The translations under genes were made by a program, and so were the position numbers. A DNA stretch of 32,556 nucleotides from a virus. The DNA lies in the IMG/VR virus record IMGVR_UViG_3300050014_001325, positions 1-32,556 of that record; one strand, given 5' to 3'. This document shows positions 1-32,556 of the stretch, piece by piece. Each line of letters opens with the position of its first letter. Position 1 is the first letter of the stretch. The notes beneath the pieces were generated by a model, which was not told where the DNA came from, did not search any database, and saw only the letters and a list, made by a program, of their open reading frames with translations.

Positions 1-969
1 TCAGGCCTCGGGGGAGCCGACGAACAGCGGCAGGCCGGTTTGCTGGCGGGCAAAGGTGCAGGCCTCGTCAAAGGCATCCTTGAACACCCGATCATGGCGG
101 TACAGCTCGTAGCCCCAGACGATGCCAGCGGTGGTCTTGCGGTAGCGCAGGCGCACCACCACGCGGTAGCGGCTGCCATATTCGAAAACCGGAATGCCGA
201 TGCAGAACAGGTTGGGGACGTCCAGTTTTTCGCCGCTGCCATCGCGGTGTTCGGACTCGAAAGTCACCGACCCCGCGCCCGACGACAGGTTGACGACGCT
301 GGCCACCTTGCTGGATTCATGCACGGCCAAGCCGCGCGACAATTCCATCAGCAATTCCGGCCCGGCGAATTTGCCCTTCAACAGAGTGGTGATCTTCTGC
401 AATTCAAGATCGGGGGCGGACAATTCTCCGGTAAAGGTCGGCGGCGGCTGGATATCCAGCACCCGTTCTTCGATGAATTCGGCGAAGTCGGTCTGCGTCA
501 TCGGCTTTTCGTTGCTCTTGGTCCAGTGCCCCCACTCTTCCGCCAGCGGGAAGGAGTGAGTGGAGCGATGCTTACCAAAACGCGGAAGGGGGACGTGATC
601 CGAGTCGTTGCCGTCATGGGCATTGACCTGCTGGTGATAGTCCAACACCGCCGTCAGCGACGGTTTGTCGGTGTTCGGGTCGGCGAACAGCGCCGAGTCG
701 GCGTCTTTGAAGCGGTTGGTGTGGGCGATCAGCGAGTCCAGCGTCTTCATGGTGGCGGTGCCCTGCCGCCGTTCGGGGTTGCGGCGGTATTCGTCGATGA
801 ACTTCTTGATGCTTTCCGCCTGCACCCCGGCGGGGGTGGGGCGCAGAAGCACCTGAATGTCGCCAACATCGATGTCGGTCAGGGTCAGAAGGTCGGCGCC
901 ATACAGCGTCTTGACCAGATCGGCGACGGTTTGGGCGGTGTTGGGCTGGGTATCGATATCGGTGCTCAT
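1..969 (-). CDS. DUF2303 (YfdQ-like) phage protein
   Basis: A 322-residue protein with the character of the DUF2303/YfdQ family, found in early operons of many prophages and of unknown biochemical function. The central region (about residues 55-190) is rich in aromatic and charged residues and holds the family-like stretch from the TMKTLDSLI segment to the EEWGHWTKSNEKPM segment. An upstream in-frame start exists, but ATG at 969 is preferred because GAAAGGA sits about 8 bases before it and the extra 40 residues would overlap the neighbouring gene. It is the last visible gene of a six-gene minus-strand operon. Its stop codon is the first three bases of the window, so the protein is complete. 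Family assignment is by recognition of sequence style; function is unknown. Confidence 0.75.
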   Translation of the reverse strand: MSTDIDTQPNTAQTVADLVKTLYGADLLTLTDIDVGDIQVLLRPTPAGVQAESIKKFIDEYRRNPERRQGTATMKTLDSLIAHTNRFKDADSALFADPNTDKPSLTAVLDYHQQVNAHDGNDSDHVPLPRFGKHRSTHSFPLAEEWGHWTKSNEKPMTQTDFAEFIEERVLDIQPPPTFTGELSAPDLELQKITTLLKGKFAGPELLMELSRGLAVHESSKVASVVNLSSGAGSVTFESEHRDGSGEKLDVPNLFCIGIPVFEYGSRYRVVVRLRYRKTTAGIVWGYELYRHDRVFKDAFDEACTFARQQTGLPLFVGSPEA

Positions 970-986
970 CGGTGGGTGTCCTTTCG

Positions 987-1358
987 TTAAACGGCTTTGA
1001 TAGTGCTGCTGCCCATGTCGATGGTGCGCAACGGCAGTTCCTGCTGCCGGGGATTGGCCCGGCTCAGGTTGTTGTCGGGGGTGGACCACAGCACGGTGCG
1101 GCGGCGGGTGGTCTTCGGCGCGGTGATCTTGAAATCGCTTTGGACGTCAAAGACGCCATCGGCGAATTTCAGATCGATGGTCAGCACCAGCTTGCCCTTG
1201 GGCTTGCCGCCGTTCTCGGCGGCGTGGTTCTGCAAATCGGCGATCAGAGTTTTCATCTCATCGGTGATTTCGGCGTGCAGGGCGCCGTCTTCCAACGAGG
1301 TGACCAGCGTGGAAAAGCTGCGGATATCATGCGGAGAGGAGGCGGCAGGATCGGCCAT
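987..1358 (-). CDS. Conserved phage protein of unknown function
   Basis: A 123-residue protein of the left early operon. ATG at 1358 is chosen because AAAGGA lies just upstream; the longer in-frame reading would overlap the preceding gene. The N-terminal half looks helical and acidic (an ITDEMKTLIADLQNH-type segment). The C-terminal half looks like beta structure with a basic stretch (KITAPKTTRRR). I recognise the general style of a conserved alphaproteobacterial prophage protein but no domain with known activity. It sits 17 bases upstream of the DUF2303 gene and is probably co-transcribed with it. Confidence 0.7.
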   Translation of the reverse strand: MADPAASSPHDIRSFSTLVTSLEDGALHAEITDEMKTLIADLQNHAAENGGKPKGKLVLTIDLKFADGVFDVQSDFKITAPKTTRRRTVLWSTPDNNLSRANPRQQELPLRTIDMGSSTIKAV

Positions 1359-1377
1359 GGTCTGTCCTTTGCGGCGG

Positions 1378-1710
1378 TTAGAGATCAGCCCCGGCGGCAT
1401 GCGCCGCATGGGTGCAGCCGGGCTTGAGCCAGCCGGGGCGGCGGGCGATGGGGTGGACGCTGGCGCGCGGCAGGAGCGCGTTGAGCCCCAGGCGATGGCC
1501 GGTGGACCATTCGTCTTTCAACGCGGCGAGGTCGGCGAGCGGGTTGTCCTCGGCCGGCACCCCGGCCTTGGCGGCGGCGATGCCGGCGAACATGGCGAGG
1601 TAGCGGCGGTCGCAGGGTTCGATGGCGGCGCGGGCGTCGTCGGCCAATTGAGCGGCCTCGCCCCGCCGGTCGGCGGCGAGTGTGGCGGGGGTGATTTTGG
1701 GGAGCGGCAT
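1378..1710 (-). CDS. Small phage protein of unknown function
   Basis: A 110-residue Ala-rich protein. Its start codon overlaps the stop of the upstream gene by one base (TAATG, minus strand), which indicates translational coupling. The middle (about residues 15-70) is helical and acidic; the C-terminal third has several Pro, His and Trp residues and one Cys. There is no recognisable domain. Support is the overlap, the operon position and codon use like its neighbours. Confidence 0.6.
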   Translation of the reverse strand: MPLPKITPATLAADRRGEAAQLADDARAAIEPCDRRYLAMFAGIAAAKAGVPAEDNPLADLAALKDEWSTGHRLGLNALLPRASVHPIARRPGWLKPGCTHAAHAAGADL

Positions 1711-1901
1711 TACTGGGGTTCCTTGTCGAGGGTCGGCGCTGCGGCGATGACCAAGGCGCAGATCAAGCGGTCGAGGTTGCGCAAATCACCGGCGGTGACG
1801 CCGACGACGCGGGCGGTGTCGGGTAGATCGCCCGCCAAGGCGATGACGGATTTCGCCCGCTGTACATCGATGGGCGCGGTGGGAGGGTTTTCCGATCCCA
1901 T
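1710..1901 (-). CDS. Small phage protein of unknown function
   Basis: A 63-residue protein translated from ATG at 1901, one base after the TGA of the preceding gene (minus strand), and ending in a TAATG overlap with the next. Such tight packing on both sides supports a real gene. It is mostly hydrophobic and helical, with two Asp/Leu-rich segments (about residues 20-30 and 38-55). No domain recognised. Confidence 0.55.
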   Translation of the reverse strand: MGSENPPTAPIDVQRAKSVIALAGDLPDTARVVGVTAGDLRNLDRLICALVIAAAPTLDKEPQ

Positions 1902-1902
1902 G

Positions 1903-2130
1903 TCAGGGTCTCCAGAAAATGCTCTGCTGGCGCGCGGCAGGGGCGCGGCCAGGGTTGCGCGGGAACGGCAGCACCTCGGCGTTGGTCAGCGGGCGCGGCC
2001 CCTGCTCGGCGGCAAAGATGTCGGCCAAGCTGAGGTTGGTGGTCCAGACCCAAGAGCGCGAGCCTTCCGGCTGCCCGCCATGCATCGGCGCGGCGCGCGG
2101 GCCGGTGGCGGGGGGGCGATGATGGTTCAT
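1903..2130 (-). CDS. Small phage protein of unknown function
   Basis: A 75-residue Pro/Arg-rich protein with no Cys and three Trp. ATG at 2130 lies five bases after the TAA of the upstream gene; the downstream gene begins one base after its TGA. Position in the tightly packed minus-strand operon is the main evidence. The sequence looks largely disordered apart from about residues 28-45. A longer overlapping reading in another frame (1763-2251) was judged a shadow. Confidence 0.5.
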   Translation of the reverse strand: MNHHRPPATGPRAAPMHGGQPEGSRSWVWTTNLSLADIFAAEQGPRPLTNAEVLPFPRNPGRAPAARQQSIFWRP

Positions 2131-2135
2131 GCGGG

Positions 2136-2462
2136 TTACCGGGTCTGGACGAACAGGGCGAAGGGACCGTCCTCGTTGTCGGTCTTGAGGGCGAGGGTCC
2201 AGTCGGGCTTAACCGGGTGCCAGTCGGACAGTATGTTTTCCCCGTCTTCATGGCGGCGGATCAAGTCATCGTCGATGTCGCCTTGTTCATCGAAATTGAT
2301 GCGGATCAGCTCAAAGCCATGGTCGCGGGCGATCTTGGCCGCATCCTCGTTGGTCGCTGCCTCACCCAGGTAATGAAACATCGCCATCCCAACCGAGCCG
2401 TCCTCGTAAGCGATCATCGTCTCGGCGTCGGGCATGGTGCTCTGGTCAATTGTCGTGGTCAT
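2136..2462 (-). CDS. First gene of the left early operon, unknown function
   Basis: A 108-residue acidic protein starting at ATG 2462, preceded by a clear GGGAG ribosome binding site. The N-terminus has a Thr-rich start and an AYEDGSVGMAMFHY segment; the middle is helical (EDAAKIARDHGFELIRI), followed by an Asp-rich stretch. The overall style resembles small phage proteins that mimic DNA or bind host enzymes, but that is only a compositional remark; no domain is recognised. It is the promoter-proximal gene, about 95 bases downstream of the predicted operator-covered promoter, so it should be among the first proteins made on induction. Confidence 0.65.
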   Translation of the reverse strand: MTTTIDQSTMPDAETMIAYEDGSVGMAMFHYLGEAATNEDAAKIARDHGFELIRINFDEQGDIDDDLIRRHEDGENILSDWHPVKPDWTLALKTDNEDGPFALFVQTR

Positions 2463-2494
2463 TGCAAGGCTCCCTTCTCGGTCTCCCCCGAAAG

Positions 2495-2520
2495 GGCGAC
2501 CGGCTTTAAGGCCGGTCGCC
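2495..2520 (-). promoter_or_regulatory. Perfect 10-bp hairpin in the left-operon leader
   Basis: Arms GGCGACCGGC (2495-2504) and GCCGGTCGCC (2511-2520) pair perfectly around a 6-base loop. The hairpin lies in the predicted 5' leader of the minus-strand operon, about 30 bases before its first start codon. The transcript continues with CTTTC rather than a true U-tract, so it may act as an attenuator or RNA-binding site rather than a plain terminator. Confidence 0.55.
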
Positions 2521-2535
2521 GAGTTGAGGGAGGAG

Positions 2536-2555
2536 CACCCCGAATGGCCGGGGTG
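2536..2555 (-). promoter_or_regulatory. Second leader hairpin at the predicted 5' end of the left transcript
   Basis: CACCCCG (2536-2542) and CGGGGTG (2549-2555) pair perfectly with a 6-base loop. If the predicted promoter is right, transcription starts near 2557, so this stem would form the very 5' end of the RNA, 15 bases before the second hairpin. Confidence 0.45.
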
Positions 2556-2559
2556 TGAT

Positions 2560-2574
2560 TGGAATTTAATTCCA
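2560..2574. promoter_or_regulatory. Operator OL1 for the phage repressor (predicted)
   Basis: TGGAATTTAATTCCA is a perfect 7+1+7 palindrome. The identical 15-mer occurs at 4378-4392, between the repressor and the Cro-like gene, which is the classical place for a lambdoid operator. It overlaps the predicted -10 of the left promoter, where bound repressor would block transcription. Confidence 0.7.
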
Positions 2575-2592
2575 TAAGAGAAACGGGAGCAA
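2564..2592 (-). promoter_or_regulatory. Predicted left early promoter
   Basis: On the minus strand, TTGCTC (2587-2592) is followed after 17 bases by TTAAAT (2564-2569), a reasonable sigma-70-type pair. The -10 element lies inside the operator palindrome, consistent with repression in the lysogen. It would drive the six genes from 2462 leftwards. Confidence 0.45.
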
Positions 2593-2600
2593 GCTAAATG

Positions 2601-2615
2601 TGGAAAATAATTCCA
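2601..2615. promoter_or_regulatory. Operator OL2, variant half-site (predicted)
   Basis: TGGAAAATAATTCCA keeps both outer half-sites of the palindrome seen at 2560 and 4378 and differs only at two central positions. Its centre is 41 bp from OL1, about four helical turns, a spacing that suits cooperative binding of two repressor dimers on one face. Confidence 0.55.
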
Positions 2616-2732
2616 AAACGATTGCGCGGAAGGGGCGCGGCAGTGCCGGGCTTGTGCGAATGGCCGTTGTGATGGGGTGGAGTGGTGGCTATCGTGCCGG
2701 GATAATCAATCGCGCCAAGGAATGTCGCCACC

Positions 2733-3089
2733 ATGAAGAAGGCGTTGGTTTTGAGCTTGTCTCTGGCTGTTCTGGTGGGGGTAACGACTGATGCCGATGC
2801 GCGTAGCCGGAAGCATGCACATCATCACGGACATCATTCGGTGGGTAGCGGGGTTCCCGCTGAGCGTCAGGCCCGCTATCACTCCAGTCGTCGGCACGGT
2901 GGCGGTGTCGATGCCGACAACGAGTGCTCTGTTCCGGCTGGCGCTCCGCCCGACGCCATCCCGCAGCGGTCTTCAGCGATCCCGACGCCAGCGGGCGGCG
3001 GATTTCATCCAATGGAAATCCAGTCCTGTCCGCCGGCAGCGCCGGCAGCTATGAAGGCGGAAGCGGCGGCGAAGCCCCTTCGGAAATAA
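2733..3089 (+). CDS. Secreted His-rich small protein (putative moron)
   Basis: A 118-residue protein with a clear signal peptide: two Lys at the start, a hydrophobic core (about residues 4-17) and an ADA cleavage motif at about residue 23. The mature N-terminus carries a His cluster (HAHHHGHH, residues 28-35), which could bind metal. The rest is Pro/Ala/Gly-rich and probably disordered, with two Cys. AAGGA precedes the ATG at a suitable distance. It stands alone on the plus strand between the left operon and the immunity region, the usual place for lysogenic-conversion genes. No family recognised; the metal-binding idea rests only on composition. Confidence 0.6.
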   Translation: MKKALVLSLSLAVLVGVTTDADARSRKHAHHHGHHSVGSGVPAERQARYHSSRRHGGGVDADNECSVPAGAPPDAIPQRSSAIPTPAGGGFHPMEIQSCPPAAPAAMKAEAAAKPLRK

Positions 3090-3134
3090 CGGCGCGGCGC
3101 GGCGGGGTAAATCAGTAAGCCTGAAGACTGTGAC

Positions 3135-3608
3135 TCACGGCGTCGTTGCCTTGATATAAATCATCCGGGTCATCCCGCTTCCGCCCGGAAAGACTGATAT
3201 GCTGGTCAGTGGCACGGTCAGCGTTGCGCCGTTCACCATGGTTAAAGTCTCGCGCAGCCCGCTACGCCACTCCAGATTATCCGGACTGGCAAAATCTGGC
3301 TTGGTGGCTGCCAGCCCAATGGACTCTAATGCTGCGGGGCCGTAGGGCACGTTTTTCGGCGTGATGGTAATCCAGTCTGCGGCACCGGAAATATAGACCA
3401 CCTCGGTCCCGCCGGCATAATCACAGTGCTCGCCATACTTGCTTGCGCCGCACTTGACCGGCTTGCCCAGCACCTTGGCCACGGCCGATTTTTGTTCTCC
3501 CGCAATCGACGGCAGATCAAGCACAATTTTGCCAGCCACGGCGGCGCGTGACGCCAATCCAACGAACAACAGCAAAGCGACACCGCGACAAATTTCCGAA
3601 CGACGCAT
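3135..3608 (-). CDS. Exported protein of unknown function (putative moron)
   Basis: A 157-residue protein beginning at ATG 3608, with Arg at residues 2, 3 and 8, a hydrophobic core (about 9-19) and a signal-peptidase site after AVA (about residue 25). The mature part has two Cys (53 and 62) that could form a disulfide and a predicted beta-rich C-terminus ending in a YIKATTP-like strand. An upstream TTG is in frame, but the ATG gives a proper signal peptide. The gene lies downstream of the repressor on the same strand with AT-rich DNA between, so it may be expressed from the lysogen. No homologous family recognised; a periplasmic role is inferred from the signal peptide only. Confidence 0.65.
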   Translation of the reverse strand: MRRSEICRGVALLLFVGLASRAAVAGKIVLDLPSIAGEQKSAVAKVLGKPVKCGASKYGEHCDYAGGTEVVYISGAADWITITPKNVPYGPAALESIGLAATKPDFASPDNLEWRSGLRETLTMVNGATLTVPLTSISVFPGGSGMTRMIYIKATTP

Positions 3609-3736
3609 ATCCGCCACCAAGACCAGTTATAAATCAAAACAGTATATGTAAATAATATTTGTCTAGAGTGCGCAGCTTCAAACTATAGAATAGCATTATG
3701 CAAGTACTGTTTGTTTGGTCTCGCTTAATGATGCGT

Positions 3737-4321
3737 CTACGCGCGTTTGACCCACAGGACCGGCGCGGCCCATGACAGTTGCGCGTTTTCAATAGGATCG
3801 GCGTTGTAAGACAACAAAGTGAAGCGTTCGGGCTCGCTGCCCTTCACAACCTTTTTGACGTAACCGAGTCCTTCAGTCGTCAGGACAACGCAGTCTCGCC
3901 CAATGAATTGGGCAACTTCTGCCGCCGACACGCGTGAGCACAGCAGGTGATCGCCGGGGCGGTAGACCGGCGCCATTGAGGTTCCGCGCACGATCACCGC
4001 AATCGGGTCGTCGGCCTGCATATCCAGCGCCAGTTCGCCGAGCTGGGTATCCGCCGCCGGGATGAATGTCTCCCCGGCTCCCACATAGCCAACAACCGGC
4101 ACGGCTGATAGCTCGGGGCCGATACCGTCGCGCAGCCATGCGGAGTGGACTCCCAGGGTGCGGGCAAGGCGAGGAATGATGTCGCCGCGCGGCTGATCGA
4201 CCTTGCCTTGAATGTATTTGAAGACGCGCTGTTCGGGGACGTCGGCGCGGCGGGCAAGCTCCGTCTGCGACCATCCTTTCCGGCCTAAAGCCTTGAGCAA
4301 TCGGTGGTGCCATGGGTCCAT
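3737..4321 (-). CDS. CI/LexA-type phage repressor (HTH + S24 peptidase)
   Basis: A 194-residue two-domain repressor. Residues 5-66 form an XRE-type helix-turn-helix (GWSQTELARRADVPEQRVFKYIQ). Residues 74-194 form an S24 self-cleavage domain: cleavage site Ala82-Gly83 (VGYVGAGE), nucleophile Ser115 in RGTSMAP, and general base Lys at 156 or 157 in GLGYVKK. All elements for RecA-stimulated autocleavage are present, so the prophage should respond to SOS. Start choice: ATG at 4321 begins directly before the HTH. Longer readings (4393 or 4534) would put coding sequence across the operator and into the divergent gene; no start has a good ribosome binding site. It is divergent from the Cro-like gene with a shared operator at 4378-4392. 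Confidence 0.9.
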   Translation of the reverse strand: MDPWHHRLLKALGRKGWSQTELARRADVPEQRVFKYIQGKVDQPRGDIIPRLARTLGVHSAWLRDGIGPELSAVPVVGYVGAGETFIPAADTQLGELALDMQADDPIAVIVRGTSMAPVYRPGDHLLCSRVSAAEVAQFIGRDCVVLTTEGLGYVKKVVKGSEPERFTLLSYNADPIENAQLSWAAPVLWVKRA

Positions 4322-4369
4322 TGCCGCAAGGTGCGCGACGATGGGGGGGAGGGGTACGGAAAAAGCCTC

Positions 4370-4398
4370 TTGTCTTGTGGAATTTAATTCCATATCGT
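4370..4398 (+). promoter_or_regulatory. Predicted right early promoter
   Basis: TTGTCT (4370-4375), 17 bases, then TATCGT (4393-4398): each box matches four of six sigma-70 consensus positions. The operator palindrome fills the spacer. The expected start of transcription, about 4405, coincides with the ATG of the Cro-like gene at 4406, so that gene could be read from a leaderless transcript. Confidence 0.35.
4378..4392. promoter_or_regulatory. Operator OR for the phage repressor (predicted)
   Basis: TGGAATTTAATTCCA, identical to the site at 2560-2574, lies in the gap between the divergent repressor and Cro-like genes. Two perfect copies of a 15-bp AT-rich palindrome, both in front of early operons of a GC-rich phage, are unlikely by chance. 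Confidence 0.75.
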
Positions 4399-4405
4399 TC
4401 GGGCT

Positions 4406-4651
4406 ATGGCAACCGAATGGACTATCGACGGCATCATCAGGGTATGCGGAGGGGTCGGCATCATCGCCGATGCGCTGGGCCTGAGCGACAGCGCCGTCAA
4501 CAAAATGAAACGGAACGGCATTCTCGACCGGCATTGGTCAACCCTCATCGCGTTGGGGGACGGCAAGTTCGCCGCGACAGACCTGTTTGCCGCCAACGAG
4601 GTAACCCGTCGAGGCAGCATCGGTCCTAGCCCGAAGGATGGCGGGGCATGA
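4406..4651 (+). CDS. Cro-like DNA-binding protein (carph-isopro/YdaS-like)
   Basis: An 81-residue protein, first gene of the right early operon and divergent from the repressor. Residues 7-35 form a helix-turn-helix (IIRVCGGVGIIADALGLSDSAVNKMKR). They are followed by the NGILDRHWSTLIAL segment typical of small Cro/YdaS-like phage regulators annotated as carph-isopro domain proteins. Its probable role is to compete with the repressor at the shared operator and commit to lytic growth. There is no ribosome binding site upstream of the ATG, which fits the possible leaderless transcript. The size, position and fold all agree with a Cro function; operator specificity is inferred. Confidence 0.8.
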   Translation: MATEWTIDGIIRVCGGVGIIADALGLSDSAVNKMKRNGILDRHWSTLIALGDGKFAATDLFAANEVTRRGSIGPSPKDGGA

Positions 4652-4656
4652 CCGCA

Positions 4657-4845
4657 TCATCCCTCTGCCCGTTTCCGCAACGCCTTCACCGCCGCCGCCT
4701 GACGGTCTGCTTTTCGGGCGGCGTCGGGCTGGTTCAGGCGGCGGGCCTCGGCGGCGGATTGGCGGGCGGCGATTTCCGCGCGGGCGGCGACGACGTCAAG
4801 TCGGGCGTCGAGGGCGGAGCGGTCACGGGGCGGGGGCTGTGTCAT
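4657..4845 (-). CDS. Small helical protein encoded antisense between cro and the CII-like gene
   Basis: A 62-residue charged Ala/Arg-rich protein on the minus strand, predicted to be one long helix (ARLDVVAARAEIAARQSAAEA). ATG at 4845 is the natural start; the ribosome binding site is weak (GGTGGCGG). The third codon positions are strongly GC-biased in this frame. The plus strand also has an open frame (4648-4890) that overlaps the Cro-like gene by ATGA and the CII-like gene at its end, and its product is Gly-rich and less protein-like. I favour the minus-strand reading, but only moderately; both could be spurious. Confidence 0.4.
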   Translation of the reverse strand: MTQPPPRDRSALDARLDVVAARAEIAARQSAAEARRLNQPDAARKADRQAAAVKALRKRAEG

Positions 4846-4879
4846 GCCGCCACCATCTTGCAGCGGAGAGTTGAAAACC

Positions 4880-5326
4880 ATGTCCGATAGCATCCTTGTG
4901 GACGGCGACGCGCTCAAACGGGGTGTCGCCGACGCGTTGTCGCTCTATGTCGGCCCCGGCCGGCGGTTCTCGCGCGAGATGATGGCAAGCGCCACCGGTC
5001 AGGAAGTGCGCACCGTCAAGGGGCATTGCCTGGGCGAGGTGGTCCCCGGACTCGGCGCGATGTTCGCCTATCTGCGCGTGTTGCCGGTCGAGTTCGCCGA
5101 GCATGTGCTGAGCTTCGCCGGACTTGGCGGCGTGCGGCGGCTGGAAGCGGACAACGACGCGCGGCGGGTGATGGCGGAGGTGGCGGAGGGGTTGTCTGTC
5201 CTGGCCGGCGCCATGGCCGATGGGCATATCGATCATACGGAACGCCCCAAGGTCATCAAAGAATTGCGCGAAGCGGCGGTCGCGGCCGAAGGTTTCGCCG
5301 CCGATCTGGAGCGGGTCGGGCGATGA
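4880..5326 (+). CDS. CII-like phage regulatory protein
   Basis: A 148-residue protein from ATG 4880, preceded by GGAGAG. It resembles the phage CII/CP76 regulators of alphaproteobacterial and P2-like prophages. An N-terminal region (residues 8-50) contains the ATGQEVRTVKGHCLGEVVPGL segment, a plausible DNA-binding helix-turn-helix. It is followed by a conserved LPVEFAEHVLSFAGLGGVRRLE segment (about 70-92) and a C-terminal helical region with EVAEGLSVLAGAMADG that could mediate oligomerisation. Its place between cro and the replication genes is where CII genes sit. The stop overlaps the primase start (ATGA). Specific targets are not evident. Confidence 0.55.
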   Translation: MSDSILVDGDALKRGVADALSLYVGPGRRFSREMMASATGQEVRTVKGHCLGEVVPGLGAMFAYLRVLPVEFAEHVLSFAGLGGVRRLEADNDARRVMAEVAEGLSVLAGAMADGHIDHTERPKVIKELREAAVAAEGFAADLERVGR

Positions 5327-6381
5327 CGGCCGACCGGCGCTTTCCCGATTCTCTGCTGGATGACATTCGCGCCCGCGTGTCGCTGGTGACGCTGATCGGG
5401 CGGGATATCCGCTTGACCCGCCAGGGCCGCGAGCATGCCGGGTTGTGTCCGTTCCATTCCGAACGCTCCCCCAGCTTCACCGTGTCCGAAGAAAAGGGCT
5501 TCTTTCATTGCTTCGGCTGCGGGGCGCATGGCGATGCCTTCGGCTATCTGACGATGCGCGGGCGCAGCTTTATCGAGGCGGTCACCGAATTGGCCGATAT
5601 GGCCGGGGTGGCGGTCGAGGGAAGGCGTCCCTCGGCGCCGCTGGCTCCGATGGTCACGCGGCTGTCACCGGAGGATGTCGAGGCCGAACAGGCGGAAGAC
5701 ATCGACAAGGCGCGGGCGCTGTGGGCGTCCACCGTCGAAGGCCGGGGCAGCATCGTCGAGGTTTATCTGCGCGACGGGCGGGGGCTGGATTTGGACGCCA
5801 TCGGCGGCGTTCCCGCCTGCCTGCGCTTGGCCGGACGGCTGGACTATTGGGCGCGAGCCAAGGGCGGCGGAGAACTGCGCGTGGTGTGGAGCGGCCCGGC
5901 CATGGTGGCGCCGCTGGTGACACCCGACCGCCGCATCATCGGGGTACACCGAACATGGCTGCTGCCCGACGGCTCGGATCGGCTGAGGCAGGCCGAAGGC
6001 ATGGCCCTGAAAGGCAAGAAAATGCTGGGAACCCATTCCGGCGCGGTCATTCCCTTGGCGGGGCGTGCCGCGCGCATGCAAGGCGGCGAAGGCATCGAAA
6101 CCAGCCTCTCGGGCTGGTGCGCCGTGCCCGGCCTGCCGGCGGTCTGCCTGGGCAGTCTGGGCAATTTCTCGGGCCGCAAGGACGGCTCGGGCGGCTGGTC
6201 GCCCTGGCCGGGGCTGGCCGATTTCACATGGCTTGAAGACGCGGACGGCAAAGACCCCGCCGACATGCGCGGCAAGGTCGAACGCGGGATGCGCCGTCTG
6301 GTCGCGGCGGGTGTGACGGCGCGGCGGGCCATGCCGCCGCAGGGGATGGACATGAATGATTTGTATCGGAGGCGGGGATGA
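5323..6381 (+). CDS. DnaG-type primase, CHC2 zinc finger and toprim-like domain
   Basis: A 352-residue phage primase. Residues 8-80 hold a CHC2 zinc finger with ligands Cys42, His45, Cys63 and Cys66 (CPFHSERSPSF ... FHCFGCG). The middle is a linker; residues about 190-310 look like a Toprim_3-type catalytic domain, with the glutamate motif GGEGIETSLS (254-263) and acidic residues in WLEDADGKDPAD (303-314). It would synthesise RNA primers for phage replication, working with the SF3 helicase encoded downstream. It lacks the C-terminal helicase-interaction domain of full DnaG and is shorter than host primase. It overlaps both neighbours by ATGA, so it is part of a coupled early operon. Confidence 0.85.
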   Translation: MTADRRFPDSLLDDIRARVSLVTLIGRDIRLTRQGREHAGLCPFHSERSPSFTVSEEKGFFHCFGCGAHGDAFGYLTMRGRSFIEAVTELADMAGVAVEGRRPSAPLAPMVTRLSPEDVEAEQAEDIDKARALWASTVEGRGSIVEVYLRDGRGLDLDAIGGVPACLRLAGRLDYWARAKGGGELRVVWSGPAMVAPLVTPDRRIIGVHRTWLLPDGSDRLRQAEGMALKGKKMLGTHSGAVIPLAGRAARMQGGEGIETSLSGWCAVPGLPAVCLGSLGNFSGRKDGSGGWSPWPGLADFTWLEDADGKDPADMRGKVERGMRRLVAAGVTARRAMPPQGMDMNDLYRRRG

Positions 6382-8018
6382 GTTTCCTGTTCAATAATCT
6401 TCCCGAATTCCGCCGTCATCGTGGTGCCGAACTGGTCATCGACTCTTTTGCCGGAGGCGGCGGCGCTTCGACGGGAATCGAGATGGCCCTCGGCCGCTCG
6501 CCCGATCTTGCCATCAACCACAATGCCGAAGCGGTGGCCATGCACACCGTCAACCATCCGGCGGCCCGGCATTTCTGCCAGAACGTCTGGCAAGTCGATC
6601 CGCTTGAGGTCTGCGGCGGTCGCCCGGTCGGGCTGGCGTGGTTCTCACCCGATTGCAAGCACTTCAGCAAGGCCAAGGGCGGAAAGCCGGTCGAGAAGCG
6701 CATCCGCGATCTGGCCTGGGTGGTTGTGCATTGGGCCAAACAGGTTCGCCCGCGCGTCATCTTTTTGGAAAACGTCGAGGAATTTCAGACCTGGGGGCCG
6801 CTTGACGGCGAGGACCAGCCCGACGCAGAGCGCAAGGGCGAGACCTTTCAGCGCTGGGTCAAAGAACTCCGCCGCCTGGGCTATAAGGTCGCGTGGCGCG
6901 AGCTGCGCGCCTGCGATTACGGCGCACCGACCATCCGCAAGCGGCTGTTCCTGATCGCCCGTTGCGATGGCTTGCCGATCGTCTGGCCTGAGCCGACGCA
7001 TGGCAAGACGGGCTCTGGTCTGCTGCCCTATCGCACCGCCGCCGAAATCATCGATTGGTCGATTCCGTGCCCCTCGATCTTCGAGCGCAAGCGGCCACTG
7101 GCCGAGGCGACGACGGCGCGGATCGCCGCCGGTATGCGGCGCTTCGTGTTCGAGGCATCCGAGCCTTTCATCGTCACCTGCAACCATTCGGGTGATGGCT
7201 TTCGCGGGCAGGGGATGACCGAGCCGTTCAAGACGATCACCTCGGCCCATGACGCCCACGGTCTGGTCGTGCCCTATATCACCAAGTTTCAGGAAAATAG
7301 CATCGGCACCGCGCTTGATGAACCCCTGCATACCGTCATGGCCGGCGCTCCGCGCCACGGCCTGGTGACAGCCTTCCTTGCCAAGCATTATGGCGGCGTG
7401 GTTGGACATGGCGTCGAACGGCCGATAGGCGCGGTCACCACGATTGACCACCACTCCGTCGTGACCGCTCAAATCCAGACCTATTACGGCGCCAAGCGCG
7501 ATGGAGAGGTGCGCGGCTGTGCGGCGGATGGCCTGCTGGGAACACAGACCACCGAAAACCGGCATGCCTTGGTGACCAGCCAGATTGTGAAACTGCGCGG
7601 CACCTGCAAGGACGGTCAACCGATCCTGGCGCCGCTGCCGACGATCACCGCCGGCGGCACTCATATCGGCGAGGTCCGCGCCTTCCTGATCAAATATTAC
7701 GGCAGTTCCGAGCATGGCCAGAGCTTGCGCGATCCCCTGCACACGGTCACCGCCAAACATCGCATGGGGCTGGTGACCATCGAGGGCCAGGACTGGCAGG
7801 TGGTCGATATCGGCATGCGCATGCTCAGCCCGCGCGAGCTGTTCCGCGCCCAAGGGTTTCCCGAGGGCTATGTCATCGATTTCGAGCATAACGGCCGTCC
7901 GCTGTCGAAAGCGGCGCAGGTGCGGATGTGCGGCAACAGCGTCTGCCCGCCCATCGCGGCGGCGCTGGTCCGGGCCAATTATGTTCCTGCCGAGCAGATG
8001 GCGGAGGCTGCGGAATGA
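6378..8018 (+). CDS. C5-cytosine DNA methyltransferase with tandem-repeat insert
   Basis: A 546-residue methyltransferase that transfers a methyl group from SAM to cytosine C5. Motif I is DSFAGGGGAS (22-31). The catalytic motif is SPDCKHFS (90-97) with Cys93; the usual Pro before the Cys is Asp. Motif VI is ENV (131-133) and motif VIII lies around YGAPTIRKRLFLIA (181-194). The C-terminal motifs SPRELFRAQGFP (484-495) and GNSVCPPIAAALV (519-531) follow. Between them, residues about 262-466 consist of six degenerate repeats of 32-37 residues, each ending in GLV or a variant. No restriction enzyme lies nearby, so it is probably an orphan phage methylase used against host restriction or for regulation. 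It overlaps the primase and the next gene by ATGA. Confidence 0.88.
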   Translation: MSFLFNNLPEFRRHRGAELVIDSFAGGGGASTGIEMALGRSPDLAINHNAEAVAMHTVNHPAARHFCQNVWQVDPLEVCGGRPVGLAWFSPDCKHFSKAKGGKPVEKRIRDLAWVVVHWAKQVRPRVIFLENVEEFQTWGPLDGEDQPDAERKGETFQRWVKELRRLGYKVAWRELRACDYGAPTIRKRLFLIARCDGLPIVWPEPTHGKTGSGLLPYRTAAEIIDWSIPCPSIFERKRPLAEATTARIAAGMRRFVFEASEPFIVTCNHSGDGFRGQGMTEPFKTITSAHDAHGLVVPYITKFQENSIGTALDEPLHTVMAGAPRHGLVTAFLAKHYGGVVGHGVERPIGAVTTIDHHSVVTAQIQTYYGAKRDGEVRGCAADGLLGTQTTENRHALVTSQIVKLRGTCKDGQPILAPLPTITAGGTHIGEVRAFLIKYYGSSEHGQSLRDPLHTVTAKHRMGLVTIEGQDWQVVDIGMRMLSPRELFRAQGFPEGYVIDFEHNGRPLSKAAQVRMCGNSVCPPIAAALVRANYVPAEQMAEAAE

Positions 8019-8602
8019 CTGACGCAAACCCTCAAGGCATCTTCTCAGACCTGTCTCCCAGCCATTACGGCGTCATCCTCGCCGATCCGCCATGGTCTTT
8101 CGCTGTCCGATCCGCGAAGGGCACAGGGCGGAGTGCCGAGAAGCATTATCCGACCATGCCGATTGCCGAAATCAAGGCGCTTCCCGTCGCCGATCTGGCG
8201 GCGAAGGACGCGGTTTTGTTGATGTGGGTCACAGACCCATTTCTTGAGGCCGGGTTCGACGTGCTGAAGGCCTGGGGCTTTAAGTTCAAGACGGTCGGCT
8301 TCTATTGGGGCAAGACCAACAAGAATGGTTCTCCCTTCACTGGGACTGGATATTGGACGCGCGCCAACCCTGAACAGTGCCTGCTGGCGACGCGTGGACA
8401 CCCCAAGCGCCAGGATAAAGGCGTTCCACGCCTCATCATGTCGCAGCGGCGCGAACATTCGCGCAAGCCGGATGAAGTCTATGGGCTGGTCGAACGTCTT
8501 TGCTCCGGCCCCTATGTCGAGTTGTTCGCCCGTTCGGCCCGGCCGGGGTGGGACGCCTGGGGAAATCAGGTTGGGCGGTTCGCGCTCGATGGGGTGGTTT
8601 AA
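8015..8602 (+). CDS. MT-A70 family N6-adenine methyltransferase
   Basis: A 195-residue protein with the catalytic motif DPPW (residues 24-27), followed by the typical MT-A70 layout: a HYPTMPIAEIKALPV segment, LLMWVT, a TGYWTRANPEQCLLATRG segment, SRKPDEVY, and PGWDAWGNQV at the end. It is expected to methylate adenine N6 in DNA. ATG at 8015 overlaps the stop of the cytosine methyltransferase, so the two are translationally coupled and probably act together to modify phage DNA. A longer upstream reading is only an extension into the previous gene. No cognate endonuclease is visible. Confidence 0.88.
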   Translation: MTDANPQGIFSDLSPSHYGVILADPPWSFAVRSAKGTGRSAEKHYPTMPIAEIKALPVADLAAKDAVLLMWVTDPFLEAGFDVLKAWGFKFKTVGFYWGKTNKNGSPFTGTGYWTRANPEQCLLATRGHPKRQDKGVPRLIMSQRREHSRKPDEVYGLVERLCSGPYVELFARSARPGWDAWGNQVGRFALDGVV

Positions 8603-8605
8603 GCC

Positions 8606-10123
8606 ATGGCGAAAGATGATGTTGCGGCGGCCGTCCAGGCTGCGCCCGCATGGCGGCCGAAGTCCTTCGACGAAAGCGATCCTCTGGATTATCGCCTGGG
8701 CTGGCTGCCGAGGAACGACGCGGGCAATGCCGAGCGGCTGCTGACCCGCTATGGACAGGACTTGATCTATGTCGCCGATGTCGGCTGGCACTGGTGGGAC
8801 GGCAAGCGGTGGTCGTATGAGCATGGCCTGACCATGGCCAACCGGCTTGCGCATGAGACGGTCAGGTGCATCTACGACGAATGCACCTCGATGCAGGATC
8901 AGCGCGGCGAAAAGGCGGTGCTGCCCAAGATGATCGAGGACCATTTCAAATGGGCGGCGGTCAGCGGCAATTCTCAGCGGATGTCGGCGATGCTGACGGT
9001 GGCGCAGCATTATTGCACCCGCCGGCCGTCCGATCTGGACGCCAATCCGCTGTTGCTCAATCTGGCGAATGGCACCTTGGATTTGACTGACTCACGGTGC
9101 GAGACGGTGCGTCCGCATGACCGCGATGACTTGATCACCAAGATCATCAATATCGACTTCGACCCGGTCATTCGCTGCCCGGAATTCCTTAAGTTCATGA
9201 AGGACATCCTGCCCGATCAGGAGGTCATCAACTTCCTTCAGCGCAGCTTCGGCTATTCGCTGACCGGCGACATTTCAGAGCAATGCCTGTGGTTTTTCTA
9301 TGGCACCGGGGCAAACGGCAAATCCACCCTGGTCAATGTGATGGCCCGCATCCTTGGCCCATATTCGATGAACCTGCCATTTTCCTCGCTGGTCGCCGAT
9401 GACCGCAAGCGCGGGTCGGAGGCGTCTCCCGATCTGGCGCGATTGCCCGGAGCGCGCATGGTGCGCGCCTCGGAGCCGGAAAAGGGGGCCAAGCTGGGGG
9501 AGGCGGTGGTCAAGCTGATCACCGGCGAGGAGGAGATGACCGCGCGCCATCTGAACCACGGCTTCTTCGACTTCATGCCGCAGTTCAAGCTGTTCCTCTC
9601 CGGCAATCATCGCCCGACCATTCGCGGGCAGGACGAAGGGATTTGGCGCCGCATCCGGCTGGTGCCGTTCACCGTGTCCATCCCGAAAGAAAATCGAGAT
9701 CAGAAGCTTGGCGAGAAGTTATGGGCGGAGCGGGCCGGCATCCTGGCTTGGATGGTCGAGGGTTATCTGCATTGGCAGTATGACGGGCTGAATCCGCCGG
9801 AGGCGGTGTTGGCGGCAACCGGCGAATATCGCGAGGACAGCGACCCCTTGGGACTATTCCTGGGGTCTTGGACCGAGCGGGTGGAACAAGGTGCGGTGCA
9901 GGGCAAGCGGCTTTACGAAGCCTATGCCCTGTGGTGCCAGGACAACGCAGTCGAGCCCATGAGCAACACGCTGTTCGGCCGCATGCTGACCGAGCGCGGA
10001 TTTTCAAAGGATCGATCCGGCGTGGTCACCTATCGCGGCATTCAGTTGTCGCAGGAGGCCGTGGATGCGCTTGACCAGCGCGACCGCCGCCGCCATGCCA
10101 AAAAGGGTGGCGATGACGACTGA
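8606..10123 (+). CDS. P4-type SF3 replicative helicase (D5_N/primase C-terminal)
   Basis: A 505-residue protein of the phage/plasmid P4-alpha/D5 helicase family. The N-terminal part (about 45-225) resembles D5_N. The SF3 ATPase follows, with Walker A GTGANGKST (233-241), an acidic/Walker B-like region around VRASEPEKGAKLGE (286-299), sensor-1 Asn in LFLSGNHRP (329-337), and an arginine-finger region GIWRRIRLVPF (345-355). The C-terminus (about 385-490) is a winged-helix-like DNA-binding region. It lacks the primase zinc module, which is supplied by the separate gene at 5323. It likely unwinds the origin and acts as replication initiator; the iteron cluster directly downstream is a natural candidate for its target. 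Confidence 0.88.
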   Translation: MAKDDVAAAVQAAPAWRPKSFDESDPLDYRLGWLPRNDAGNAERLLTRYGQDLIYVADVGWHWWDGKRWSYEHGLTMANRLAHETVRCIYDECTSMQDQRGEKAVLPKMIEDHFKWAAVSGNSQRMSAMLTVAQHYCTRRPSDLDANPLLLNLANGTLDLTDSRCETVRPHDRDDLITKIINIDFDPVIRCPEFLKFMKDILPDQEVINFLQRSFGYSLTGDISEQCLWFFYGTGANGKSTLVNVMARILGPYSMNLPFSSLVADDRKRGSEASPDLARLPGARMVRASEPEKGAKLGEAVVKLITGEEEMTARHLNHGFFDFMPQFKLFLSGNHRPTIRGQDEGIWRRIRLVPFTVSIPKENRDQKLGEKLWAERAGILAWMVEGYLHWQYDGLNPPEAVLAATGEYREDSDPLGLFLGSWTERVEQGAVQGKRLYEAYALWCQDNAVEPMSNTLFGRMLTERGFSKDRSGVVTYRGIQLSQEAVDALDQRDRRRHAKKGGDDD

Positions 10124-10127
10124 ACTA

Positions 10128-10191
10128 TCCAACCCTCCGCCCACCGTCCGCATTTTTGTGGTGTGTTTTCAATGCGGTGCGGAGGGTTGGA
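10128..10191. repeat. Long imperfect inverted repeat after the helicase gene
   Basis: A perfect 13-bp outer stem (10128-10140 with 10179-10191, TCCAACCCTCCGC and its complement) encloses an inner 7-bp stem (CCGCATT 10148-10154 with AATGCGG 10171-10177) and a 16-base loop. It begins five bases after the helicase stop codon and its right arm runs into the first iteron. It could serve as a transcription terminator or an origin cruciform; no T-tract follows. Confidence 0.6.
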
Positions 10192-10359
10192 CAGTTCGGA
10201 CAGTTTCCCCGTGGGAGGCCTTTATGTGCGCGTACATACAAGACTCTAACCTGTAAAACTGTCCAACTGTCCGAAAGAAGGTCTAAGAGGTCATCAAGTT
10301 ATTGAGTTTAAACGGTTTTTCTCTCGGACAGTTTGCTTTTGAACTGTCCAGCACTGTCC
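10189..10359. repeat. Cluster of 8-bp iterons GGACAGTT/AACTGTCC, putative replication origin
   Basis: Six perfect copies of GGACAGTT or its complement are seen at 10189, 10198, 10257, 10265, 10326 and 10342. A seventh copy with one change (CACTGTCC) is at 10352. They are arranged as pairs 9, 8 and 10 bases apart in both orientations, and several are extended (TCGGACAGTTT). The intervening DNA (about 10206-10255 and 10275-10320) is AT-richer than its surroundings. The cluster lies between the SF3 helicase gene and the next gene, with no convincing coding capacity. Confidence 0.65.
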
Positions 10360-10372
10360 GAAGGGGGATGTC

Positions 10373-10987
10373 ATGGCAAAAGAGGCACGGGATATCGAAG
10401 ACTTGATCGTTTGGGCCTATCACGTCGAGCAAGCGGACAAGGCCGGGCGGGGCGGTTGGGGTTTGGGCGGCGGGTCGGATAGCATTCTGCGGGTCGAGCG
10501 GGCGGCGCTGGCGGGTTCGGCCGGTGGGACGACGGGGAACGTCTGCCACCCCGACGCAGAAGCCATCCATGCCGCCGTGCTGGGGCTGTCCCGCTGGGAA
10601 CGGGCGCTGGTCATCAGCCACGGCCACGCCAGTTCGCGGCCGGATTGGATGACGGGGGCGCGGCTGGTCATGGCGGCGGTCGAAGGCGTGCGGGGAAATC
10701 CCAAGCGGATATACGATCAGGGCCGCAACGTGATCGGTCATCAGGTGCGCCCGGCCTGCGAACTGGCGGCGGGCGAAGTGCATTATGCTCCGATGGGTCG
10801 GGATGTCGGCGAGTGGTTCTCGGACTTGGTCGACGGTCACCGGGTGATGTATGCCGCGTGGCGTGACGCCCTGGCGCGGCTGGCTTGCGAGTTGGATGGG
10901 GCGTTGGGCGATTGCCGGCCGGTGGGTCCGGCGGCTCCGGCGCGGCCGTGGGAGGCGGGGGTGGACGTTGGTCGAAAAGCCGCTTGA
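10373..10987 (+). CDS. Phage protein of unknown function at the early/late boundary
   Basis: A 204-residue protein with a strong ribosome binding site (AAGGGGG) 6 bases before ATG 10373. The N-terminal 20 residues are acidic helix (EARDIEDLIVWAYHVEQADK), followed by a Gly-rich loop. Two helical stretches (about 60-105 and 135-175) follow, and the tail is Pro/Ala-rich. I do not recognise a domain. Its position directly after the replication genes and before the terminase module is where late-gene activators or antiterminators often sit, but the sequence shows no zinc finger or known antiterminator motif, so that is only positional inference. Confidence 0.6.
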   Translation: MAKEARDIEDLIVWAYHVEQADKAGRGGWGLGGGSDSILRVERAALAGSAGGTTGNVCHPDAEAIHAAVLGLSRWERALVISHGHASSRPDWMTGARLVMAAVEGVRGNPKRIYDQGRNVIGHQVRPACELAAGEVHYAPMGRDVGEWFSDLVDGHRVMYAAWRDALARLACELDGALGDCRPVGPAAPARPWEAGVDVGRKAA

Positions 10988-11033
10988 CGAAGGCTTTACG
11001 AAAGACTATTGACTTAGTGACAGCACGTGATTT

Positions 11034-11071
11034 GCGCCCGGCCGGTTCCTCGGTTCGGGCGCTTTGCTTTT
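11034..11071 (+). terminator. Putative intrinsic terminator between early and late genes
   Basis: GCGCCCG (11034-11040) pairs with CGGGCGC (11056-11062), with a possible inner CCG/CGG pair, followed by the T-rich run TTTGCTTTT. It sits in the 99-base gap between the gene at 10373 and the HNH gene, where an antiterminated phage would be expected to have a stop signal. Confidence 0.45.
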
Positions 11072-11086
11072 CTGGATACCTCTTCC

Positions 11087-11560
11087 ATGCCCTGGGCTCC
11101 CAAGAAACCGTGCGGTGCGCCCGGCTGCGGGCGGCTAACCGATGGACGGTATTGCTCCGAGCATCAGGCTGCGCGAGACGCCAAACAACGCGATGTCCGG
11201 GCCGGGCAGGATCGGGAGCGCGGAAGTTCTTCTCAGCGCGGGTATGGGGCGCGGTGGCAGAAGGCTCGCAAGGAATTTCTGCGCGAACGGCCTTTGTGCG
11301 AATGCGAGGCCTGCCAAGGTGGCGCTCTCCGCGTCACGGCGGCGGTGATCGTCGATCACATCGTTCCTCACAAGGGCGATCAGACGCTGTTTTGGGACCG
11401 CGCGAACTGGCGGCCCATGGCGAAGGCCTGCCACGACAGCAAGACGGCCCGCGAAGATGGCGGCTTCGGCAACCCGAGGCGACAGGCCGAAGGCCTCAAG
11501 CTGGTCGGGGGTCGGGTCGGGTCGGGTCGAGGGGGAGGCCGGGCCGGAGCCGGGGGGTAG
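11087..11560 (+). CDS. HNH endonuclease of the packaging module
   Basis: A 157-residue HNH nuclease. The N-terminus has a zinc-binding-like cluster (Cys9, Cys14, Cys23, His26). The HNH core is DHIVPHKGD (90-98), Asn107 in RANWRPM and His116 in CHDSKTARE, with further Cys at 71, 73, 76 and 115. In HK97-type phages an HNH protein next to the terminase is needed for cos cleavage, so it probably works with TerL. ATG 11087 begins at the conserved MPWAPKKPC segment; an upstream GTG would cross the terminator hairpin. The last 18 residues are a low-complexity Gly/Arg tail encoded by a GGGTC repeat tract and are probably not part of the fold. Confidence 0.85.
   Translation: MPWAPKKPCGAPGCGRLTDGRYCSEHQAARDAKQRDVRAGQDRERGSSSQRGYGARWQKARKEFLRERPLCECEACQGGALRVTAAVIVDHIVPHKGDQTLFWDRANWRPMAKACHDSKTAREDGGFGNPRRQAEGLKLVGGRVGSGRGGGRAGAGG
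11507..11535 (+). repeat. GGGTC tandem repeat with G-quadruplex consensus
   Basis: G-runs at 11507-11511, 11514-11516, 11519-11521, 11524-11526 and 11531-11535 are separated by two- to four-base loops (TC, TC, TC, TCGA). This fits the G3+N1-7 quadruplex consensus on the plus strand. It lies inside the 3' end of the HNH gene; further G-runs follow up to 11566. Confidence 0.7.
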
Positions 11561-11668
11561 GGGGGTATCGAAACCTCCAAACCCGGTCAAAGTCTAGACC
11601 GTGCATCCCCTCGGCGTGTATGGCCGCGATATTTGGAAAAACTTTTTTCGGCATGATGGGACAAGGAC

Positions 11669-12232
11669 ATGGGTCGCTCGCCGTTACCGCCGGGGGAACG
11701 CGCGCTTCGCGGCAATGCTGGAAAGCGTAAGCCCCGGACGGTGACGTCGGCGGGTTCGCGCGGGGATTACATCGAGCCGCCGCATTGGCTGAAGAACCCC
11801 ACCGCCCGCGCCGAGTGGGACCGGATCGTCCCCGAGTTGATGCGGATGCGGGTGCTGGCCGGAATGGATCACGCCCCGCTGGGCATGTACTGCCAAGCCT
11901 TCGCCTCGTGGGTCGGAGCACATGCCGTGATCGCCGAAAAGGGCTCGACCTACCTGACGCAGAGCAAGCACGGCGAGATGGAGCGCATTCGCCCCGAGGT
12001 CAAGATCGCCGCCGAAGCCGAGCGCACCATGCTGCGCTACGGTCAGCAATTCGGGCTGGCTCCGCTCTCTCGAACCAAGGTCGCCAGCGGATTCCTCGCC
12101 AATGGACAGCAGTTGACCTTGCCGGGCTTCGATGGGCCGGCGCCACCGACTCAGCAGGGCGAGAGCAATGGCCACACCATCTCGGCGCAAGCCGCGAAAG
12201 ACGACGCCGGACAGTTCTTCGGCTACCACTGA
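11669..12232 (+). CDS. terS: Terminase small subunit, P27 family
   Basis: A 187-residue protein of the P27/phiE125-type terminase small subunit. It has a basic N-terminus (LRGNAGKRKPR), then the PPHWLKNPTARAEWDRIVPEL segment typical of the family (about 38-58), a helical oligomerisation region, and RPEVKIAAEAERTMLRYGQQFGLAP-like sequence (108-132). It recognises phage DNA at the packaging start and regulates TerL. AAGGA precedes ATG 11669. It overlaps the TerL start by 65 bases, which is long for a phage overlap but fixed by the absence of any later in-frame start for TerL. Confidence 0.9.
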   Translation: MGRSPLPPGERALRGNAGKRKPRTVTSAGSRGDYIEPPHWLKNPTARAEWDRIVPELMRMRVLAGMDHAPLGMYCQAFASWVGAHAVIAEKGSTYLTQSKHGEMERIRPEVKIAAEAERTMLRYGQQFGLAPLSRTKVASGFLANGQQLTLPGFDGPAPPTQQGESNGHTISAQAAKDDAGQFFGYH

Positions 12233-13991
12233 CGCCGCCACCAGTCCGACCGAGCGTTACGCCCGCGCGGTTGTCGCCGGTCAACTGCCGGCCTGCAAAT
12301 GGGTCAAGCTGGCTTGCCAGCGACACCTGACCGACCTTGCCGGCGGCGCCGCGCGCGGCCTGTATTTCGACCCCGAGGCAGAAGCCCGGATCATCACGTT
12401 TTACACCTACCTGCGCCACAGCAAGGGCGAATGGGCCGGGCAGTCGTTCGAGTTGTCCCTGTGGCAACAGTTCATCCTCGGCTCATTGCATGGCTGGAAG
12501 CGGGCGGACAAACTGCGCCGTTTCCGCACCGCCTATGTCGAGGTTCCGCGCAAGAACGGTAAATCCACCTTGCTCGGCGGCGCGAGCCTTTACGCGCTGA
12601 CCGCCGATGGCGAACCGGGCGCCGAGGTCTATGCCGCCGCGACGAAAAAGGATCAGGCCCGCATCGTTTTCAATGAAGCCAAGGCGATGGTCCTGGCTTC
12701 GGATGAACTGCGCAAACGGGTCCGCACCTTCAAGGACAACCTGAACGTCCCAGCCAGCGGCTCTAAATTCGAGCCATTGGCCTCGGACGGCGGCACGCTC
12801 GACGGCCTCAATATCCATCTGGCGGCGAACGACGAACTGCATGCCTGGAAAGACCGCGACCTTTACGACGTGATTGAAACGGCCATGGGCGCGCGTCGTC
12901 AGCCGTTGATGTTCAACATCACGACGGCGGGCAAGAACCCCCAGGGCATTTGCTACGAGCTGCGCGAATATGCCGAATCGGTGCTGCAAGGCATCGTCAA
13001 GGATGACAGCTTTTTCGCCTACATCGCCACCATCGACAAAGAAGACCTGGCGCGCTGGGATGACCCCGAGGTCTGGAAAAAGGCCAATCCCAACTTCGGG
13101 GTGTCAGTTAAGCCCGACGATTTGGAACGCCTCGCCACCAAGGCCCGCATTCTTCCGCGCGCCCGTGCCGCCTTCCTGCGGCTGCGCCTGAACGTCTGGA
13201 CTTTCGGCATCGACACATGGTTGCCGCTGGAACGCTGGCGCCAGGGCGGCACGCCCATCGATATGACGACGCTGCACGGACGCAGTTGTTTCGCGGCGCT
13301 CGATCTGTCCAGCACCACCGATCTATCGGCGCTGGCTCTGGTCTTCCCGCCGCCGGATTTCGATCCGGCCGAGGTCGAGCGGGTGATCAAGGCAGCCGAT
13401 CCGGACGATGACGGAGAGGATGATCAGGCGCAGATCAACCTCGACTTTCTCAAGGATTGGATTGTGGTCTGGCGGTTCTACATGCCATCGGCGAACATCG
13501 CCGACCGTATGGAAACCGACCGGGTCGATTATCAGCAGTGGGTTGCTGACGGGCTGATCACGCCGACCGAAGGCAATGTGGTCGATTACGATTACATCCG
13601 CCGCGACATCAATGCGTTGGGCGAACAGGTCAACATCCTGGAAGTGGCCATCGACCGGTGGGCGGCCACCCACATGATGACCCTGCTGGGCAAGGACGGA
13701 TTCACCGTCGTTCCCTTCGGTCAGGGCTATGCCAGCATGTCGGCGCCGTCGAAGTTTCTGGAAGGTCTGGTGTTCTCCGGCCACCTGCTGCACGGCGGCA
13801 ACGCGGTCGCCGACTGGATGAGCCAGAACGTCGTCGTAGCGGAAGACGAAGCCCGCAACATCAAGCCGGTGAAACGCAAATCAACGGGCCGCATCGACGG
13901 CATCGTGTCGCTGATCATGGCCTTGGGCCGGGCCATCGTCCCCAAGGACGAGGTCAAGAAAGACGAACCATTCGAGTATACGGGGATGTGA
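12168..13991 (+). CDS. terL: Terminase large subunit (HK97-type)
   Basis: A 607-residue packaging motor. The ATPase domain has Walker A VPRKNGKST (about 126-134) and Walker B/catalytic Glu in IHLAANDELHAW (216-227, Asp222 and Glu223). The C-terminal RNase H-like nuclease begins at CFAALDLSSTTDLSAL (374-389) with candidate metal ligands Asp379 and Asp385. ATG 12168 follows GGGCGAGAG. The segment around 395-430 (VERVIKAADPDDDGEDDQAQ) is an acidic insertion before the next nuclease strand. The gene ends in a one-base TGATG overlap with the portal gene. It cuts and translocates DNA into the prohead together with TerS, HNH and the portal. Confidence 0.94.
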   Translation: MATPSRRKPRKTTPDSSSATTDAATSPTERYARAVVAGQLPACKWVKLACQRHLTDLAGGAARGLYFDPEAEARIITFYTYLRHSKGEWAGQSFELSLWQQFILGSLHGWKRADKLRRFRTAYVEVPRKNGKSTLLGGASLYALTADGEPGAEVYAAATKKDQARIVFNEAKAMVLASDELRKRVRTFKDNLNVPASGSKFEPLASDGGTLDGLNIHLAANDELHAWKDRDLYDVIETAMGARRQPLMFNITTAGKNPQGICYELREYAESVLQGIVKDDSFFAYIATIDKEDLARWDDPEVWKKANPNFGVSVKPDDLERLATKARILPRARAAFLRLRLNVWTFGIDTWLPLERWRQGGTPIDMTTLHGRSCFAALDLSSTTDLSALALVFPPPDFDPAEVERVIKAADPDDDGEDDQAQINLDFLKDWIVVWRFYMPSANIADRMETDRVDYQQWVADGLITPTEGNVVDYDYIRRDINALGEQVNILEVAIDRWAATHMMTLLGKDGFTVVPFGQGYASMSAPSKFLEGLVFSGHLLHGGNAVADWMSQNVVVAEDEARNIKPVKRKSTGRIDGIVSLIMALGRAIVPKDEVKKDEPFEYTGM

Positions 13992-15283
13992 TGGGATTGA
14001 TGGATAGGTTCCGGGGCGCGGGCTCCGCGCTGCCGCCACGGGCACGGGTCGAACCCACCCTGGCGGCAAGCGCCGTGTCGCCGTCGTCGGGCGTCCAGCA
14101 TCCTGAACAGTGGTTGACCAACAGTTATGGCAGTCGCTCCGCCGCCGGTCAGGTGGTCACCGAGGCGACGGCGATGACCCTGCCGGCAGTGATGCAGGCT
14201 TTGCGGATCCTCTGCGGAGTCTTCGCCATCACGCCGCTGGTCTATTACCGTCAGGACGGTAGCGGCAAGACGCGGGCCGTCGATAGCCCGCTGTTCCGCC
14301 TGTTCCACGATCAGCCCAACAAGATCAACAGCCCCTTCGCCTTCAAGGAATTGCTGCTGGCGGACGTGATCCTGGCGGGTAATTACTATTCCTGGGTATC
14401 GGGCCGCGATCCGCTGCAACGTCCCCACTGCCTGACCCGGCTGGAACCCGGTCTGGTCAATCCGGTGAAGTCGTGGGACCGCGAACAGGGCTACGAGAAA
14501 TTCTTCGACGCCTCGCTGCCCGACCATAGTCATGGGCGCTTCTCAAGCCGTGAAATCTGGCATGTGCCCGGCTTCACCCGCGACGGATTGGTGGGACAGC
14601 CGGCCTTGCGCTACATGCGCGAAGCCATCGGCGGGGCGCTGGGAAAGCAGGACTTCGCCAATCGGTTTTTCGCCAATGACGCCAAGCCGTCGGTGGTGCT
14701 GACCACCTCACAAAAGGTTGCGAAACCCGATAAAGATATGATCAAGGCCGACTGGAACGACCGCTTCGGCGGAAGTTCGCGCGCGCATGGCGTCGCGGTG
14801 GTCGATCAGGATTTGAAGCCGCTGTTTCTCTCGACCGACAATGAGAAGAGCCAGCTTATCGAAAGCCGCACCTTCGACATTCTGGACGTGGCCCGATGCT
14901 TCGGCGTGCCGCCGCATCTTTTGTTCGAATTGTCTAAGGCGACGTTCAGCAACATCGAGCATCAGTCCCTCGAATTTGTCATCTACCACATGATGCCGCA
15001 TTACGAGCGGGTCAGCGGGGCCGCGAACATGGCCTTCGCCGAGCCGGGCTGCTTCTTCGAATTCATGCCCGACGCGCTTTTGAAGGGCGATACCGAAAAG
15101 CGGTGGGCGGCCTACAAGTCGGCGCGCGAAACCGGTGTGCTGAACGCCGATGAAATCCGCTCGCGCGAAAATCTGAACGCCATCGGCGGCGAGGCCGGAA
15201 CGACCTATCTGTGGCCGGCCAACATGATGCCCGCCGGGGAGCGACCCGCCCCTGTCACACCGACACCCAAGGAAACGCCATGA
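13991..15283 (+). CDS. Portal protein (HK97 family)
   Basis: A 430-residue portal of the HK97/SPP1-like family. Typical segments are present: LPAVMQALRILCGVFAITPL (about 66-85), the SPFAFKELLLADVILAGNYYS stretch, EIWHVPGFTRDGLVGQPAL, and FGVPPHLLFELSKATFSNIEHQS. The last is the conserved portal stem region. It forms the dodecameric channel at one capsid vertex and docks TerL and the connectors. The start overlaps TerL's stop by one base and its stop overlaps the protease start by ATGA. The C-terminal 25 residues are Pro-rich and likely disordered. Confidence 0.93.
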   Translation: MGLMDRFRGAGSALPPRARVEPTLAASAVSPSSGVQHPEQWLTNSYGSRSAAGQVVTEATAMTLPAVMQALRILCGVFAITPLVYYRQDGSGKTRAVDSPLFRLFHDQPNKINSPFAFKELLLADVILAGNYYSWVSGRDPLQRPHCLTRLEPGLVNPVKSWDREQGYEKFFDASLPDHSHGRFSSREIWHVPGFTRDGLVGQPALRYMREAIGGALGKQDFANRFFANDAKPSVVLTTSQKVAKPDKDMIKADWNDRFGGSSRAHGVAVVDQDLKPLFLSTDNEKSQLIESRTFDILDVARCFGVPPHLLFELSKATFSNIEHQSLEFVIYHMMPHYERVSGAANMAFAEPGCFFEFMPDALLKGDTEKRWAAYKSARETGVLNADEIRSRENLNAIGGEAGTTYLWPANMMPAGERPAPVTPTPKETP

Positions 15284-16197
15284 CGTCTCATATATTGACC
15301 GCCATCCGGTCGATGCCCTGGGCCATCCTGCCCGGCTGGCTGTCCGTGATCGAGTCCATGGCGCTTAGGATGATGGACCGCCCGGAGGTGCTGGCGGCGG
15401 CGCAGGACGGCCATGCCGCCCGTCATGCTGCGGCGATTGCGCAGATGGGGCAGCGGCTGGACGGCACTCGCTCGATGACCTTGCGCGATGGAGTCGCGGC
15501 GCTGCCGATCATGGGGCCGATCTTTCCCCGCGCAAATCTGATGACGGATTTCTCCGGCGCCTGTTCGCTGGACATGGCTGCCGCCGATCTTCGTGCGGCC
15601 TTCGCCAATGATGCGGTCTCCAACGTCCTATTGGTCATGGATACCCCCGGCGGGGCGGTGTCTGGGGTCGCGGAATTCGCCGGTCTGCTGGCCTCGGCGC
15701 CCAAGCCGGTAATCGCGCATGCCAGCGGCATGTGTTGCTCGGCGGGCTATTGGATCGGCTCGCAAGCCTCCGAACTGGTGATCGACTCCACCGGCTTGGT
15801 GGGCTCCATCGGCGTCATGATTTCGACATCGGTTCAGGAAACGCCCGATTCCAGCGGCTGCCGCTCCATCGACATCGTCTCGACCGGCGCACCGAACAAA
15901 CGCCCCGACATGGCGGCGGAAGAGGGGCAAGCGCTGGTGCGGGCCAATCTCGACGCCATCGAAAGCATCTTCGTCGCCGCTGTCGCCTGTGGCCGCAATG
16001 TCTCGGCCGCGACGGTGCTGGCCGAATTCGGCCAGGGCGGGACGATGGTCGGACAACAGGCGGTGACGGCCGGTATGGCCGACCGCGTCGATACCCTCAG
16101 CGGCACGCTGTCGCGGCTGTCGCGTGGCGGTAAACCCAGGGGCGGCAGCCGCGCCCTGGCCGAACACGATCTTGACCTGCGGCGACGCAGCTTGTGA
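15280..16197 (+). CDS. S49-type (SppA-like) head maturation protease
   Basis: A 305-residue ClpP/SppA-fold serine protease. DTPGG (121-125) forms the oxyanion loop. The nucleophile is Ser154 in GMCCSAGYW, the GLVGSIG motif is at 172-178, and Lys207 (STGAPNKRPD) corresponds to the general base of the S49 family. In HK97-type heads the protease removes the delta domain of the capsid protein after assembly. Here an S49 enzyme replaces the S78 protease of HK97 itself, a combination found in lambda-like heads. ATG 15280 overlaps the portal stop by ATGA. There is no separate scaffold gene, so the capsid N-terminus probably serves that role. Confidence 0.92.
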   Translation: MTSHILTAIRSMPWAILPGWLSVIESMALRMMDRPEVLAAAQDGHAARHAAAIAQMGQRLDGTRSMTLRDGVAALPIMGPIFPRANLMTDFSGACSLDMAAADLRAAFANDAVSNVLLVMDTPGGAVSGVAEFAGLLASAPKPVIAHASGMCCSAGYWIGSQASELVIDSTGLVGSIGVMISTSVQETPDSSGCRSIDIVSTGAPNKRPDMAAEEGQALVRANLDAIESIFVAAVACGRNVSAATVLAEFGQGGTMVGQQAVTAGMADRVDTLSGTLSRLSRGGKPRGGSRALAEHDLDLRRRSL

Positions 16198-16230
16198 AAC
16201 GCGGCGCTGCCGCATGGGAGTGAATGAAAT

Positions 16231-17544
16231 ATGGATCCGATCACCATGATCAAGGCCGCGCGGACCACGGCGCAGAATGGCATGTCGGCCATTCTGATCG
16301 CGGCCCGCGAGGGCAATCGCGACCTGACCGCCGAGGAAACTGCGCAACTCGACGCGTTCCGGGCAGAGGATGACCGTTTGGCCGCGCAGTTGCGGGGCGA
16401 GGAAGACCTTCAGACCCGCCGTGCCGCCACGGCGCAGCCGGTGCAGATGCTGTCCAATCCCGGCGCCCTGGCTCCGGCTCAGGCGGCGGTGCCGTTGGAG
16501 CCGGGCATTCAGTTCGCCCGCATTACTCAGGCGCTGATCCAGGGCAATATGGATCGCCGCGCGGCGGCCAATTGGGCCGAACAGACCTGGGGCACCGAAT
16601 CCGGTCAGATCGTCGCCAACCTCGAACAGTCCACCAGCACCAAGGGCGGCTTCCTGGTCGATACGGTTTATTCACGCGATTTCATCGGGTTGCTGCGTCC
16701 GCGCGTGGTGGTCCGCGCGATGGGCGCGCGCATCGTCCCCATGCCTGAAGGAAATCTGTCTTTGCGCAAGAAGACCGGCGGCACCACCGCCGGCTATATC
16801 GGCGAGCGCACCAACATCCCGGCCACTGGCCTGACCGTCGGCATGAACAATCTGTCGGCCAAAACCCTCGCGGCTTTGGTGCCGATCAGCAACCGCTTGC
16901 TGCGCCGCTCCAGCCTGGAAGTCGATGCGATGGTCCGCGACGACCTGACCGAAAGCGTCGGCATCAAGGAAGATCAGCAGTTCCTGCGCGGCGCCGGGTC
17001 GGACCTGTCGCCGACCGGGCTGCTGTATCTGATCGCCGCCGGCAACAAGATCAACGCTACCGCGTTGGCCGGGCTGTCTCTGGCCGAAAAAATCCAGGCG
17101 GTGCGGGGCGATCTGTCGCGGCTGCGCCTCAAGGTGATCAACGCCAACATCCCGATGACCAATTGCGGCTATGTCGCCTCGCCGACCACCATCGAATTCC
17201 TGGCCAACCTGACCGATGGCAACGGCAACAAGGCCTTCCCCGAGGTCGAGCGCGGGTTGATCGGCAGCTATCCCTACAAGACCACCACGAGCGTTCCCGC
17301 CAATTTGGGCGCGGGCGGCAACGAATCGGAAATCTACTTCGCCGATTTCGCGCAGGTGATGATCGCCGACACCTACAATCTGACCATCGCCACCAGCACC
17401 GAGGCCTCGTATGACGATGGCGACGGCATGAAATCGGCGTTCCAGACCGATGAAACGCTGATCCGCATCATCGAGGAACACGACATCGGCATGCGCTACG
17501 ACACGGCCGGCGCGGTGTTGCAAGCCGTCGCCTGGAACCAGTAG
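16231..17544 (+). CDS. Major capsid protein (HK97 fold)
   Basis: A 437-residue HK97-fold capsid protein. Residues 1-65 are a charged coiled-coil delta domain (LTAEETAQLDAFRAEDDRLAAQL), and the linker to about residue 105 is Ala/Pro-rich and is the likely cleavage zone. The capsid core includes the GGFLVDTVYSRDFIGLLRPR N-arm/E-loop region, YIGERTNIPATGLTVG, and a P-domain with LEVDAMVRDDLTESVGIKEDQQFLRGAGSD. The C-terminus ends in the AWNQ-type strand seen in this family. GGGAGTGA precedes ATG 16231. It follows the protease gene, so order portal-protease-capsid is canonical. Confidence 0.95.
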   Translation: MDPITMIKAARTTAQNGMSAILIAAREGNRDLTAEETAQLDAFRAEDDRLAAQLRGEEDLQTRRAATAQPVQMLSNPGALAPAQAAVPLEPGIQFARITQALIQGNMDRRAAANWAEQTWGTESGQIVANLEQSTSTKGGFLVDTVYSRDFIGLLRPRVVVRAMGARIVPMPEGNLSLRKKTGGTTAGYIGERTNIPATGLTVGMNNLSAKTLAALVPISNRLLRRSSLEVDAMVRDDLTESVGIKEDQQFLRGAGSDLSPTGLLYLIAAGNKINATALAGLSLAEKIQAVRGDLSRLRLKVINANIPMTNCGYVASPTTIEFLANLTDGNGNKAFPEVERGLIGSYPYKTTTSVPANLGAGGNESEIYFADFAQVMIADTYNLTIATSTEASYDDGDGMKSAFQTDETLIRIIEEHDIGMRYDTAGAVLQAVAWNQ

Positions 17545-17556
17545 GAGCGCATCGTC

Positions 17557-17724
17557 ATGAAGGTTGTGAAATTTCTCCAGCCCGTCACCCTGGGTACCAC
17601 CTACAACCCCGACGAAATGGCCGGCTTCGACGACGATGTCGCCAAAGGCCTGATCGAGCAAAAACTGGCCGAAGAGGTCAAGTCGAAGCCCGCCGTCGAG
17701 GACAAGGGCACCGAGACGAAATAG
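17557..17724 (+). CDS. Small capsid-adjacent phage protein
   Basis: A 55-residue protein 12 bases after the capsid gene, with AGGAG before ATG 17557. It has a short beta-like N-terminus (KVVKFLQPVTLGTTYNPDEMAGF) and an acidic/lysine-rich tail. Small proteins with this GxxYNPDExAGF-like pattern commonly follow capsid genes in siphovirus and myovirus heads, where they are called hypothetical or head-accessory proteins. Function is unknown; a decoration or connector role is possible. Confidence 0.7.
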   Translation: MKVVKFLQPVTLGTTYNPDEMAGFDDDVAKGLIEQKLAEEVKSKPAVEDKGTETK

Positions 17725-17749
17725 CCTCGGAACCAATCCCTCCCGTCGA

Positions 17750-17779
17750 AAAGGGCGGCCCATGATCGGGCCGCCCTTT
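17750..17779 (+). terminator. Strong hairpin between capsid and connector genes
   Basis: AAAGGGCGGCCC (17750-17761) pairs perfectly with GGGCCGCCCTTT (17768-17779) over 12 bp with a 6-base loop. The sequence following the stem is CGCTTT, so it is a partial-readthrough terminator or an mRNA-stabilising 3' end rather than a full stop, since head and tail genes continue beyond it. Confidence 0.65.
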
Positions 17780-17798
17780 CGCTTTAAGGCGACCATCC

Positions 17799-18392
17799 AT
17801 GCCCTTGACTTCGCTCGTTGCTCCGACCTGGGAACCTGTTTCGCTGGCCGAAGCCCGTGCCCATTTGCGGGTCGATGGCGAGGATGACGATATCCTTATC
17901 TCTGGGCTGATCGCGGCGGCGCGGGGGCTGGTCGAACACCACTGCGAGCGGGCGATCCCGCTGCAAAACCTGCGCCTAACGCTGGATAGCTTTACCTTCC
18001 GCCCTGTCAACCCTGACCATGTTCGGATTGAACTTCCCCGGCCTCCCTTGGTCGACGTGACGGAGATAAGCTATGTCGCGCCGGGCGGTGCCACGGTCAT
18101 CCTCGACCCTGCCGCCTATCAGATCAGCCGGCGCGAACCGGCCCTGCTGGTGCCCGCGCCGGGGCGGTGCTGGCCGGCGGTGCGGCGGCAGTTGGATGCG
18201 GTCACCATCGATTATTCGGCCGGCTGGCCGAACGCCGAAGCGGTTCCCGCCCCGATCAAACAGGCCATGTTGCTGCTGATCGGCCAATGGTTCGAAAATC
18301 GTGAACCGGTCAATATCGGCAACACGGTAACCCCGCTGCCATTCACGGTGGACGCTTTGCTGTCGCGCTACCGTGTTTGGAGCGTCGCATGA
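17799..18392 (+). CDS. Head-tail connector (gp6-like)
   Basis: A 197-residue protein of the HK97 gp6/phiE125 gp8-like connector family. The hallmark N-terminus (PVSLAEARAHLRVDGEDDDILISGLIAAARGLVEHHCERAI, about 13-53) is followed by beta strands and a WPNAEAVPAPIKQAMLLLIGQWFENRE-type helix (about 144-170). It forms a ring under the portal, joining head to tail. The stop overlaps the next start by ATGA. Confidence 0.88.
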   Translation: MPLTSLVAPTWEPVSLAEARAHLRVDGEDDDILISGLIAAARGLVEHHCERAIPLQNLRLTLDSFTFRPVNPDHVRIELPRPPLVDVTEISYVAPGGATVILDPAAYQISRREPALLVPAPGRCWPAVRRQLDAVTIDYSAGWPNAEAVPAPIKQAMLLLIGQWFENREPVNIGNTVTPLPFTVDALLSRYRVWSVA

Positions 18393-18724
18393 AAAACCCA
18401 TTGATCGGAGAGTTGCGCCACCGCGCCGAACTGCGGTGCTGGCGCGACACGCCCGGCGATGACGATGCCACCGACAGCGAAACCGCGCTGGTTACCACCG
18501 TCTGGGCCAAGATCGAGCCTGTCGGGGGCGCTACCTATGTCGGCTCTACCCAGATAGGCGCGGCGATCACCCACCGGATTACCTTCCGGTACCGCGCGGA
18601 TGTCACGGCCAGCTTTGTTGTCACGCTCCGGGGCCGGCTTTACCGCGTCCGCCGGGTGACCGACCTCGGCGGGGAAGGGCGCTTCACCGTTCTGGAATGC
18701 GAGGAAGAGGGGGACGCGCCATGA
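18389..18724 (+). CDS. Head-tail adaptor / head closure protein (gp16-like)
   Basis: A 111-residue beta-rich protein of the SPP1 gp16/HK97 gp7-like head-closure family. It starts with IGELRHRAELRCW and ends with the ITFRYRADVTASFVVTLRGRLYRVRRVTDLG region typical of the family. It is predicted to close the DNA channel below the gp6-like ring. It overlaps both neighbours by ATGA, so connector proteins are made in a coupled series. Confidence 0.85.
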   Translation: MKNPLIGELRHRAELRCWRDTPGDDDATDSETALVTTVWAKIEPVGGATYVGSTQIGAAITHRITFRYRADVTASFVVTLRGRLYRVRRVTDLGGEGRFTVLECEEEGDAP

Positions 18725-19167
18725 GCCAACCATCCATTGAATTGCATGCCGCCCTGTTCGGTACAACGCGCATCGACTTCGACCGCCGCTCCATCCGCAA
18801 GGCCTTGCGCGGCGGCGCGCAGTTGGTGCGGCGAGAGGCCCGCAAAATACTGTCCAAGCGGTCGGGCAGCGGTCGGATTTACCGCGTCTGGGGCGATGTT
18901 ATTCACCGGGCTTCGGCGGCGGGCGAGGCTCCGGCCAAGCTGACCGGGCTGTTACAGCGGTCGATCCAGTATCGCACCCGAGGGAGCGGCGGATTTGCCA
19001 TGGCGGTAGGGCCAAGCTATGCCGTCGGCTTCTATGGGCGGTTTCTGGCGTTCGGCACCAAGACGATGGCGCCGCGCGCATTCATGGTGCCTGCGCTTGA
19101 AATCCATAGGGCGGCGATTACCGCCATGCTGAATACCGCTCTGGCCGACTCCCTGGTGCCGCGATGA
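18721..19167 (+). CDS. HK97 gp10-like neck protein
   Basis: A 148-residue basic protein of the HK97 gp10 family. The N-terminal helix is basic (RRSIRKALRGGAQLVRREARKIL). The hallmark segment is AVGPSYAVGFYGRFLAFGTKTMAPRAFMVPALE (about 97-130), where the family has a conserved GT and a proline-rich turn. It is a neck/tail-completion protein between connector and tail terminator. ATG 18721 overlaps the upstream stop; its own stop overlaps the next start by ATGA. Confidence 0.85.
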   Translation: MSQPSIELHAALFGTTRIDFDRRSIRKALRGGAQLVRREARKILSKRSGSGRIYRVWGDVIHRASAAGEAPAKLTGLLQRSIQYRTRGSGGFAMAVGPSYAVGFYGRFLAFGTKTMAPRAFMVPALEIHRAAITAMLNTALADSLVPR

Positions 19168-19706
19168 TCGCCGCGATCATCCGCCGCCTACGCGAGTCCT
19201 GCCCGGTCTACGACCGACGGGTATCCGGTCTGGCGAAGTTCGAGGCCGACCGCGAAAACCTGCAACTGGATATTCCGGCGATCTATGTGGTGCCGTCGGA
19301 AGACAAAGCCGAACCCAACGACTCCTCGACCTATCGGCAGATGGTCACCGATTCAGTGATGGTGGTGCTGGTGCTGTCGGCGAAAGAGGATCGGCGCGGC
19401 GAAGTGGCGGCATCCGGCGTGTTCATCCATCGCCGCCTGCTGCTGCATGCTTTGGCCGGCTGGCCGCCAGACGATGACCACAGCCCGATGGAATACGAGG
19501 GCGGGTCGGTGCTGCATGTTGACCGCGCCCGCCTGTTTTACGGCTTCACCTTCTCGGCGACGATGACCCTGACCGAGGCCGATACAGCCTATCGGGATCA
19601 TGCCGATCTGCCCGATTTCACCGGCGCCGACCTTTGGCTTGTCGAGCCCGGAACCACCGATAAACCCGAGACCCCGCCCGATCTGCGGATCGACCTTCAG
19701 GAGTGA
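19164..19706 (+). CDS. Tail terminator protein (Mu gp37-like)
   Basis: A 180-residue protein whose position between the gp10-like neck protein and the DUF2635/sheath pair matches the Mu gp37 tail terminator. It has an N-terminal helix, a strand region with IPAIYVVPSEDKAEPN (about 38-53), then SVMVVLVLSAKED, and a GWPPDDDHSPMEYEGGSVLHVDRARLFYGFTF segment typical of this family. It is expected to cap the tail tube and stop its elongation. From here on the gene order follows phage Mu. Confidence 0.75.
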   Translation: MIAAIIRRLRESCPVYDRRVSGLAKFEADRENLQLDIPAIYVVPSEDKAEPNDSSTYRQMVTDSVMVVLVLSAKEDRRGEVAASGVFIHRRLLLHALAGWPPDDDHSPMEYEGGSVLHVDRARLFYGFTFSATMTLTEADTAYRDHADLPDFTGADLWLVEPGTTDKPETPPDLRIDLQE

Positions 19707-19712
19707 ACATCC

Positions 19713-19889
19713 ATGGCCCGTATCTTCGTCACCCCGGCACCCGGCCTTACGGTGCCGGACCCGGATCGGCATGACCAATTGCCGGCCGAAGGCCGTAGCG
19801 TCCCGGATGGCAGCTACTGGCGGCGCCGTATCGAGGATGGCGACGTGATCCTCAAGCCCGCCGTCGAACCGTCGGTTGAGGAGGCTTGA
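19713..19889 (+). CDS. DUF2635 protein (Mu gp38-like)
   Basis: A 58-residue protein, too short for many gene finders. It shows the DUF2635 signature: RIFVTPAPGLTVPDPD, LPAEGRSVPD and YWRRRIEDGDVI. GGAGTG precedes the ATG. In Mu-type tails this gene always lies immediately before the sheath gene, as here. Its function is unknown; its invariable position suggests a role in tail assembly. Confidence 0.88.
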   Translation: MARIFVTPAPGLTVPDPDRHDQLPAEGRSVPDGSYWRRRIEDGDVILKPAVEPSVEEA

Positions 19890-19892
19890 TCC

Positions 19893-21404
19893 ATGTCGAT
19901 TTCCTTCGAGAATGTCCCGTCGGGCAATAACCTCAAGACGCCGTTTTTCTTCGTCGAGGTCGATAACAGTCAAGCCGGAAGCGCCAACCAGACCTATCGT
20001 CATCTGCTGCTGGGCTATGCACTTCCCGCCTCGACCGCTACCCGCAATATGCCGTCCATCGTTTCGGCGACCGACGAAGCGGTCAGCCTGTTCGGCGCCG
20101 GGTCGCCTCTGGCCCGCATGCATGCCCGCTGGCGCGCAGTCGATAGCATGGCTGAACTTTGGTGCATGGCGATTCCCGCGCCCGTCGGTGTCGCGGCCAA
20201 GGGGGCCTATACGGTGACGGGCCCGGCCACCGCCGGAGGCACGCTGGCGCTTTATATTGCCGGTCAGAAAATCACCATCGCGGTGCTGGCCGACGATACG
20301 GCCGTCGAGATTGCCGCCGCCGTTGCCGTTGCCATCAACGCCGCGACCGCGCTGCCGGTCACGGCGGCAGTCGATGCCGGCACTCCCGCCAAGGTCAACC
20401 TGACCGCCAAATGGATCGGCGAAGACGCCACCGATATCCGCCTCGACCTCAATTATCGCGGTGCCTTGGGCGGGGAAGCCCTGCCGGACGGTGTCGGTAT
20501 CGCCGTCACCGCCATGGCGGGTGGGACCGGAACCCCCGATCTGACGGCCTCCTTTGCGGCACTCGGCGATGAGCCCTTCGAACATTTCGTCATGCCTTGG
20601 ACCGACAGCGGCAGTCTCGACGCGGCCCGCGACCTGATGAACCACAGCACCGGCCGGTGGTCCTATGCCAAGCAACTCTATGGCCATGTGTGGTCGGCGC
20701 GGCGTGGCACTTTAGCGCAGTTGGTCACCTTTGGCGTTACCCGCAACGATCCGCATGTCGATGTGGCGGCCATCGAACCGCTGGTGCCGATTCCGGCCTG
20801 GGAAGCGGCGGCGATCTACGCCGCGCGCAATGCCGGATTCCTCAACAATGAGCCCTACCGACCGACTCAAACTGGAGAACTGACCGGCTGGCTGGCGGCG
20901 CCGGAAGGCAAGCGCTTCACGATGACCGAGCGCAACAGCCTGCTGGGTTATGGCATCGCCACCACGATGACCGATGCCGCCGGAACGGTGCGGATCGAGC
21001 GGGCGGTGACCACCTACAAGACCAATGCCTGGGGGGCGTCCGATACCAGCTATATGGACGTCGAGCCGTTGTTCCAACTGGCCTATATCATGCGCGACAT
21101 GCGGTCGGATGTGACCAATAAATTCGGCCGCCATGCCCTGGCCAATGACGGTACCCGCTTCGCCCGAGGCAAGAAGATCGTCACGCCAAAGATCGTGCGC
21201 GCCAATCTGATCGCCCGCTATGGCTGGCTGGAGCGGCAAGGTTATGTCGAGAATGCCGACGCCTTTGCCAAGAATCTGATCGTTGAGCGGGACGCGGAAA
21301 ACGTCAACCGGCTGAACATTCTATACCCGCCCGATCTGGTCAATCAGTTGCGCATCTTCGCGGTGCTCAACCAGTTCCGCTTGCAGTACGACACTGCCGC
21401 TTAG
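19893..21404 (+). CDS. Contractile tail sheath protein (Mu gpL-like)
   Basis: A 503-residue sheath protein. The N-terminal region (SFENVPSGNNLKTPFFFVEVDNSQAG) and the RHLLLGYALP segment match Mu gpL-type sheaths. The middle has the Ala/Thr-rich variable domain (about 110-210), and the C-terminus carries the conserved sheath core from DPHVDVAAIEPLVPIPAWEAAA through LAYIMRDMRSDVTNKFGRHALA to VNQLRIFAVLNQFRLQYD. Its presence establishes a contractile (myovirus) tail. Sheath subunits stack around the tube and contract to drive the spike through the envelope. Confidence 0.95.
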   Translation: MSISFENVPSGNNLKTPFFFVEVDNSQAGSANQTYRHLLLGYALPASTATRNMPSIVSATDEAVSLFGAGSPLARMHARWRAVDSMAELWCMAIPAPVGVAAKGAYTVTGPATAGGTLALYIAGQKITIAVLADDTAVEIAAAVAVAINAATALPVTAAVDAGTPAKVNLTAKWIGEDATDIRLDLNYRGALGGEALPDGVGIAVTAMAGGTGTPDLTASFAALGDEPFEHFVMPWTDSGSLDAARDLMNHSTGRWSYAKQLYGHVWSARRGTLAQLVTFGVTRNDPHVDVAAIEPLVPIPAWEAAAIYAARNAGFLNNEPYRPTQTGELTGWLAAPEGKRFTMTERNSLLGYGIATTMTDAAGTVRIERAVTTYKTNAWGASDTSYMDVEPLFQLAYIMRDMRSDVTNKFGRHALANDGTRFARGKKIVTPKIVRANLIARYGWLERQGYVENADAFAKNLIVERDAENVNRLNILYPPDLVNQLRIFAVLNQFRLQYDTAA

Positions 21405-21419
21405 CAAGGAGAACCCATC

Positions 21420-21767
21420 ATGGCTGCTGTTGGCGGCTCTGTTTATTTCAAGGTCGATGGTGACCAATACGAACTGAGTTCGGACGGGATCACCCTCAAG
21501 AACTTCCAAGGGGTGGTCCGCGATACGGTGGCCCCTGGCAAATACACCGAAAAGGATGTTCACCCGGAAATGTCCGGCACCTTCATCGTCGAATCCGGCG
21601 ATGCTTCGGTGCTGGCCGTGCTGTCCGGGGTAACGCTGACGGCGGAACTCAAGACCGGCGAGGTGGCCGTGTTGGACGGGGCTTATACCGTCGGCGATGT
21701 CGAACACGACACCGGCAAGGGCGAGCTGAAGCTCACCTTCCATGGTGAGAAAGGGCAGTATTTATGA
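21420..21767 (+). CDS. Tail tube protein (Mu gpM-like)
   Basis: A 115-residue beta-rich protein with the tube-family start GGSVYFKVDGDQYELSSDGITLKNF-like region, a middle strand HPEMSGTFIVESGDASVLAVLSG, and the end DTGKGELKLTFHGEKGQYL. AAGGAG precedes the ATG. It forms the inner tube within the sheath. Its stop overlaps the chaperone start (ATGA). Confidence 0.9.
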   Translation: MAAVGGSVYFKVDGDQYELSSDGITLKNFQGVVRDTVAPGKYTEKDVHPEMSGTFIVESGDASVLAVLSGVTLTAELKTGEVAVLDGAYTVGDVEHDTGKGELKLTFHGEKGQYL

Positions 21768-22078
21768 GCAAGTCCGTGATTCCCCTGTCCACCCCCATTA
21801 TGGCGCATGGGCAGGAACTGACCGAATTGCATCTGCGCAAGCCGGTCGGGGAAGACATCATCGCCTGCGGCTATCCCTTGCAGATCGGCGAGGGTGTTGC
21901 CACTCCGCTCGCGGGGGCTTGCGCCAAATATATCGCGCGTTTGGCCGGTATCCCGCCCTCGGCGGTCAAATCCATGGCAGCCGAAGATTTCGGCACCGCT
22001 ATCGGGGTGATCGTCGGTTTTTTCGGCTCGGAGGCGGAGGAGAAGCCGATGACGGCGCAGGGGATGATCGGGACCTGA
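21764..22078 (+). CDS. Tail assembly chaperone, zero-frame product (Mu gp41-like)
   Basis: A 104-residue protein of the Mu gp41/tail assembly chaperone family. It starts with IPLSTPIMAHGQELTELHLRKPVGEDIIACGYPL, the family hallmark, and has an alpha-helical second half. It lies between tube and tape measure, as chaperones always do, and should keep the tape measure soluble during tail assembly. Near its end (codons 85-87) is a T_TTT_TTC slippery site; most ribosomes would stop at 22078, a minority would shift to the longer product. Confidence 0.85.
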   Translation: MSKSVIPLSTPIMAHGQELTELHLRKPVGEDIIACGYPLQIGEGVATPLAGACAKYIARLAGIPPSAVKSMAAEDFGTAIGVIVGFFGSEAEEKPMTAQGMIGT

Positions 22079-22236
22079 TCGGCGCCGATGTCCTCGACGC
22101 TTTTTTCGATCTAGCCTGGACCTGGGGCTGGCCGCGTAGCGAAATGCTGGCGGTGCCTCTGGACGAAATTCCTCTGTGGCAAAAACAAACCGAGCGTATT
22201 CGCCGCGCGATCAAGCGGCAGCAAGACCCCGGTTGA
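21764..22236 (+). CDS. Tail assembly chaperone, -1 frameshift extended product
   Basis: Predicted 157-residue fusion made by reading 21764-22024 and then re-reading from 22024 in the -1 frame to the TGA at 22234-22236. The 71 residues added after the shift include a Gly/Asp-rich linker and a compact LDAFFDLAWTWGWPRSEMLAVPLDEIPLWQKQTERIRRA segment. This looks like the short downstream chaperone (GpE/Mu gp42-frame type) that follows gp41 homologues. The -1 frame has no convincing start of its own, which supports production by frameshift. Confidence 0.7.
22018..22024 (+). other. Slippery heptamer TTTTTTC for -1 frameshifting
   Basis: The zero-frame codons are GGT-TTT-TTC, so the heptamer sits in the X_XXY_YYZ phase required for tandem -1 slippage. 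It lies inside the tail chaperone gene, the best-known site of programmed frameshifting in tailed phages, and 54 bases before the zero-frame stop. A weak GC-rich hairpin (CGGCT/AGCCG) can form just after it. Confidence 0.75.
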
Positions 22237-22250
22237 TAGATCCTATTCCG

Positions 22251-22281
22251 TCGCCGTCCCTGCGGATCGTGGGGACGGCGA
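22251..22281 (+). terminator. Hairpin between chaperone and tape measure genes
   Basis: TCGCCGTCCC (22251-22260) pairs perfectly with GGGACGGCGA (22272-22281), with an 11-base loop and TTTAT after it. It may partly terminate or protect the 3' end of the upstream message. Confidence 0.45.
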
Positions 22282-22300
22282 TTTATCGTGAGGTATCGAG

Positions 22301-24238
22301 ATGGCTGGCAACGGCGCCCTCAACGTCATCATTTCCGCCATCGACCGTGTCAGCGGTCCTATTAAGTCGATCAACAAGGCCTTGCGGGGACCGGCTAAGG
22401 CGATGGCCGATATCGGCAAGGCGGGGGCTGGTCTGGCCGATAATCTCTCGAAAGCCTTTAAGCCGATGGCCGTCTTGGCTGGAGGTGGCGGCATAGCCGC
22501 TATCGGGGCTGGGATCGGCGGGGTCATCAAAACCTCAGCCGAGTTCGAAAAATTCCAGACAGTGCTGGAAACCATCGAGGGGTCATCGGACAAGGCCAAA
22601 TCCAGCATGGCATGGGTGACCGCCTTTGCCGCCAAGACCCCCTATGAATTGGCGGGCGTTACCGATTCCTTTGTCAAGCTCAAGGCCTACGGCATCGACC
22701 CGCAAAAAGGGGCGCTGGAGTCGGCTGGTAATGCTGCGGCGGCGATGGGTAAAAATCTGGACCAAGCGGTCGAAGCCCTCGCCGATGCGATGACCGGGGA
22801 AAACGAACGCCTCAAGGAATTTGGAATCACCACAAAAATAGCCGGTGACAAAATAACGTACAACTGGCAGGAAAATGGCAAGTCGATGGTGGCGGTTGCC
22901 AATAAGAACAAGAAAAAGCAAATCGAGGCCGTTATCGAGGGTATTTGGAACCGCCGGTTCGGCGGAGCCATGGATAAGTTATCGAAGACTTGGACCGGAA
23001 TGTGGTCGAACCTTCAAGACAGCATCACTCAGTTCAAGTCGGACATCGGTAGCGCGGGACTATTTGACTATTTCAAAGCAAAACTTTCAGAAGTTCTCGA
23101 ATTCACCCAAAGCCCGGCATTCAAGGATTTGGCGTTGACAATCAGCGCTAATCTCGTTGTTGCGTTGATGCAGTTGGAGGAAAAACTTAAGTCCATCGAT
23201 TGGGCTCAGGTCTGGGAGGATGTGAAGAATTTCGCAACCGGAGTATCCAACGCGGTTGATAGCATCGGCGGCTGGGGCAATGCATTGATTGCCCTCGCTG
23301 TGATCATGAACGCCTCAACGATTGTTTCTATTCTCTCGTTGGTTGGGGCAATCCTGCATATCATTCCAGCCATAGCCCTGGCCTTTGGCGTTGGCATGCT
23401 GCCGGTCACCGTCGCCATCCTCGGCATCGCCGCCCTGGTCGCTCTGCTGATGGCGCATTGGGATGTGGTCGGGCCGTGGTTTTGGACACTATGGGGCGGG
23501 TTGAAGGACACCGTCGTCGGTTTCGTCCGATGGATCGGCGCGTTCCTGACCGGGGACGGAGCCGGAGCGACCGAGGCGGCGCGGCAGATGTTCAGCGGCA
23601 TCGGCACCGTGGTTACCTCCGTCTTTAAAGGAATAGGCGCGGTGATTTACGGCTTTGTGGCGTGGGTCGGAAGCTTTTTCGGCATAGATATGGCTGCTGT
23701 CGTAAATAAAGGCTTCGATATATGGCGCGGATTAGGCCCTTTTTTCAAAGAACTGTGGGGCGGAGTCATTAAGTTATTCGATGACGGATGGGCACATATC
23801 AAGCCGATCATCGATATGATGTCCACTGGGATGAAGACAATCAAAGAGTCCATTTCGACTGCTCAAACTGCCGTGCAAAATACGGCCGGTGGCGCCTGGG
23901 ACTCGGTCTTTGGCGGCAGCCATCCGGCCTCGCCGGGGGCGAATGCAGGCGGAGTTCAGGCTCCCTTTTCCGATGCCGTGACGCGGGGGGCGGCATCCGT
24001 CCAATCCCAGCTTGGCGGTCTGCCGGCGGCGGGCAGCAGCACGGCCCCTGGTGGTCCCCGTCCCGGTCCTACTGTTCTGGCGGCAGCGGCGCAAAAAGCC
24101 GAGGTCGGCGGCACCATAAAAATCGACATCGGCGGGGCGCCGCAGGGTACTCGCGTCACCACTGACAGCGCCTCGTCCGGCATTCAGTTCCGCCCGGAAG
24201 TGGGGTATCGCAACTCTGCCTTGGGGTTCAATTTCTGA
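22301..24238 (+). CDS. Tape measure protein
   Basis: A 645-residue tape measure protein. The N-terminus is a Ser/Ala/Gly-rich helical region with IDRVSGPIKSINKALRGPAKAMADIGKAG, typical of Mu-type tape measures. A TAAKTPYELAGVTDSFVKLKAYGIDP-like domain (about 108-133) follows, then a Lys-rich stretch at 205-212. Several hydrophobic segments lie at about 325-395, and the C-terminus is Gly/Ala/Pro-rich. It sets tail length; by the usual rule of about 0.15 nm per residue the tail would be near 100 nm (estimate). Bases about 22800-23350 are AT-richer than the ends. The stop overlaps the next ATG by one base. Confidence 0.9.
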   Translation: MAGNGALNVIISAIDRVSGPIKSINKALRGPAKAMADIGKAGAGLADNLSKAFKPMAVLAGGGGIAAIGAGIGGVIKTSAEFEKFQTVLETIEGSSDKAKSSMAWVTAFAAKTPYELAGVTDSFVKLKAYGIDPQKGALESAGNAAAAMGKNLDQAVEALADAMTGENERLKEFGITTKIAGDKITYNWQENGKSMVAVANKNKKKQIEAVIEGIWNRRFGGAMDKLSKTWTGMWSNLQDSITQFKSDIGSAGLFDYFKAKLSEVLEFTQSPAFKDLALTISANLVVALMQLEEKLKSIDWAQVWEDVKNFATGVSNAVDSIGGWGNALIALAVIMNASTIVSILSLVGAILHIIPAIALAFGVGMLPVTVAILGIAALVALLMAHWDVVGPWFWTLWGGLKDTVVGFVRWIGAFLTGDGAGATEAARQMFSGIGTVVTSVFKGIGAVIYGFVAWVGSFFGIDMAAVVNKGFDIWRGLGPFFKELWGGVIKLFDDGWAHIKPIIDMMSTGMKTIKESISTAQTAVQNTAGGAWDSVFGGSHPASPGANAGGVQAPFSDAVTRGAASVQSQLGGLPAAGSSTAPGGPRPGPTVLAAAAQKAEVGGTIKIDIGGAPQGTRVTTDSASSGIQFRPEVGYRNSALGFNF

Positions 24239-25431
24239 TGACCTGGCGCGACCGGCTACAGCCCGCCTCCTTTCGCGGCGTTCCATTTTCCGTTGATACC
24301 GATGGGCTGGAAACCGGGCGGCGCGTCCAAGTCCATGAATATCCCCAGCGCGATGCGCCCTATGTCGAAGATTTGGGGCGCAAAGCCCGGCGCTACGATA
24401 TCTGCGGCTGGCTGATCGGTGACGATTACATGGATCAGCGCGACCGCCTGCAACAGGCGGTCGAGTCGGCGGGAAAGGGGGAATTGGTCCACCCGCAATA
24501 TGGGCGGATTCAGGTTCAGGTGGAAACCTTGCGCCTGGGCCATGCGCGGCACGAGGGGCGATGCTGCCGCTTCGATATGACGGTGCACGAGGCCGGGGAG
24601 CAGGTCTTTCCGTCATCCACTCCCGACAATCAGGCGGTGGTCGCCAAGAAGGCGGATTTTCTCGAACTGATCTTGCTGGAAGCCTTTATTCGCAAATGCC
24701 TGACCTTGACGCTGCAAGACTTCATCGCCGCTGGTTTGAATTTGGTGGCGGGCGAGGTTTGCGGCCTGATCGAGGATTTGACCGGGCTGCATGGCGGTTT
24801 GACCCTAGGGCTGTTGCTGGACACGGTCGGCATGCTCGGCAGTCTGACCGGCGATATCCCGTCGCTCGGCGGGCGGTTCGCTGGGGTATTCGGTAGCTTC
24901 ACCGGCAATTCGCCGCGCTCGCGGCTGTCGGCGGGGAACGGGATGGCCGCGCTGCGGGCGCTATCGGCGCTGCGCAGCTATCACGCCAGCACCAGCGCTT
25001 ACAGTCAGGCAACGCCGTCGGGTCGTCAGATGACGCAGAACGCCGATGCCCTGTCGTCTTTCGTGCGCGGCTCGGCGTTGTCGGCATCGGCGCGGATCGC
25101 GGCTGCCACGGATTGGGCTGTCTATGACGACGCCATTGCCATGCGCGGGACGCTGGCGGCGGATTTCGACGGTGAAATTGCGGTGACCGAGTCGAGCACG
25201 TTGTTCCGTGCCTTGGCTGATCTGCGCTCGGCGACGGTACAGGCCATTTCGGCAGCGGCGCAGGATACCCCGGCGCTGACCACCGTCACCCCGCCCGACA
25301 CCATTCCGGCGGCGGTGCTGGCCTATCAGCTTTATGGCGATGCCTTGCGCGCCGACGAAATTGTTGCTCGCAACGGCGTGCTTCACCCCGGCTTCGTGCC
25401 GTCGACCCCGCTTAAGGTGCTGACCACATGA
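24238..25431 (+). CDS. DNA circularization / Mu gpN-like tail protein
   Basis: A 397-residue protein with the DNA_circ N-terminal domain: TWRDRLQPASFRGVPFSVDTD, VHEYPQRDAPYVEDLGRKARRYDICGWLIGDDY, and a cysteine-containing region RHEGRCCRFDMTVHEAGEQ (about 1-125). The rest is Ala/Leu-rich helix. Homologues in Mu-type phages (gpN/gp43) are baseplate or tail-tip components; the DNA circularization name comes from P22-group studies and may not describe its role here. It overlaps the next gene by ATGA. Confidence 0.85.
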   Translation: MTWRDRLQPASFRGVPFSVDTDGLETGRRVQVHEYPQRDAPYVEDLGRKARRYDICGWLIGDDYMDQRDRLQQAVESAGKGELVHPQYGRIQVQVETLRLGHARHEGRCCRFDMTVHEAGEQVFPSSTPDNQAVVAKKADFLELILLEAFIRKCLTLTLQDFIAAGLNLVAGEVCGLIEDLTGLHGGLTLGLLLDTVGMLGSLTGDIPSLGGRFAGVFGSFTGNSPRSRLSAGNGMAALRALSALRSYHASTSAYSQATPSGRQMTQNADALSSFVRGSALSASARIAAATDWAVYDDAIAMRGTLAADFDGEIAVTESSTLFRALADLRSATVQAISAAAQDTPALTTVTPPDTIPAAVLAYQLYGDALRADEIVARNGVLHPGFVPSTPLKVLTT

Positions 25432-26612
25432 ATGATCCGCTGGACCCGCGCAATTGCGTTCGCCTGCTGGTGGCGGGCGAGGATTTCGGCGGCTGGCTGT
25501 CAGTGCGCATCGCTGCCGGCATCGAGCGGCAGGCCCGCGATTTTGACCTGTCCGTCACCAACACATGGCCGGGGGGGGCGGAGGTCTCACGGCGCATTCA
25601 GCCCGGCGCCGAATGTCGGGTGATGATCGGCGACGATCTGGTGCTGACCGGCTTTGTCGATGCCACGCCGATCAGCCATGACGGCACATCCTATAGCGTG
25701 GCGGTCAAGGGCCGGTCGAAGACCGCCGATCTGATCGATTGCGCGGCGATCAACGAGCCGGGGCAGTGGAGCAAGCGCAAGCTGGAAGCCATCGCCGCCG
25801 AGCTGGCGCGCGAATACGGTATCGAGGTGGTAACCGAGGTCGATACCGGAGAGCCCATCGCCGAGCATCAAATTCAGCCGGGCGAAACGGTGTGGCAAAG
25901 CATGGAACGCATGCTGGGCTTGGTCAATGTGCTTTCGACCGACAACGCGCTTGGGCAATTGGTGTTGACCGATGTTAGTCCGTTTCAAACGACCACGGCG
26001 CTGGTCATTGGCCAGAACATCATGTCTTGTTCGGCACAGCTTGATTGGAAACAGCGTTTCTCGGAATACATCTGCAAGGGCGCGACGTCGGGCAATGACG
26101 ACGACTATACCGAGCCCGATGGCGTCGGCTTCGATCCGCATGAAGACACCGGGGCGGGCGATGATGACGACGGATCGGCGGGCAATGCGGTACAAACCAT
26201 CGCTGTTGCCAAAGACCCCTATTTCAGCCGGCGGCGGGTCAAGATATTCACCCCAGGCGGCAAGACAGACCTGCTGTCGGCGCGAATGAAGGTCGAATAC
26301 GAACGCGCCCGCGCGGCGGCGCGCTGCCTGGAAATCGAATACAAGGTGGCAGGCTGGCGCCAAGATGACGGCTCGCTATGGCTCCCCAATCGGCGCGTAT
26401 GGGTGAGCGATCCCATCATCGGCTTTGAAGCCGAGATGCTGATTGCCGAGGTTGAGTATTCGATCTGCGAACAGGGAATGGTCAGCACGCTCAAAGTCGG
26501 TCCCCCCGATGGCTACCGCGCGCAGGTGCGCAAGACAAAAAAGGGCAAGGCTTCCACGGCCGATACCGAAGATTTCGGCGACGCGACCTTGGTCAAATTT
26601 CCCGAAAAATGA
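25428..26612 (+). CDS. Baseplate hub protein (Mu gpP/gp44-like)
   Basis: A 394-residue protein of the gpP/gp44 hub family. It opens with strands around VRLLVAGEDFGGWLSVRIAAGIERQARDFDLSVTN, followed by GDDLVLTGFVD and a YSVAVKGRSKTADLIDCAA motif typical of gp44 hubs. An LEAIAAELAREYGIEVV helix comes next, then an acidic stretch (about 225-250) and a C-terminal beta domain. It forms the central hub on which the spike and tube assemble. ATG 25428 overlaps the upstream stop. Confidence 0.88.
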   Translation: MNDPLDPRNCVRLLVAGEDFGGWLSVRIAAGIERQARDFDLSVTNTWPGGAEVSRRIQPGAECRVMIGDDLVLTGFVDATPISHDGTSYSVAVKGRSKTADLIDCAAINEPGQWSKRKLEAIAAELAREYGIEVVTEVDTGEPIAEHQIQPGETVWQSMERMLGLVNVLSTDNALGQLVLTDVSPFQTTTALVIGQNIMSCSAQLDWKQRFSEYICKGATSGNDDDYTEPDGVGFDPHEDTGAGDDDDGSAGNAVQTIAVAKDPYFSRRRVKIFTPGGKTDLLSARMKVEYERARAAARCLEIEYKVAGWRQDDGSLWLPNRRVWVSDPIIGFEAEMLIAEVEYSICEQGMVSTLKVGPPDGYRAQVRKTKKGKASTADTEDFGDATLVKFPEK

Positions 26613-26621
26613 AGGTGCGGC

Positions 26622-27194
26622 ATGGATGGTTTACGCAGCGCCCTGGATCCTTTGTGGCGGGCTGTCCGCATGGGGTTTGATCGCGGCCGCCTGATCGCGG
26701 TCTCGGCGGAAGGCAAAATGCAGCGGCTGAAAATATCGCTGCGGGCCGGCGAGATGAAGGAAAACATCGAACATTTCGAGCCCTATGGGTTCACGTCTCA
26801 CCCCCTGGCCGGATCGGACGTGGTGGTCGGCTTCGTCGGGGCCGACCGCTCGCATGGTATCGCCCTGGTGGTCGGCGACCGCCGTTACCGCCTACGCAAC
26901 CTCAAGGGCGGCGAAGTGGCGATCCATGACGATCAGGGGCAATCGGTGCATCTGACCCGCGAGGGCATCGTGATCAAGGGCGCTGGGCTGCCGATGCTGA
27001 TCACCGACACGCCAAAAGTCCGGATGGAGACGCCTTTGGTCGAGGTGACCGGCGATATTATCGACCACTGCGACACTCAGCCGCATACGGTCGCGCAGAT
27101 GCGCGGCATCTACAACACCCACACCCATCCGGTGCGCAACGTCCAGGGCGGCGGCAGCACCGTCGATACCTCTCAGCCGAGTCAGACCGAATGA
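26622..27194 (+). CDS. Baseplate spike protein (Mu gp45-like, gpV family)
   Basis: A 190-residue spike. An OB-fold-like N-terminus (about 20-95, with EPYGFTSHPLAGSDVVVGFVGADRSHGIALVV) is followed by short beta-helix strands and an apex. His167 and His169 (NTHTHPV) form the HxH motif that binds an iron ion at the tip of Mu gp45-type spikes. It is the membrane-piercing point of the contractile tail. Confidence 0.92.
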   Translation: MDGLRSALDPLWRAVRMGFDRGRLIAVSAEGKMQRLKISLRAGEMKENIEHFEPYGFTSHPLAGSDVVVGFVGADRSHGIALVVGDRRYRLRNLKGGEVAIHDDQGQSVHLTREGIVIKGAGLPMLITDTPKVRMETPLVEVTGDIIDHCDTQPHTVAQMRGIYNTHTHPVRNVQGGGSTVDTSQPSQTE

Positions 27195-27643
27195 CGGATA
27201 CCTCAACCCTGGCCGATCTGACTGTCTTCGTCGATGGCGCGCAGGTCATCGCCTCTCATGTCGACGACCCCTTAGTCCGCGCGGTCATCATCAGCTTGTT
27301 CACATGGCGCCGCGCCGAGCCAGACGACGTGCTGCCCGATGGCGGCACGGATCGGCGGGGCTGGTGCGGTGATTCTCTGGCGACGGTCGCGGGCGACAAG
27401 ATCGGCTGTCGATGGTGGCTGTTGGCCCGCGCGCCGCTGACCCTCAAGACCATCAACGCGGCGCGGGACTACGCCATCGAGGCGGTGAAATGGCTGATCG
27501 ACGACAAGGTGTGCCGCCGCATCGAGGTTCAATCCGAGCGGTTCGGGATGGATGGGCTGGCTGTCGGGATCAAAATATATCGCAACGACGGCAGTGCCGT
27601 GGCTTTGAAATTCTCCAGCGTGTGGCAGGCGATCAATGGCTGA
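27191..27643 (+). CDS. Baseplate protein (Mu gp46-like)
   Basis: A 150-residue protein of the Mu gp46 family. Typical segments are LVRAVIISLFTWRRAEPDDVLPDGGTDRRGWCGD (about 27-60) and a KIGCRWWLLARAPLTLKTINAARDYAIEAVKWLIDD stretch. It corresponds to the gp25-like wedge component that links the hub to the baseplate periphery. It overlaps the spike gene (ATGA) and the next gene by 8 bases. Confidence 0.9.
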   Translation: MTDTSTLADLTVFVDGAQVIASHVDDPLVRAVIISLFTWRRAEPDDVLPDGGTDRRGWCGDSLATVAGDKIGCRWWLLARAPLTLKTINAARDYAIEAVKWLIDDKVCRRIEVQSERFGMDGLAVGIKIYRNDGSAVALKFSSVWQAING

Positions 27644-28700
27644 TTCCGATTTTACCATCCCGTCGCTGGCTGAGCTTAAGGCTCAGGTTCGGAACGATCT
27701 TCTGACCCGCCTGACCACAGATGAGCAGTTGCGGCGCAGCGATCCTGAAGTTCAGGCGATAGTCCAGGCCATCGCCTTGAAGAGCATCTATGGCTTCATC
27801 GATACGCTTGCTTTGCAATTGTTGCCCGATAAGGCAACGGGGTCTTATCTTAAGCGGCATGCCGCATGGTGGGGCGTCAAAGGCAAGCCATCCGCCAAAG
27901 CATCCGGTGGGATCGTCTTTACCACTACGGCGGGGGCGGTGATCGATGCCGATCTGATCATCGCCGATGCCGGCGGGGATTTTGTCACCACCAGCGCGGT
28001 AACCGCTACCGGAACCACGACGACGGTTCCGGTCAAGGCGGTGCTGGCCGGGGCGGCGGGGGTGCGCCCGCCGGGGGCGGTGCTGTCTTTGGTCTCGCCG
28101 GTCGCGGGCGTCAAATCGGCCGGTATGGTCGATGCGGATGGCGTGACCGGCGGGGCCGATGATGAGCTTGACGAGCCGCTGCGCAGCCGCCTGGAAGATC
28201 GTATTCAAGACCCGCCGGACGGCGGCGCCGCGCATGATTATAAGCAGTGGGCGCTCGAATGCGCTGGCGTGACGCGGGCATGGTGCTATCCCCGGTGGGT
28301 GGGGACCGGCACGGTCGGACTGACTTTCGTCATGGATGGGCGCCCCAATATCATCCCGCTGGCCGGCGATGTGCTGACTGTGTTCACCTATATCGGCGAC
28401 GAAACCCGCAAGCCGGTGACCGCCGATCTGAGGGTTTTTGCCCCGGTCCCGTCTCCCCTCAATCCGGTCATCCGGATCACCCCTGATACACCGGCGGTGC
28501 GGTCGGCGATCACGGCATCGCTAGCCGATTTCATTTCGCGCGAATCCGAGCCGGGCGGGACGCTGACGCTATCGCGGCTGCGCGAAGCCATCAGTGCGGC
28601 GCCCGGTGAATTTTCGCATGACCTGCTGTCGCCGATGGCACCCGTGACGGCCGGGGCCGGGGTGTTGACGACCCTCGGCACCGTGACCTGGAGCCCATGA
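27636..28700 (+). CDS. Baseplate J-like protein (Mu gp47-like)
   Basis: A 354-residue baseplate J/gp47 wedge protein. Key segments are IPSLAELKAQVRNDLLTRLTTDEQLRRSDPEVQAIVQAIA (about 8-47), LLPDKATGSYLKRHAAWWGV, and a DPPDGGAAHDYKQWALECAGVTRAWCYPRW region (about 192-221) found in the family. The rest is beta-rich. It connects the wedge to the tail fibre attachment protein gp48. It starts 8 bases inside the preceding gene. Confidence 0.92.
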   Translation: MADSDFTIPSLAELKAQVRNDLLTRLTTDEQLRRSDPEVQAIVQAIALKSIYGFIDTLALQLLPDKATGSYLKRHAAWWGVKGKPSAKASGGIVFTTTAGAVIDADLIIADAGGDFVTTSAVTATGTTTTVPVKAVLAGAAGVRPPGAVLSLVSPVAGVKSAGMVDADGVTGGADDELDEPLRSRLEDRIQDPPDGGAAHDYKQWALECAGVTRAWCYPRWVGTGTVGLTFVMDGRPNIIPLAGDVLTVFTYIGDETRKPVTADLRVFAPVPSPLNPVIRITPDTPAVRSAITASLADFISRESEPGGTLTLSRLREAISAAPGEFSHDLLSPMAPVTAGAGVLTTLGTVTWSP

Positions 28701-29290
28701 TGGTGGAGCGCGCGACTGCTGCCGATTATTACAGCCTGCTGCTGAAATTGCGCCCGACCGGCCCGGCCTGGGCTGTCGATGATGCGTTCTGGCTGGCCAT
28801 CGCCGACGATTTGACGCGGGTGCATAACCGTGCCCTCGACCTCTTCGAGGAAGGCGACCCGCGCACGACGCTTGACCTTTTGGCTCGTTGGGAGACGACG
28901 GCCGGCTTGCCGGATGGCTGTCTGTCGGCGGCGGCGACTACTTTGCAAGAGCGGCGGCGGGCCTTGGTCTACAAACTGACCAGCCGGGGCGGTCAATCGA
29001 TCGCGTTCTTTCGCTCGATCATCGCCGCGCTGGGCTATCAGGCGACCATCATCGAATACCGCCCATTCATCTGCGGCCGATCCCGCTGCGGCGACCGATT
29101 GAACGGGCCGGCATCGGTGCGCCATGTCTGGCGGGTGACGGTGGCGGGGGTACGGATCACCCGCTTCCGGGCCGGATCGAGCCGATGCGCCGAGCCGCTG
29201 ATCAAGGTGGCGAGGGGCAGCGATTTGGAATGCGTCCTGAACCGTCATAAACCGGCACATACCCGCCTTATCTTTGATTATGAGGAATGA
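28697..29290 (+). CDS. DUF2313/YmfQ tail protein (Mu gp48-like)
   Basis: A 197-residue protein of the DUF2313/YmfQ family. The N-terminus has YYSLLLKLRPTGPAWAVDDAFWLAIADDL, then DPRTTLDLLARWETTAGLPDGC, with a cysteine-containing segment FICGRSRCGDRL. In Mu it links the baseplate wedge to tail fibres. There are two adjacent ATG codons; the first overlaps the upstream stop by ATGA and is used here. Confidence 0.9.
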   Translation: MMVERATAADYYSLLLKLRPTGPAWAVDDAFWLAIADDLTRVHNRALDLFEEGDPRTTLDLLARWETTAGLPDGCLSAAATTLQERRRALVYKLTSRGGQSIAFFRSIIAALGYQATIIEYRPFICGRSRCGDRLNGPASVRHVWRVTVAGVRITRFRAGSSRCAEPLIKVARGSDLECVLNRHKPAHTRLIFDYEE

Positions 29291-29293
29291 CCC

Positions 29294-30691
29294 ATGCGTA
29301 TTGTCCCACCGCTCGGCGAGGCCGAAGGCGCCGTTTTTGTCGACGAAGTGACCGAAGGCGGTATCGAAGGTTCTCCGGTTCCGGCTGAATTTTTCAATGC
29401 GGTGAATACAGAGATTGCGGCAATCATCACCGCTGGTGGTCTTGTCCCCAGCGGGGGTGATAACGCCCAAGCTGTAAAGGCGATCAAGACGTTAATGCAG
29501 CGGGCGAGTCCGAATGTTGCGACCGCCGCCGGCACCGCCGATGCGATCACCGCATCATACAGCCCGCCCATTACCGCGCTGACCAACGGCATGACGCTGA
29601 TGGTGCGCGCCAACACGGCGAATGCGACCACCACACCGACCTTCACCCCCGCCAGCGGGACCATCACGGCAGCAACCATCGTCAAGGGCAATGGCCTTCC
29701 CTTGGCGGCGGGAGACATCGCGGGTGCGGGTCATTGGATTGATCTGCAATACGACGCCACCCTGATGAAATGGGTGCTTTTGAACCCGGCCACTGGCGTG
29801 ACGTTGTGGTCTCGCAAAAACTCTCTGTTCAACGGTGCGATGCGGGTAGCTCAGCGGGTAGCGTCTGGCGCCTTGACCACCGCATTTACCTATCCATCGC
29901 TGGACCGCTGGTGCGCCATGCAGAGCGGTACGGCGGCGGGTATCTTGGCTCAGGTTGCTGGCGGACCGGCCGGCTTCCAATACGGGATGAAGTTGGCGCG
30001 GAACAGCGGCGCCGCGACGACGGGCGCCCTTACCGTCTTGCAGGCGCAAGAGACTATCAATAGCATCCCCTTGTCTGGCCAGACCGTCACCCTATCTTTT
30101 TGGGCCAAAGCCGGGGCGAATTACAGCGGCGGGGCATTGGCCTCGGCGATCACACAAGGAACCGGTACCGATCAATCGGCGGCATCCTACGCCACATGGA
30201 CCGGAGCCAGTACGAGCAGCCAGAACAACACCCTGACCACCAGCTATCAGCGGTTCGCGCAAACGCTGACGTTGTCCCCCAGCACCACCCAACTTGCGAC
30301 CTCTTTTTCCTGGACGCCGAGCGGCACGGCGGGGGGTGATGATGCGGTCTACATTACCGGGGTGCAGCTTGAGGCGTCGCCATCGGCCACAGCCTTCGAG
30401 GTGATCGACTACGGCGAGGAGCGTCGCCGCTGTCAGCGGTACTGCTTTTCAGGGCCAACCCAGAGCGCCGGCTTAGGGGCATCAGCTGGAGGCGGCTTCG
30501 GCGGTGCCGTGGCATTTCCTGTTGAAATGCGCGTCACCCCCGCCTTGAGTACGTCGGGGGTGACCTACGTAAACTGCTACTCGTTGACCACCACCCAAAT
30601 AACCCCAACCGGGTATGTCGCGTGGGTTGTCACTTCTTCTGCAAATTCTTACTACGTACTATTTACTATATTAGCCAGCGCGGAGCTTTGA
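29294..30691 (+). CDS. Tail fibre / receptor-binding protein
   Basis: A 465-residue protein directly after the gp48-like gene. The N-terminus (about 1-60) looks like a baseplate-attachment module. The middle is Ala/Thr-rich, and residues about 175-375 form a beta-rich, carbohydrate-binding-like domain that resembles phage tail fibre knobs (TLSFWAKAGANYSGG, AVYITGVQLEASPSATAFEVIDYGEERRRCQRYC). The C-terminus (about 400-465) is AT-richer and ends in aromatic strands, consistent with a variable host-recognition end. It should bind the host surface; the receptor cannot be read from the sequence. Confidence 0.8.
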   Translation: MRIVPPLGEAEGAVFVDEVTEGGIEGSPVPAEFFNAVNTEIAAIITAGGLVPSGGDNAQAVKAIKTLMQRASPNVATAAGTADAITASYSPPITALTNGMTLMVRANTANATTTPTFTPASGTITAATIVKGNGLPLAAGDIAGAGHWIDLQYDATLMKWVLLNPATGVTLWSRKNSLFNGAMRVAQRVASGALTTAFTYPSLDRWCAMQSGTAAGILAQVAGGPAGFQYGMKLARNSGAATTGALTVLQAQETINSIPLSGQTVTLSFWAKAGANYSGGALASAITQGTGTDQSAASYATWTGASTSSQNNTLTTSYQRFAQTLTLSPSTTQLATSFSWTPSGTAGGDDAVYITGVQLEASPSATAFEVIDYGEERRRCQRYCFSGPTQSAGLGASAGGGFGGAVAFPVEMRVTPALSTSGVTYVNCYSLTTTQITPTGYVAWVVTSSANSYYVLFTILASAEL

Positions 30692-30693
30692 TC

Positions 30694-31026
30694 ATGGCCT
30701 ATTTTTGGAAAGAGCAGGGTTATTTGATTCTCGACACCGATAGCGGTGCCTTGATTCCCTGGCCACCCGCCGAATCGCTTGGCTTCGCGGTGCAAGCCTG
30801 GATCGACGAGGGCAACGTGATTGCAGATCCTGCGCCCGATCCCGTTGCCGCCAAAGCCGCGCACAACGCGCCGATCCTGGTGCAGATCGCCGCCATCGAC
30901 GTCTTTATTCCGCGCGGGCTGGAGGATACCTGGGCGGCGATGGGCTTCGATACCACCAAGCTTCCGGCCATCCAGCAACAGCGGTTGGCGCAAAAGATCG
31001 CCTTGCGGACGCAGTTGCAGCTGTAA
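30694..31026 (+). CDS. Small protein downstream of tail fibre, unknown function
   Basis: A 110-residue protein beginning two bases after the fibre stop, with GGAG before ATG 30694. An aromatic N-terminus (YFWKEQGYLILDTDSGALIPWPP) is followed by a helical C-terminal half rich in Ala and Gln. Proteins in this position often help fibre folding or attach to it, but no known fibre chaperone motif is recognised. A terminator lies directly downstream, closing the tail transcription unit. Confidence 0.6.
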   Translation: MAYFWKEQGYLILDTDSGALIPWPPAESLGFAVQAWIDEGNVIADPAPDPVAAKAAHNAPILVQIAAIDVFIPRGLEDTWAAMGFDTTKLPAIQQQRLAQKIALRTQLQL

Positions 31027-31053
31027 CCCGGCTTTCGCCTTGTTTCTTCAACG

Positions 31054-31075
31054 ACCGCCCGCGAGGCGGTTTTTT
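31054..31075 (+). terminator. Intrinsic terminator after the tail fibre genes
   Basis: ACCGCC (31054-31059) pairs with GGCGGT (31065-31070) over a five-base loop and is followed by five T. Good rho-independent form, located between the fibre partner and the holin gene. Confidence 0.8.
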
Positions 31076-31097
31076 CATGCGCGGAAAGACCCATCCC

Positions 31098-31472
31098 ATG
31101 CCCCAAGATACTGGGCGCCAAATCTTTGAAATCCTCGCCCGGTGGCTTGATGCTATCGGGCTCGGCCCCTCGTTTCTGATCGCGGCTGTGGGGCAATTTG
31201 CCTACCACTCGCGGGAGGTGACGCTCCGAAGGCCCGGCCCGTCTCTTTGGCGACGGGCGATTTTCGGGTTTCCCTCGGCGTTTCTAGCCGGGGTAATCGC
31301 CGACGCGGCGGGCACTTGGCTGTCGGCGCCGGCACCTGTCACTCATGGTCTCGCTGGCGTCTTCGGCTGGCTGGGGCCGGCCGGCATCCAAGCACTGGCC
31401 ATGACGCTGCTGCGGCGAGGCGGAGGTCTTTCTCCGACCGGCCCGAAAAATGAAGAGGAACAGACCGGATAG
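31098..31472 (+). CDS. Holin (LydA/class III-like)
   Basis: A 124-residue membrane protein with three hydrophobic segments (about residues 21-36, 54-76 and 82-105) and a charged C-terminal tail. The arrangement matches phage holins of the LydA/superfamily III type. It would permeabilise the inner membrane at a set time and release the muralytic enzyme. ATG 31098 is preferred over one at 31077 because the latter lies in the tail of the terminator; GGAAAG precedes 31098. Confidence 0.7.
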   Translation: MPQDTGRQIFEILARWLDAIGLGPSFLIAAVGQFAYHSREVTLRRPGPSLWRRAIFGFPSAFLAGVIADAAGTWLSAPAPVTHGLAGVFGWLGPAGIQALAMTLLRRGGGLSPTGPKNEEEQTG

Positions 31473-31500
31473 CGATCAGACGTTTATCCGTTACCCCATG

Positions 31501-31524
31501 CCCCGCCTGCGAGCGGGGTTTTTT
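31501..31524 (+). terminator. Intrinsic terminator between holin and endolysin genes
   Basis: CCCCGC (31501-31506) pairs with GCGGGG (31513-31518) over a six-base loop, followed by six T. It may set the ratio of holin to the downstream lysis proteins. Confidence 0.8.
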
Positions 31525-31547
31525 ATTGCCGAAAGGAACCCCCGCCC

Positions 31548-31976
31548 ATGAATAGCGAATTACCGCGCGGCGTGCGGAACAACAACCCCGGAAATATCAA
31601 TCGAGACGGCACCAAATGGAAAGGAATGTCCCTCGACCAGTCGGGCGATCCGCGCTTTATTGTCTTCGACCGGCCGGAATGGGGCATCCGCGCCATTGGA
31701 AAAATCCTGCTGCATGACCAATCGATTGGCATTTGCACGGTGCGCGGGGCGATTACCCGCTACGCGCCATCGGTCGAAAACGACACGGCTGCCTATATCG
31801 CGTCCGTTTGCCGCAGCTTGGGCGTCGGACCCGATGACCGTGTTGATTTGACCAATCCGCGCGTCATGACGGCCTTGATCGAAGCGATTATCGCCGTCGA
31901 ATGTAGCCGTTATGAATACCCGCCGGCCGCGGTCGAGCAGGGTGTCGGTCTGGCTCTCGGCACCATGGAGGCGTGA
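31548..31976 (+). CDS. Endolysin-like peptidoglycan hydrolase
   Basis: A 142-residue protein with the start GVRNNNPGNINRDG (about 8-21), characteristic of phage structural-protein-P5/lysozyme-like hydrolases. It continues with FIVFDRPEWGIRAIGKILL and the ITRYAPSVENDTAAYIASVCRSLG segment (about 69-92) that is conserved in the same family. It lies between holin and spanin genes, so it is most likely the endolysin. The catalytic Glu is not certain from sequence alone, and a virion-associated role is an alternative. Confidence 0.75.
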   Translation: MNSELPRGVRNNNPGNINRDGTKWKGMSLDQSGDPRFIVFDRPEWGIRAIGKILLHDQSIGICTVRGAITRYAPSVENDTAAYIASVCRSLGVGPDDRVDLTNPRVMTALIEAIIAVECSRYEYPPAAVEQGVGLALGTMEA

Positions 31977-31979
31977 TCC

Positions 31980-32159
31980 ATGCGCGACATCATCCATACC
32001 AAGATCGGCCCGGCCCTACGCGATGCCTCGACCTGGGGCGCTCTCACGGCGGCAATCACCGCTGCGGCTGTCCTGCCGGCGCCGTGGTCCTACATTGTCG
32101 CGGCGGTGGCCGTGCCCGGAATTTTGCTCAAGGGAGGCGGCAATGCTGGCGCTGCTTAG
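31980..32159 (+). CDS. Small two-segment membrane protein of the lysis cassette
   Basis: A 59-residue protein, too short for many gene finders, preceded by GGAGG 8 bases before ATG 31980. The middle and C-terminal part form hydrophobic segments (about residues 19-32 and 37-51). Position between endolysin and spanin suggests a second holin or antiholin. It overlaps the Rz start by 17 bases. Confidence 0.6.
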   Translation: MRDIIHTKIGPALRDASTWGALTAAITAAAVLPAPWSYIVAAVAVPGILLKGGGNAGAA

Positions 32160-32556
32160 CAACTGGCGGATTGCCCTCGCCGCTGTCGGCGTCGTCGCCA
32201 TCATCGGTTTGGGCTGGGCACTCAAACACGAGGTCGCGGCCAATGGAGCGCTTGCGACCGTTGCGGCGACCGCTCAACAGATCGCGGACACCAATGCCGC
32301 TGCGGCTCTCCAGATCAAAGCCGATGCGGCGCGCGATATGTCCGCCGTCACGGCTCAACTCGATGCCGAGCGCGCCCGTGCGGATCGGATCGTCACCATC
32401 ACGAAAGTCATTCACGATGCCCCGAAGGACGCTTGCGAGGATTCCATTGCCCGCCCTGGCTCTGCTGGCGATGCTGCATATCTCAGCCTGTTCAACGCCG
32501 GAAGTGATCCCGCAAATCCAAGTGGTGCGGGAGCCGGTGCCGGCACCGCTCACTGA
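32143..32556 (+). CDS. Inner-membrane spanin (Rz-like)
   Basis: A 137-residue protein with an N-terminal membrane segment (about residues 8-26) and a long Ala-rich helical periplasmic region (27-100, likely coiled coil). This is the layout of Rz i-spanins. GGGAGG precedes the ATG. It would span the periplasm and pair with an outer-membrane Rz1 lipoprotein to fuse the membranes in the last step of lysis. The gene ends exactly at the end of the window. Confidence 0.8.
   Translation: MLALLSNWRIALAAVGVVAIIGLGWALKHEVAANGALATVAATAQQIADTNAAAALQIKADAARDMSAVTAQLDAERARADRIVTITKVIHDAPKDACEDSIARPGSAGDAAYLSLFNAGSDPANPSGAGAGAGTAH
32417..32556 (+). CDS. Outer-membrane spanin (Rz1-like lipoprotein), nested in Rz, truncated by window edge
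   Basis: In the +1 frame relative to Rz, ATG 32417 opens a frame of 46 codons that is still open at base 32556. Its product has Arg at residues 3, 4 and 8, a hydrophobic core (about 11-22) and a lipobox ISAC with the lipid-bearing Cys at residue 25, followed by a Pro-rich mature part (STPEVIPQIQ...). Nested Rz1 in the +1 frame of Rz is the textbook arrangement. The ribosome binding site is weak. The C-terminus lies outside the window. Confidence 0.75.
   Translation, partial: MPRRTLARIPLPALALLAMLHISACSTPEVIPQIQVVREPVPAPLT

Follow-up and report, generated by a model that had tools for sequence, protein, structure and literature searches.

A candidate P4/SaPI-like replication origin directly downstream of the helicase gene of an apparently temperate phage, with iteron words that co-vary with the helicase winged helix

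A cluster of short repeats immediately 3' of a P4-type helicase gene is, with a probability that we put at about 0.85 from comparison with related phages, a phage replication origin of the P4/SaPI-like kind, bound by the winged helix of the helicase itself. The DNA analysed (the window) comprises an entire virus record (32,556 bp), which is possibly a fragment of a phage. The array spans 10123-10359 and holds about 11 sites of the iteron GGANRGTT, that is, several short iterons in cis and in both orientations. This kind of system is known, and the window is assigned to it by sequence, fold and position; the new points are the overall layout, a word that drifts together with the recognition helix, and an alternating tract at the centre. 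The features are as follows.

5026..6381, + strand: DnaG-type primase, a separate gene, with CHC2 zinc finger, DUF7146 and weak Toprim (Pfam)
8606..10123, + strand: P4/D5-type SF3 helicase gene, 505 aa, proposed initiator (Pfam D5_N, TIGR01613, hhalign, AF2)
9845..10045, + strand: C-terminal winged-helix domain, residues 414-480, proposed iteron reader (AF2 domain model, Foldseek)
9962..9994, + strand: putative recognition helix, residues 453-463, SNTLFGRMLTE (model and column association)
10123..10149, - strand: left triplet of degenerate or ancestral iterons, GGATAGTT, GGAGGGTT and GGACGGTG, the last (10142-10149) weak (8,11 spacing as in the relative L004; GGANRGTT matches)
10181..10205, + strand: inner left triplet, GGAGGGTT, GGACAGTT and GGACAGTT, spacing 8 and 9
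10206..10256, no strand: central spacer, 51 bp, between inward-facing tandem iterons
10223..10240, no strand: alternating purine-pyrimidine tract TATGTGCGCGTACATACA, 18 bp, Z-DNA-prone (longest-run search and shuffles)
10257..10272, - strand: inner right pair of GGACAGTT, opposed to the left triplet
10273..10325, no strand: AT-rich spacer, candidate melting region (36% GC vs 63% in the window)
10326..10359, mixed strands: right outer sites, GGACAGTT (+, 10326), GGACAGTT (-, 10342) and GGACAGTG (-, 10352)

Upstream of the helicase gene lie genes for an S24/HTH repressor, a weak CII-like protein, the DnaG-type primase and two DNA methyltransferases, and downstream of the array come a phrog_9306 protein, an HNH nuclease, terminase, portal, an S49 protease and capsid. 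With repressor and CII-like genes on one side and terminase, portal and capsid genes on the other, the virus looks like a temperate tailed phage. The product of 5026..6381 matches Zn_ribbon_DnaG (3.7e-30), DUF7146 (7.3e-18) and, below its cut-off, Toprim_3 (0.0012), and is likely the partner of the 505-aa helicase. The two methyltransferases, one a C5-cytosine enzyme and the other an MT-A70 adenine enzyme, occupy 6378-8602 between the primase and helicase genes.

The initial annotation had called the gene beside the repeats a P4-type helicase, which profile comparisons confirm: the protein scores 8.7e-31 against Pfam D5_N and 268 bits against NCBIfam TIGR01613 (P4-family primase_Cterm; cut-off 108.7). 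It aligns with P4 alpha by hhalign (prob 98.9) over a region that includes the C-terminus, and its profile matches structure 7ola, the SaPI5 protein (E 2.5e-21). The AlphaFold2 model has a mean pLDDT of 92. The modelled C-terminal domain matches the P4 origin-binding domain 1ka8 (Foldseek prob 0.99) and the RFX1 DNA-binding domain 1dp7 (E 6e-4), so that, as modelled, the helicase C-terminus is folded like the origin-binding domain of P4. In the AlphaFold2 model, the third helix of the winged helix is made up of residues 454-463. The nearest fold to this phage domain is the eukaryotic RFX domain (1dp7, RFX1 on DNA), ahead of that of P4.

The six exact copies of GGACAGTT reported earlier were found again at 10189+, 10198+, 10257-, 10265-, 10326+ and 10342-, as was the near-copy GGACAGTG at 10352-, all within the non-coding stretch that separates the stop codon of the helicase gene (10123) from the ATG at 10373. 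These 7 sites stand, whereas the extent first given to the cluster (10189-10359) was too short, as the array reaches left to 10123, where it begins at the stop codon and thus directly downstream of the helicase gene, and comprises about 11 sites. The window holds 7 exact copies of GGACAGTT vs 0.46 expected, a count reached by 0/100 dinucleotide shuffles, and six of the seven are confined to 161 bp. The seventh copy (12209-12216) stands alone, where the frames for the small and large terminase subunits overlap. Leaving the two middle bases of GGACAGTT free to vary gives GGANRGTT and adds the sites at 10123, 10131 and 10181, so that the left side carries GGATAGTT (10123-), GGAGGGTT (10131-), a weak GGACGGTG (10142-) and GGAGGGTT (10181+). 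We counted these left sites in the array because their positions match, site for site, a pure GGAGGGTT array in the closest relative found in genomes (L004, a Telmatospirillum MAG, helicase 66% identical), whose spacing the weak site at 10142 also fits. No second GGANRGTT cluster was found in the window, where the remaining matches are singletons (the record may be incomplete), GC skew across the window had no clear turning point at the array, and a promoter and terminator scan gave nothing clear there. A literature letter search for GGACAGTT matched only unrelated papers.

The array of L004 lies in the same place and consists only of GGAGGGTT, in 12 copies. Its start-to-start gaps (8,11,38,8,9,54,9,58,17,10,9) are nearly those of the window (8,11,39,8,9,59,8,61,16,10) despite the other 8-mer. 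The initial annotation held that absence of the repeats from close relatives would speak against an origin; the exact 8-mer is indeed absent from L004, yet an array is present there with nearly the same spacings and another 8-mer. The window keeps two copies of GGAGGGTT on the left side of its array. Among 53 dereplicated helicases with GGANRGTT arrays, either GGACAGTT or GGAGGGTT dominates most arrays, and those clearly mixed (GGACAGTT/GGAGGGTT) are the window (6/2), L099 (4/4) and L131 (2/1), which from their sequences look like a word change in progress on a fixed scaffold.

Arrays in this position are common among relatives chosen by protein only. In a motif-blind set of 79 helicase relatives from viral contigs, counting as an array a commonest 8-mer with at least 4 copies in the 600 bp after the helicase gene, we found arrays 3' of the helicase in 53/79, leaving about one third with no clear array there; the final 600 bp within the gene gave 0/79, and mononucleotide shuffles (best of 20) reached the threshold in 2/79. 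For a second, more distant helicase set the figures were 15/30 vs 2/30. The iteron words vary by phage and include GGACAGTT, GGAGGGTT, GCGAGGGT, ATGAGGGT, TGGAAGGA, GGGAGGAT, TGTCGGGT and others. When loci were instead found by DNA pattern, the end of a helicase gene adjoined 4/97 two-site pairs, 21/30 groups of 5-6 sites and 33/55 groups of at least 7 sites, and a P4-type helicase occurred somewhere in the locus for 45/55 of the last class. Most arrays with no P4-type helicase in the locus are cut off by the locus or contig end, the exceptions being L029, L066 and L067. Clusters of 4-6 GGACAGTT sites with no P4-type helicase found nearby (L029, L066, L032/L093 and L067) may be served by another initiator, or the word may have an unrelated use there.

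Neighbouring iterons of the same orientation show a start-to-start distance that peaks at 9 bp. Taking as a unit two tandem pairs separated by 40-135 bp, we counted 24 units facing inward, 1 outward and 6 the same way, and inward-facing tandem iterons flank the central spacer in 44/50 dereplicated arrays. In the sequences compared, the layout is thus kept across phages while the word differs: 9-bp tandem repeats opposed across a spacer. If other self-loading helicases are a guide, such inward-facing geometry suits two opposed helicase rings.

If the helicase reads the iteron with its winged helix, then the word and that domain should change together, a check that the initial annotation had proposed for relatives and whose result was positive for the main set and weakly so for a more distant one. 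In 58 dereplicated helicase-array pairs, with iteron registers set automatically and relatedness partly controlled, iteron similarity correlated with winged-helix identity after helicase-core identity was removed (partial r 0.19, 0/2000 permutations); with core identity, after removal of the winged helix, the value was 0.10 (165/2000 permutations). The more distant set gave 0.149 for the former correlation (52/2000 permutations). The strongest co-varying 40-residue stretch was 420-460, with 440-480 also among the best, and the best 3/455 columns were T455, G458 and S453, all in the recognition helix, the top column reaching 0.264 vs 0.249 for the 95% level of the maximum-statistic null. These comparisons indicate that the iteron word co-varies with the recognition helix of the winged helix, which supports recognition of the one by the other. 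They also supply dozens of naturally paired winged-helix recognition helices and DNA words, and some arrays (the window, L099 and L131) are mixed and apparently switching word; with such pairs and mixed arrays in hand, a joint change of specificity in initiator and origin becomes testable. Since the layout is common to many related phages and the words track the predicted reader domain, origins become predictable from sequence and could be located in many temperate phages and prophages of which only the sequence is known.

A simple code linking helix to word was tried and rejected. The helix pattern [ST]xTx[FLW]G went with GGANRGTT in 11/16 vs 1/41 cases in the first set, by a rule written after seeing the data, and in the second set the rule held for 0/4, the four helicases with this pattern having TGATAGT or ACGGGT-type words. 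We do not claim the rule as a code because of this second result.

The central spacer of the window contains TATGTGCGCGTACATACA at 10223-10240, the only alternating purine-pyrimidine run of at least 14 in the 32.5-kb window; a run of 18 was reached by 0/200 dinucleotide shuffles of this spacer. Many arrays have strictly alternating runs of up to 32 bp between their inward-facing groups. Using 50 representatives at 70% core identity, we found runs of at least 12 in 21/44 central spacers vs 1/83 of the remaining spacers in these arrays (Fisher p 7e-11), and a paired test of central against other spacers gave 37 vs 2. The mean length of central spacers is slightly greater (68 vs 49 bp), a difference that cannot explain the excess of alternating runs. 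Motif-selected loci, some of them shared with the first set, had such runs in 21/54 central vs 6/105 other spacers, and the mean alternating run in the second helicase set was 11.0 vs 6.6. The tract is not universal, as a long alternating run is absent from about half of the arrays. Palindromy or cruciform formation was rejected as the constraint on the central tract, being no higher than in alternation-preserving shuffles (mean z -0.06).

Alternating CG, TG and CA steps are Z-DNA-prone. Tentatively, and with some doubt, we suggest that the central spacer is kept as an alternating Z-DNA-prone tract in which shape or torsional behaviour, rather than sequence or palindromy, is selected, and which would make a supercoil-driven switch to a non-B form where two opposed helicase rings start opening the DNA. 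Formation of Z-DNA at the tract, or a role for it, is put forward here as a hypothesis. Our searches of the open-access literature returned nothing relevant on Z-DNA or alternating tracts at such phage origins, and as far as these searches show the central tract is an undescribed feature of them; if functional, it would tie a non-B DNA structure to initiation.

Drawing on what comparison of sequences has established (the array and its position after the helicase gene across phages, the inward 9-bp geometry, the P4-type fold and an iteron that co-varies with the recognition helix), we infer physical binding, double-ring loading, melting and origin activity. Positions 10123-10359 would be the replication origin of a temperate phage, or its core, and the 505-residue helicase would bind the GGANRGTT iterons through its C-terminal winged helix. 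By analogy, a pair of opposed helicase rings would be loaded onto the inward-facing tandem repeats, the DNA between the rings, with the alternating tract and the AT-rich spacer, would be opened, and the DnaG-type primase (5026-6381) would prime synthesis. The co-variation, the 1ka8 fold and the occurrence of arrays 3' of such helicases whatever gene follows all favour the original reading of the repeats as a helicase-bound phage origin.

The known replicons resemble the window to different degrees. Like P4, it has an SF3 helicase of the P4 family whose C-terminal winged helix shows the 1ka8 fold, 8-bp iterons in tandem and opposed groups, and a block of iterons immediately following the helicase gene. 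It differs in its iteron, GGANRGTT as against GGTGAACA in P4, which bears out the earlier remark that the word is not that of P4; in having a single array (the record may be incomplete) rather than ori and crr; in having its primase as a separate gene rather than fused to the helicase; and in belonging to a tailed phage that encodes terminase, portal and capsid itself, whereas P4 is a satellite. The window is therefore not a P4 replicon in the narrow sense of ori plus crr and a fused primase. Streptococcus phage Sfi21 has its annotated origin, according to the note in its record a 302-bp non-coding stretch, directly 3' of a P4-type primase/helicase gene, with four copies of the short repeat GTAACTAA; it differs in its iteron and is an AT-rich phage. 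Repeated words also lie directly 3' of the helicase in phi105, PSA and AcaML1. SaPI origins immediately follow the rep gene, and in SCCmec the D5-type helicase Cch2 uses its C-terminal domain to bind iterons, three AAGTG sites, downstream of its own gene (PMC7581432). The window resembles SaPI Rep and SCCmec Cch2, both self-loading helicases, in having iterons directly downstream of the initiator helicase gene, the 505-aa helicase being the predicted initiator here, and differs from them in iteron sequence and number and in that they belong to satellites and cassettes, not tailed phages.

It is unlikely, though worth weighing, that the array is a cis-acting accessory like P4 crr, required by the same helicase for replication or serving to control it, with initiation elsewhere in the genome. 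The region directly 3' of alpha in P4 is indeed crr, with GGTGAACA repeats, and the annotated ori (9086-9809) lies about 4.5 kb away; against this, the window has only singletons besides the array, and the annotated origin of Sfi21 and the origins of SaPIs lie in this very place. As the record may be incomplete, a second site could lie outside it. We consider it very improbable that the sites have nothing to do with replication and are instead operators through which a regulator controls the gene at 10373 or the late operon, an alternative that the initial annotation had raised in respect of that gene. The last site does end 13 bp before the ATG at 10373, but the gene after the array is unrelated to the 10373 protein in 44/67 arrays while the helicase is the constant neighbour, and the iteron tracks the helicase winged helix. 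Moreover, no sigma-70-like promoter was found around the array, and the 10373 protein had no Pfam match.

We give slightly less credence still to a hairpin or cruciform, acting as a terminator or as a stem-loop origin of the pRN1 type, in place of protein-bound iterons. A 19-nt inverted repeat, 95% complementary, joins 10122-10140 to 10179-10197, and the origin of plasmid pRN1 is a 100-nt stem-loop downstream of the SF3 replicase gene (PMC4234260). As proposed for the window, the pRN1 origin follows a replication gene whose product has an SF3 helicase and a winged helix (PMC4234260), but it is a stem-loop and has no iterons. The inverted repeat in the window arises because iterons there are opposed, other arrays show other combinations of orientation, and the central tracts are, as noted, no more palindromic than their shuffles. 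The helicase-bound origin is thus the reading that we prefer.

Two further observations concern the arrays themselves. Some arrays lie inside very long open frames that hold helicase-like or polymerase-like sequence, with no clear intergenic gap (L119:5133-5414, L042:3575-3831 and L262:9150-9423). A short T/C-rich stretch (TTTCCCC or similar) is often found at the edge of the central spacer after the inner left iterons, at 10204-10210 in the window and also in L110, L134, L137, L138 and L140.
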